A stretch of 46,695 bases of DNA from a virus, in IMG/VR virus record IMGVR_UViG_3300010885_042555, positions 1 to 46,695 of that record, one strand, 5' to 3'. Every line of letters begins with the position of its first letter. Positions within the stretch are counted from its first letter, which is position 1. The notes below the pieces were generated by a model. The model saw only the letters and a list, made by a program, of their open reading frames with translations. It had not been told where the DNA came from and did not search any database. Positions 1 through 46,695 of the stretch are shown piece after piece. Position numbers and translations under genes: made by a program.

Positions 1-1
1 A

Positions 2-229
2 AGGCAAAGAGAAGAAAAAGGAAAAGTCGGAGGAGATACATTCTTTTCTCTATGTAAAAAGTTTGAATCCACACAGACAAGAGAAAAAGAAGGGCGAATG
101 GCGGAACTGCTTAAAATATCAATGAACAATAATACCGATAAGTTAAGAAATGCTATAGAATTTTTAGATGGAGAAAATGCTCCACAGCTACTAGACTCAC
201 AAACAATAGAATTAACAAAAGACCAATAA
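2..229 (+). CDS. C-terminal fragment of unknown phage protein (5' truncated)
   Basis: The frame is open from the window edge and ends with TAA at 227-229, giving the last 75 residues of a protein. It is rich in Lys and Glu, and its final part (NTDKLRNAIEFLDGEN) looks helical. Its stop overlaps the ATG of the next gene in a TAATG junction, which suggests translational coupling. I do not recognise the family. A small terminase subunit is conceivable because the large subunit is nearby, but nothing in the visible residues shows it. Confidence 0.6.
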   Translation, partial: RQREEKGKVGGDTFFSLCKKFESTQTREKEGRMAELLKISMNNNTDKLRNAIEFLDGENAPQLLDSQTIELTKDQ

Positions 230-1230
230 TGAAAACAGCAATAGTAACCGGTTGCCCAGGACAAGACGCATCTTATTTATGCGAACTGCTTTTAGACAAG
301 GGATATGCAGTATATGGCATACATAGAAGAAGTTCTACTCCAAAATTAAATGGAAACATGGATAATTGCTATGGCAATGAAAGATTCACACCAGTTAATA
401 TGGATATAACTGATGCGTCTGGAATTTATTCAATAATATCAGATATTAAACCAAATGAATATTATAATCTTGCCGCAATGTCTCATGTTGGTCAAAGTTT
501 TAAAGAACCTGTAGCTTGTTTAAACGTTGATGGATACGCAGTTGCAATCGCTCTTGAGGCAATTAGAACACACTCCCCAGCTACAAAATTTTATCAAGCG
601 TCTACATCAGAATTGTTTGGTGGCTTGACTGAGGTTCAATCTGAACAAACACCTTTTGTTCCAAGAAGCCCATATGCTGCAGCAAAGTTATATGCGCATA
701 ATATGGTTGACATATATAGAAAATCTTATGAAACACATGCGTGTTGTGGAATTTTGTTTAATCATGAAAGCCCTAGAAGAGGCTTAGATTTTGTAACTAG
801 AAAGATAACTAATTCTATTGCTAAATTTAAACTTGGCATTGGTGGCCCCGTTGAGCTTGGTAATCTGGATGCTATGCGAGACTGGGGGCACGCAAAAGAT
901 TATGTTAATGCTATGTGGATGATGTTACAAACGGACGCTCCAAAAGATTACGTCGTAGCTACTGGAAAAACAATTTCAATAAGAACGGCTTTGCAGTATG
1001 TGTGTGATATTGCAGGAGTGGATTTTAATAAAGCCTATAAGCTTAACTCTTCACATGTACGACCTCTTGAGGTTTCTGTGCTTAGAGGAGATTCTTCAAA
1101 AATACAATTTGAATTAGGTTGGAAGCCGCAATATGATTGGGCTTCTCTGCTAAAAGAAATGTATGAAAGCGATTACGCTAGTGTATTAAATGTTGGTGGC
1201 TCGCAAAAGATTGAGACAACCAAGGCGTAG
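229..1230 (+). CDS. gmd: GDP-mannose 4,6-dehydratase
   Basis: This is an extended short-chain dehydrogenase that converts GDP-mannose to GDP-4-keto-6-deoxymannose, the precursor of GDP-fucose and related deoxy sugars. The N-terminal NAD(P)-binding motif TGCPGQDASYL is at residues 7-17. The catalytic set is visible as STSELFG (T126, E128) and SPYAAAKLYAH (Y149, K153). Two family signatures follow: ILFNHESPRRG and LGNLDAMRDWGHAKDYV. At 333 residues it is slightly shorter than the usual 340-370. It sits ahead of the packaging genes but may serve the glycosyltransferase operon on the other strand. The ATG at 229 overlaps the previous stop. Family assignment is very secure; the final sugar product is unknown. 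Confidence 0.95.
   Translation: MKTAIVTGCPGQDASYLCELLLDKGYAVYGIHRRSSTPKLNGNMDNCYGNERFTPVNMDITDASGIYSIISDIKPNEYYNLAAMSHVGQSFKEPVACLNVDGYAVAIALEAIRTHSPATKFYQASTSELFGGLTEVQSEQTPFVPRSPYAAAKLYAHNMVDIYRKSYETHACCGILFNHESPRRGLDFVTRKITNSIAKFKLGIGGPVELGNLDAMRDWGHAKDYVNAMWMMLQTDAPKDYVVATGKTISIRTALQYVCDIAGVDFNKAYKLNSSHVRPLEVSVLRGDSSKIQFELGWKPQYDWASLLKEMYESDYASVLNVGGSQKIETTKA
1181..1189 (+). promoter_or_regulatory. Late-type promoter box before the HNH gene
   Basis: GTGTATTAA lies inside the 3' end of gmd and ends 6 nt before a GTG at 1196. It matches the window-wide GTGTATnnT box except for the last base. It favours GTG 1196 over ATG 1190 as the HNH start, because the ATG would lie upstream of the predicted transcript start. 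Confidence 0.45.
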
Positions 1231-1594
1231 AAGAAAAGATGGCCGATATAGTCCGGAATACTGGGCATTTAGAAAAGAAGTTCTCAAGCGAGATCAATTT
1301 ACGTGCCAGTTTCCTGGCTGCATGGAAAAGAAAAATCTTGAAGTACATCACATTAAAAAATATGCGGCTTCCGCAAAACTCAGAACAGAAAAATTCAATG
1401 GAATAACATTATGTAAACAACACCATGAAATGGTGACTGGAAAAGAAGAGTTGTTTGAATCAGAATTTTTTAAAATAGTAACCAGTAAAAATATAAAAGA
1501 AATACAGAAGCTCAATGAACTCGGGAAACAAAGGGGCATTAAAAAAAGCACAAAAAACATTGGAAAACGCTATATACGCAAGCGTTATCATTGA
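1196..1594 (+). CDS. HNH endonuclease
   Basis: This is a 133-residue HNH nuclease. After a basic N-terminus (RKRLRQPRRRRKDGR) comes the typical YWAFRKEVLKRDQFTC lead-in. The zinc site follows as CQFPGC and LCKQHH, and the HNH core as LEVHHI, then N in FNGITLC, then KQHH. Small HNH proteins next to terminase genes are known to assist packaging-related DNA cleavage in several phages; a free-standing homing-type nuclease is the alternative. The gene overlaps the end of gmd by 35 nt. ATG 1190 would add two residues, but the promoter-like box at 1181 fits the GTG at 1196 better. Its 3' end overlaps the next gene by 80 nt. Confidence 0.85.
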   Translation: MARKRLRQPRRRRKDGRYSPEYWAFRKEVLKRDQFTCQFPGCMEKKNLEVHHIKKYAASAKLRTEKFNGITLCKQHHEMVTGKEELFESEFFKIVTSKNIKEIQKLNELGKQRGIKKSTKNIGKRYIRKRYH

Positions 1595-2099
1595 TAACCA
1601 AGAAAAAAAACCGTGGGATTTTTCAGAAAAGCTTCCGTCTCATTTTTTTGTTAAAGATACTGTTGTAAAAAATTTAGAATATGGTGATTATACAATAGTA
1701 GGTTATGATTTGCCAGAATTTAAAAATAGCATCATTATTGAAAGAAAAGCTTCAGTAGAGGAATTTCTTGGTAACATAGGTAAAAATTGGGACCGATTTC
1801 AAAGAGAATTAGATGGTTTAAGAAAATATTCCAAGCCATATATAATAGTTGAAGATGATCTTCATGATGCTTACGCTAAATACAAATCAAGAAATCCAAA
1901 GAAGGGAATGTACTTTACACTTCCACCAGATTTTCTTTTGTCAAGAGTTAGCGAAATTGATTACAAGTGGGGCATCAAAACTCTTTTTTTGAGCAATAAA
2001 TATTTTGCTAGACGGTACGCATGTAATTTATTTAGATCTGTTTTAGGGGATGAAATAAATGGAAATCAGCCAGGAATATCTAGACAACCTGTATCTTGA
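1515..2099 (+). CDS. ERCC4-type (XPF-like) nuclease
   Basis: The protein (194 residues) carries the ERCC4 nuclease pattern: VIIDNQEKKPW near residues 24-34 (the V-D-x-R-E-type strand), GDYTIVG, then IIIERKASVEEFLGNI with the ERK catalytic motif. The last acidic position is Glu (ERKxxxE) where the family usually has Asp. The helix with WDRFQRELDGLRKY and the strand PYIIVEDD complete the fold. In XPF, Mus81 and Hef this domain cuts branched DNA, so resolution of branched replication products before packaging is a plausible role. The gene overlaps HNH by 80 nt and terL by 41 nt. No strong Shine-Dalgarno marks the ATG at 1515, so the start could be somewhat downstream. Confidence 0.8.
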   Translation: MNSGNKGALKKAQKTLENAIYASVIIDNQEKKPWDFSEKLPSHFFVKDTVVKNLEYGDYTIVGYDLPEFKNSIIIERKASVEEFLGNIGKNWDRFQRELDGLRKYSKPYIIVEDDLHDAYAKYKSRNPKKGMYFTLPPDFLLSRVSEIDYKWGIKTLFLSNKYFARRYACNLFRSVLGDEINGNQPGISRQPVS

Positions 2100-4032
2100 A
2101 ATTGGAGATACAAGTAAATTAAATGTCATAAATCCAATTGATCCATTGCTTCCAAAAAGTGTCACTCCTGAGTTGTTAATTTCTATTGCAAGAAATCCTG
2201 AATATATTGGTTTTACCGCTAAACATTTTCTGAATATGAATCTTTTTCCATATCAGATGTCCACACTTAATGTTTTAGCAAAAAAAAGACTTCCAATGCT
2301 TTTAGCAACTAGAGGTGGCGCTAAGACCACTATGTTGGCTTTATATGCTATTTTCGAAGCAATGTTTAATCAAGGAACAAAAATAGTTGTTGCTGGTGCT
2401 GGTTTAAGACAATCTGGTTTGGTATTTGAAGCAATGGAAAACATTTGGAAAAATGCTCCAGTTCTACAAGATATATGTGGAGCAAACAATGGACCAAGAA
2501 GAAGTGTGCTTGGATTTAATTGGGATCTTGGTGATAGTAAAATTATAGGTATTCCAATTGGTACTGGTGAAAAAATTAGAGGCTTAAGAGCTAACGTTAT
2601 TATTGTTGACGAGTTTGCTTCTATTAATCCTGATATATTTGAAATTGTCATTAGAGGTTTTGCTGCAGTACAAAGCCATAACACTTTTGAAAAAGTCAGA
2701 AATGAATATATAAAACGAGCTATGATGCAAACTTCCGTTGGTTTAGAAACATCTAAGTTAATGGAGTCAAAAGGTAACAAAATTATTCTTGCTGGTACAG
2801 CATCTTATCAATTTAATCACTTCTACAAATATTATCAAGATTATGTAAAAATTATAAGCTCAGAATCAAATTACGGTATAAATCCAGAAGATTATGCAAT
2901 AATAAGACTACCTTATGATAAATTGCCACCTGGTATAATGGATGAAGCTATTTTAAATCAAGGTAGAGCAACCATGGATTCCGTAATATTTAAAATGGAA
3001 TATGGTTGTGTTTTTGCAAAAGACTCTGAAGGTTTTTATCCTGCATCTGCAATCTTTGGAGCCACTAGCCCAATAAAAACACCAGAAGGAAATATTTCAT
3101 TTACTGTTGAATCATTTGGTGATAAAACATCAAAGTATGTTATGGGTATAGACCCAGCGTCTGAGCGAGATAATCTTGCAATTACAATACTTAAAGTACA
3201 TCCTACTCACAGAGAAATGGTGTTTTGTTGGAGCACAAATAGAAAAAGATTTGAGGAAGATAAAAAACGAGGAAATAAATACTCGGACATACCAGATTAT
3301 AACACATTTATTATAAGAAAAATACATGACTTATTTGGTAGATTTAATATTGTTCGAATGCATCTTGACTCTGGTGGTGGCGGAAGATCAATTATTGAAG
3401 GATTAAAAGATAACACAAAATTACAAGACGGAGAGTATTGCATATATGATATGGATGATGAAGATTCAAACAGAAAATCTGGTCTTCACGCCATTAAAGT
3501 AATTGAGTTCTCTTCTAGAGAATGGTATGAAACATCACACTTTAATCTCTTAAAAGATATAACAACGATGAAAATTTTATTTCCAGAATATGATTCTCTT
3601 GGAATAGAACAAGAAAGAATATTAGGAATAGAAAATGGTGGTGAGTATTCATCTGAAAACATTCTAGGTGAAGTAGAAGAATGTAAATATCAGACAACGC
3701 TTGTTCAAGAAACAACAACTGCAAAAGGTCAAAAGAGATGGGATCTTCCAAAAGTAAAAGGTGTTATTACCGAAGGAATTAAATCAAGACTAAGAAAGGA
3801 TCATTTTACTAGTTTGCTATTAGCTAATGATGCCGCTAGAAATATTGATAACAACCCAAATCTTGATAAAATTAAAACATTTGGTGGATACTCCTCAAAA
3901 TATATAGTTACTAACAATAGTCCAGCATCTGAAGCTATGTATCAAGGTCCTGGTATGAAAAAAATGCGTGGCGGTGGAATGGGTTCAAGAATATCTATTG
4001 ATCACAGCGAACATGGAAACATAGCCTATTAG
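2059..4032 (+). CDS. terL: Terminase large subunit (packaging ATPase and nuclease)
   Basis: This is the DNA packaging motor. The ATPase domain has a Walker A variant ATRGGAKTT (K89), Walker B VIIVDEF (D184, E185) and the coupling motif LAGTAS near residue 247. The RNase H-like nuclease domain shows three acidic strands: VMGIDPASERD (D365), MHLDSGGGG (D437) and LLANDAARN (D591). At 657 residues it is near the upper end for the family. A GGGGA Shine-Dalgarno precedes ATG 2059, within the end of the ERCC4 gene. The glycine- and methionine-rich C-terminus (about residues 630-645) looks disordered. The TAG stop overlaps the GTG of the portal gene by one base. Confidence 0.95.
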   Translation: MEISQEYLDNLYLEIGDTSKLNVINPIDPLLPKSVTPELLISIARNPEYIGFTAKHFLNMNLFPYQMSTLNVLAKKRLPMLLATRGGAKTTMLALYAIFEAMFNQGTKIVVAGAGLRQSGLVFEAMENIWKNAPVLQDICGANNGPRRSVLGFNWDLGDSKIIGIPIGTGEKIRGLRANVIIVDEFASINPDIFEIVIRGFAAVQSHNTFEKVRNEYIKRAMMQTSVGLETSKLMESKGNKIILAGTASYQFNHFYKYYQDYVKIISSESNYGINPEDYAIIRLPYDKLPPGIMDEAILNQGRATMDSVIFKMEYGCVFAKDSEGFYPASAIFGATSPIKTPEGNISFTVESFGDKTSKYVMGIDPASERDNLAITILKVHPTHREMVFCWSTNRKRFEEDKKRGNKYSDIPDYNTFIIRKIHDLFGRFNIVRMHLDSGGGGRSIIEGLKDNTKLQDGEYCIYDMDDEDSNRKSGLHAIKVIEFSSREWYETSHFNLLKDITTMKILFPEYDSLGIEQERILGIENGGEYSSENILGEVEECKYQTTLVQETTTAKGQKRWDLPKVKGVITEGIKSRLRKDHFTSLLLANDAARNIDNNPNLDKIKTFGGYSSKYIVTNNSPASEAMYQGPGMKKMRGGGMGSRISIDHSEHGNIAY

Positions 4033-4040
4033 TGTATGTT
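4032..4040 (+). promoter_or_regulatory. Possible late-type promoter box at the terL-portal junction
   Basis: GTGTATGTT matches the GTGTATnnT box and begins on the candidate GTG start of the portal gene. If it is a promoter, the transcript would start near 4046 and the portal would begin at ATG 4065. No good Shine-Dalgarno is visible before that ATG, so this is a weaker case than the others. Confidence 0.3.
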
Positions 4041-5726
4041 AAATTAGACTATAATGGTATTAGGATGCCTGAAGATCAAAATTTTTATATAACTGGCAAT
4101 AAAGAAAAGCAAGAAGGATTAGAAAAACTTGGCAAAGCTATGGCTAGCCAAGACATGGCTGTTGCTGGTTTCTATTCAAATCTTGAAGAAAATATCTCCG
4201 TAAGACCGCCGTTTACTCGGCATACTTATGAAAGATTTAGACCAGGCGAAAGAATACCAGAAAAAGATGATGACATAATGACCTCATGCAGAAACGCATA
4301 TCAGAGCGTTGGAGTCATCAGATCAGTAGTTGATTTAATAACAGAAACAGCCGTTGAAGGACTAGAAATAGTTAGTGAAAATGAGGGCGTGACAAATTTT
4401 TTTCAAGGATGGTCACAAAACGTAAATTTACGAGAAAGAGCAGAAAGATTTGCTAATTATTTTGTTGTTGAAGGAAATGTTGTTGTACGTAAAAAAATCG
4501 GTAAAATAGATATTCCAACAGTGAGACGAATGAAGCGTGGATCTGCTGCCACTAGAAGCGTCTCAATACCAATGGGATATATATTTTATGATCCGCAAAC
4601 CATTAGATTAATTGGTGGTCCACTAGCTATTTTTGCTGACTATAAGCAATGGGGTGTCAAAGTTAGTGCTGCACAAATGCAAAAATTAAAAGATGCATAT
4701 GCAAAAGATCAAGAAATAGTAGATAAACTTCCTGTTGAAATTAAAGAAATAATTACGGCAAAAGGGGCATTATCAGAAACTCTTATACCTATTCCACAAG
4801 ATGAAGTTTGGGTTTCTCACTATAAGAAAAAAGATAGCGAAATTTGGGCAAAAAGTTTTATTTTTAGTATTTTACATGATGTCATATACAATGAAAAACT
4901 TCGTCTTGCAAAAATAAGCGCTCTTGATAGCTGGTATAATTCAATTAGAATTTGGAAGCTTGGCGACCACAAAGAAGAAATTCTTCCAGACTCAGGATCT
5001 ATAGTTAAGCTAGCAAAAATTTTAGAAAATCATGCTGGTGGTAATCTTGATATTATTTGGGATTCAATGTTAACATATGAACAGTTTTTTCCACCAATTG
5101 AAAAATTAGAAAATTTTAAAGAAAACTACGAATCAATGCTTCTAGGTCTTGGTGTTCATCAAACCCTTATTGGTGGAACTGGCAGTGCTGGTAGTTCTGA
5201 TTCTTTTGTTGGTTTACGCAATTTAATGAAGAGAATCGATTGCGTTCGTAGAGCTATGAATGATTGGATCACAAATGAAATTGATGAAATTTGTGATGTA
5301 ATGGGTTTTCAAGACAGACCAAAAGTAAGATTTAATAATGATAATTTGTTTGATCAACCTAGTTATTTTAAACTATTAATTGAATTAGTTGACCGTGGAG
5401 TAATTTCTAATGAAACCGTTGTTACTAAGATTGGTGAAATGTGGGATATAGAGCAAAGTCGTATAAAATCAGAAGAAGAGTCTCGTAATAGCAAAGAAAT
5501 GCCAGAAAAACTTGGGCCTTTTATACAACCAAAAATTTCAGAATCTAATTTTAAAAAGAATAAAGAGCTGCAAGGATTAAATACAAAGACAAGTTCTATT
5601 CCATCAACATTAAATCCATCAGTTGCACCTGGAAAACCTGGTCGTCCTGGTGGTTCAAAAGATACTGTAACTAGAAGCCCAAAAAAAAGAACTAGAGCCG
5701 AAGATATAGAAGATAATAGTGTATAA
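4032..5726 (+). CDS. Portal protein
   Basis: This is the dodecameric head vertex protein through which DNA enters. The assignment rests on its place directly after terL, its length (564 residues, or 553 from ATG 4065) and family-like features. Near residue 90 there is an early SVGVIRSVVDLITETAVEG helix. A central block follows with WVSHYKKKDSEIWAKSF and LRLAKISALDSW, then the glycine-rich GGTGSAGSSDSF before a long helical stem (FVGLRNLMKRIDCVRRAMNDW). The C-terminus from about residue 510 is Pro/Ser/Lys-rich and probably disordered. The GTG at 4032 overlaps the terL stop; ATG 4065 in the same frame is an equally possible start. Confidence 0.85.
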   Translation: MYVKLDYNGIRMPEDQNFYITGNKEKQEGLEKLGKAMASQDMAVAGFYSNLEENISVRPPFTRHTYERFRPGERIPEKDDDIMTSCRNAYQSVGVIRSVVDLITETAVEGLEIVSENEGVTNFFQGWSQNVNLRERAERFANYFVVEGNVVVRKKIGKIDIPTVRRMKRGSAATRSVSIPMGYIFYDPQTIRLIGGPLAIFADYKQWGVKVSAAQMQKLKDAYAKDQEIVDKLPVEIKEIITAKGALSETLIPIPQDEVWVSHYKKKDSEIWAKSFIFSILHDVIYNEKLRLAKISALDSWYNSIRIWKLGDHKEEILPDSGSIVKLAKILENHAGGNLDIIWDSMLTYEQFFPPIEKLENFKENYESMLLGLGVHQTLIGGTGSAGSSDSFVGLRNLMKRIDCVRRAMNDWITNEIDEICDVMGFQDRPKVRFNNDNLFDQPSYFKLLIELVDRGVISNETVVTKIGEMWDIEQSRIKSEEESRNSKEMPEKLGPFIQPKISESNFKKNKELQGLNTKTSSIPSTLNPSVAPGKPGRPGGSKDTVTRSPKKRTRAEDIEDNSV

Positions 5727-5727
5727 A
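5719..5727 (+). promoter_or_regulatory. Late-type promoter box with Shine-Dalgarno before the holin-like gene
   Basis: GTGTATAAA overlaps the portal stop codon. The start ATG 5742 follows the hexamer by 14 nt, with a perfect AGGAGG at 5731-5736 between them. This is the led configuration of the box. Confidence 0.6.
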
Positions 5728-5741
5728 AAAAGGAGGATTAT

Positions 5742-6176
5742 ATGTTTTCACCAGAGTTGATTAGTTTAATAGGAGGCGGATTTACTGGATTTCTTTTTAA
5801 ATATTTAGCGCAAAAAAGCGCTGATCAAAAAGAATTATTTCAGCAAATGATCCAAGTCAATAAGCAAACAACAGATAATCAAAATAATGCTGCACTACGT
5901 GTTCCTCTTGATACTGGTAGAATTGTAAGACAAATAATTGTTTTAACAGTTTTATTTGGAGCATTTGCTGCGCCTTTTATTTTACCATTTTTTGGAATTC
6001 CAACTTTTGTTGAGGTTAATGTTAGTAATCCAGAAGTATTATTTGGCTTAATACCATCTACCGCTAAAAAAGCTTTTGTTGAAATAAATGGATTCTTTTG
6101 GACTTCTGAAAATAGAGAGGTGTTGTTAAGCATAGTTGGTTTTTATTTTGGAACAGCAGCAGCTAGTAATAAATGA
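5742..6176 (+). CDS. Holin-like membrane protein
   Basis: The 144-residue protein has a glycine-rich hydrophobic N-terminus (LISLIGGGFTGFLFKYLAQ), a polar Gln/Asn-rich linker, and a strong membrane segment (residues about 59-84, RQIIVLTVLFGAFAAPFILP). A last hydrophobic segment lies near 124-140 (LLSIVGFYFGTAAAS). Three segments and a small size fit the 3TM holin family seen in phages and gene transfer agents. Its job would be to permeabilise the inner membrane at lysis. It has an excellent AGGAGG Shine-Dalgarno and its own promoter-like box. It is followed with a 4-nt ATGA overlap by a small lipoprotein, which fits a lysis pair, though no endolysin is nearby. Confidence 0.65.
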   Translation: MFSPELISLIGGGFTGFLFKYLAQKSADQKELFQQMIQVNKQTTDNQNNAALRVPLDTGRIVRQIIVLTVLFGAFAAPFILPFFGIPTFVEVNVSNPEVLFGLIPSTAKKAFVEINGFFWTSENREVLLSIVGFYFGTAAASNK

Positions 6177-6484
6177 CGAGCGCTAAAATGAAATTTTTAA
6201 AATCACTATTATTAATATCTGTTCTTAGTGGATGTTCAACAAATCCTTCAATCGTTCCAGATACTAGCGCAGACAACGTTGTTATGATGCAATTAAAAGA
6301 TCAGATTACACAACCTGGCGGTGTTAAACCAACTTATGGCTGGTTGTTTTGGTATGGACCGGTTGCCGTAATTGGAATGATGTGGGCGTATCGTAATTTG
6401 ATTAAAAAACCAATAGATTGTCTAGAGCAAGAACCAAGCTCGGCAAATATAAGTAGTGAAGAAAAAGATAATAAAATATCTTAA
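6173..6484 (+). CDS. Small lipoprotein with a C-terminal membrane segment
   Basis: The N-terminus MKFLKSLLLISVLSGCS (from ATG 6188) is a classic lipoprotein signal peptide with lipobox LSGC. The mature part is short and has a hydrophobic stretch YGWLFWYGPVAVIGMMWAY, then an acidic tail. The first ATG (6173) overlaps the holin-like stop as ATGA and adds five residues, so either start is possible. A spanin-like or envelope-associated lysis role is suggested by its position, but proline-rich spanin features are absent. The stop overlaps the stop of the convergent minus-strand gene. Confidence 0.55.
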   Translation: MTSAKMKFLKSLLLISVLSGCSTNPSIVPDTSADNVVMMQLKDQITQPGGVKPTYGWLFWYGPVAVIGMMWAYRNLIKKPIDCLEQEPSSANISSEEKDNKIS

Positions 6485-6705
6485 ATCTGTTTTATATTAC
6501 CAGACGAGCTTTGGAAAATCAAAAAATCGGAAGGCACATCTTCTTTATTTTTTAATGCTCGTTTCCTTGCTATTTGTATCTCTTTTTTTGTAAGCAATAA
6601 TGGTATTACATCACCATTAGCTTCAATAAATCCAACAAAGTAGTAAAACAAATTCTCTCCTTGTTTTCTTTTTGAATTTTTAATTGCCGCTTTTTTCTTG
6701 CTCAT
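6481..6705 (-). CDS. Small basic hypothetical protein
   Basis: This is a 74-residue Lys-rich protein (MSKKKAAIKNSKRKQGENL at the N-terminus) with a short hydrophobic-aromatic stretch (FYYFVGFIEANGDVIPLLL) and a helix IQIARKRALKNKED. The open frame extends upstream to 6876. I choose 6705 because a GTGTATATT box ends 6 nt before that ATG, the leaderless configuration seen elsewhere in the window. The gene overlaps the 3' end of its upstream neighbour by 26 nt. No family is recognised. Confidence 0.6.
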   Translation of the reverse strand: MSKKKAAIKNSKRKQGENLFYYFVGFIEANGDVIPLLLTKKEIQIARKRALKNKEDVPSDFLIFQSSSGNIKQI

Positions 6706-7318
6706 CTTTATAATATACACTGTTGTCTTCAGAAACAGACCATCTTTCACAAGTTTCTGCCGTCCAAACCGTTGTTCCAACTTTATAACCACATTCTGCT
6801 GCTGTTGGTTTATTCCCAATAAAAAAGGCGTCCTTAAAAAGTACTCTATTTGTAGGTAATGCCGCAATTTGCCCATTTTCTAAAGCAATTAAATGAGCGC
6901 ACTTATTTTGTTCTGGTATGGAGGTAAAAGAAGTGTCTGGATTGGAGTCTTTAATCCACTCAATAGTAAATAAATAAGTTCCCAAAACCTTATCTTTTGA
7001 TCTTAAAAAACACTCACACTCATGACTAGCCAAGTAGTCCCATTGAATAACCTGAATTTTTTCAGTAAAACAATCCCATAGCTGTAGATGCTCAAGAGAG
7101 TATTCATGATCCGTTTCGGGTTCTTTCCACCACAAAGCGTGTAACGGTAAACCACGCCAGTGAGCGCCAGTTTTTAACATGCCATGAAAACATAAAGCCC
7201 GCTGATGTTCAGATTTAACACCAAACAGATAAGCTTCTGTAAAACCATCAACGTTATCAAGATCATATAAAAATTTATTTTTTACTAGAACTAGCGTTGT
7301 TGGGATATTAGCATGCAC
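6680..7318 (-). CDS. Hypothetical protein of the minus-strand island
   Basis: This 212-residue protein is not recognised. It is rich in aromatic residues and His (ALCFHGMLKTGAHWRGLPLHALWW near residues 41-65) and has scattered cysteines (CECF, CERW). I see no signal peptide or membrane helix. It starts with GTG 7318, supported by a TATAAT ending exactly 5 nt upstream. It is transcribed divergently from the DUF5856-like gene and against the flow of the surrounding structural genes, so it resembles an independently expressed accessory gene. Confidence 0.6.
   Translation of the reverse strand: MHANIPTTLVLVKNKFLYDLDNVDGFTEAYLFGVKSEHQRALCFHGMLKTGAHWRGLPLHALWWKEPETDHEYSLEHLQLWDCFTEKIQVIQWDYLASHECECFLRSKDKVLGTYLFTIEWIKDSNPDTSFTSIPEQNKCAHLIALENGQIAALPTNRVLFKDAFFIGNKPTAAECGYKVGTTVWTAETCERWSVSEDNSVYYKDEQEKSGN
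6712..6720 (-). promoter_or_regulatory. Late-type promoter box (leaderless) for the 6705 gene
   Basis: On the minus strand GTGTATATT is followed after 6 nt by ATG 6705. It lies inside the end of the upstream minus-strand gene, so the small gene may be transcribed independently. Confidence 0.5.
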
Positions 7319-7323
7319 ATGCT

Positions 7324-7332
7324 ATTATAGCT
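7324..7332 (-). promoter_or_regulatory. Leaderless-type promoter for the 7318 gene
   Basis: On the minus strand AGCTATAAT is followed after 5 nt by GTG 7318. The GTG upstream half of the box is absent but TATAAT is perfect. It lies one base from the plus-strand box at 7334, forming a divergent pair. Confidence 0.6.
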
Positions 7333-7333
7333 A

Positions 7334-7342
7334 GTGTATCTT
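7334..7342 (+). promoter_or_regulatory. Late-type promoter box (leaderless) for the 7348 gene
   Basis: GTGTATCTT is followed after exactly 5 nt by ATG 7348, leaving no room for a Shine-Dalgarno on a transcript begun 6-7 nt below the hexamer. Confidence 0.65.
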
Positions 7343-7347
7343 ATATC

Positions 7348-7704
7348 ATGCTAGAAGAACTATTAACGATTCACAATCAACTCAAAATATTACATTGGCA
7401 AACAAATTCCTTTTCTGAACATAAGGCCCTAGGTGAGGCGTACGATTCTTTTGGTGAACAAATGGATGAGCTTGTGGAAACGCATTTTGGTAGATATGGT
7501 CGAGTAATACCCAATGGTGGTATTTCTGTTGAACTTTATAACTACGAGCTATCTAAACCAAAAGAACTTTTAGATGGCGCTAGAACAACATTAACAACAA
7601 TGCGAGAAAAGTACGAATCAGATGGAGCCACTGATCTTGCAAATATAACTGATGAGTTAATTGGTATAATTGATCAGACTGCTTATCTGATAACTCTGTC
7701 ATAA
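7348..7704 (+). CDS. DUF5856-like phage protein (ferritin/Dps-like helical)
   Basis: The 118-residue, all-helical-looking protein opens with MLEELLTIHNQLKILHWQT followed by SFSEHKALGEAYD. The His-Trp plus His-Ala-Leu-Gly pattern resembles the first helices of Dps and ferritin-like proteins and the small phage family I know as DUF5856. The C-terminal half (LLDGARTTLTTMREKYES and IIDQTAYLI) would be the further helices. Its function is unknown; metal binding or DNA protection is only an analogy. It is a monocistronic unit between a leaderless promoter and a terminator at 7726. Confidence 0.6.
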   Translation: MLEELLTIHNQLKILHWQTNSFSEHKALGEAYDSFGEQMDELVETHFGRYGRVIPNGGISVELYNYELSKPKELLDGARTTLTTMREKYESDGATDLANITDELIGIIDQTAYLITLS

Positions 7705-7725
7705 ATTTTTAAAAGTTAATACATT

Positions 7726-7749
7726 AGGCGCTGAAAAGCGCCTTTTGTT
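7726..7749 (+). terminator. Rho-independent terminator
   Basis: A perfect 7-bp stem AGGCGCT / AGCGCCT with a GAAA tetraloop is followed by TTTGTT. It closes the single-gene unit starting at 7348 and lies just ahead of the next promoter box at 7763. Confidence 0.85.
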
Positions 7750-7762
7750 CATTAAAACTAAT

Positions 7763-7771
7763 GTGTATATC
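7763..7771 (+). promoter_or_regulatory. Late-type promoter box (leaderless) for the prohead protease
   Basis: GTGTATATC is followed after 5 nt by ATG 7777. The final hexamer base is C rather than T, but the spacing is identical to the other leaderless units and no Shine-Dalgarno is present. Confidence 0.55.
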
Positions 7772-7776
7772 ATATT

Positions 7777-9828
7777 ATGGAAATTTTCGAAAACGAAAAA
7801 ACTATAGCGGGACTTGTTTTAGTAAACAAAATATCATATCCATCGCAGCTAATTGAAGATCCAGCTGTTGATATTAAAAAATTAAATAACATTTGCCAAG
7901 GTAATGCTTGCACTATTGCTTCTTTAGCTCCAAAAAACTACAAACCAACAGATGACGTAACCCCTATTTCATCTATTCTTGTAACAGATATTTGGAATGC
8001 AAATAACGATGTTTTTACATCTGAAGAAATATTGGGTCGATATGAAACTGCAAAATTTAAACCAATCAATTGGATGCATAAAGGCTCAGAAGACACCGAA
8101 AATGAAAATATTGGTGTTATGTTGGATACTACATTAGTTTATGGTGATATTCCTGAGATCAACATCATTAAAGGGTCTGAAGATATTCAATGTGATGATT
8201 TAAGGTCGTGCAGCGGTAAAGTTCATATAAAACAAGATGGGATTATTTGGTCGGGATATTTTCCAACATATGCTAGTAAAATAAACAAAGGTATTAAAAA
8301 TGGAACACTGTTTGTTTCCATGGAATGCTTTTTTGATGATTTTGGATACGCTTTGAGAAAAAATGAAGACTCTTCTGTAATTTTTGTTGATAGAACTAGC
8401 GCTACATCAAAAATGAGTAAAGATCTTACTGCTTTTGGCGGTAGTGGATATACAAAATATAATGGCGAAAAATATCAAGTTGGAAGATGGTTGAAGAAAA
8501 TAACATTCTCTGGGCAAGGAGTTGTATATGAGCCAGCCAACAAGACAAAAAATAAAATAAATAGCATCATTTTTGCTAATTTATTAACTTCTACAAATCC
8601 TTTACCAACACTTCAAGAACCAAATGCAATATTAAATACAAATGAAATGCCTAGCGGTTTAACTACACCAGGTCTTTCTGATGATGTTTCTAATCTTTCT
8701 CGCACAGATACTCCCGAGTCTTTGCGATATCGAAAAGAAATGCCAACAACTTATCAGCCCCCAAAAGACGGCTTTTTGTTTTTTACGCCAAAAGAAGCAG
8801 AATCGGTTGGTAAAATTAAACTTGGCTGCACTGGATATCATTTATATCAAGAAAATAGGCACGGAGATAAACCATTGCTTTACTCTGCTCTTATTGCTGA
8901 CCCAACAGATCTTGAAAAACAAGTAGCTATTCCGCAATATCGACCATGCGCTGATGAAAGAGAACTTCGATTTGCCATGGATGCTCTTGGCCTTTCTACA
9001 GAAACGGAAACCTCATATTATATAGATAAACCAGAAGGTACTTCTCAGCTAGCTGTTGATGATGAGGGAAATAAATTACAGCCTTGCGGAACTAAAACAT
9101 TTGATCCTAAGTTTCCAACGTGCATTGTTGTATATAATGAAAACAATAAACAATGTACTCCAACTGGTGCACCAACTAATCAAAATAATCCAAATTGTAA
9201 TGAATTTATCCAGTCAACACAAGGTCAAGAAAATACCATGCGCGATATTACAAAACAACTTTCAGAGAATTTAATAAAAAATAAGAATAAAGTGTATGAT
9301 AAAAGAGAGGAAAATATGTCAGAACAAAACGGTCAAATAAAAATTGAAAAAGTTCTTGCTGAAAACAAACAATTAACAGAGCAAGTATTTTACGCAGAAA
9401 AAGCTATTGACTTAGCAACACAGCATATTTCAAAAATCAATGCTTCTCTAAGAAGACTTGCTGAACTTGAAGAATTCAAGGCTCAAGCAGATGCCATTAT
9501 TGATGAAGCATATGACAACAAAATTGCCGAAGAAAGACTTACCACAATGAAAGAAATTGTTGGTGAAAGCTACAACGAAGAAGATCTTCTAGAGCTAAAA
9601 GCTATGTCCGAAGACTCTTTTGAAGAACTCAAAAAAGCGGTTTCTAAAGTTAGCAGAAAAATTGAAGAAAAAATCACTGAACAAGAAATAATTGTCAAAG
9701 CAACTGCTGCTATTAAAGAAGCTAGCAAAAACAGGCAAGTATCGCCAGCTTTTGTGTTGGAGTCAACACCTGGCAAGAAAGAAGACGCTGCGAAAACACT
9801 CATAACACACGCATTGAGACGCAGATAA
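7777..9828 (+). CDS. Prohead protease fused to scaffold domain
   Basis: This 683-residue protein lies just before the decoration and capsid genes. Residues about 60-260 look like a phage head maturation protease: DVFTSEEILGRYETAKFKPINWMHK, a later WSGYFPTYASKI, and VSMECFFDDFGYAL. A middle part (about 325-465, Cys-containing, with GKIKLGCTGYHLYQEN) is unrecognised and may be an inserted module. From residue 514 on it is charged and helical (coiled-coil-like), as expected of a scaffold. An internal ATG at codon 514 has its own box and Shine-Dalgarno and yields the scaffold alone (separate entry). The catalytic triad could not be assigned by eye. The start is set by the leaderless box at 7763. 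Confidence 0.7.
   Translation: MEIFENEKTIAGLVLVNKISYPSQLIEDPAVDIKKLNNICQGNACTIASLAPKNYKPTDDVTPISSILVTDIWNANNDVFTSEEILGRYETAKFKPINWMHKGSEDTENENIGVMLDTTLVYGDIPEINIIKGSEDIQCDDLRSCSGKVHIKQDGIIWSGYFPTYASKINKGIKNGTLFVSMECFFDDFGYALRKNEDSSVIFVDRTSATSKMSKDLTAFGGSGYTKYNGEKYQVGRWLKKITFSGQGVVYEPANKTKNKINSIIFANLLTSTNPLPTLQEPNAILNTNEMPSGLTTPGLSDDVSNLSRTDTPESLRYRKEMPTTYQPPKDGFLFFTPKEAESVGKIKLGCTGYHLYQENRHGDKPLLYSALIADPTDLEKQVAIPQYRPCADERELRFAMDALGLSTETETSYYIDKPEGTSQLAVDDEGNKLQPCGTKTFDPKFPTCIVVYNENNKQCTPTGAPTNQNNPNCNEFIQSTQGQENTMRDITKQLSENLIKNKNKVYDKREENMSEQNGQIKIEKVLAENKQLTEQVFYAEKAIDLATQHISKINASLRRLAELEEFKAQADAIIDEAYDNKIAEERLTTMKEIVGESYNEEDLLELKAMSEDSFEELKKAVSKVSRKIEEKITEQEIIVKATAAIKEASKNRQVSPAFVLESTPGKKEDAAKTLITHALRRR
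9292..9300 (+). promoter_or_regulatory. Internal late-type promoter box for the nested scaffold
   Basis: GTGTATGAT lies inside the protease-scaffold gene. ATG 9316 follows the hexamer by 15 nt, with AGAGAGG between, which is the same layout as the led promoters at 5719, 9849, 11590 and 18404. Confidence 0.6.
9316..9828 (+). CDS. Nested in-frame capsid scaffold protein (lambda Nu3-like arrangement)
   Basis: ATG 9316 is codon 514 of the larger protease-scaffold frame, and its Shine-Dalgarno AGAGAGG ends 5 nt upstream. The predicted 170-residue product is highly charged and helical (IKIEKVLAENKQLTEQVF, SRKIEEKITEQEIIVKA), which is typical of scaffolds. It ends in a basic tail ALRRR, which could contact the capsid protein. 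Lambda makes its Nu3 scaffold from an in-frame start inside protease gene C in the same way. The start signals are seen directly; the scaffold role is inferred from position and composition. Confidence 0.65.
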   Translation: MSEQNGQIKIEKVLAENKQLTEQVFYAEKAIDLATQHISKINASLRRLAELEEFKAQADAIIDEAYDNKIAEERLTTMKEIVGESYNEEDLLELKAMSEDSFEELKKAVSKVSRKIEEKITEQEIIVKATAAIKEASKNRQVSPAFVLESTPGKKEDAAKTLITHALRRR

Positions 9829-9848
9829 TTCAAAAAAAAATAAAACTT

Positions 9849-9857
9849 GTGTATTAA
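9849..9857 (+). promoter_or_regulatory. Late-type promoter box with Shine-Dalgarno for the decoration-capsid operon
   Basis: GTGTATTAA is followed by AAGGG and then ATG 9876, 18 nt below the hexamer. It drives the two genes up to the terminator at 11553. Confidence 0.6.
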
Positions 9858-9875
9858 AAATTAAGGGTAAAAAAA

Positions 9876-10430
9876 ATGGCATTAAAACCTGATAGAAACG
9901 AACTCGACGTAGACATCTCTTATTTCTGGGCAACTGGTATCGGTTACGGTAGCGAACGTGGTGGCTGGGTTTCAGCCACTGGTTCCACTGTCGCATCTGG
10001 TGCTGGTATGGACCAAGCAAGCAACCAAATTTGGTACGGTCTAAACGCAACTGGCGCTCGTCCACTCGGCATTTTGCTGAACGACGTTGTAAACGTAGAT
10101 CTTACTAGACAAATCTTAAATCCATACAAGAGCGAAGTACAAGTTGGCGACAAAGTCACCCTCCTAAAGAAGGGTTATGTTGTAACAAACAGATTCGTAT
10201 CTACACTTGGCTCAACCACCGTAGCTGTTACTCCTGGTGCTCCAGCTTATACAGGCCCCAGTGGTTTCATTACAACTGTTCCAAGTGGAGCGCTTGGTTT
10301 AGGTACTCAAGCCGCCAACGCCACAATATTCAACGCTCACATTAACAGCCCATCTGGTTCCTACGTAATTGGTAAGTTCTTAAGCGCAGCCGATGAAGAC
10401 GGTTACGCCAAGGTTTACGTAGATCTATGA
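9876..10430 (+). CDS. Head decoration (cement) protein, putative
   Basis: The 184-residue protein sits between the scaffold and the major capsid protein, the usual place for a decoration protein. It is rich in Gly, Thr, Ala and Val and probably beta-structured, with a stretch VQVGDKVTLLKKGYVVTNRF and a C-terminal DEDGYAKVYVDL. No signal peptide or membrane segment is seen. Its codons differ from most neighbours (frequent AAC, GAC, TTC), as in the capsid gene, indicating very high expression. The function is inferred from context and expression signals. Confidence 0.6.
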   Translation: MALKPDRNELDVDISYFWATGIGYGSERGGWVSATGSTVASGAGMDQASNQIWYGLNATGARPLGILLNDVVNVDLTRQILNPYKSEVQVGDKVTLLKKGYVVTNRFVSTLGSTTVAVTPGAPAYTGPSGFITTVPSGALGLGTQAANATIFNAHINSPSGSYVIGKFLSAADEDGYAKVYVDL

Positions 10431-10460
10431 TCCTAATTTAAAAGAAAGCACACACTAAAA

Positions 10461-11534
10461 ATGTCAAATGAAATTAAAGACAGCGTAGAAACAAGTGAGC
10501 TAACCGATGCAGCCAAAACTCTGTTATCAGATGCTGGCAGCAATGATAGAAATACCTCAATGAGAGCGCAGGCTCAAATTGCAAAGGGTATTGCTTCAGC
10601 TCTCAATGAGTTTAATCACACTCAAGCCGTAGAAGGCCCAATCAGAGAAGGCATTCTCAAGGGCGACATAGTTTCTGATATCTTCGTAACCGAAGACTTC
10701 AGCTACACTAACGACCTTAGAATCCCACTAGATTTGCTTGCTCCTGGTACTGAAAAGGATCACGTTGCTTACGTTATCCCAGATCACGGCAAGATTCCAA
10801 TGCGTAGAGTAGAAGCAGACTACATTCAATTGAACACCTACATGATTGGTAGCTCAATTGATTGCACTCGAAAGTTCCTCAAGAACGCTAGATTTGACGT
10901 TCTTCGTAGAATGATTGAAGTCCTTAATATGTCCTTCGTTAAGAAGAACAACGATGACGGTTGGCAGACTCTGCTTGCCGCTGCATATGGCCGTGGTATC
11001 GCCGCCTATGATGCAGACGCTCCAGCTGGTTCATTCACACCAAAGCTTGTTAGCCTCATGAAGACTGTTGTAAGACGTAACGGTGGCGGTAACTCCACTA
11101 GCACCAATCGTCGTAAGCTTACCGATCTCTACATGTCTCCAGAAGCTTTTGAAGACATGAGCGCTTGGGGTCTTAACTTGGTCTCTGACGACATTCGTTC
11201 CTCCATCCAAAGAAGTGAAGAGGGCGCAGTTCGTGGTATGTATGGTGTAAACTTCCATGACATAGACGAACTAGGTGTTGGTCAAGAGTATCAACTCTAC
11301 TACACAGGCGTTCTAAATGGCGCACTAGCTTCTTCTCCTGCGCAGGACGAAGAGCTAGTAATCGGCCTAGATCTTACTCAGCCAGACAAGTCTTTCATTC
11401 ACCCAGTCTCACAAAAGATTGAAGTCACTGAAGACGACAACCTACACAGACACGGTCTTGTCGGCTTCTACGGCTCAATGGAAGGCGGTTGGGCTTGCCT
11501 AGACGTTCGTTATATCCTCGCTGGTTCATTCTGA
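10461..11534 (+). CDS. Major capsid protein (HK97 fold)
   Basis: The 357-residue protein is placed right for a major capsid protein and looks like one. An N-terminal helical arm (residues about 1-60) is followed by the extended loop region SDIFVTEDFSYTNDLRIPLD and IPDHGKIPMRRVEAD. Then comes the helix RFDVLRRMIEVLNMSFVKKNNDDGW, characteristic of the spine helix with its DDGW end. The axial-domain motif LTDLYMSPEAFEDM follows, then a late GWACLDVRYILAGSF. The gene uses AAG, TTC, AAC and CGT codons far more than its neighbours. It follows the decoration gene by 30 nt without its own box and is closed by a strong terminator. Confidence 0.88.
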   Translation: MSNEIKDSVETSELTDAAKTLLSDAGSNDRNTSMRAQAQIAKGIASALNEFNHTQAVEGPIREGILKGDIVSDIFVTEDFSYTNDLRIPLDLLAPGTEKDHVAYVIPDHGKIPMRRVEADYIQLNTYMIGSSIDCTRKFLKNARFDVLRRMIEVLNMSFVKKNNDDGWQTLLAAAYGRGIAAYDADAPAGSFTPKLVSLMKTVVRRNGGGNSTSTNRRKLTDLYMSPEAFEDMSAWGLNLVSDDIRSSIQRSEEGAVRGMYGVNFHDIDELGVGQEYQLYYTGVLNGALASSPAQDEELVIGLDLTQPDKSFIHPVSQKIEVTEDDNLHRHGLVGFYGSMEGGWACLDVRYILAGSF

Positions 11535-11552
11535 TTCTTAGTTAAGTAAACA

Positions 11553-11586
11553 AGTCCCGCCCTCAGTTTTGGGGGCGGGATTTTTA
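11553..11586 (+). terminator. Strong rho-independent terminator after the capsid gene
   Basis: An 8-bp GC-rich stem TCCCGCCC / GGGCGGGA with a loop of about 10 nt is followed by TTTTTA. It ends the decoration-capsid transcript. Confidence 0.92.
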
Positions 11587-11589
11587 TTA

Positions 11590-11598
11590 GTGTATTTT
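11590..11598 (+). promoter_or_regulatory. Late-type promoter box with Shine-Dalgarno for the connector genes
   Basis: GTGTATTTT is followed by TAGGGA and ATG 11616, 17 nt below the hexamer. It lies directly after the capsid terminator. Confidence 0.65.
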
Positions 11599-11615
11599 AA
11601 TAGGGAATACAAAAA

Positions 11616-12098
11616 ATGGGCTTAATACCTACACAAGTCGGTGGTTCAACAGGCGTTGCAGATAGAGCAGTAATGAGAATTAATGCAAAACAATACACCT
11701 ACAAACAGTATGGTGTTGTTGGTCTAGCTGCTGAAACAGCCTCATCTCACCAATATTTATACGATAGAACTTGGAAGCCATTCTCAACTGGAGTTGCTTC
11801 ACTAAATGCCGCTGGTTCATATTTATACGCAACCGAAAGTGGTGGGCATGGCGAGCCTGTAGAAACAATTTTAATTTATAATCCAGGCCCAACTGCTATA
11901 AGAGTTGGCTATAATATTCCAGTATCTGGCACATGGAACGCTGAAACTGGTTTCCCCCTTGGTTCTGGAGACAGCATTCAATTTGGTGGCCTTGGTATTG
12001 CGACAGTTCGAAACGCATGGGCAAAGTCACCAGCTGGAGATGTTGGCTCGCTACAAGTGATTTACGTACAAACAGCACTCAAAGATCACGGGGTATAA
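11616..12098 (+). CDS. Hypothetical virion protein
   Basis: This 160-residue protein is Gly/Ala/Thr-rich and probably beta-structured. It contains VETILIYNPGPTAIRVGYNIP and GDSIQFGGLGIATVRNAWAKS, which resembles small capsid-associated or head-fibre proteins. It heads the transcription unit that contains the head-tail connector genes. The family is not recognised; a head-associated role is inferred from position only. Confidence 0.55.
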   Translation: MGLIPTQVGGSTGVADRAVMRINAKQYTYKQYGVVGLAAETASSHQYLYDRTWKPFSTGVASLNAAGSYLYATESGGHGEPVETILIYNPGPTAIRVGYNIPVSGTWNAETGFPLGSGDSIQFGGLGIATVRNAWAKSPAGDVGSLQVIYVQTALKDHGV

Positions 12099-12101
12099 AA
12101 A

Positions 12102-12629
12102 ATGCCTACAGTTACATCGTGGACAGACGTACTTCCAAGTCGATTGCGCTTTTATATAGGCGATGTAGCATCACCGCAAACATACTCAGATTCTACATTA
12201 CAAAGTTATTTAACTTTAGGAGCCGCTGCTGTAATTGCAGAAGTAAGACTAATAACAACAAATTTTACAGTTGATACATTAAATAATACAATATCTCCTG
12301 ACCCTATTATGGATTCACAAATAGATCCAGGAATAGCTAGTTTGTTTGTTTTTAAAGCGGGAGCCATAATTGCAATATCTGAGATGCGCAAAGATGTTTC
12401 AAAATTTGGCATAAAAATTAAAGACGATGTTACATCGTATGATGGAACTGGCGCTCTAAAAGGAAGAATGGATTCTTATAAGATGTATTTAGAAAATTAT
12501 GAGAAGGCTAAATGGGCTTGGGAATATGGTCATAAAGCGACGCTCAAAGCTGTTTTTGGTCCTTACGAAAGCGCAAATATTGGTCAAACAAGTGTCGATT
12601 TCTACTGGCCAACAATAAGTAGGAGGTAA
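12102..12629 (+). CDS. Head-tail connector protein, putative
   Basis: The 175-residue protein starts with TSWTDVLPSRLRFYIGD and has a helical core: YSDSTLQSYLTLGAAAVIAEV, then IASLFVFKAGAIIAISEMRKD. This pattern of short helices and a Ser-Thr-Leu motif is common in connector (gp6-like) proteins that bind under the portal. The order of capsid, this gene, two small neck genes and the tail tube supports it. It is 3 nt downstream of the previous stop. No catalytic motif is present. Confidence 0.6.
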   Translation: MPTVTSWTDVLPSRLRFYIGDVASPQTYSDSTLQSYLTLGAAAVIAEVRLITTNFTVDTLNNTISPDPIMDSQIDPGIASLFVFKAGAIIAISEMRKDVSKFGIKIKDDVTSYDGTGALKGRMDSYKMYLENYEKAKWAWEYGHKATLKAVFGPYESANIGQTSVDFYWPTISRR

Positions 12630-12631
12630 AA

Positions 12632-13150
12632 ATGACGTATATCAGTAGTGATATAATATCTGAGTGGAAAGCAATAGCTCAGGGGCTTAACAATACCACT
12701 GATTTAGGCGTGACATGTAAACTTACATTTCAAAACACTATTGCTGCAACTGGAATTGTAACGGCTGATAATATTGGTAAAAAACAAGCTTTCATGCCTA
12801 GCTATGGTGGAAAAACTTCCCTGCAATTAATTCCAGGATATGAATATTCAAATGTTCCAAACGGGATTGGTCTAATACAACTTGAAAATTTAAAATACAT
12901 TCAAGCTAGAGTTTATGGCGCCAACAAAGAGTTCAGTGATATTAACCCCACAACACACCATACAAAAAACGTTTGGAAAATGATTTGCAGCAAAGAATAT
13001 CTTCCAGATCTAATGAGATGTTCCGATGCTGTTTTTAATTACGGATTTGCAGAAAGAGAAATAAAAGCTGTTTTACTCATGCCTCCTGTTCCATATGGCC
13101 TTGGTGGATTTGCGCAACTTAAAAGTTATTGGGTAGAAGTTAATGACTGA
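12632..13150 (+). CDS. Neck / head-closure protein, putative
   Basis: This 172-residue protein has a perfect AGGAGG Shine-Dalgarno before ATG 12632. It seems to form a beta-barrel-like domain (LGVTCKLTFQNT, ALIPGYEY-like turn, GLIQLENLKYIQARVYG). It lies in the usual position of the head-tail adaptor or stopper. The next gene starts inside its last codons (8-nt overlap), so the two are translationally coupled. Assignment is by position. Confidence 0.55.
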   Translation: MTYISSDIISEWKAIAQGLNNTTDLGVTCKLTFQNTIAATGIVTADNIGKKQAFMPSYGGKTSLQLIPGYEYSNVPNGIGLIQLENLKYIQARVYGANKEFSDINPTTHHTKNVWKMICSKEYLPDLMRCSDAVFNYGFAEREIKAVLLMPPVPYGLGGFAQLKSYWVEVND

Positions 13151-14141
13151 AATAAACATTCCATCCAATTTAATAATATTAGACGCCACAGATTACGATG
13201 CTCTTTATCAACAATCTATCAAGGCTTTAAAACGACAGTCTGATCCAGATAAAATAGTTAAACGAGCATTTCCTGCAGCGGCCAGAAAAACAGCGGCGTG
13301 GATGGCTGATAAATTTACCGATTATGTAATGAAGGATGACAATATAAAACAAGCGCTAGTTGATCATCAACTTCGTGGAGCGCTTGGTTTAAGACATAGT
13401 CAAGACATAAAAGCTGCTATTTTTAAAAAATCAAAAGCTTTTTTTAAAGTTAATTTAATTTCAAGCGCTAATGGGAAATATGAAATTCGTTTTGTAAATG
13501 AAAACGCAATGACTGATGTGGCTAAAAATATATATTATGTTTCAAAAAGAAGTTATTTAAGCCCATTTACTAGCAAACGAACCAAAAATTCAAAACCGCA
13601 AAAAATAAATTGGTTTGAATGGTTGTTAAGACCAAGCACTGGCAGAATAACTGGCTATAGTGTGTGGCCTGGACCAAATGATAACAGAAAACTATCTACA
13701 AAATTAGCCGCTAGAGAAGATCTCCCAATTGAGTTTTTGCAACAAAACTTAGAAGATGCTATAAAAACTAGATCAAGAAGCGGAACTCACATTATGCTTT
13801 TTGGTGGCAATTTTTCAATTAAAAGTTGGGTGAAAAGAAAAAGAGATATAAACATTGATAAAGAATTTGTTAATAAATATGCGCAAGAGGCACGTGATTA
13901 TTTTAGAGTCGCATTAATAGAACAAGTTGAAAGACAGGGCGTCTCAAGAAATGTTACCACTGCTAGTGGTGCTGGCGCCCCAGAATTAATTCAAGCTAAG
14001 CAAGACTATTCTGCTAGACAAAGAATCGCAAAAGAAAATCTAGATGAGGTTGTTGCGCAAATATTAGCAAAAGGAAATCTCAAAGATATAGCTGCATTAA
14101 AAGCTCTAGCTAAAAAAGCTGGCGTTAAATTAAAAATATAA
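13143..14141 (+). CDS. Tail completion / neck protein (HK97 gp10-like), putative
   Basis: The 332-residue protein is basic and helical at both ends. Its N-terminal part (RAFPAAARKTAAWMADKFTDYV) resembles the opening helix of HK97 gp10-type proteins that close the tail at the neck. The C-terminal 60 residues (Ala/Lys-rich, QILAKGNLKDIAALKALAKKAG) are helical. The middle has an aromatic region GRITGYSVWPGPNDN. The gene overlaps its predecessor by 8 nt. It is longer than typical gp10 proteins (about 150 residues), so the call is tentative. Confidence 0.45.
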   Translation: MTEINIPSNLIILDATDYDALYQQSIKALKRQSDPDKIVKRAFPAAARKTAAWMADKFTDYVMKDDNIKQALVDHQLRGALGLRHSQDIKAAIFKKSKAFFKVNLISSANGKYEIRFVNENAMTDVAKNIYYVSKRSYLSPFTSKRTKNSKPQKINWFEWLLRPSTGRITGYSVWPGPNDNRKLSTKLAAREDLPIEFLQQNLEDAIKTRSRSGTHIMLFGGNFSIKSWVKRKRDINIDKEFVNKYAQEARDYFRVALIEQVERQGVSRNVTTASGAGAPELIQAKQDYSARQRIAKENLDEVVAQILAKGNLKDIAALKALAKKAGVKLKI

Positions 14142-14149
14142 GGAATAAA

Positions 14150-15094
14150 ATGCCATTCAGAGACATACAATATTTAGGACAATACAGTGCTAGATCACAA
14201 ATACGTGAAAACATGATATGGAGGCTAAGAGAGGCTTTCACAAATATAGGAGCGTATTATAATATTTCACCTGGTACTTATTCATATGATGGCACAACTG
14301 ATATGGCGATTTTAAAACCAGCTTTTAGATCTGAAATATCAAGCACTTCTACTGGCTACAAATTTTGGCAAGGCATAAGTCCTGATTGGGTATGGGAAGA
14401 TGTGTCACCAACATATACTGGTGGGTCTAACCCAATAGTTGTAACTGGAGTCACAATAAATGGAACTTTTTATCCCACAGGTACAACTGGGCAGTATTCT
14501 TTTTATGTTGATTACGCTAGAGGTGGAGTAATGTTTAACAATGAGTTAAATTCTGCAACTCAAATATACTGCAATAGATCTGAAAGAGCAGTCTTTATAT
14601 ATCCCACCAAATCATCTAGATATAAAACGTTATTTGTAGAACACCTTAAAAGATTTGAAACTTATACTCCTGGATCTGGAAATGATTCTATGCCAAACGA
14701 ATTAAGGTCTTTTTTACCAGCTGTATTTGTTGATGTCACACAATCAAATGGAGAGCCGTTTCAGCTTGGTGACATAACTAATTTACAAAATTACACTGTT
14801 TCATTTGACATTCTTGCTGAAAACGCTGCTTTACATGACACTTTAGTTGATTCGGTGCTTTCTCTTGCAAGCCAAGGAACAAAAATGTTTGATGTAAACA
14901 AAGCGGTAGAAAATAAAAAACTTCCTTTAAATTATAAAGGTGAGCTAGAAAATAAAATAAATTCTGATCAACTATATGCTTTATATCCATGGAAAACTGG
15001 TCGTTTTGATAACAACCCAGTTGAAATAGAAGGATATACAGCTCTTCCTTTATATAAATCAACCGTCACAATAGATTTTGAGATAGTATCTTAA
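14150..15094 (+). CDS. Tail terminator / neck-associated protein, putative
   Basis: This 314-residue protein has an AAGGA Shine-Dalgarno before ATG 14150 and immediately precedes the tail tube unit. It begins FRDIQYLGQYSARSQIRENMIWRL and has beta-rich stretches; VSFDILAENAALHDTLVDSVLSLA near residue 215 resembles tail terminator proteins, which compute tube ends. The end, ALPLYKSTVTIDFEIVS, is a strand pair. No clear family match was possible by eye. Confidence 0.5.
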   Translation: MPFRDIQYLGQYSARSQIRENMIWRLREAFTNIGAYYNISPGTYSYDGTTDMAILKPAFRSEISSTSTGYKFWQGISPDWVWEDVSPTYTGGSNPIVVTGVTINGTFYPTGTTGQYSFYVDYARGGVMFNNELNSATQIYCNRSERAVFIYPTKSSRYKTLFVEHLKRFETYTPGSGNDSMPNELRSFLPAVFVDVTQSNGEPFQLGDITNLQNYTVSFDILAENAALHDTLVDSVLSLASQGTKMFDVNKAVENKKLPLNYKGELENKINSDQLYALYPWKTGRFDNNPVEIEGYTALPLYKSTVTIDFEIVS

Positions 15095-15096
15095 TT

Positions 15097-15105
15097 GTGT
15101 ATATT
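15097..15105 (+). promoter_or_regulatory. Late-type promoter box with Shine-Dalgarno for the tail tube gene
   Basis: GTGTATATT is followed by CGGAG and ATG 15126, 20 nt below the hexamer. The tail tube gene is thus a separate single-gene unit closed by the terminator at 16295. Confidence 0.65.
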
Positions 15106-15125
15106 TAAACGGAGATAAACTTTAA

Positions 15126-16268
15126 ATGGCTGACAATAAAAGACTTTATTACGCTACATATGGCGCTGGTATTGCAAGAAATAGTACTAGCCTTTCAACT
15201 GGCTGGATTCCCGTAAGTGGTCTCCAGAGTGTTGGTATAAATACTACATTCAATATGGATGAAGTATTCCAGCTTGGTCAATTGGATGTTTTCGACAATC
15301 CAGAAAACATGCCACAAATAGAATGTACTATGGAACAAGTTTTGTGCGGTTCCACCCTATTACCAATGCTTGCTACTCAAGGTGCTACTACTGGTACTCT
15401 TGTGGGTAGATTTTCAAATGAAACATGCAATATTGCCGTAGGTTTTTGGTCTGACACTACCGATATTATTGGCACAGGCACTGGTTACAATACTGCTCCA
15501 AGCGGCACATGCATAATGAGTGGTATGTATGTCAGTTCAATCACTGTAAACATGCCAGTTGATGGCAATATGACCAATAGCGTATCATTTGTTGGTAACA
15601 ACAAGCTGTGGGTCTACGGAACTGGTACAGCAGGCCAAGGTCCAGCGACTGGTTATTATCCCGTTGGCTTTGGTGCTTCAATTGATGGAACTGGCGTTCG
15701 TAGAAGATTTAGTTTCAATCCAACTGGCTCTATTCTCCCAAGAAGCGTCGCTGGCGTTAGACCAATTGCTGCATTTAATGCTACATTACCAGCGTCTGGT
15801 CAATGCGCTACTGGCGAAGACGGCGGCTACCTTCCAAGAATTCAATCTATCCAAATTACAACAGACTTTGGTAGACCAGAAATCTTCCAGCTTGGTAAGC
15901 GATCTCCGTACTGCCGTTACATTGACTTCCCAGTAGAAGTCAAGACTACTATTGAAATCATAGATCGTGGTGGTGATAAAATACAGGCGCTTGATAGCCA
16001 AACAAATTTGACAAACGAACCAATTATCATTGGTCTTGAAGATAACACAATTTTTGATCTTGGCCTTAAGAATAAACTTACCTCTATCTCTAATAGCGGT
16101 GGTGACACTGGTAAAGGCAATAGAACAACAACTTATAATTACAGTAATTATAACTCTCTCTATATTAGAGATCAAAAAGATATTCCAACTACCGTGAAAA
16201 CTCAGCTTCTTTCTACTGGTGGAACAACAGTTGGTGTTGCAACAACCTTCTCTGGTACTCCAACCTAA
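15126..16268 (+). CDS. Major tail tube protein
   Basis: The 380-residue beta-rich protein lies upstream of the chaperone-like genes and tape measure, where the tube protein belongs. It shows a repeated pattern VFQLGQLDVFDNPENMPQIECTME near residues 42-65, echoed as EIFQLGKRSPYCRYIDFPVEVKTTIE near 255-280. This suggests two similar tube domains in one chain. Its own promoter-like box, Shine-Dalgarno and terminator fit a protein needed in many copies. No sheath gene is next to it. Confidence 0.75.
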   Translation: MADNKRLYYATYGAGIARNSTSLSTGWIPVSGLQSVGINTTFNMDEVFQLGQLDVFDNPENMPQIECTMEQVLCGSTLLPMLATQGATTGTLVGRFSNETCNIAVGFWSDTTDIIGTGTGYNTAPSGTCIMSGMYVSSITVNMPVDGNMTNSVSFVGNNKLWVYGTGTAGQGPATGYYPVGFGASIDGTGVRRRFSFNPTGSILPRSVAGVRPIAAFNATLPASGQCATGEDGGYLPRIQSIQITTDFGRPEIFQLGKRSPYCRYIDFPVEVKTTIEIIDRGGDKIQALDSQTNLTNEPIIIGLEDNTIFDLGLKNKLTSISNSGGDTGKGNRTTTYNYSNYNSLYIRDQKDIPTTVKTQLLSTGGTTVGVATTFSGTPT

Positions 16269-16294
16269 TTTAAGTTTTATAACAACAAACAAGG

Positions 16295-16320
16295 GACCCG
16301 GCCAAAAAGCCGGGTTCTTT
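16295..16320 (+). terminator. Rho-independent terminator after the tail tube gene
   Basis: A 7-bp stem ACCCGGC / GCCGGGT with a CAAAAA loop is followed by TCTTTCT. The next promoter box (16319) starts within the T-rich tail. Confidence 0.88.
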
Positions 16321-16327
16321 CTATAAT
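16319..16327 (+). promoter_or_regulatory. Leaderless-type promoter for the 16333 gene
   Basis: TTCTATAAT is followed after 5 nt (AATAT) by ATG 16333. The GTG half of the box is missing but TATAAT and the spacing match the leaderless class. Confidence 0.55.
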
Positions 16328-16332
16328 AATAT

Positions 16333-17376
16333 ATGAATGTTTCTTCAGAAAAAATATCAAGTATTATATCTGGAGAATTTTCCATTGTTATTGATGATAA
16401 AAACTTTGTTTATAAACAGCCAGGACTTATTACAATAAATAAAGTTTTGCGAAGATATGGCGATTTAGAAACGTCTCTTAAGAAAGAAGGGTTTTTAACT
16501 GAAGAAGAAGAGAAATCTCTTCTTTATCAGAAAGGTATATGGTCAGATAAATACGAAGAACAATTAAATTCAGCAAGAGAAACTATACCACAGTTAAATG
16601 CTGCAATTATAGACGCCGAGTTTAGATCTGTTGAAAAAAATTATTTAGCAAATAAGAAACGCGAACTTGAGAATTTAATAAACAAACTATATCAAGAAAA
16701 AAATACTTTTATTTATCAAACAGTCGCTTATAATAAAATAAAACTTGAGTACAGTTATCTATTACCGTATACCATTTTTTTAAATGGTGGAAAATACTGG
16801 AAGACAATAGAAGATTTTGATAATGAAACAAACTCAGGTTTAATAAATGCTCTTATATCAGAGGTTTCTGGACAATTTTACTCTGAAAAAGAAATTCGCA
16901 AAATATCACGTTCTGAGCCTTGGAGATCAATGTGGAAAACATACTCTAAAGGTGGGGGTCAATTGTTTGAATGCCCAATATCAGATATGTGTAAATCCCA
17001 AAGAGATCTTTGCTACTGGTCAAATATATATGACAATGTTTTTGATAGTCATGAAAGACCAGAGTGGGAAATTATCGATAATGATGAGGAGCTAGATATT
17101 TGGTTTGAAAATCAATATAACAAAGCAAATAAATCATCAAGTGCTGGCCCAGTAAGCATGAATCCAAAAATAGCTAATGCAAAAGAAGTATTTATTGTTG
17201 CAGAGACACCAAAAGATGCTCAAAAAGTGTATTCTAAAATGAATACCTCTGCATCATTAGCAGATATTAAAAACAGAAATAAGGCGCTGCTAGACACGGG
17301 GATTACGCCAGAGTATCAATTGCCAGATGTGAAACTTGATATTCAAATGCAGCAAAACAGGAATCAGATGAAATGA
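16333..17376 (+). CDS. Hypothetical tail-assembly region protein
   Basis: This 347-residue protein has a long helical, coiled-coil-like part (residues about 60-145, AIIDAEFRSVEKNYLANKKREL). A Trp/Cys-rich part follows (SRSEPWRSMWKTYSKGG, FECPISDMCKSQRDLCYWSNIYD), then a disordered C-terminus. It sits between the tail tube and the tape measure with two further small genes, which is where assembly chaperones are encoded. The downstream gene overlaps by 4 nt (ATGA). The family is not recognised and the chaperone role is inferred from position. Confidence 0.5.
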   Translation: MNVSSEKISSIISGEFSIVIDDKNFVYKQPGLITINKVLRRYGDLETSLKKEGFLTEEEEKSLLYQKGIWSDKYEEQLNSARETIPQLNAAIIDAEFRSVEKNYLANKKRELENLINKLYQEKNTFIYQTVAYNKIKLEYSYLLPYTIFLNGGKYWKTIEDFDNETNSGLINALISEVSGQFYSEKEIRKISRSEPWRSMWKTYSKGGGQLFECPISDMCKSQRDLCYWSNIYDNVFDSHERPEWEIIDNDEELDIWFENQYNKANKSSSAGPVSMNPKIANAKEVFIVAETPKDAQKVYSKMNTSASLADIKNRNKALLDTGITPEYQLPDVKLDIQMQQNRNQMK

Positions 17377-17750
17377 ATTACAGGGAAGCAAGAGAAAAAA
17401 TAAAGCTTATTCAATCGCAAAGACTCAAAGAGTTGAATGAAAATCGATGTGAAGAAATATTAAAAAAGACAACGTCTTCGCATATGGATACTGTTTTTGT
17501 TGGGGCTGTTTCAAAAATAGAAGAGTTTTTTGGCGTATTATGGGGCGAAAATGAAGACGTTGATGAAGAACAGATGACAGCCGAACAAAAGAAATGGTTT
17601 AATAAATTTTTAGATTTGCGAGATTCTATATTTGATCAAGGTAATCTTGAAAAAAAGAAGATGCTCAATGATATTGGTTGCTTTAAAATAACAATAAAGG
17701 ATACTAAAATACATGCAGGACAAACAAATGGAAAACGTAAAGATATTTGA
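17373..17750 (+). CDS. Hypothetical small protein before the tape measure
   Basis: The 125-residue protein is highly charged and helical (REKIKLIQSQRLKELNENRC, TAEQKKWFNKFLDLRDSIFD). Its start overlaps the previous stop as ATGA and its end overlaps the next gene. Small helical proteins here are often tail assembly chaperones. It ends in basic residues (GQTNGKRKDI). No family is recognised. Confidence 0.5.
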   Translation: MNYREAREKIKLIQSQRLKELNENRCEEILKKTTSSHMDTVFVGAVSKIEEFFGVLWGENEDVDEEQMTAEQKKWFNKFLDLRDSIFDQGNLEKKKMLNDIGCFKITIKDTKIHAGQTNGKRKDI

Positions 17751-18393
17751 ATTTAGTGGAATTAACTACAAGATAGTAAAACCATCTAATAAAACTCGAC
17801 GCGAAAGCGATGCTGTATATGCCAAAGCATATAGAGAAGCCATTGCTGGTGGCCTCTTTCTAGAAGCAGAAATTGAAAAGATTCTTAAAGAACGTGGTCT
17901 TGACAGATATTCTCAAGAAGAAGGCCGAAAAGAAACTGAAAAACAAATTGATCGTTTGCTTTTAAAGCTTTCAAGCTGTAAATCAAAAGAAGAAGGTCTT
18001 CCAATTGTAGAGCAAATCAAAGATCTTAGAAAGACGCTAGATGAAGTTGATAGCGCAAGATACGAACTCAATTCACAATCAGCTAATCTTTCTGCCGAAA
18101 ACAAAAGATTTAATTACTACGCATTTGCATGCTGCACTACAGAAGATGGAAATAAAGTTTGGTCATCATTTAAAGAATTTGAAGAAGATGATTCAGATCT
18201 TGCTAATAAAGCCGCAACTGAAATCATGGCTTTTATTTACGAAGGAACCCAAGAAATACTTCGTCAAATTGAGAAAATGAGACCAGAAAATGAATGGCTT
18301 GAAAAGCATGGTGAAAAACCAGCAGAATCATTCATTGATGAAGCAATCAAAACAAAAACACCAAAACAAAAGAAAAAGACCTCAGCAAAATAA
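17728..18393 (+). CDS. Tail assembly chaperone-like protein
   Basis: I place the start at ATG 17728 because AGGA lies 8 nt upstream; ATG 17713 in the same frame would add five residues and is possible. The protein (221 residues from 17728) begins with a short beta part, FEFSGINYKIVKPSNKTRRE, then the pattern VYAKAYREAIAGGLFLEAEIEKILKERG. I associate that pattern with phage proteins encoded just before tape measures. Long helices and a Lys-rich tail follow. It overlaps the previous gene by 23 nt in the +1 frame. Confidence 0.5.
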   Translation: MENVKIFEFSGINYKIVKPSNKTRRESDAVYAKAYREAIAGGLFLEAEIEKILKERGLDRYSQEEGRKETEKQIDRLLLKLSSCKSKEEGLPIVEQIKDLRKTLDEVDSARYELNSQSANLSAENKRFNYYAFACCTTEDGNKVWSSFKEFEEDDSDLANKAATEIMAFIYEGTQEILRQIEKMRPENEWLEKHGEKPAESFIDEAIKTKTPKQKKKTSAK

Positions 18394-18397
18394 AAAA

Positions 18398-18421
18398 CCT
18401 CTAGTGTATAATACATAGAGG
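18398..18421 (+). repeat. Imperfect palindrome over the tape measure promoter and Shine-Dalgarno
   Basis: CCTCTA (18398-18403) pairs with TAGAGG (18416-18421), and the inner TGTAT / ATACA also pair, so the whole 24-bp stretch is nearly palindromic. The promoter box lies in the middle and the Shine-Dalgarno AGAGGA in the right arm. On RNA from upstream it could hide the ribosome site. Confidence 0.55.
18404..18412 (+). promoter_or_regulatory. Late-type promoter box with Shine-Dalgarno for the tape measure gene
   Basis: GTGTATAAT is a perfect box; AGAGGA and the GTG start at 18429 follow, the start being 16 nt below the hexamer. Confidence 0.7.
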
Positions 18422-18428
18422 ATATATA

Positions 18429-21400
18429 GTGGCCGAGGACTTCTTTTTAAGATTTGGTGCGATTGTAAGTACCGTTAGAATTAATCAAGCAGCTGTTAAA
18501 AGTGCTTCAAATGCTCTTAAATCTGCATTATCAACTAATGCTGAAATAAATGTTGATGTTGGTTTTAAACAAACCGATGCAAAACTTGTTATTGAGCAGA
18601 TTAGAAAGATTCAAAAAGAAGCCTCTGATATATTTGGTAAATCTAGAGTAGGAGGAGGCTCTGCTACACCAAAGCAGCTAGATTTACTAGTAAAAAACCT
18701 TGAATCAATTAGAGCGGCTTCTGTTTCTGCACAGGAAGCGTTGAAGCTAATTAATATTAACCCATCGTCTTTTAAGGGCGCTGAGAATATAAAAATAGAG
18801 CTGCTTAAGCTTCAACAAGAGCTTCGCGTACTAAAACGAGAAGGCGAAGCAAAGATAAAAATAAATTTTGACGAAGCTGCTCTTGATAGAGCTTTAGACA
18901 AAACTCAAAGATTAAAAACAAATCTTCAATCAAGACAAAACGTTCTTGGTACAGCAATAGGCCAATATATTCGCGCTAGATCTACACAGGAAGAACAAAA
19001 AGCTGTTCTTACTCCTGGATATATACCAACATCTAGAGGCGATCTAAGAAGTGAAGCCTTGAAGATGTTCAAGCCGTCTTCAGCAAAAGATCTAGATGAT
19101 GTCAATAACGCCATCAATAAAGTAAGGCAAAAGACACAGGAAGTTAGCTCGGCTGTATTTGAACAGACAAAAGCGGTACGAGAACAAAATAAAGAAGAGA
19201 GAATTAGGGTAGCTAATGCTGAAAGATTGTTTGCTCTTGAGCAACAAATACAAAAAACAATTGAAAAAGAAGTTGCGGCAGAAGCAGCTAGAGTAAAGCT
19301 ATCTGCTGCTAGAGGAACTGCGTATACCCCCAAGACTAGAGCGGAAATAGAAGCTGGTATACGTGCAAACCCAGATGTGTCTGGAGCTTTAACATCACCG
19401 CAAGTTAGCAGATTGCAAAATATGCAAGCGGGCGCAACATTAAGAGCGCAAGCTGATGCGGCATTAAAATCAGAAAGACAGTCACTTAAAGAACTTAATA
19501 ATCTTGAAACAACACGACAAAAAACTCTTGATCAAGAAGAGAAAAAACGTGCACAAATTAGAAAAAATGTTCAAGACATATACGACACTTTATCAAAGAT
19601 AAATTCAATTGCCGCAAAATCTGGTGGCCAATACACACCACTCTCTAAAAGAGAATTAGCACAAAGATCTCTAGAAGTTGCTGGTTTAAGTGGAACCGAT
19701 GTATCAACTTTAAGTGGTGCTAGACTTGAGTCTACACTTGGTGCAACAAAGAAAAAGACCAAAGAAGCCAAAGAAGCAATGGCTGAATTTAAAGACATGC
19801 TTCGTGGTGTTGAAAAAGGAACTGTAAGTCCGCTGCAGTTTATTTCACGATTTGGCGATTCATTCCAAAGATTAGGCGCACAAGTAACACTTGCAACTCA
19901 AAGAATTCTTGGTTATGTAGTTGGTGCATCTGCTGTATTCGGAACAATATCGTTCATACGACAATCAACACAAGAGTTCTTTGCCTTAGAGGCACAGTTA
20001 ACTAAAGTCGCCCAAACAATGGAGCGAACAGGGGATGCTAAAAATAGAGCGACACAATTATCTGGATTTGTGAAATCAACAGGCGCTCAACTTGGTATAG
20101 AGCCTTCTAAAATAGCTGGCGGAATAAGTATACTAGCACAGGCTGGTTACACAGACGTAGCGCAAATACAAACTGCCATACGGGCAATATCTGAAGCCGA
20201 GCTTGGTCCAAGCTTTGGTAATCAAGAGCAAATAGTTGATGGCTTAATTGCCACATATAGACAGTTTAATCTGACATTGAGTGATACTAGAACCATCCTT
20301 GATGTTGTTAATCAGTTTTCTAAAGAATATGCTGTTGAATCTAAAGATATCTTTGAAATAATTAAACGCGGCGGTTCTGCATTTTCTGTTTTGGGCGGAT
20401 CATTTCAAGGCTTTGTAAAAATAGCTTCTGCATTAAGACAAGAAACACGTGAGTCTGCATCTGTTATTGGTACTTCTTTAAAGACAATCACAACATCTTT
20501 ATTTCGTCCAAAGTTTGAAAAATTCTTATTTAAGTTAGACCCAAAGATTCTTGATGAACTCAATCCAGAACAACGACTGTTTGCGGTAGCAAAAGCGTTT
20601 GAAAAATTCAAGACGCCTCAGCAAAAAGTAGCCGCAATACAAGAGTTTATTGATGTAAGAAACGCTTCACGTGTACTTGCTCTGTTTTCTGCATTAAATA
20701 AAGAAGCGGAAAATTTAAATGAAACAGCCAATAGAGCCGCAGGCTCCGTGCTTCGTGACGCATTAATTAAACTTGAAACAGTTGGTAGCGCAATAGATAG
20801 AGCAAAAGTTTCTTTGCAAAATGCGGCAATAAATTTATATGATAATCCATTTGCCGTACAGTTTATAAAAACAGTAAGCGGTTTTGCTTCTGGCGTTGGC
20901 AATCTTATGTCTACTAAAGCTGTTGGTGCTGTAGCAGCGCCAGCAATTGCAGGCACTGCTATATATGCCCTTGCTAATATTATAAGATCATCAATACAGA
21001 CATATTTTAATCTAATCAATTCTAATAACAGACTAACTGTAAATTTAGAAAGACTTAATTCTAGTATGGCAATACTCAACAATTCATTTGTTGCGTATTC
21101 TGGGCGTGGATCAGCAATGGCTATTGGTGGAGCTGCCTCAGCGTCTGGAGGTGCATCAGGAGGCGGTGGAGGTGTTGGATTTTTTGGAAAAACCAAAGGT
21201 TTCTTTGGTACAAACCTGGGTCAAGGAATTGCCGCATTTATTGGTTCATCTTTAATTGATCAAGCAGCAGCTAGTGTTCAATCACAAGCTCCAGGTCTCG
21301 CTAGTGGTTTAAAAGTTGCATCTGGTGGATTACAGGGTTTTGCATTAAGCCGAGCAATTGGTCTTGGAGCAAAAGGTACTATAGCAGGCTCCGTTATTGG

Positions 21401-23927
21401 AGCTGGACTTGAAGGATATCAACAATACTCACAATCTCAACAAATAGCCGAACTTAATGCTCAACGAAGAAGCCAAGAGATTATATCTAGAAGATCTTTA
21501 GAAACACAAAAATTCATATCGAGCGGAGAAAAACCAAAAGGCTTTCAGGCTTCGTTTGGCCCACAAATTGAAAAATATTTCCTATTCAAAGAGCAATCAG
21601 ATCAAAGAATAGGTTTACTATTAGATACTATAATTAATCCTCAAGGAACAACATCTGAAATACAGAATAAACTAACATCGTTGGTAACAAAATCTAGCCC
21701 AAAACTAACAGATTCTGAAGTCAAAGATATAGTAACAAATTTAACAGAATCTGGTGGAGAAGGTCAACAAGTACGAGAAAATTTAAAGCAACTATATAAA
21801 AATGCTGCTTATAGAGCGCAAAAAAAAGGTTTAACTGGAGCAGCAAGAGAAGAGGCTATTAAAGAAGATATTGCAACTATCTTTAAAAGAAATGGAGTTG
21901 AATATAAACTAACAACAATTGAAGCGGTTTTTAAATCACTAGGTTCTATAGTTGGCGATACAACTGGTGTTTTAGTTAATTTTGAAGAGGCGATGAATAC
22001 ATTTAAAGCTTCTACTGATCTTGCTGCTAGCGGTGTTATATCAGCTCTTAAAGGATCAACAGAGGCTACAGACAGAAGACGTGAAATGCGGGCGCGCCAA
22101 TTTCTTGGTGCTGAACAATTACAGAATATATTTGACACACAAAGATTTGCTGCTGGAGAAGGCGCCACATTACCATCAACAGCAAATGTTCGTGATTTGC
22201 AAGGCTATGGATTTGGCGCTCTATCAGATCCAGGACTCTTGCGTAGAGCTGGTTTGATTAATGATTTTGTTTCTAAATTCAGATCATCTCCAGACTCTGG
22301 GGCGCGCATGTCAATGTTTAGCAAAAGGGCTTTACAGGGAATAGAGGGGCAAGCATTCGAGGGTAATGTTACAACAAGAACTGATGTAACTTCTGAGATA
22401 CAAGATATATCAGCAATCACAGAGAAAATAAAAAATTACTATGGTTTTATAGAAAGTATTGCTCCTGAGTTTTATGCTGAGATATTAAGAAACCCATTTG
22501 CAATAGATCTAGAAGAATTGGGTAAATTAATGCAGTCAGGTGAAACACGCCCTGGCGAAAAACTTCTCAAAATAGACGAGATGAGAAGTGCAGCAATAGA
22601 AAAAATAAATGCTCTTGTGCGAGATCAGAATGATTCTCTCAAACAATCAAATGCTCTTGCTGAATTAAATTTCCAGAAAAGAATGCAGATTAGGGATATT
22701 GAGTCTCAAATCTCAAAAATAAAATATGAAAGCTCTGTACAAAACACTGATATAGCACAAGGCGCTGGTTTAATGAGTAGTTCACAAGCGGCGTCTCAGA
22801 AAGCCACAGCCACTGGAGCTTACGCGCAATCGTTTATGGGAGGAAGAACTGCTGCACAAGTAAATGATTTAAACTCTATGCTAGTTGGGGTTCAAAAGGG
22901 TTTCACAGGATTATCTGGAAACATTCAACAAAATAGTTATCTTGGTGGAGCAAACAAAGAAAATCTATTAGGGTTTGCTAACTATATAAATTCAATAATT
23001 TCTACAAGAAAATTATCTACAACAGAAGTAAACACTGGGGAATCTAATGGTCAAATTCTTTTGTCTGACACAGTGCGAGCTTTTAATGAAGTCAAAGGAG
23101 AAATACCAAAGATAGCTGAATTGTTTAACTCTGGTCTTGATATAATGAAGCAAAAGATAATGATGACTGTGCAAGACATACAGTCAAAAATTCAGTCTGG
23201 AACTGGATTTATAAAAGAAAGTTTTGGAAAGCTATTTGCTTCTGGAGAACAAGGGTATACTGCACAATTTGATGTTCAACAGGCCCGTGATGCTATACGC
23301 AATATAGTTACACAATTGCAAACTCAAGGGATTAAACCATCTGATCTTGACAATCAAAAGACACTTTTAGGCGATAAGAAAATTCAATCTTTTGCTGAAG
23401 GTATTGTAAATCAGTTGTTTAGCTCACAAGATCTAGGTAAAGTTTTAGAGTTAGCTAGAAGCGCTGGGCAAAACCAGTTTGGAAATACTGGATATACTGG
23501 AGAAGAAATAGCTAATTTAATTAGTATAGCAGGAGGGGCTAATAAAGTTAAAGAACTCACCGGATTTGGAATGGACTTCAATAGTTTGTTTACAAGCATT
23601 GAAACTAGTATGAAAGATCTTGGAGGAATAGTTGCTGATCAGATATCCCTGCAAAAAGACTCTATAAGCATAATTCAAAATCAAACCGCTCTAATTACAG
23701 AGAGCACAAACGCATTGGCTAAAGCCCTAGAAGGTCTACCTGAGACATTTAAAGTTCAGATCACCGGAATTGAAACTATTGATATAACATTGACAAAAAA
23801 TACAGCCGAAGAAGATATGAATCTAATAACGAAAACCGTAAAAGATCAAGTCGTAGAATACATCAAACGTGCTCTTGAAACATCAGGCGTAACAATTAAT
23901 TCTTTGGGCGCTCCAGGCGGTATATAA
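18429..23927 (+). CDS. Tape measure protein
   Basis: This is the largest gene of the window (1832 residues) and sets tail length. It has long Ala/Gln/Lys/Glu-rich helical regions (residues about 1-460). A membrane-like hydrophobic part lies near 490-510 (RILGYVVGASAVFGTISFI), followed by a conserved-looking block about 510-800 with ILAQAGYTDVAQIQTAIRAISEAE. A second hydrophobic stretch lies near 825-855 (AVGAVAAPAIAGTAIYALANI) and a glycine-rich hinge near 900 (GGASGGGGGVGFF). By the usual 1.5 Angstrom per residue, the tail would be about 275 nm. The GTG start follows a good Shine-Dalgarno. No peptidase or lytic transglycosylase domain is evident. Confidence 0.92.
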   Translation: MAEDFFLRFGAIVSTVRINQAAVKSASNALKSALSTNAEINVDVGFKQTDAKLVIEQIRKIQKEASDIFGKSRVGGGSATPKQLDLLVKNLESIRAASVSAQEALKLININPSSFKGAENIKIELLKLQQELRVLKREGEAKIKINFDEAALDRALDKTQRLKTNLQSRQNVLGTAIGQYIRARSTQEEQKAVLTPGYIPTSRGDLRSEALKMFKPSSAKDLDDVNNAINKVRQKTQEVSSAVFEQTKAVREQNKEERIRVANAERLFALEQQIQKTIEKEVAAEAARVKLSAARGTAYTPKTRAEIEAGIRANPDVSGALTSPQVSRLQNMQAGATLRAQADAALKSERQSLKELNNLETTRQKTLDQEEKKRAQIRKNVQDIYDTLSKINSIAAKSGGQYTPLSKRELAQRSLEVAGLSGTDVSTLSGARLESTLGATKKKTKEAKEAMAEFKDMLRGVEKGTVSPLQFISRFGDSFQRLGAQVTLATQRILGYVVGASAVFGTISFIRQSTQEFFALEAQLTKVAQTMERTGDAKNRATQLSGFVKSTGAQLGIEPSKIAGGISILAQAGYTDVAQIQTAIRAISEAELGPSFGNQEQIVDGLIATYRQFNLTLSDTRTILDVVNQFSKEYAVESKDIFEIIKRGGSAFSVLGGSFQGFVKIASALRQETRESASVIGTSLKTITTSLFRPKFEKFLFKLDPKILDELNPEQRLFAVAKAFEKFKTPQQKVAAIQEFIDVRNASRVLALFSALNKEAENLNETANRAAGSVLRDALIKLETVGSAIDRAKVSLQNAAINLYDNPFAVQFIKTVSGFASGVGNLMSTKAVGAVAAPAIAGTAIYALANIIRSSIQTYFNLINSNNRLTVNLERLNSSMAILNNSFVAYSGRGSAMAIGGAASASGGASGGGGGVGFFGKTKGFFGTNLGQGIAAFIGSSLIDQAAASVQSQAPGLASGLKVASGGLQGFALSRAIGLGAKGTIAGSVIGAGLEGYQQYSQSQQIAELNAQRRSQEIISRRSLETQKFISSGEKPKGFQASFGPQIEKYFLFKEQSDQRIGLLLDTIINPQGTTSEIQNKLTSLVTKSSPKLTDSEVKDIVTNLTESGGEGQQVRENLKQLYKNAAYRAQKKGLTGAAREEAIKEDIATIFKRNGVEYKLTTIEAVFKSLGSIVGDTTGVLVNFEEAMNTFKASTDLAASGVISALKGSTEATDRRREMRARQFLGAEQLQNIFDTQRFAAGEGATLPSTANVRDLQGYGFGALSDPGLLRRAGLINDFVSKFRSSPDSGARMSMFSKRALQGIEGQAFEGNVTTRTDVTSEIQDISAITEKIKNYYGFIESIAPEFYAEILRNPFAIDLEELGKLMQSGETRPGEKLLKIDEMRSAAIEKINALVRDQNDSLKQSNALAELNFQKRMQIRDIESQISKIKYESSVQNTDIAQGAGLMSSSQAASQKATATGAYAQSFMGGRTAAQVNDLNSMLVGVQKGFTGLSGNIQQNSYLGGANKENLLGFANYINSIISTRKLSTTEVNTGESNGQILLSDTVRAFNEVKGEIPKIAELFNSGLDIMKQKIMMTVQDIQSKIQSGTGFIKESFGKLFASGEQGYTAQFDVQQARDAIRNIVTQLQTQGIKPSDLDNQKTLLGDKKIQSFAEGIVNQLFSSQDLGKVLELARSAGQNQFGNTGYTGEEIANLISIAGGANKVKELTGFGMDFNSLFTSIETSMKDLGGIVADQISLQKDSISIIQNQTALITESTNALAKALEGLPETFKVQITGIETIDITLTKNTAEEDMNLITKTVKDQVVEYIKRALETSGVTINSLGAPGGI

Positions 23928-23930
23928 TAT

Positions 23931-24527
23931 ATGAGTATATGGGGCATAGTATCACCAGCGCTTACATACGGATCATACGGCGTTTCTAGCGGTGTTGCAA
24001 CTATCGCTATGTCGGGTGGTTACGGTGTTAGTTCTGGTGCGATGCCACTGTATATCGCCTCTTATGAAACGCCAGTTACTGGATCTGCCACATTATTTTT
24101 ATCCTCTCTAGATCAATGTCAAACATGGGGATATATCAACCAGCAATGGGAACGTCTTAATAATGTAACTTTAGAGGCGTGGAATGTTATGCCCACTAGC
24201 TGTTTTCAAGGCTCTTATAAAACAAAACAGGCAACTGCTTTTATTTATGGAGCTGCTGTTGGGCAATTTACTGCAAGTATGCCCATGTTTATTTGTAATA
24301 GTGGCGATGGCGTTGTACAATCAAATATGACGCTGTTTATGTACGCTCCTAATTTTAATACATCCTCGGGAACTATATTTATTAAAGGTCATGAATCCGT
24401 AAATTCTTCTGTTGAAATTTTTATATCTGGAGAAAACTACTCAAGCGCTTCTAGTGGCACAATTTTTATAAATGGCAACGAAGAGTCTACAATAGAAGGC
24501 GAACTATATATTTTTGGTATGGAGTAA
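23931..24527 (+). CDS. Repeat-containing beta-rich tail protein
   Basis: The 198-residue protein is made of short beta repeats of the type SGTxFIxGxE (SSGTIFIKGHESVNSSVEIF, ISGENYSSASSGTIFINGNE). Similar alternation appears in the N-terminal half (GSYGVSSGVATIAMSGGYGV). It follows the tape measure stop by 3 nt, in the position of distal tail or tail-tip proteins. The repeats suggest a stacked beta structure at the tail tip. No Shine-Dalgarno is clear. The family is not recognised. Confidence 0.6.
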   Translation: MSIWGIVSPALTYGSYGVSSGVATIAMSGGYGVSSGAMPLYIASYETPVTGSATLFLSSLDQCQTWGYINQQWERLNNVTLEAWNVMPTSCFQGSYKTKQATAFIYGAAVGQFTASMPMFICNSGDGVVQSNMTLFMYAPNFNTSSGTIFIKGHESVNSSVEIFISGENYSSASSGTIFINGNEESTIEGELYIFGME

Positions 24528-24536
24528 GTGTATTAT
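24528..24536 (+). promoter_or_regulatory. Late-type promoter box (leaderless) for the 24542 gene
   Basis: GTGTATTAT is followed after 5 nt by ATG 24542, with no Shine-Dalgarno. It directly follows the stop codon of the previous gene. Confidence 0.65.
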
Positions 24537-24541
24537 AAATT

Positions 24542-25384
24542 ATGGGAACGTCACTTTCAGGACAAACGCCAAGTCAAACATACAAAGATATACTGCAAAT
24601 ATCTAATTCTAATGCTGGCATACCAACAGCATTAAGAGCTGTTTCTGATGGTGATGGCGTTGATTCTGCATTAAAAATATGTACGACTGGTGTTGATATT
24701 AACGGAATATTAAGCATAAGTGGTACGGTTTTAACTTCTACAGCTAGCGAAATAAACAAACTAGACAGAAATAGCGGTGATGGTTATATAGAAGCGAATA
24801 AAGCTGTTATTGCTGGATCAAGCAGAAATATTTATTTTAATGGTGGTGATGCAAATTTGCTTGGTTCTGGTGTTTACCAAAATGGAAATATAATAAATGC
24901 TAATTTAGATAGCGTTAGTTATGCTGGCTATCAAGTAAGCGCAACTGGGGCAACAGCCACAGGATCATTTGTTATATATCCAGCAAGCGGAATCACTCAA
25001 AAACTTACTTTAAATCAACCACTTACACAAATATCAATTTCTTCTTCTCCGTTTATAGCACAAGATTCTAGTGGTACAACTGGTTTACCCGCTACTTATT
25101 TTAGAGATTACCAGGTAACTTTAGTTACAATACAAGATTCAGCTGGTGCTAGAGAAATAGATTTTAATTCATCTATAATATGGCCAAGAACTCAATGGGC
25201 TAGCGGTTATTCAAAGCCTAGACTAAACCCTGGTTATAATGCTGTTGCTTCACAGATTGATGTTTTTGAATTTAGAACTTTTGATTATGGAAATACTTGG
25301 TATGGTAATTATACTGCTTCTGGTGTGTTAAGTTCCTCAGCAGGCGCTTTGCCAGAAGCTATAATAGATGGTGGATCTTTTTAA
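24542..25384 (+). CDS. Tail fibre-like structural protein
   Basis: The 280-residue protein opens with GTSLSGQTPSQTYKDILQIS and continues with SALKICTTGVDINGILSISG and TASEINKLD. This sequence pattern is common at the start of phage tail fibre or spike proteins, where ASEINKLD-like motifs precede the shaft. The rest is beta-rich and ends in a Gly/Ser-rich tail. It starts a leaderless unit and is followed 9 nt later by the next gene. A role in the tail tip or side fibre is inferred. Confidence 0.6.
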   Translation: MGTSLSGQTPSQTYKDILQISNSNAGIPTALRAVSDGDGVDSALKICTTGVDINGILSISGTVLTSTASEINKLDRNSGDGYIEANKAVIAGSSRNIYFNGGDANLLGSGVYQNGNIINANLDSVSYAGYQVSATGATATGSFVIYPASGITQKLTLNQPLTQISISSSPFIAQDSSGTTGLPATYFRDYQVTLVTIQDSAGAREIDFNSSIIWPRTQWASGYSKPRLNPGYNAVASQIDVFEFRTFDYGNTWYGNYTASGVLSSSAGALPEAIIDGGSF

Positions 25385-25393
25385 GGATTAAAA

Positions 25394-26989
25394 ATGGCTC
25401 TTGTTTTATACAATGGAAATTACATAGTACCAGCTCCATTATTCAGTTTATCTGAATCGTATGTAAGAGCTGGAGATGGAACTCGTTTATCTGGATCTTA
25501 TGAAATTGTTTTAAAAGGCACATTACTTCCAGACATTGGATCACCTAGATCAAATGGTTCTTTCTCAATAACATATGCCGCTGCAAATACACGTGAATCA
25601 TCAATTAATACTGATGATGCAAGATTTGGATCAATATTAAAGAAGCAGCAAGCATTAAGAAATCTTTTTGCGGTTACTCCAGCAGAACCTACAACAATTC
25701 GTTCTGATTCTCTGACAAAAACAGAATATTATTTAGAAATAATGACAGATGATGGTTCATCTACGATTTTTAAATGTAAACCAATGGTGTCAAATATTTC
25801 TTTTGGAGAAGAAATAAATGTCATTAAAAATGAATTTACTATTACTCTTACGGCTAATGAAGTTGTAATAACTGATATTAGTGGCTTGACATTAGCTAAT
25901 ACTCCACCGTCAGATTTTCCAGGTTATAATTTAAAATCAGCTTCTGATTCAATATCAACATCATTTGATAATGATTACGAAGGATCTTATACTGTTACTA
26001 GATCTGTATCAGCCCAATCCTCAAAAGTTTTTTATACTGACAAGGCTGGCTCATCTGATATTACCAAATCCGCCGTGGCTCTTGCAAAAGCATGGGTTTC
26101 TAAAAGAATATCAACTACTGGCATATCAAATTTATCGGCGTATAGTATCATTGCCCCTAAAACTGGATATGAATTTGCTAATCACGCTAGTACTGAACAA
26201 GCTGATGAATTTAATGGCTCATATTCTATACAACAAACATGGAAATATATTAAAACATCTATTAGTGCAGTTATCGATGATTATAACATATCATTAACAA
26301 GTCGGGCAGCTGGATCAAATGGTATTTCGGCCTCTCAAGGCTTTGATAAATCCTTTAAAATATCTGGTTCAATCAAAGGTATTGCCACTGGTGCTGCTGC
26401 ATATACAAAAGCAAAAGCTTATTTTAATTCTATTATTTCTACAGCAAACTTTGGAGTACTTAAAACGCGTATTTCTGATTCTGGTGGAACATTTAATCCA
26501 TTCATAACCGCTGGAGGATCTTCAATATATGGTCCATATACAATGACCATATCAGAAAACAGACGCGGTGGAACAATAAATTACGATGCAGAATTTAAAG
26601 AAAAACCTTACTCACTAAGTGCAACAAAATTTATAGATGCTGATGTAACCGTTAGTGAAAATAGAAGAGAAAACGTAATTGCAGAAATACCAATACCAGG
26701 AAAATCAACTGGTCCAGTTATCCAAGATATTAATACCACCAATACGGTAAAAAGAAATATAACTGCTAATTTTGTTTTAGGAACTGGAAACTATGGAGAG
26801 TATTCAAAAATTGGTGATTTTAGAGCCTCTGCAAAAAGTTTTTTAACTACTACGCTTAGTGTATATCCAGCCACAACACAAGGCACAGACTTTTGGGTTT
26901 CTAGTTTTAATGAATCTTTGGACGTATCTAAAGGAACATATGTATTTAATACAACTCTTATTCTTCCAGGAGAAACGGGAGGTATTTAA
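25394..26989 (+). CDS. Putative baseplate / tail-tip protein
   Basis: This 531-residue beta-rich protein has an AAGGA Shine-Dalgarno. It begins LVLYNGNYIVPAPLFSLSES and contains a short polar region SFSITYAAANTRESS. A region with SKRISTTGISNLSAYSI and QADEFNGSYSIQQTWKY suggests repeated strands, echoed near 180-210 and 400 (ENRRGGTINYDAEF). Its TAA overlaps the next ATG. I do not recognise the family; the position between tape measure and the giant 1082-residue protein suggests the distal tail. Confidence 0.5.
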   Translation: MALVLYNGNYIVPAPLFSLSESYVRAGDGTRLSGSYEIVLKGTLLPDIGSPRSNGSFSITYAAANTRESSINTDDARFGSILKKQQALRNLFAVTPAEPTTIRSDSLTKTEYYLEIMTDDGSSTIFKCKPMVSNISFGEEINVIKNEFTITLTANEVVITDISGLTLANTPPSDFPGYNLKSASDSISTSFDNDYEGSYTVTRSVSAQSSKVFYTDKAGSSDITKSAVALAKAWVSKRISTTGISNLSAYSIIAPKTGYEFANHASTEQADEFNGSYSIQQTWKYIKTSISAVIDDYNISLTSRAAGSNGISASQGFDKSFKISGSIKGIATGAAAYTKAKAYFNSIISTANFGVLKTRISDSGGTFNPFITAGGSSIYGPYTMTISENRRGGTINYDAEFKEKPYSLSATKFIDADVTVSENRRENVIAEIPIPGKSTGPVIQDINTTNTVKRNITANFVLGTGNYGEYSKIGDFRASAKSFLTTTLSVYPATTQGTDFWVSSFNESLDVSKGTYVFNTTLILPGETGGI

Positions 26990-29900
26990 TGCCAGCAGAT
27001 GTAAAAATAAACGCACCAATAAGATTTTTAAACTGCACTGTAACAAATTTTACTTGCAGTCTTGGTCTTAATTCTAATCCTTCTGTTATGGACATACAGT
27101 TGGTGGAAGATGCTCAAGATGATTTTTTAGCAGATTCTTATGACTCAACACAAGCAACCGAAGCTGATAGAATTAAATCTATAAAAGGCGGAATAGCCTT
27201 TCTTGACGGAAATCCAGGGCATTACGATTATTTTGAAAATGGTAATTTTAAGTTTGGCGGAATAGTAACAAGTTGGAAAAGAAATCATTCTTCTTCTGGA
27301 AGATTTATAAACATACAACTTGCTGATCCGCGAATGTTTTTCAAAGACATTCCAGTTATAACCGATCATTGTCCAACATTATTTGGATCAACTGATCCTT
27401 TTAATAATTATAATGTATCAACACCCCTGTTAGATTTTTCTAACCCTATTGCAGCTAGATGGACTCTTGATGGACTACCATGGTCTAGTTTGCAAACGCA
27501 TTTTTCATTGTTAACATTTAAATTTTATGGAAAAAACTATAAAGTATCTTTTGACTCATCGTTTTCTAGTAGAATTCCATGGAATTACAGAGTTCCTTTG
27601 CAAAATGCTTCATTAGATGAGTTTATTAACAGGGTATCTAGAGATAATAATATGGATTGGTTTGCTGCTTGTAATGATGATGCTGCAACTAATCCAAAAA
27701 CAATAATGGTCTATGGTGTTAGGCGAGACAATCAATACAGTCTTAATGACACAACAATGACTAATTTTATAGCAGGCCTTTCTTCTAAAATATCTAATTA
27801 TGAAATAGGAAGAGAGCTGAGGACCGACCCAGTAAAAGGAATATTTATTGGGGATCACAAAAGAACGTTACGAGAAGTAACATCATTAACACCAATATTT
27901 TATGTTGGCGCAGATGGTTATTTTTCCGATCAAGCGTTTATTGATTTGAGTTGCATTCACAGCGACAACTCTACGCTTTTATCTAATTTGCCATCAGTAA
28001 CATTCCCGCAATTAAAGTCGCTTAGAACAGATGGCAGTGTTTCTAGTACCCAAGTTTCAGATTCCACAACTACAAAATCTCGTTCAACATCAACACGAAA
28101 AGGATATTTTGTTAACGAATATATTTTAAGAGCGGCTTTACATGGAAAAGAATCATGGGCTACTGCTGTATGGTATGGATTTAGAGAAATATATTCATCA
28201 TTTAAATATAAACTTTACAGTGGATTTGATGAAGGAAATAATATATTTAATACTTCTGGAAATACAACTGTCACTATAAACAAACCTGCTTTAGTAGCAA
28301 TTCCACCCAAGATGGGTATATTTGCTCCACCATTTAATAGAGAAAACCCAAGTTTCTGTGATGTTCCTACCACGATTAATACTTTTATTGGAACCCCATC
28401 TCCTGAATCAGAAGCAATAAAAGAGGCCTGCTATCAAGCCACTTTAAAAGTTGCACAAGAATATTATGGTCGCGTATTCATTGGATACATGCATGATAGT
28501 ACGACAATAAATGCTATTAAAACCGCTGGTGGTCAGTATACGTATCTACATAAAAAAATACCAGTAGAATTTGAAATTTGTGACGCTGCTCCAGCAGTAT
28601 CTGATCCAACTAATGATGCTTCATTTATAAATCTTCCATACATTTTTAAAAATTCAGAGTCAGGAGCTTTTAGAAGCAATGAAGGTATGTATAGACCGTA
28701 TTTAACAATTGATTACGATTTTATACGATCAAACTTTGCGTCTCCAAGATTGGATAATTTTGATCCAGCATCATATTTAAAAATTAATAAAGGTGATCAA
28801 TCCTCTACTTCGCAAGCAACAGATTCTAATTGTTATATTGCTAGAGCAGATATAAATATTGAACAGAATAAATTTGATCCAAGATACGTTGTTTTGACAT
28901 TAAATGAGCCAATTTATGTTGGATTAGGAGCTAGAAAATATGGATCAGTTACGACATACACCGGAACAGACAGTGAAGTTCAAAACGATCCTAGGTATTT
29001 GGGTAGAACAAAAACAGCAATTTTTAGTGATGGGTGGGCTGTAAATCCGCTCACTAAAAAAGATAAAAGTGGCGGAACCCAAGAATTTCTTAGCTGGCTT
29101 TATTCTGATTACACAATAGTTACTGAGCCATTAAATGCTAATAGCAGTAACACTTGGGTTGATATAAATGGAACTACAAAAGAAATAACTGGAAAAAAAT
29201 ATTTAGAACTACAAAATGGTTTTGCAAAAGCTTTTCAAGAAAAAATTGGATTTGCAGAAAGGCGGTACGTTGGTATAGAGCAATCTGGTGGTGGGGTTGC
29301 TCTTACGGGGGTAGCTTTAGTAGTACCACTAAAATGGAATTTTTTAAGATATGGTCCGTTCTTTGGAACATCAGCAGATATAAATTTAAATTATAGACCA
29401 ACTCAAATTTTAGAAGATACTAATCTTAATCCATGGAATTACGGAAGCGCCGCAAATATGGTCGCCGCAGGAAACATAATGGCAGATAATTCATCTGGAT
29501 CCGCCTCCACTGTGGGATATGCTTCAATTACTGTTGCAGATCTACCCAACTATTCTATTGGGTATGCTTTAAAAACTGGAAGTGGTAATACAGAAGCAAT
29601 AATATCAAATCTTGCCGACATTTCTTTGTCATATGGCATGAGTGGGTTTACAACAACGTATAGATTTAAAACATTTTTTGGACCAACTGGCTTCAGGAAA
29701 AAACAAGATGTTGATTCTAGTTTATATAACGCGCAAAGAATAGCAGAGGCCAAAAAAGAGTTTATTAAACTTGATGCTTTAGTAAAAGATTTTCAGCCAG
29801 AGGCTGGACGAAGATTTATCTATAATGATAGATCAAAGTCTGTTTTAAGCAGTAACATAACTTCAGGGCAAGATAAAAATACAGGTATTGATGGATCTTA

Positions 29901-30237
29901 TTTAATGTCAAGCGCAGTTGTTGGAAATGATGGAAGACCTCTTGTGTCGCTTATTTCAGCTGGCACAATAAAAGAAACAACAAACTCCGATGTAAATATG
30001 CATAAGCAGTATGCTTATGCTGGATTAAGCGAATTATTTACACCGATTACATCTCAATATCCAGAAAGTAATCAACAAACACCATTTATAATACCAAGTA
30101 TTCACGGAATACCCATTGGTGGCACTGTTGCGTTTAATGTAAAGGCACTTCCACCAAGCGTTGTAGCATCAAAGACAAATGACCCAATAGCACCGTATAT
30201 AGATGCTTTTGAAGTTATTCCAATTGAGGAATTATAA
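26989..30237 (+). CDS. Large tail-tip / hub-like structural protein
   Basis: The 1082-residue protein is beta-rich with no signal peptide or catalytic motif that I could see. Its first 120 residues (MDIQLVEDAQDDF, FKFGGIVTSWKRNHSS, INIQLADPRMFFKD) resemble the start of hub proteins that join the tube end. The middle has a Thr/Ser-rich linker (STQVSDSTTTKSRSTST, about 345-361). Both its start and stop overlap the neighbouring genes as TAATG, so it is coupled to them. Host attachment or tail-tip function is inferred from size and place. Confidence 0.6.
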   Translation: MPADVKINAPIRFLNCTVTNFTCSLGLNSNPSVMDIQLVEDAQDDFLADSYDSTQATEADRIKSIKGGIAFLDGNPGHYDYFENGNFKFGGIVTSWKRNHSSSGRFINIQLADPRMFFKDIPVITDHCPTLFGSTDPFNNYNVSTPLLDFSNPIAARWTLDGLPWSSLQTHFSLLTFKFYGKNYKVSFDSSFSSRIPWNYRVPLQNASLDEFINRVSRDNNMDWFAACNDDAATNPKTIMVYGVRRDNQYSLNDTTMTNFIAGLSSKISNYEIGRELRTDPVKGIFIGDHKRTLREVTSLTPIFYVGADGYFSDQAFIDLSCIHSDNSTLLSNLPSVTFPQLKSLRTDGSVSSTQVSDSTTTKSRSTSTRKGYFVNEYILRAALHGKESWATAVWYGFREIYSSFKYKLYSGFDEGNNIFNTSGNTTVTINKPALVAIPPKMGIFAPPFNRENPSFCDVPTTINTFIGTPSPESEAIKEACYQATLKVAQEYYGRVFIGYMHDSTTINAIKTAGGQYTYLHKKIPVEFEICDAAPAVSDPTNDASFINLPYIFKNSESGAFRSNEGMYRPYLTIDYDFIRSNFASPRLDNFDPASYLKINKGDQSSTSQATDSNCYIARADINIEQNKFDPRYVVLTLNEPIYVGLGARKYGSVTTYTGTDSEVQNDPRYLGRTKTAIFSDGWAVNPLTKKDKSGGTQEFLSWLYSDYTIVTEPLNANSSNTWVDINGTTKEITGKKYLELQNGFAKAFQEKIGFAERRYVGIEQSGGGVALTGVALVVPLKWNFLRYGPFFGTSADINLNYRPTQILEDTNLNPWNYGSAANMVAAGNIMADNSSGSASTVGYASITVADLPNYSIGYALKTGSGNTEAIISNLADISLSYGMSGFTTTYRFKTFFGPTGFRKKQDVDSSLYNAQRIAEAKKEFIKLDALVKDFQPEAGRRFIYNDRSKSVLSSNITSGQDKNTGIDGSYLMSSAVVGNDGRPLVSLISAGTIKETTNSDVNMHKQYAYAGLSELFTPITSQYPESNQQTPFIIPSIHGIPIGGTVAFNVKALPPSVVASKTNDPIAPYIDAFEVIPIEEL

Positions 30238-31631
30238 TGGAAATACCTAGAGACACAAATGCTTTAATACCTGGCGACAGCACTATTACTAACCCAACAA
30301 CAAGACCTGTTACACAAGGAAATTCTCCAGGAACGCTTAATCCGTTTTCTGCTAGATTTATTGGGATATCAGCTCCAGTAGGAATTGCTGGGTGGGGGTA
30401 TGATTTATTTGGTCGCCCTTGCCCTGGAGCAATTAGTCTAGAAAAGTTAAACGGAAAAGTAAATGCTGAAGGAACTTTGATAAAAGACTATAGTTTAACT
30501 AGATTTATAAGTGCCAACTCTGCAAATGGAACAAAATTTCCTGGAGGAGGAGAATCATCACCAGCGCATCATGTTGGTGGAATGTTAGATGTAAGATATG
30601 ATCCACGACATGGTCTTTGGAGAACAAATCATTATTTTTTAGCTGAAATAACTGGTGTTGTTTCTACTGGAAATTCTGTGTTTTCCAATAGATATCTCTG
30701 GAGAGAAATTGAATTTCATAAAGTAACAGATCCAGATCCAACTACAAGATCTTTTGATACTAGTGCCACTAGTCCTTTTCCATATCCAGCCAGATCATTT
30801 GTTGACGCAAATAATGCATTAATAAATTATGCGGTTAATTTATCTGAAAGCTCATCACACCCAAGCGACAGAATATTGCATAGGATACCATCTGGCACAA
30901 TCGTGCAGATGAGAACAATCAATACTGTTAAAAATTATGCTGGTGATGGAAAAGATCCATACCTAAATGATTATCAACCACTCTATATTTTTGAACAACC
31001 TGGGTATAACAGCGTGTTTTTAAAAATAGTTGGATATGATGGAACTTATCCAGCCCCTCTTTCTGAAGCTGATGGAGTTCCACCTGATGCTGCTAATTAT
31101 GGTAATGGAAAAATGCAGACAAGATGGATGTATAAAGGTGTTGTTGTAACATTCAGTGGTGCAAAAATAGCAAATCCAACTAGATATTCTACGCCTTTTG
31201 GCTCATTTGTAGAAGACGATACAATACCAGCGGCCATAAGAACTGTTCAGTGCATAAATTTAATTGAAATGGGAAACCCTCCAACAAGACGAGGAATGAT
31301 ATGCCCAGGCGTTGTAACAGCAACAGGAAATAATCTAACCGCAGCTAATATATGGCCAGATGGCGTTCCTGGTTCTCCTGCCATAACACTTACCCCAAAT
31401 ACAAAGTCCTCTTATCCGAAAGGCTTTGCTATTCAGCCTATTTGCAGTGGAACAATAGTCGAGGCTAGAAGACTTACTTCACCAAATGGCGTTGTAACTT
31501 ATGGGCCAGTTTATTATTTTCAAGTTCCAAATGCTCACGATGGTGGGTGTTCTAGTGGTATATGGCCTTTCTTTGGTGCTACAACCGAAAGCCCGTTTGA
31601 ACCTAATACTCCAGCGCGCACTGGTGTATAA
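30237..31631 (+). CDS. Hypothetical tail structural protein
   Basis: The 464-residue protein is rich in Pro, Gly, Asn and Thr and has a beta-protein look. It contains GGMLDVRYDPRHGLWRTNH and several Cys pairs late in the chain (RGMICPGV, QPICSGT, GGCSSG). The TAATG junction couples it to the hub-like gene. It ends next to a leaderless promoter box for the following pair. No family is recognised; the setting suggests a tail-tip component. Confidence 0.5.
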   Translation: MEIPRDTNALIPGDSTITNPTTRPVTQGNSPGTLNPFSARFIGISAPVGIAGWGYDLFGRPCPGAISLEKLNGKVNAEGTLIKDYSLTRFISANSANGTKFPGGGESSPAHHVGGMLDVRYDPRHGLWRTNHYFLAEITGVVSTGNSVFSNRYLWREIEFHKVTDPDPTTRSFDTSATSPFPYPARSFVDANNALINYAVNLSESSSHPSDRILHRIPSGTIVQMRTINTVKNYAGDGKDPYLNDYQPLYIFEQPGYNSVFLKIVGYDGTYPAPLSEADGVPPDAANYGNGKMQTRWMYKGVVVTFSGAKIANPTRYSTPFGSFVEDDTIPAAIRTVQCINLIEMGNPPTRRGMICPGVVTATGNNLTAANIWPDGVPGSPAITLTPNTKSSYPKGFAIQPICSGTIVEARRLTSPNGVVTYGPVYYFQVPNAHDGGCSSGIWPFFGATTESPFEPNTPARTGV

Positions 31632-31632
31632 T
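31624..31632 (+). promoter_or_regulatory. Late-type promoter box (leaderless) for the paralogous pair
   Basis: GTGTATAAT is followed after 5 nt by ATG 31638. It overlaps the last codons and stop of the preceding gene. It is the best match to the consensus together with 18404. Confidence 0.7.
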
Positions 31633-31637
31633 AAAAT

Positions 31638-32282
31638 ATGGCAACAGTAACATTTTATGCTAATGAAAGCGTAGGCGCAATAAATAGCGGAAGCCAGAAC
31701 ATGAACGGTTCTGGAATAGGATTTTTTGGTAATGGTGGAGCTTTTGCTAGCGTTAGAATAAATGAATATCAGGACAGAACATTTATATGTGATGCTGGTG
31801 GAACTACAGTTGGTGCTGAAATTGATAATGTAAAATACGTTAATTCAACTGGAGCTTTAATTAGCAGAGGCGGCACAACAGATGCAACACTGTGGATTAA
31901 AAATATTCCAAATTACAAATCTACATTAAATATTAGATTTGATCACACAAGCGCTGTAAGAACTCAGAACGCTAAAGTTCAGATCTATGATAGATCTAGC
32001 ATTAATAACCCTCCATCTGGAGTAATTTGTCAAGTTTGTGAAATAGTACATCCAGAAACATCACAAGCTGTTGCTGGATCTGGTTCATCTAGCTGGACTG
32101 CCTGCAGCGGCTCGACATCATATGTTAATCTAATTGCTAGTCCTGGATCAAATGGACTAAGACCGTCTGGATCTAATACCACTGACACTCAGCATGATTG
32201 GTACATTGGTCTATCAGCAACACCAACTGGCGTTGGATCACAAACAAATTTTGGTATATATTTTACAACTGAATACCTGTAA
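31638..32282 (+). CDS. Beta-rich structural protein, copy 1 of a tandem pair
   Basis: The 214-residue protein shares blocks in the same order with the next gene: NEYQDRTF, EIDNVKYVNSTGA, IPNYKSTLNIRF, AVAGSGSSSW and TQHDWYIGLSATP. It looks like a jelly-roll or other beta-sandwich of the tail tip or a receptor-binding head. It starts leaderless and its stop overlaps the next start (TAATG). Confidence 0.6.
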   Translation: MATVTFYANESVGAINSGSQNMNGSGIGFFGNGGAFASVRINEYQDRTFICDAGGTTVGAEIDNVKYVNSTGALISRGGTTDATLWIKNIPNYKSTLNIRFDHTSAVRTQNAKVQIYDRSSINNPPSGVICQVCEIVHPETSQAVAGSGSSSWTACSGSTSYVNLIASPGSNGLRPSGSNTTDTQHDWYIGLSATPTGVGSQTNFGIYFTTEYL

Positions 32283-32938
32283 TGGTTGCAGCACCCACAA
32301 CCACTCTTAGATATCAGACATCTACTGCGAATTTTCCATTTTCTGCAGGAGACGCATTTGGTTTTGGGGCTGCCAACATTAATGGTGTTTTGCAATATCA
32401 AAAAATAGGTGAGTATCAAGATGTAACTTTTTCCGCTGGAACAAAGGGCGGAATAGGTATTTCAAAACAAATTAATAATGTTAAATATCTAACATCTTCC
32501 ACTGCTGCTGTTGGCGCTCTTTCCATTAGCACAGCACCAACATTAAATTTAACTAATATACCAAACTATTGCGCCTCTTTAAATCTTAGAGTAACTAGTG
32601 TTCCAACTATCCGAATAAACAAATGTAATTTATATTTTCATACAGGGCAGTCTAGTGGAGTTTCTCCTGCACAATTTGATATAAAATATTTTGAGTGTTT
32701 TCATGTAAGCACTAGTACTGGCGTTGCTGGTTCTGGATTAACGTCTTGGGGGACAATTGCTGCTTCATCTAACAGTTCTATACCGCTACGAGGAAATCCT
32801 GGTTTATCAGGAGTTAATCCATCTGGAAGTACAACCCCTGGAACACAACACGACTGGTATATTTGTTTTTCAGCAACTCCTGTGAGAACATATTCTGCTG
32901 CTTCATTTAATATTTCGTGTATGATAGAATATGTGTGA
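32282..32938 (+). CDS. Beta-rich structural protein, copy 2 of a tandem pair
   Basis: This 218-residue paralogue of the preceding gene has matching blocks GEYQDVTF, QINNVKYLTSSTA, IPNYCASLNLRV, GVAGSGLTSW and TQHDWYICFSATP, while the N-termini differ. Divergence is large, so the duplication is old. The gene is translationally coupled to copy 1. Two related but distinct receptor-binding or fibre-tip subunits are a reasonable guess. Confidence 0.6.
   Translation: MVAAPTTTLRYQTSTANFPFSAGDAFGFGAANINGVLQYQKIGEYQDVTFSAGTKGGIGISKQINNVKYLTSSTAAVGALSISTAPTLNLTNIPNYCASLNLRVTSVPTIRINKCNLYFHTGQSSGVSPAQFDIKYFECFHVSTSTGVAGSGLTSWGTIAASSNSSIPLRGNPGLSGVNPSGSTTPGTQHDWYICFSATPVRTYSAASFNISCMIEYV
32917..32925 (+). 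promoter_or_regulatory. Late-type promoter box with Shine-Dalgarno for the XhlA-like gene
   Basis: GTGTATGAT inside the end of the preceding gene is followed by GAGGG and ATG 32949, 23 nt below the hexamer. Confidence 0.5.
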
Positions 32939-32948
32939 GGGTGTTTAA

Positions 32949-33158
32949 ATGGAAGACAATGGTTGGATAGAATACAGAAAGTTAGTAATAAGTGAACTCC
33001 AACGATCCAATGATCGCCTAACTCGTATTGAATCAGATGTTACAGAAATAAAACAGCGTTTGGCCGTTTTGCAAACAAAAGTTTATTTTGCATCTAGCAC
33101 ATTGGCGTTTCTTATTTCAGCAGTAGTTGGAATAATAACGTCCGCAATAAAGGTATAA
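32949..33158 (+). CDS. XhlA-like coiled-coil membrane protein
   Basis: The 69-residue protein has a coiled-coil with LTRIESDVTEIKQRLAVLQTKV (about residues 22-45). One C-terminal membrane helix follows (ASSTLAFLISAVVGIITSAI), then a short basic end. This architecture is that of XhlA-type haemolysin and lysis-associated proteins, which work with a holin. It would be the second lysis-like membrane protein of the window. A tail-associated membrane role is the alternative. Confidence 0.6.
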   Translation: MEDNGWIEYRKLVISELQRSNDRLTRIESDVTEIKQRLAVLQTKVYFASSTLAFLISAVVGIITSAIKV

Positions 33159-33161
33159 TAA

Positions 33162-33482
33162 ATGTCATTAGAAAAACTACTAAAAGCTCTTGCTTCATCA
33201 ATAAATACTAGACAAGAAATGCGCGATATGGAAGATCGCCCAATCCCAAGAAAAAAATGCATGTGTTGTGTTATAAGAACAACCAATGCTGATGGTAGCG
33301 TAGCAAGCGAATTTTGGTATCAAGCAACAAATAATGGCTCTGGCTATTCATGTGCATGGTCTATTTCTGGATCACCAAAGAAAAAGTACTGCGACGAGTG
33401 TGGTTATTTGGCTGGACAAAGAGAAAGAGGCCCATCTGTAGTAGATGATGCCCCTCCTATCACAAGACCTGGTCTTGGATAA
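33162..33482 (+). CDS. Small Cys-rich hypothetical protein
   Basis: The 106-residue protein has CMCC at residues 33-36 and YCDECGYLAG near 76-85, spaced like a zinc knuckle or ribbon. The tail is Pro-rich (PPITRPGLG). It starts 3 nt after the XhlA-like gene with AAAGG upstream. No family is recognised. It is the last plus-strand gene before the convergent minus-strand operon. Confidence 0.5.
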   Translation: MSLEKLLKALASSINTRQEMRDMEDRPIPRKKCMCCVIRTTNADGSVASEFWYQATNNGSGYSCAWSISGSPKKKYCDECGYLAGQRERGPSVVDDAPPITRPGLG

Positions 33483-33485
33483 AAT

Positions 33486-33965
33486 TTAAACTTGACATCC
33501 AACAAACATTTTTACAATAATTTGTTTGCAAATTGATTCAATCACATAAGCTTCAGCAATAGTTAAACGGTGACCAGCCCAAAAACGCTGGTCTCCTTTC
33601 TTTGAACTAATTTCAAAAGCAAAACCATCATCAAGCTTATACATCTTCATAATTACATTTCCAGATTTATTCTGATGAAAGAAGCCCTTACCCTTTCCGC
33701 TTTCATCAGACATACCAAGGAATGATTTTCTTCCCGATAGCACACATGCTATTTCAGCAACTTCTTCTGTATCTAATTTTACTGTTTCCGAATCTTCCTT
33801 CCATGAAAATCTGTTATTTCCATCAGAGTCTTTTGATGGTTCTTGTTTTGCAACAGTAAGGAAGAAATTGCAAGTTTTGGAATTCCACTCCCATGAAGAA
33901 GCGCATCCTTTAGTGCTATCTTTCATGTTTGGTTTATAAATTTTATAAGATGGGTTATATGACAT
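33486..33965 (-). CDS. Putative ssDNA-binding (PC4/whirly-like) protein
   Basis: The 159-residue protein is the last gene of the minus-strand operon. Its pattern resembles small PC4 or whirly-like DNA-binding proteins: aromatic strands (SSWEWNSKTCNFFLTVAKQ, NRFSWKEDSETVKLDTEEVAEIACVLSG), then GKGFFHQNKSGNVIMKMYK and a C-terminal helix (LTIAEAYVIESICKQIIVKM). This is a resemblance, not a motif match. GAGG precedes the ATG, which overlaps the upstream stop as TAATG. A partner role for the recombination-like protein upstream is plausible. Confidence 0.4.
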   Translation of the reverse strand: MSYNPSYKIYKPNMKDSTKGCASSWEWNSKTCNFFLTVAKQEPSKDSDGNNRFSWKEDSETVKLDTEEVAEIACVLSGRKSFLGMSDESGKGKGFFHQNKSGNVIMKMYKLDDGFAFEISSKKGDQRFWAGHRLTIAEAYVIESICKQIIVKMFVGCQV

Positions 33966-34792
33966 TAGAAAATTACCTCGCCTTTAATTTGTTCTGGTAT
34001 AGTCTGACCACCATTTTCAGGCCCTCTGCTAAAAGTATTTAGTATATTGATCACTTCATGAGATTGCTTATACGTCAAAGTATGAACGCTTTCTGTTTCA
34101 ATTCCACAGAATTTAATAAGCTTTCTTTGATCTACTCCCATTCTGTTGCACATTGTATTAATTGCAATCTTTGCGCTATCTGATATTGGTTTATTCTCAT
34201 CTATTGTTAGTGGATCCATATCCTCTCTAGATACTCCTTGATTAACTTCCTCTAGAGCATATACCCTGACTAATCCAAGAGCCTTACGTAGAGCGCGGGC
34301 TTCTGCCTTGGTTGATGCAGTAGCTACAGAAGCATTGCAATAAGGGAATGGGGTGTTGTCTGGATTAACATCAAAAACATCCGATACATACTCATCTCTT
34401 GCTGAAATAATCCCATGTCGTTTAAATTGAATGCTGCATCTGACTGTAGCAGTTCGATCTGAAATAGTTGGAGACTTAATCACATCAATATCTACCGATG
34501 TAATTCTTCCAATTAGCTTTTTAAAGATTCTTCGTAGACCATCACATGTAGGCATTCCATCTTTACATTCTTTATCTGTCAGTTGTGAAATTACATAGTC
34601 AGACCACTCTGGATCTGTTTCATCAATTCTCTTTGAGCCATCTTGAGATATAACTTCGACAGCAGGGGATACATTTTCTGCTTCAGATATCATCGCTTCT
34701 AGATCACTGATTTCTAGATCTGAGATCAGTGCCTCACTTTTTCCTAGTTGTACCAAACGTTTAATTAATGGTTTCTTGCTTTTTCGTGGCAT
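33965..34792 (-). CDS. Conserved phage protein, putative recombination / ssDNA annealing
   Basis: The 275-residue protein has a helical acidic N-terminus. Then comes KDGMPTCDGLRRIFKKLIG, the strand RTATVRCSIQF, and a striking STKAEARALRKALGLVRVYALEE near residues 160-182. This Ala-Arg-Leu-Arg helix next to a CDGLRR motif resembles a group of phage proteins I associate with single-strand annealing (Rad52/Sak-like) functions. The identification is from memory and unverified. Its neighbours (a possible ssDNA-binding protein downstream, SSB and polymerase upstream in the operon) fit DNA metabolism. It overlaps the upstream gene by 32 nt. Confidence 0.4.
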   Translation of the reverse strand: MPRKSKKPLIKRLVQLGKSEALISDLEISDLEAMISEAENVSPAVEVISQDGSKRIDETDPEWSDYVISQLTDKECKDGMPTCDGLRRIFKKLIGRITSVDIDVIKSPTISDRTATVRCSIQFKRHGIISARDEYVSDVFDVNPDNTPFPYCNASVATASTKAEARALRKALGLVRVYALEEVNQGVSREDMDPLTIDENKPISDSAKIAINTMCNRMGVDQRKLIKFCGIETESVHTLTYKQSHEVINILNTFSRGPENGGQTIPEQIKGEVIF

Positions 34793-35306
34793 AATTTATT
34801 AGTCCTGTATAATCCTCAGCTGATTGTGGCAATGCAACAATTGATCTTCCATAGTTTTTTGATATCGTTGATTCAAAAAGAGATTTGAAGAATTGGTTTG
34901 GAAAAACAATCAAGTCGCACATCTTAAGATTATATTCTGACGTTTTAACTTTTTTAGTGCATGAATAAATATCACGAGCAATCCATATTACTGGCCCTGA
35001 AAAATTTATTTGAGACGTAACATCTTCTAGGGCATCATATGAAAAAACAAATGTTGGTCCAGTTATAGAACCAATATATTGACTTGTAAACAAAGATGTC
35101 GAAGGAACTGATAAAACTTTGTTATCGCCTCTTGTAAATAAATTAAAAGAAACAGCTTTATCCTTACGTTGTGATATAGCCACATTTATTTCATAATATT
35201 GTTGACTCATACACTCATCAAATACAAAGTTTACATTTCCCCTCTTGTATAGAGATCCGACAAAAAAAGTATCCGATATACAATCCTCGTTCATTTCTAC
35301 TGTCAT
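34761..35306 (-). CDS. Hypothetical protein of the glycosyltransferase cluster
   Basis: I place the start at ATG 35306, which has an AGGAGA Shine-Dalgarno 6 nt upstream. The longer frame to 35351 would run into the preceding gene and lacks a ribosome site. The 181-residue protein contains FSGPVIWIARDIYSC and MCDLIVFPNQFFKSLFES. These resemble the end of a GT-B N-terminal domain (a residue such as D or N in a strand followed by a helix), but no C-terminal donor-binding domain is present. It may be a partial glycosyltransferase or an accessory subunit. Confidence 0.45.
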   Translation of the reverse strand: MTVEMNEDCISDTFFVGSLYKRGNVNFVFDECMSQQYYEINVAISQRKDKAVSFNLFTRGDNKVLSVPSTSLFTSQYIGSITGPTFVFSYDALEDVTSQINFSGPVIWIARDIYSCTKKVKTSEYNLKMCDLIVFPNQFFKSLFESTISKNYGRSIVALPQSAEDYTGLINYATKKQETIN

Positions 35307-35307
35307 T

Positions 35308-35985
35308 TTATCTCCTGAGCATTGAATGCTCTCTAGCAATATCCTTACCATCAGCTGTTAGTGTTTTATTTTGGCCGTGATTATAATATCTAAAAAGAGG
35401 TGCTGGTATTCTTAGACACATAAAATTTGCAGCAGATATTCTTAGCCAGTAATCATAATCTTCAATAAGTTTTATAGATTCATTAAATAATCCAATGGTG
35501 TTTACGACTGATCGTTTAATAAAAGAATTTGTTGACACAATGCATTCGTGTTTTAAAATTTCCGCGTTGAAATCAGGTTTTGCGTTATAAAGAGTTTTAT
35601 CTGGAAATATCTCAATATAATCAGAATATACTAAACCAACTTCTGGAGCCATCTCTAGATATTTAATACTTATTTCTGATTTCTGAGCGTGGTATTCATC
35701 ATCTGCGTCTAGAAAGCCTATGTATTCACCAGATGATTCAACAATACCAGCGTTTCTAGCACTTGCTGTTCCACCATTTGACTTTTTAATAAGTCTTATG
35801 TTGTGATCTTGAAATTTTGAAATCAATGATTGTGCTACGAGCAATGAGTTGTCTTTACTGCCATCATCTACAATAATTATCTCAAGTTCAGATTTGTCAA
35901 TTGTTTGTTGTGTTGCGCTTGAAACAGATCTTTCAAGAAGATGTCCTTGGTTATAGTTGGGGATTATTATAGAGCATTTTATCAT
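35308..35985 (-). CDS. Glycosyltransferase family 2 (GT-A)
   Basis: The 225-residue protein is a clear GT-A enzyme. It begins CSIIIPNYNQGHLLERS, has EIIIVDDGSKDNS (D40, D41), and NGGTASARNAG binds the nucleotide sugar. FLDADDEYH carries the metal-binding DxD (D93, D95). Near the end NRYDYWLRISAA-like SIKLIEDYDYWLRI is the acceptor-side signature ED. It transfers an activated sugar, inferred here to phage DNA, virion protein or host glycan. It starts within the upstream stop (ATGA). The DxD is intact, so it is likely active. Confidence 0.9.
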   Translation of the reverse strand: MIKCSIIIPNYNQGHLLERSVSSATQQTIDKSELEIIIVDDGSKDNSLLVAQSLISKFQDHNIRLIKKSNGGTASARNAGIVESSGEYIGFLDADDEYHAQKSEISIKYLEMAPEVGLVYSDYIEIFPDKTLYNAKPDFNAEILKHECIVSTNSFIKRSVVNTIGLFNESIKLIEDYDYWLRISAANFMCLRIPAPLFRYYNHGQNKTLTADGKDIAREHSMLRR

Positions 35986-36512
35986 ACGAAAGCCAACCTT
36001 TTGTTATCAGTATTAAATAGTTCTTCCATCATTATATCTTCATAAGATGATATCTTAAATGCACCATACTGTGAAAAACCATGGCGTTCTGATCTATGCA
36101 GTATCTTATCATTATTTATCTCAAGCGATTTTTCTAATTTATCGATTTTATCACCATTATTATCACCAATCCATATGAAATGCTCATGTGGTGAATTTTT
36201 GTATTGCATCTTTGGGTTTTTTAAATACTCATGCCATACCAAATAGATTGAAGATTCTATCCTCTCATCAAGCGTATCCATTTTTATGGTTTTATAAAAA
36301 TCTGGCAATATTGTAATAAATCTTACGTTTTTATATTCGCCATACAGCTCTTTTTTACAATCCATTTCATTTCCTGATAAACCAATATCCACAAATAAAT
36401 ACTCGTGGGAATCTTTAATCTCAATATTTTTTCGACACTTTGCATTAAAAGTTCCAAAGTTCATTGGACCATCTCTATGCTCTTTTAGCAGAACACAGAC
36501 CACACACTTCAT
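35982..36512 (-). CDS. Hypothetical protein of the glycosyltransferase cluster
   Basis: The 176-residue protein has an N-terminal strand (MKCVVCVLLKEHRDGPMNFG) and alternating strand-helix segments: YLFVDIGLSGNEMD, VRFITILPDFYKT, HFIWIGDNNGDKIDKLEKS. It may be a small Rossmann or GT-A-like protein, but DxD and other motifs are absent. It overlaps both neighbours by 4 nt (ATGA). Its setting suggests a glycan-related role; the function is unknown. Confidence 0.4.
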   Translation of the reverse strand: MKCVVCVLLKEHRDGPMNFGTFNAKCRKNIEIKDSHEYLFVDIGLSGNEMDCKKELYGEYKNVRFITILPDFYKTIKMDTLDERIESSIYLVWHEYLKNPKMQYKNSPHEHFIWIGDNNGDKIDKLEKSLEINNDKILHRSERHGFSQYGAFKISSYEDIMMEELFNTDNKRLAFV

Positions 36513-36952
36513 TGCTTAACTGCCTCCATATTTACTACCCACTGATATGGACCATACCAAGTTTTTGTCACAGAAAAACCAGAAGATTCCAAGGCTTCTT
36601 TTAAAGAATTTTGATCAAGATAAACGTGATACCCACCAAACATACTATTAAATCCTGGAGTGTCTATTACTCCATACGCTAAAGCATTTGAAGCCCCCAC
36701 AACATCAACTATTTTTATTTTTAAAACACATCCAGTGTCTGAAAATTGAGACCACGAATCAATTGTTTCTTTAATTGTGGCTTTAGTTTGTTCTAAAGCC
36801 CCTGGATGAGAAACTATCTCAGTAATTTTTCTACCATTGATACTTTTAATTACATAATCTTCAACCAATTGGTCTGTCTTTATGCCATTTCGTCTTTCTA
36901 GATTTATGTAGCCATCTAGATACGCCTCACCATGATTTATATTAATTTTCAT
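36509..36952 (-). CDS. Degenerate SAM methyltransferase-like protein
   Basis: The 147-residue protein has the layout of small class I methyltransferases found in glycan clusters. It starts MKININHGEAYLDGYINLERR (usually LNLGCGxxxxxGYINVD). Next is EIVSHPGALEQTKATIKETIDSWSQFSDTGCVLKIKIVD, then NSMFGGYHVYLDQNSLKEALESSGFSV (usually GGQ...H..gf...L...L...GF). The glycine-rich SAM loop is replaced by INHGEA, so catalysis is doubtful. It overlaps neighbours by ATGA junctions. Confidence 0.55.
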   Translation of the reverse strand: MKININHGEAYLDGYINLERRNGIKTDQLVEDYVIKSINGRKITEIVSHPGALEQTKATIKETIDSWSQFSDTGCVLKIKIVDVVGASNALAYGVIDTPGFNSMFGGYHVYLDQNSLKEALESSGFSVTKTWYGPYQWVVNMEAVKQ

Positions 36953-37977
36953 AAAATTCCTTCAATCCTTTTGTTATAAGCCAAATCAAACACAGCATTC
37001 CAGCTGTTTGCGAAATCATCTATATTGTAGTTTTGAACTATTCTTTCTCTGCAATATCCGCCAATATTAACGGAATATTCTTTGTCATTGCATATCTTGA
37101 CAATTTGATGAGCCAAATACTCAAGATTATTAGAACAAATAGAGTCATTATTTATGATTGATGGCACTTCCTGATTAGCGGTTGAAACACAGGGTGCGCC
37201 ACAAGACATGGCCTCCATTAATGACATTGGAACTGGTGATAATCTTGATGTATTTAAGTAACACGAGCAATTGTTAATTGCTGAAATCAAATGGCTTTCA
37301 TTGGCCATTGGAGTACTGATCCCTGGATTATCTCCAATAAGCGCAAACTTTATGGATGGATCAATACCTTCAACAATTTTTTTAATTGTTTGCCATTCTG
37401 TATATCCACAGAATTGATCTCTTTGAGCTAGAGCATTCACAATATACAAAACATATTTTTCTTTTTGTGGATCTTCTTTGCTGTTCCATCCAACAAAATC
37501 ATTGGTTCGTATACCATGTTTTACAACCACAGCATTTTCAATACCCCAAGATTTTTTGTTATGTTCTGTGATAAAAACATTTATATCGGCTTTAAAAGAC
37601 ATCATAGCCTTTAATGTTTTATCATCCCAATTTTTAATCTGTGGCTCTATATGCTCTAGATGAACTATTGGAAGACGAAGGGCCTTAGCTATTTCGGTAG
37701 CAAATTGTATTTGACCAAACCTCTCTTGAGACAAAATAAAATCAATATCATATTCTGTATCTGATATCGCATTGTACTCATATGTATGTGGTGGAAGTGG
37801 TTTAAATCTTCTATCCCACTGTTTGCTACCATTACCACGATTTAGTATATAAAAATCATGGCCTGTAGCAAGCGCCAAATTTGTTTGATAAGCCTCGTGA
37901 GTGGCAAATGTTAATATTTTGTATTTATTTTTTGGCTTTCTATTTATCTTGTTTGCTAATGTTATTAGTGGATTCAT
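36949..37977 (-). CDS. Glycosyltransferase, GT-B (GT4-like)
   Basis: The 342-residue protein has a GT-B layout: an N-terminal fold with LATGHDFYILNRG and IVHLEHIEPQIKNW, then a donor domain with YVLYIVNALAQRDQFCGYTEW, KFALIGDN and RLSPVPMSLMEAMSCGAPCVS. The first Glu of the EX7E donor motif appears as Ser in SPVPMSLME, with E conserved at the second position. The gene overlaps both neighbours (ATGA). Substrate unknown. It lies in a cassette of at least four glycosyltransferase-like genes. Confidence 0.8.
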   Translation of the reverse strand: MNPLITLANKINRKPKNKYKILTFATHEAYQTNLALATGHDFYILNRGNGSKQWDRRFKPLPPHTYEYNAISDTEYDIDFILSQERFGQIQFATEIAKALRLPIVHLEHIEPQIKNWDDKTLKAMMSFKADINVFITEHNKKSWGIENAVVVKHGIRTNDFVGWNSKEDPQKEKYVLYIVNALAQRDQFCGYTEWQTIKKIVEGIDPSIKFALIGDNPGISTPMANESHLISAINNCSCYLNTSRLSPVPMSLMEAMSCGAPCVSTANQEVPSIINNDSICSNNLEYLAHQIVKICNDKEYSVNIGGYCRERIVQNYNIDDFANSWNAVFDLAYNKRIEGIL

Positions 37978-39086
37978 TTTGTTCTTAATGCCTTCATTAG
38001 TTTTGGCCCAACTGTCTCATATGAAAATTTATCTACCATTTTTGAGTAATTATTTATTGCAATTTGTTTATATTTTCCTTCTACTGCAGCTCTCATTTTT
38101 TGCATCATTTCCCATAGGGAACCCTCCATCCACCACTCATTGTGTGAATATAGACCAGGAACTATTGCCGTTTTTGACATGGCAAATACTGGTTTTTTAA
38201 TCATTGATTTTACTGTAGGCTCATAATCCAAATCAAACATTTTTGAGATACCATTCCAATGTGTTGCTATTACTGGCTTTTTAAAAGAAGCGGCATCAAA
38301 TGCTGGAATGCATTCACCCTCTCCTCTTGACGCAGTAACATAGCAATCAAAGTGCTGATGCATACCAAGTATCTCATTGTCAGATAAAACATCTGTCAGG
38401 ATTACGATTTTTGGGTAGTCTTTTTCGGCCCTTCGTATTTCTGATTTAATAGAAGATATTGCTTCTTTAATATGAGCTAGTGATTCACTAGGCCCTTTAC
38501 CATCAACATAAGTCTTTATTACAAGAGAAACGTTGTCTCTTGCGGAAAACTCTGATAAAAAAGCCGTTACTGTGCTTGCAATATTCTTTCTATATGAGTA
38601 GTCAGAGATAGTATAAAATTTATAAGTATCTTTTATTTCATCAGGTATTAAAGGAGCTTTGTAATCAACAGAATATTTTGTAAAATCATTTGGGCGTGTA
38701 ACCTCTGTTAATATTGATTTTACTCCAGACTCTTTGGCTGCTTGTATTTGGTCGTTTGTTGTCATCCAAATATCATCCATCAAATTACAAGAGTATTGCC
38801 ACCCTGAAGATTTAAAAGAACTGCTTTCCCAATAAAATAGACCAATATTCCTAACTCCAGCAATTCTTACAAAACTATTTGGTATTGTTTGTTGTATAAC
38901 CACATCAACACTATCAAGGTCATTTCTAACAGATATATCTTTATCAATGTTGATTGGTCGTGAGTTTAAAGTAAACCAAACCGGAACAACATCAGCCCCT
39001 TGTTGCGACAAACATTTTATGAAATCTCGTGCAGAATTTCCATATCCAGTCCCATCTCTATATACTGATAAATATGCTATTTTCAT
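37974..39086 (-). CDS. Glycosyltransferase, GT-B (GT4-like)
   Basis: The 370-residue protein starts with the GT-B-type MKIAYLSVYRDGTGYGNSARD, and the donor domain has FYTISDYSYRKNIASTVTAFL, IVILTDVLSDNEI and ASRGEGECIPAFDAASFKKPVIATHW. The EX7E motif reads E-x7-D here. It starts in the upstream stop (ATGA overlap). Function is by fold; acceptor and donor are unknown. Its activity probably depends on a sugar nucleotide from host or phage pathways. Confidence 0.82.
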   Translation of the reverse strand: MKIAYLSVYRDGTGYGNSARDFIKCLSQQGADVVPVWFTLNSRPINIDKDISVRNDLDSVDVVIQQTIPNSFVRIAGVRNIGLFYWESSSFKSSGWQYSCNLMDDIWMTTNDQIQAAKESGVKSILTEVTRPNDFTKYSVDYKAPLIPDEIKDTYKFYTISDYSYRKNIASTVTAFLSEFSARDNVSLVIKTYVDGKGPSESLAHIKEAISSIKSEIRRAEKDYPKIVILTDVLSDNEILGMHQHFDCYVTASRGEGECIPAFDAASFKKPVIATHWNGISKMFDLDYEPTVKSMIKKPVFAMSKTAIVPGLYSHNEWWMEGSLWEMMQKMRAAVEGKYKQIAINNYSKMVDKFSYETVGPKLMKALRTK

Positions 39087-40747
39087 AATACTGTTGTATT
39101 CCTGTTGTTTATGGGCTGTCGTGTCTCGGTATTGATTAAAAATCTATGCTGCTCAAACATATTTCTGTCATGTATTTCTTTTTGAATTATATTGTTTAAT
39201 TTATTAATATCAATATCACTGTTTTGTGTTGCAAGATTTTTATTCATTACATCAGAAATATTTGCCATCTGGAACGGTGTTTTTTGCATTGTTCCAGGAG
39301 TGAAATATTGTGAAGCAATTTTACATATTGTTGCGTTATCTGTTCTATTGTCAGCTTGAAGATTAACATATTGATTTATTTTTGGTGGTGCAAACCATCT
39401 GAAAGGATTTTTAATTTCTATAGAATCAAATATTCTAGACCATTTTTCAGCAAATCCATCGCTAGAATGCATTTTTACCGCAGTATCACGAGCCAACTCA
39501 GACATCAAGTTTCGTTTCTCTGATGACTCTTGTAGATAAGATGTAATTAATTCAGAAAGGTGTGAATCATCTGGTATTGCTCTTATTTGACTTGTCTCAC
39601 GTATAGATTCCTGCCTCCATCCAGATATTCTTACTTGCCCATATCCACCACCCAGTCTAGCTAATTCATATGGCGCTGCATAATCTACCGAAATAACAGT
39701 AACACCACAAGCCTTTGCTTCAATTATTGGTATTTCTAGAGCGCCAGCAACACTGTGCTGAACGTAAAGATCTGCAATGTTATATATTTTAGCCAATTCT
39801 TCACGCGAAGAACCATTGGATGTATTAGCCATTGCACATGATTTTTGACCACACTTTTCGCAATACTTTCTGTCGCCAGAATAAAATCCTGGAATAGACT
39901 TTTTACAAATTTGACAATAGTACGTAACAATAACTCTTGAACCAACACCGTATCTAATAATTTCTTTTGGTATATCAAAGCCACAGTCAGGATTACCTGT
40001 ATGCAAATACAAATATGTTTTATCTGCGATTTCAGAAAGACCCTGTTTATACAGGCTATCTATTGAGTTTGAGAAAGCTTTAATCAACCCAGGAAAAAGT
40101 TTTCTTGGTTGGTTTCTCATCACAGTCATTATTATATTAGCATCTTCATTTATACCATATTCCGACCTAATGGCTTTTTTATCCATTGGTTTAAATATTT
40201 CCAAATCCACTCCAGGCATAGTGTTTAATGAGCAAACATTGAGTTTACCATTTCCATACTTTGAAAGAACGCTAATTCCCCAATCAGTGTACGATGTGAG
40301 CAAATCAACCGTAGATAATGTTGATAGCCATTCGTCTCTTGGAGGCTCAGAGTCTACACATACAGACCATATGTATGTATAGTATGGTCTTGATGGAGAC
40401 TTAGTTATGAACTCATCGTGCCAATAATCTCTGTAAGAGAAAACAATATCTGGTTTAAACTCATTTACCGCCGCTTCAAATCTTAAAGATCCAAATTGTG
40501 CTGTGTTGTATTCTTGTTGAAATTTTTGCATCTCAGCAGTATTTGTCTGAGATGGTATAACTGGAAAAACTTTCCAAGGAAGAGTTTTAACTCTAGGATC
40601 ATCATCAGATACATATGATGCTAATTCTGCCACTTCATATTTTCCAGATTTATGCAGCCTAGAAAGAAGATCATAGGCCATAACAGAAAAGCCTGTATTT
40701 AACAGGCTAAACTCACTAACCAAAAGTATTTTTTTCTTATTGCTCAC
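39083..40747 (-). CDS. Glycosyltransferase with embedded zinc ribbon
   Basis: I set the start at GTG 40747 (554 residues), as AAAGGG lies about 10 nt upstream and the protein begins MSNKKKILLVSEFSLLNTGF, a natural GT-B start. The frame stays open to a TTG at 40810, but that part overlaps a small gene. The donor domain has NIIMTVMRNQPRKLFPGLIKAF and YLYLHTGNPD. A Cys-rich insert CQIC...CEKC (C278, C281, C296, C299) follows, then IADLYVQHSVAGALEIPII and EAKACGVTVISVDYAAPYE. The insert looks like a zinc ribbon, which is unusual inside a GT-B domain. The C-terminal 70 residues are not conserved-looking. It overlaps its downstream neighbour (ATGA). Confidence 0.75.
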   Translation of the reverse strand: MSNKKKILLVSEFSLLNTGFSVMAYDLLSRLHKSGKYEVAELASYVSDDDPRVKTLPWKVFPVIPSQTNTAEMQKFQQEYNTAQFGSLRFEAAVNEFKPDIVFSYRDYWHDEFITKSPSRPYYTYIWSVCVDSEPPRDEWLSTLSTVDLLTSYTDWGISVLSKYGNGKLNVCSLNTMPGVDLEIFKPMDKKAIRSEYGINEDANIIMTVMRNQPRKLFPGLIKAFSNSIDSLYKQGLSEIADKTYLYLHTGNPDCGFDIPKEIIRYGVGSRVIVTYYCQICKKSIPGFYSGDRKYCEKCGQKSCAMANTSNGSSREELAKIYNIADLYVQHSVAGALEIPIIEAKACGVTVISVDYAAPYELARLGGGYGQVRISGWRQESIRETSQIRAIPDDSHLSELITSYLQESSEKRNLMSELARDTAVKMHSSDGFAEKWSRIFDSIEIKNPFRWFAPPKINQYVNLQADNRTDNATICKIASQYFTPGTMQKTPFQMANISDVMNKNLATQNSDIDINKLNNIIQKEIHDRNMFEQHRFLINTETRQPINNRNTTVL

Positions 40748-40910
40748 CGGTTGTAAACCCTTTAAATTTACCAAGGTTTCGTGAAGCCTTAGTCGTTTTT
40801 TCAAGCTCAATCATTATTTCTTCCGCGAGATCATCAAGAAGGCCAGGAGCCTGTAGCAAACCCCTAGCCTTCAAGATCTCAAGAATTTTTAGTATCTTGA
40901 TCGATGACAT
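40737..40910 (-). CDS. Small hypothetical protein between SSB and glycosyltransferase
   Basis: A 57-residue frame runs from ATG 40910 to TAA 40737, starting inside the SSB stop (TAATG). It begins MSSIKILKILEILKARGLLQ, continues PGLLDDLAEEIMIELEKT and ends FTTGEQ. It looks like two amphipathic helices. It overlaps the GTG start of the glycosyltransferase by 11 nt. It fills the 100-nt gap that would otherwise be left in this tight operon. Family unknown. Confidence 0.65.
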   Translation of the reverse strand: MSSIKILKILEILKARGLLQAPGLLDDLAEEIMIELEKTTKASRNLGKFKGFTTGEQ

Positions 40911-41344
40911 TAGAATGGAATGTCTTCAAGATTCTTTTCGCTGCTCTTTGAAGAGCCGATCTTCTTGGAAGTCTTTACTGTAGACTTTTCAGAAGATTCT
41001 TTTTGCTCAGAGCTTCTTCTCTGTAGGAACTCAAAATCTTCGATGCTAACAAGAATCTTGCTTCGCTTTTCGCCGTCTTTATTTTCCCAATTTTCCTGCT
41101 TCAGGTGACCTTCAACTAGAATTGGGTCAGCCTTCTTTACATATTCGGCAATTACACCAGCTCTTGGACCCCACATTTCACAATCAATGTATGTGGTATC
41201 CTCCTTCTTCTCACCAGACTTTGTGGTATAACGTCTGTTGATTGCCATTCGAAAACGAACGACGCTGTTATTATCACCAATCTCTTTTAGTTCTGGATCA
41301 GTTACCAGATTACCAACCAATACGACTTTATTGAAATTTGACAT
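40910..41344 (-). CDS. ssb: Single-stranded DNA-binding protein
   Basis: The 144-residue protein is a classical bacterial-type SSB. It starts MSNFNKVVLVGNLVTDPELK, contains VVRFRMAINRRYTTKSGEKK and TYIDCEMWGPRAGVIAEYVKKADPILVEGHLK of the OB fold. A charged Ser/Lys linker follows, and the acidic tip is LEDIPF, which recruits partner proteins. It coats ssDNA during replication and recombination. An AGGT ribosome site precedes ATG 41344. It lies in the operon with the polymerase fragment and exonuclease. Confidence 0.95.
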   Translation of the reverse strand: MSNFNKVVLVGNLVTDPELKEIGDNNSVVRFRMAINRRYTTKSGEKKEDTTYIDCEMWGPRAGVIAEYVKKADPILVEGHLKQENWENKDGEKRSKILVSIEDFEFLQRRSSEQKESSEKSTVKTSKKIGSSKSSEKNLEDIPF

Positions 41345-41392
41345 GTTTTACCTGTGTTATATTCTAGAACGATTATTTTGTTTTTTAACCAA

Positions 41393-42928
41393 TCAATTAA
41401 TTTCTATCAAAGATTCTACGCACCATCCACTGCCTGTACCTTTTATTGTTAACTCATACTTTCCGTCCTTTCGAATTTTATTTTTATGTTTGGCATATGA
41501 AGTTGGAAACATTACCATTCTTATACTGCCTGATGAATCCGCAAGATTTAGCTGACACATTTCTTGTCCAGGGTTTTCACCCTTCTTAGTAACTGTAAAT
41601 TCAACGTCAATTATTGAGGCTATTACTCTTTTATTTACTCCGCGATTATTTCGCAACATCTTATAACAATCCTTGCAAGTAAAGTCAGTCATGTCTTTGT
41701 ATATATCAACAGCGCTGCATGTCATAGATATACCAAGCAATTCTTTTTCACTTGTAGCCTTCCAATCAATCATGTCTTCTGCTTTGCTATCAATAGCCTC
41801 AGATTCTGATTTTACAATTGGCTTTCTAGCTTTTGTGCTAACTTTATCAGCACAATCTATCATTGCTTTTTTAACATCATCAATTGAGTTACCAGAATTA
41901 AGATTTTCTAGTACAAATTTGATTTCACGCGGAGTTAATTGAGCTAGAGCAGTTACGACATCAATCATGCTTTTTCTTGAAAGACCATATGCATCACAAG
42001 ATCCTGATTTAATAAGCGATTCTACGCCAAGAGACCTAATGGAATCAGACTCTCTAAATGACAAAGTTAAAAACTCTGAGAATGTTTTTGGTCTATTGTT
42101 TTTTACAACAGCCCAATCTTTTTCTCCAAATTGCTTAATATGACTAAGACCATAAATTATTGACTTCTTTCCATCTTTTTGTAATATCTTAAAGTCTTTT
42201 GATGACTCTGCTATAGATGGTGGTAAAATATTTATTCCAGACATCTTGCCTTCATTGATCATATCATGCAATTCTTCTCTAGGCTTTTGACGAGCTTTGG
42301 AGTATGTCAGATAAGTGCAATAAAACTCGTACGGAAAGTTCGCTTTGAGATAGGCTGTGCGATATGACCAAACCGCATACTTCTTTGCGTGTGCATCATT
42401 AAATGCGTATCTTCCTGCACTTTCAATCATTGAAAAGAGCTTGTCGGCAAGTTCAAGAGTTTTGCCGTTTTTAATACAACCATTGACAAACTTCTCTCGC
42501 AATTCACCAATTACCTTATAATCTTTCTTGCCAATGCCCTTTCTTAGTTTATCGACTATTACTAGCCGATCAATGTATGGCATATCTTTCCAAGCAATTT
42601 CACCACCGAATTTCATTAATTGCTCCTGATAAATCAGGACGCCCATTGTTGGATTAAGTATTCTGTCAACATCTTCATCGCCAAATTTATTTGGTGGTTC
42701 AATGCCATTTCTTACACGAGAATACATCTCAGTCATTCCCGATTCAAGACACGCTGGTCTGATTAGTGCTAGAACAGCGCTTAGTTCATTAATATTTCGT
42801 GGCTTGATTTTGGAAGCCCACTGTTTTCCTAGCTCGCTTTCAAGCTGAAACACCCCTCCAGTATTACCAGCTTGAATTAGCTTCCACGCTTTTTCATTTT
42901 TAAAACTTATGTTGTTGATGTCAAGCAT
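41393..42928 (-). CDS. dnaE-C: C-terminal half of DNA polymerase III alpha (DnaE-type), split
   Basis: The 511-residue protein matches DnaE only from the region GVFQLES on (residues 25-31). It has INELSAVLALIRPACLESGM, GVLIYQEQLMKFGGE and IGKKDYKVIGELREKFVNG of the fingers. AGRYAFNDAHAKKYAVWSYRTAYLKANFP comes next. The following region (LPPSIAESSKDF, IIYGLSHIKQFGEK, LIKSGSCDAYG) is the helix-hairpin-helix part. The end VNKRVIASIIDVEF to IEIN is the OB domain. The PHP domain and palm with its catalytic aspartates are missing, and so is the tau-binding tail. The ATG 42928 overlaps the exonuclease stop by 8 nt, leaving no room for a longer frame, so the missing half must be a separate gene elsewhere. 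Confidence 0.85.
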   Translation of the reverse strand: MLDINNISFKNEKAWKLIQAGNTGGVFQLESELGKQWASKIKPRNINELSAVLALIRPACLESGMTEMYSRVRNGIEPPNKFGDEDVDRILNPTMGVLIYQEQLMKFGGEIAWKDMPYIDRLVIVDKLRKGIGKKDYKVIGELREKFVNGCIKNGKTLELADKLFSMIESAGRYAFNDAHAKKYAVWSYRTAYLKANFPYEFYCTYLTYSKARQKPREELHDMINEGKMSGINILPPSIAESSKDFKILQKDGKKSIIYGLSHIKQFGEKDWAVVKNNRPKTFSEFLTLSFRESDSIRSLGVESLIKSGSCDAYGLSRKSMIDVVTALAQLTPREIKFVLENLNSGNSIDDVKKAMIDCADKVSTKARKPIVKSESEAIDSKAEDMIDWKATSEKELLGISMTCSAVDIYKDMTDFTCKDCYKMLRNNRGVNKRVIASIIDVEFTVTKKGENPGQEMCQLNLADSSGSIRMVMFPTSYAKHKNKIRKDGKYELTIKGTGSGWCVESLIEIN

Positions 42929-43562
42929 TGTTTGTTATTTTAATTTTAGGTCTTATCTTAAAGTTCATGAACGACATATATCGCTTAAACATTTCTGCAG
43001 TTATTTTAACGTCCTCAATAGCATCGTGAGTGTGTGTTTCGCGCTTCATCCCAAGCAATTCAGCATAGGTATCAAGCCTATTATTTTTCAAATTGTCTCT
43101 TCCAAATATTGAGAAAAGAAGTGGCATCATGTCAAGTTTAATGTTTGACCACGGGCAATCATTTCTACCAGAAATAATCTTATATTTTCTCATCCAATAC
43201 TCAACAAATTTATCATCAAAACCTGTATTGTTAAAACCAACCACTATTGGATAGTTCCATGGATTTTCAGATGGATTTGAAATTGCCAAATACTCCTTGA
43301 ATTTACGCAGCGCTGTCTTTGGATGAACACCATTTTCTCTAGCCGAAGTCCATAATTTGTCACCAATGACTTCTATCGCTTTGGCATCGGCCAATTCAGG
43401 ACTTTGCGGTTGTATGACGATTGAAAATGGTGGAATCGTTTTTGAAATTTCGTAATCGGAATAATTAAGGGTCACTGCAGCTATTTGTACTATTTCTGCA
43501 CCATTTTCATAATCAAGACCGCTTGTTTCAATATCATAAACAACGAAGTTCCTCTTGTTCAT
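42921..43562 (-). CDS. DnaQ-like 3'-5' exonuclease (DEDDh)
   Basis: The 213-residue protein carries the DEDDh motifs: Exo I YDIETSGLD (D10, E12), Exo II VGFNNTGFDDKFV and Exo III HTHDAIEDVKITAEMF. This is a proofreading-type exonuclease and very likely partners the polymerase half encoded next. It is the first gene of the long minus-strand operon. ATG 43562 is preceded after exactly 5 nt by TACAAT, a leaderless start. Confidence 0.92.
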   Translation of the reverse strand: MNKRNFVVYDIETSGLDYENGAEIVQIAAVTLNYSDYEISKTIPPFSIVIQPQSPELADAKAIEVIGDKLWTSARENGVHPKTALRKFKEYLAISNPSENPWNYPIVVGFNNTGFDDKFVEYWMRKYKIISGRNDCPWSNIKLDMMPLLFSIFGRDNLKNNRLDTYAELLGMKRETHTHDAIEDVKITAEMFKRYMSFMNFKIRPKIKITNNA

Positions 43563-43567
43563 ATCTG

Positions 43568-43576
43568 ATTGTAGGA
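43568..43576 (-). promoter_or_regulatory. Leaderless-type promoter for the replication-glycosylation operon
   Basis: On the minus strand TCCTACAAT is followed after 5 nt by ATG 43562. The GTG half is absent and the hexamer is TACAAT, so it may belong to a different temporal class. It lies back to back with the plus-strand box at 43580. Confidence 0.5.
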
Positions 43577-43579
43577 TTG

Positions 43580-43588
43580 GTGTATATT
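43580..43588 (+). promoter_or_regulatory. Late-type promoter box (leaderless) for the 43596 gene
   Basis: GTGTATATT is followed by ATG 43596 after 7 nt, or by an in-frame TTG at 43593 after 4 nt; no Shine-Dalgarno is present. Confidence 0.55.
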
Positions 43589-43595
43589 AGTATTG

Positions 43596-44240
43596 ATGGA
43601 TCATCGCACTAAAGTTATTAAAAAACATTTAAACGCTGTCGCAAAACAAGTGGTTGTTCCGCCAACACGTATGCGAGCTGATGACCCTAATATGCCTCTT
43701 GAAACACTTGAAAGCTATAACTCAACACCACCGCAACCATCACAATGGCAATTTGATATACAAAAATTTGTATGGGAGTTTTATAACGGCGGCTATAGAG
43801 TCAGAGCTTATCTTATAAGGTGGATGATTAGCATAGGAATTCCAAAAACATTGGCTGAAAGATTAGTTGTAAATTTAACTTTAACTTTAGACCTAGTTTG
43901 GGAGCTTGGTTATTGGATTATGTATCCTGAGACCACAAATTTACCAGAGGAAATATGGAGTGTTTTTGTTGGGGAATTAATAAGTATGATAAATCCAGGA
44001 CCTCCAAACGACATTGATGATGCCATATGGAGTGTATTTAATTATTTTAAAAATAAGGGAGTGTTTTTCCTTGGGGATGTTTTCTCTGCATATAAGAGAG
44101 GTTGGACATTCGCCCAAATAATAGCTTGGTTAAAATTCTTAATGGAAAACAATTCAGATTATCAATATTATTGGCCAGATACTCCACAAGAGGCACAAGA
44201 AACAATAGATCTCTATAGAGATCTAGAACCAGGTAAATAA
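43596..44240 (+). CDS. Hypothetical protein
   Basis: The 214-residue protein is helical and rich in Trp and Tyr (WQFDIQKFVWEFYNGGYRVRAYLIRWM, LDLVWELGYWIMYPE, AQIIAWLKFLM). The basic N-terminus MDHRTKVIKKHLNAVAKQ is short. Several segments are hydrophobic enough to be membrane-associated, but charged residues interrupt most. No family is recognised. The stop overlaps the next ATG (TAATG). Confidence 0.5.
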   Translation: MDHRTKVIKKHLNAVAKQVVVPPTRMRADDPNMPLETLESYNSTPPQPSQWQFDIQKFVWEFYNGGYRVRAYLIRWMISIGIPKTLAERLVVNLTLTLDLVWELGYWIMYPETTNLPEEIWSVFVGELISMINPGPPNDIDDAIWSVFNYFKNKGVFFLGDVFSAYKRGWTFAQIIAWLKFLMENNSDYQYYWPDTPQEAQETIDLYRDLEPGK

Positions 44241-44866
44241 TGTCCATAGAAAGATCAATACAAAAATTGTTAGCTGTGGTTGGACCACCAACTGTGAACA
44301 CAAACTGCGATAAATTATTTAATGGTGATGAAAGAAAACCATATGTCAAATCTACAGATATTTGTGATGCTGTACGACAATCGTACCCATTACCAACATT
44401 CAAAGAGTGTACAAAGTTAAAACAAAATAACACTAAAAAGTGTACAGATAATGATATATTTAGAGGTACAGATGGTTGGCAGAACGCCGTTGTGATGACC
44501 CCAGTTAAAGTAACACGATTATGTGAAAAATATGCACAAAGCATTTTAGCCGCAACCAACACAGCGGTTCTAACAGATGCTCAAAAAACGCAAATACTTC
44601 AGAATGCTAAATGCGGTTGCTATGACTTTGCACTTTACACTCAAGCGGCTGGGAACAACAATAGACCAACATCTCCAACTATAGGAAGTACCCAAGATCC
44701 TTTGGGAGTTTTATATCCTGGACAAGTTGATAAGCAAATCATTCTTGCCTTTTATAAGGGATGTTCGATATCTCAAATATATGAAATGTGCAAAACAAAA
44801 GATGAGATCTTAGCTGCAAAAAATTTGGCCTGCGGTCTTCCAAATCCCAACCCATCGCCACAATAA
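44240..44866 (+). CDS. Cys-rich hypothetical protein
   Basis: The 208-residue protein contains ten cysteines (for example NTNCDKL, DICDAVRQ, KECTK, KKCTD, KCGC, KGCSI, EMCKT, LACGL) spread along the chain. No signal peptide is seen, so disulfides would form only in the virion or after lysis. The spread does not match a zinc finger. The N-terminal part may be helical (SIQKLLAVVGPP). It is coupled to the previous gene. Function unknown; a virion-associated protein is possible. Confidence 0.5.
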   Translation: MSIERSIQKLLAVVGPPTVNTNCDKLFNGDERKPYVKSTDICDAVRQSYPLPTFKECTKLKQNNTKKCTDNDIFRGTDGWQNAVVMTPVKVTRLCEKYAQSILAATNTAVLTDAQKTQILQNAKCGCYDFALYTQAAGNNNRPTSPTIGSTQDPLGVLYPGQVDKQIILAFYKGCSISQIYEMCKTKDEILAAKNLACGLPNPNPSPQ

Positions 44867-44869
44867 TAA

Positions 44870-45508
44870 CTAGTTACTAACCGATATAATACTTTTTTCA
44901 ATGTCAGCTGGCACTTTGTTAAACCTTCCCTTCAAGGAGGGTTTAATTTTTGATAGAACTATTTTGTTCTTTTCAATTGAGGCCCCATACCACTTTCCAG
45001 TTTTACAAAGCAGCAAATATTTATAAAGTATTGCAGCTGCCTCTTTTTTATATTGATTTATGTCAATTGGAAGATTAAAATCTTTTATTGTCTTTATTGT
45101 GCGTCTTTCGCAATTAAGTTCGCACATTATAGTTTTGCGGGTGTAAATCTGCCGCAGTCTTTTATTATAGTTTGCTTTTCCTGACTCTAGCATGGAAAGG
45201 TGGTAGTACGAATCACCACCGTTTCGCATGCTAGTGTCTTTATATGTTTTATCGCCTTCTATCCATTGCATCATGTGGGAGTATTCGTGGGCCAATACAG
45301 ACACCCATTCAATTTTAGTTTTTCCACCAGAAGCAACAACTAAAAGCTTTCTTTTATTATCGTCATAAAAATATCCAGAGCACAGAGATGTCTCTCCTGG
45401 GCCTCGGACATTTTTTGATTTACTTATTTTTAATTTTACGCCGTGCTTTCTAGCAACAGCTTTAACGTGTTTGATGAAGCGAGCGATGTTTTGATCTGCC
45501 TCTCTCAC
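44870..45508 (-). CDS. Zincin-like metalloprotease / putative peptidase
   Basis: The 212-residue protein contains the zinc protease motif LAHEYSHMMQW (H74, E75, H78) in the expected helix. The preceding strand is KLLVVASGGKTKIEW. A third ligand may be in CELNCERRTI downstream, as in gluzincin-type enzymes. No signal peptide is visible. Its GTG start at 45508 is fixed by a perfect box 5 nt upstream. The role, for example virion maturation or defence, cannot be told from sequence. It is transcribed convergently to the 43596-44866 genes and divergently from the fibre. Confidence 0.7.
   Translation of the reverse strand: MREADQNIARFIKHVKAVARKHGVKLKISKSKNVRGPGETSLCSGYFYDDNKRKLLVVASGGKTKIEWVSVLAHEYSHMMQWIEGDKTYKDTSMRNGGDSYYHLSMLESGKANYNKRLRQIYTRKTIMCELNCERRTIKTIKDFNLPIDINQYKKEAAAILYKYLLLCKTGKWYGASIEKNKIVLSKIKPSLKGRFNKVPADIEKSIISVSN
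44921..44951 (+). terminator. Plus-strand terminator inside the convergent gene
   Basis: AAACCTTCC and GGAGGGTTT can pair (one T-G wobble) around a 5-nt loop and are followed by AATTTTT. Read on the plus strand it would stop transcripts of the 43596-44866 genes; it lies within the 3' end of the minus-strand zincin gene. Confidence 0.55.
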
Positions 45509-45513
45509 ATCCT

Positions 45514-45522
45514 ATAATACAC
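45514..45522 (-). promoter_or_regulatory. Late-type promoter box (leaderless) for the zincin gene
   Basis: On the minus strand GTGTATTAT is followed after 5 nt by GTG 45508. It is a full match with the standard leaderless spacing. Confidence 0.65.
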
Positions 45523-45580
45523 TTGTGTGAAAGTGCACCAAGTTTAAAACTCCACATACTTAAAGTTTCTTTTCTAGAAG

Positions 45581-45589
45581 GTGTATTAA
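45581..45589 (+). promoter_or_regulatory. Late-type promoter box (leaderless) for the tail fibre gene
   Basis: GTGTATTAA is followed after 7 nt by ATG 45597, again without Shine-Dalgarno. With the minus-strand box at 45514 it forms a divergent promoter region of about 60 nt. Confidence 0.55.
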
Positions 45590-45596
45590 AACTAGC

Positions 45597-46695
45597 ATGA
45601 CAAAGATCAAGATAAAAAACTCCACAACAGCATCTGGAGTGCCAATAAGCGGAAGTTTATTACAGGGTGAGCTAGCAATAAATATCACAGATAAACTGCT
45701 TTTTGTTGGAAACGCAGCTGGAAATCCAATCCAAGTAGGTGGCGCTTTTACTTCAGCAGCCACTGGGAGTATAAGTGGCATTTCAATTAATTCATCTTCT
45801 ACACCAGCTGTTCTTGGTCTTCAGACAAATGTTTTTGTGAGTGGAGCTTTGCATGTTAGTGGTGTGATAGCACAATCACCAGCTTCTCTTAACCTGTATG
45901 CTTCAGAAGACCCCGTAACAAATCTGAGTCGTATGATTAATATGAAATCGTACGGGAACAATTATGGTGAAATAAATGTTACCGATGGGGGTGTTTTAAG
46001 TCTTTCGAGCACGTCAAATATAATAGAGCTTCGCCCATCGGGTGTTTCTACTGTACAGTTAGACAGCTCAGCAAGCACAGGATATATATTTCTAACACCA
46101 ACCAATATTTATATAGGGGGATCGTCTGCTGTTACAACATTACCTGGTGGAATTATTTCTACCACCACCACAAGTGGTATCTTGTTTAACGATACAGCTC
46201 TGCGTGTAAACATTGGTGGTGGAGCAAGTGGTGTACAGATCGGTCACCCCACTGGCACCGTTGTGATGGGTAACATCGCGGTGAACAGCGGAACCATTTC
46301 AACAACCGCTTTGGCTGGTGATATATTTAACGCTGCAGCGGTAAGAATAAACATGGGCGCTGCCGCAAGCGGTGTTAAAATAGGACACGCAACAGGCGTA
46401 GTGGTTGTTGGTGACATTGCCGTAAACAACGGAGCAATTACTACCACGGCGGCTACTGCAACGCTGTTTAATGCTACAGCTTCTCGCGTAAACATCGGCG
46501 CTGGCGCAAGCGGTGTACAGATTGGTCACCCAACTGGAACAGTTGTGATGGGAAACATTAGTGCTACTGGATATGTTTCTGCGGCGAGTGGATATCGTCT
46601 CACATCTAGTGCTGTAAATACACAGACTGGAACTACTTATACGCTTCTTTCTACTGATGATGGAAGAATAATTACAATGAATAATGGATCTAGTA
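45597..46695 (+). CDS. Tail fibre-like protein (3' truncated by the window edge)
   Basis: The frame is open from ATG 45597 to the end of the window (366 codons) without a stop. The N-terminus (NSTTASGVPISGSLLQGELA, NITDKLLFVGNAAGNPI) is the QGELAIN-type motif common in phage tail fibre and structural proteins. Residues about 196-321 contain three copies of a 47-residue repeat around RVNIGxGASGVQIGHPTG and VVMGNI (separate entry). These suggest a beta-helical or fibre shaft. From about residue 330 the motif GYRLTSSAVNTQTGTTYTLL may begin the next shaft or tip domain. It has its own leaderless promoter box. Receptor binding is inferred. Confidence 0.75.
   Translation, partial: MTKIKIKNSTTASGVPISGSLLQGELAINITDKLLFVGNAAGNPIQVGGAFTSAATGSISGISINSSSTPAVLGLQTNVFVSGALHVSGVIAQSPASLNLYASEDPVTNLSRMINMKSYGNNYGEINVTDGGVLSLSSTSNIIELRPSGVSTVQLDSSASTGYIFLTPTNIYIGGSSAVTTLPGGIISTTTTSGILFNDTALRVNIGGGASGVQIGHPTGTVVMGNIAVNSGTISTTALAGDIFNAAAVRINMGAAASGVKIGHATGVVVVGDIAVNNGAITTTAATATLFNATASRVNIGAGASGVQIGHPTGTVVMGNISATGYVSAASGYRLTSSAVNTQTGTTYTLLSTDDGRIITMNNGSS
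46182..46559 (+). repeat. Three tandem 141-bp (47-residue) repeats in the fibre gene
   Basis: Copies start at 46182, 46323 and 46464 (the third is partial, to about 46559). Each encodes F-N-x(2)-A, then R-V/I-N-I/M-G, A-S-G-V-Q/K-I-G-H, then V-V-M/V-G-N/D-I. Copies 1 and 3 are the most similar; copy 2 differs more (VKIGHATG, VVGDI). Confidence 0.85.

What the first reader, a model, noticed from the sequence alone, without database searches (positions are those of the whole stretch)
41393..43562. Split DNA polymerase III alpha: only fingers, HhH and OB domains next to a DnaQ-like exonuclease
The 511-residue protein matches DnaE cleanly from just before GVFQLES to the OB domain, and the frame cannot extend upstream because the exonuclease gene overlaps it. 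The catalytic PHP and palm part is not in this window. A clean domain-boundary start suggests an established two-subunit polymerase rather than a decayed gene. The adjacent DEDDh exonuclease could be part of the same complex.
Basis: partly seen in the sequence, partly recalled or inferred. Interest (0 to 1): 0.66.

Follow-up and report, generated by a model that had tools for sequence, protein, structure and literature searches.

The report
Two-piece phage replicative DNA polymerase
A widespread group of uncultured large phages makes its bacterial-type replicative DNA polymerase as two separate proteins, cut cleanly between the catalytic palm and the fingers and usually with a proofreading-type exonuclease gene between them; this window carries the exonuclease and the fingers half of such an enzyme.

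Summary
Window 41393-42928(-) encodes only fingers, HhH and OB domains of a DnaE-type Pol III alpha, 8 nt overlapping a DEDDh exonuclease gene. The window is a whole 46.7-kb IMG/VR fragment without PHP/palm. The missing half exists: in 6 of 6 close relatives (75-84% identical) whose contigs extend far enough, a separate ~628-aa PHP-palm protein lies ~9-10 kb upstream on the same strand. It holds all three catalytic Asp and ends just before the fingers; the window's contig ends ~6-7 kb short of that place. No intein sequence was found at the junction. Both halves are under strong purifying selection and are predicted to fold like DnaE. In 19 long relatives the split enzyme is the only replicase found. 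Best reading: an obligate two-subunit C-family replicase with its own exonuclease. Split Pol III alpha genes are known (cyanobacterial split intein; a minimal form in group 2.2 jumbo phages), but I found no report of this intein-free PHP-palm / fingers-OB split. Biochemical assembly is inferred.

The parts
41393..42928 (-). C half of a split DnaE-type DNA polymerase III alpha: fingers, HhH, OB; ends after the OB domain (no tau-binding CTD)
   Evidence: AlphaFold2 pLDDT 92; Foldseek best matches Taq Pol III alpha 4iqj and M. tuberculosis DnaE 7pu7; dN/dS about 0.05 against the nearest relative
42921..43562 (-). DEDDh (DnaQ/epsilon-like) 3'-5' exonuclease gene; its stop overlaps the C-half start codon by 8 nt
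   Evidence: RNase_T E 4.6e-17, PHROG 192 DNA polymerase exonuclease subunit; motifs YDIET, GFNNTGFDD, HDAIEDV visible in the sequence; the homologous gene lies between the N and C halves in 127 loci
40910..41344 (-). Single-stranded DNA-binding protein gene directly downstream; the same neighbour in the distant relatives inspected
   Evidence: Pfam SSB E 3e-29; SSB downstream of the C half in L032, L033, L035, L048, L049, L050, L069, L081 and L004
43563..46695 (.). Start of the ~9-10 kb block of mixed-strand genes that in this clade separates the exonuclease/C half from the N half; the contig ends inside it, so the N half (PHP-palm) is not in the window
   Evidence: in L001/L013 the N half ends about 9.7 kb upstream of the exonuclease start; L027 layout

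Best explanation
The gene is the C subunit of a two-subunit C-family (DnaE-type) replicative polymerase. Subunit N (~628 aa; PHP, palm, thumb; all three catalytic aspartates) and subunit C (~511 aa; fingers, HhH, OB) are translated separately and are proposed to associate without a covalent link to form the catalytic cleft. The fingers close on the dNTP held by the palm of the other subunit, and HhH and OB hold the DNA and template. The DEDDh exonuclease encoded beside subunit C is proposed to be the proofreading subunit. Shown: both genes, their conservation, co-occurrence, congruent evolution, selection, domain content, intact palm active site, and the absence of an intein at the junction. 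Inferred: physical assembly, activity, and the exonuclease as a third subunit.
For: The N half is found on 6 of 8 close-relative contigs; the two without it are contigs that end before the expected place. It ends at the same point in all (...KFDILG...YYD*), and the C half starts at the same Met in all eight. Same split in 93 distinct N+C pairs, 127 loci with the exonuclease between. The palm Asp triad (E. coli D401, D403, D555) is invariant in 77 of 77 N halves; the split lies between E. coli residues ~574 and ~583. dN/dS 0.03-0.05 for N and C. N, C and exonuclease distance matrices correlate (r 0.95-0.96; 0.84-0.85 in the main clade). AF2: N half pLDDT 83, C half 92, both matching DnaE structures. 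PHROG 405: N covers 42-617 and C 624-1067 of 1190. 20 long contigs (19 with the split enzyme, L015 fused) have exactly one fingers domain, no PolA, no PolB; DnaB in 19 of 20. All split rows but phiT1 and L093 form one group (SH-aLRT 100).
Against: No biochemical data and no two-chain model could be run. The window's own N half is off the contig. In the window clade the palm motif GPGRGS is changed to ADIRGS and three PHP ligands are lost, so activity there is less certain than in the main clade. No phage beta clamp of the bacterial type was found, so processivity would need a host clamp or an unrecognised factor. None of the genomes is known to be complete.
Confidence: 0.82

Rival explanations
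1. The halves are joined after transcription or translation (split intein, trans-spliced intron, frameshift or read-through) into one ordinary DnaE polypeptide.
For: Relatives of this polymerase carry real split inteins at GPGRG|S (L086, L088, L087) and FNK|SHA (L071, L084) and full inteins at RPG|C (L186, L087, L082). Cyanobacterial DnaE is a known split-intein case.
Against: No intein N- or C-terminal model matches the window C half, L013 or L048 N halves or the L035 C half at E <= 0.1, while the same models recognise the true cases. N halves end within ~15-40 residues of KFDILG, and C halves start with native DnaE sequence or a short CGC-motif extension. Another gene, or 9-10 kb with genes on both strands, lies between. 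No Rfam intron in the window.
Confidence: 0.05
2. The C half acts alone, for example as a DNA-binding or host-polymerase-modulating factor that hijacks host DnaE, rather than as a subunit with the phage N half.
For: In the window clade the halves are no longer in one operon; the C half is predicted to fold well on its own.
Against: The N half always co-occurs where the contig allows with an invariant palm triad; N and C distances are correlated. Fingers without a palm have no known function.
Confidence: 0.08
3. Decayed remnant of a DnaE gene, or an assembly break that cut one gene in two.
For: Only half a polymerase is visible in the window itself.
Against: The same boundary recurs in ~90 distinct pairs; dN/dS is about 0.05; fingers motifs are intact; the missing half is found in relatives.
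Confidence: 0.01
4. The C half is a subunit, but the adjacent exonuclease is not part of the complex and is merely a neighbouring replication gene.
For: The isolated phage phiT1 has the same palm/fingers split without an exonuclease between the halves. No alpha-binding or clamp-binding segment was demonstrated in the exonuclease.
Against: The exonuclease is between the halves or next to the C half in 127 loci, its distances correlate with both halves (r 0.95-0.96), and it stays with the C half when the N half is moved away in the window clade.
Confidence: 0.25

Closest known systems
Bacterial DnaE (Pol III alpha, C-family)
   Same: PHP, palm with three Asp, fingers, HhH, OB; closest solved structures by sequence and by fold
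   Different: Two polypeptides instead of one; ends after OB without the C-terminal tau-binding domain
Cyanobacterial split DnaE with split intein (Synechocystis/Nostoc DnaE)
   Same: A DnaE encoded by two distant genes
   Different: There, intein halves ligate the pieces and the break is inside the fingers (Y|CFNK, from own knowledge). Here the break is at the palm/fingers linker and no intein is present
Minimal split Pol III alpha of group 2.2 jumbo phages (Iyer et al. 2021, PMC7824862)
   Same: Pol III alpha catalytic module split over two standalone phage proteins, proposed to reconstitute an enzyme
   Different: Described as only the core nucleotidyltransferase and template-binding parts, without other Pol III domains, and alongside a family B polymerase. 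Here PHP, HhH and OB are kept and no PolB or PolA is found. Homology of the two forms was not tested
Rossellomorea phage phiT1 gp20/gp18 (PV767480.1)
   Same: Break at the same palm/fingers linker; both halves annotated 'DNA polymerase III subunit alpha'
   Different: A 49-aa gene instead of an exonuclease between the halves; placed outside the main group, although one common origin is not rejected (AU p 0.31)
Intron- or intein-broken phage polymerases (e.g. PolA in OM43 phages, PMC10580990; PolB of MIJ3, PMC6892783)
   Same: Polymerase gene in more than one ORF
   Different: Family A or B; interpreted by their authors as intron or intein

Membership tests
C-family DNA polymerase (DnaE) | Palm with conserved Asp triad (E. 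coli D401, D403, D555) | tested here: met
   Invariant in 77/77 N halves of relatives; not present in the window because the contig ends
C-family DNA polymerase (DnaE) | Fingers, HhH and OB domains | tested here: met
   Pfam finger and HHH_6; OB by PDB alignment and fold and weakly by Pfam in a relative
C-family DNA polymerase (DnaE) | PHP domain | tested here: met
   PF02811 E 1.8e-36 in L013 and 2.7e-36 in L048. Metal ligands kept in about 70 of 75 main-clade sequences, several lost in the window clade
C-family DNA polymerase (DnaE) | Single polypeptide | tested here: not met
   Two genes in all members, separated by an exonuclease gene or by ~9-10 kb
C-family DNA polymerase (DnaE) | Beta-clamp binding motif | not tested
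   No dedicated motif test was made; no phage beta clamp was found
Split-intein DnaE (cyanobacterial type) | IntN and IntC at the junction | tested here: not met
   No intein model match at E <= 0.1 in the halves, with positive controls in relatives
Minimal split Pol III alpha of group 2.2 jumbo phages | No PHP or other Pol III domains; co-occurs with family B polymerase | tested here: not met
   PHP present; PolB absent from 20 long contigs
DnaQ/epsilon-type proofreading exonuclease | DEDDh catalytic motifs | tested here: met
   RNase_T E 4.6e-17; YDIET, GFNNTGFDD and HDAIEDV in the sequence
DnaQ/epsilon-type proofreading exonuclease | Physical binding to the alpha subunit | not testable with these tools
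   No two-chain prediction or experiment was available

The most novel reading that the evidence does not exclude
A three-part C-family replicase core (PHP-palm, DEDDh exonuclease, fingers-HhH-OB), encoded as one ancient gene block in a large uncultured phage lineage. The palm and fingers form the active site only by subunit assembly, and the exonuclease encoded between them is a structural bridge as well as the proofreader.
Probability: 0.35. Interest if true: 0.75.

Novelty: new variant of a known kind. Interest (0 to 1): 0.63.

Why it matters
Replicative polymerases are normally single chains, and the known split DnaE is re-ligated by an intein. Here a whole phage lineage appears to replicate with a polymerase whose catalytic palm and fingers are separate proteins, with a conserved partner exonuclease. 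The split point is natural and evolutionarily tested, so it makes testable whether a family C active site can assemble in trans and whether assembly is regulated. It is also a ready-made two-component polymerase for in vitro work. The same genes carry split and full inteins at other sites in some members, so the lineage shows neighbouring stages of gene fracture side by side.

Tried and rejected
Decay and assembly error: rejected. Intein or intron at the palm/fingers junction: rejected; the Rfam gathering-threshold scan found nothing in the window or in L086-L088 and L107, but Rfam does not cover every intron. A second fused polymerase in the same genomes: not found. Cultured members of the main clade: none in INPHARED, where the best N-half hit is 33.5% identity and, except phiT1, the top hits look fused. 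Bacterial genomes: the N-half scan of 84,980 species gave only seven split-type contigs, all labelled MAG, so host assignment is unreliable. The independence of the phiT1 split could not be decided (AU p 0.31). Two paper searches returned nothing and the others only the papers named; subscription papers on phage replicases could not be read. A fused N+C chain was not folded because changed sequences are not accepted.

Full report
Observation. The window is a complete but fragmentary IMG/VR record of 46,695 bp. ORF 41393-42928(-) encodes 511 aa. It matches the fingers domain of DnaE from its second residue, then HhH, and by sequence and fold an OB domain; it stops there. The reading frame is closed two codons upstream of the ATG, and the DEDDh exonuclease gene upstream overlaps the start by 8 nt. 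No palm domain is in the window.

The missing half. A search of viral contigs with the C half found eight relatives (75-84% identity) on contigs of 54-125 kb, all starting at the same Met. The palm domain PF07733 was then found on six of them, in a separate open frame. In the two without it the contig ends too close: L003 starts about 520 bp before the C half, and L006 ends about 7 kb upstream. The N protein is 627-628 aa, begins with a PHP domain and ends ~35 residues after the KFDILG motif. In the nearest relative it ends about 9.7 kb upstream of the exonuclease. The window has only 3.1 kb there, so its absence is explained by the contig end (inferred).

How widespread. A six-frame HMM scan of 259 loci found 127 loci with N half - exonuclease - C half on one strand, usually with a 0.7-0.9 kb gap. 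These reduce to 93 distinct N+C pairs, 60 after removing near relatives. The bacterial DnaE genes in the set were all fused, as were several phage genes. The inspected operons read RecB-like nuclease - DnaE-N - exonuclease - DnaE-C - SSB; in the two loci laid out in full, RecA-like, DnaB and primase genes lie just upstream. In the window clade a ~9-10 kb block with genes on both strands separates DnaE-N from the exonuclease.

Is it the replicase? Twenty long contigs (68-224 kb; 19 with the split enzyme, L015 with a fused one) each have exactly one fingers domain, no family A or B polymerase, and no bacterial-type beta clamp. DnaB helicase is present in 19. These contigs may be incomplete.

Anatomy and selection. 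The three catalytic aspartates align with E. coli D401, D403 and D555 and are invariant in 77 of 77 N halves. The break falls between E. coli residues ~574 and ~583. dN/dS is 0.03-0.05 for N and C within the window clade (dS is near saturation, so values are approximate). PHP metal ligands are kept in about 70 of 75 main-clade sequences, but three are lost in the window clade, where proofreading would rest on the DEDDh enzyme (inference). AlphaFold2 predicts the N half at pLDDT 83 and the C half at 92. Foldseek returns E. coli, Taq and M. tuberculosis Pol III alpha as best matches for both. N, C and exonuclease distance matrices are strongly correlated; this shows co-inheritance, not contact.

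Not an intein or intron. NCBIfam intein models find true split inteins in relatives at other sites and nothing in the halves at the palm/fingers junction. The halves also have no room for intein pieces, and unrelated genes lie between them.

Evolution. All split rows except phiT1 and L093 form one group with SH-aLRT 100. The isolated Rossellomorea phage phiT1 has a break at the same linker, with a 49-aa gene between the halves. It is placed elsewhere, but one origin is not rejected. The break in L093 is ~70 residues further into the fingers and looks like a different event.

Comparison with the literature. Split Pol III alpha has been described for cyanobacteria (with intein; noted in PMC3919608) and as a minimal PHP-less form beside PolB in group 2.2 jumbo phages (PMC7824862). 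I found no description of the present form in the open library; subscription papers could not be searched. I therefore call it a new variant of a known kind.

Mechanism. The most likely working model is a heterodimer that forms the polymerase active site in trans, plus a proofreading exonuclease encoded between or beside the halves. Everything up to gene content, conservation and predicted fold is shown; assembly and activity are inferred.

Noticed in passing
L086 7575-10732, L088 7590-10732, L087 1-2810: Split inteins inside the PHP-palm half at GPGRG|C...: IntN (~90 aa), a free-standing PD-(D/E)XK-like ORF, then IntC ending VHN|SAAGC. In these phages the polymerase is in at least three coding pieces.
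   Followed up: partly
L071 12315-15340, L084 12434-15870: A second split-intein site inside the fingers half at SFNK|SHA, close to the cyanobacterial DnaE split-intein site (TIGR01445 and TIGR01443 matches).
   Followed up: partly
L186 10733-13021, L087 3634-6018, L082 5090-7246: Full inteins at LRPG|C...VHN|CLEA in the fingers, with an HNH-like segment in L087.
   Followed up: partly
L107 1861-4932: PHP-palm half broken at the PDIDID catalytic motif with a LAGLIDADG ORF between; intron-like, but no Rfam intron match.
   Followed up: partly
C-half N termini, e.g. L035 12727, L050 12746, L076 12593: Main-clade C halves carry a ~25-45 aa N-terminal extension with a conserved CGC motif and a further Cys (possible zinc site), absent from the window clade.
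   Followed up: no
L013/L011 N half, residues ~365-374: In the window clade the near-universal palm motif GPGRGS reads ADIRGS, followed by a ~10-aa insertion after the DPM motif.
   Followed up: no
L096 (PV767480.1 9714-12996): Rossellomorea phage phiT1, an isolate, has DnaE split at the same linker with a 49-aa gene between; annotated as two 'DNA polymerase III subunit alpha' genes.
   Followed up: partly
L104, L105, L106: Contigs binned as Lokiarchaeota and SAR202 MAGs carry the split polymerase; probably virus contigs in bins, host unproven.
   Followed up: no
window 33486-40810: A run of minus-strand genes that includes glycosyltransferases (at least 39083-40810 and 35308-35985 by PHROG); glycosyltransferase-like genes also follow SSB in the distant relative L035.
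   Followed up: no
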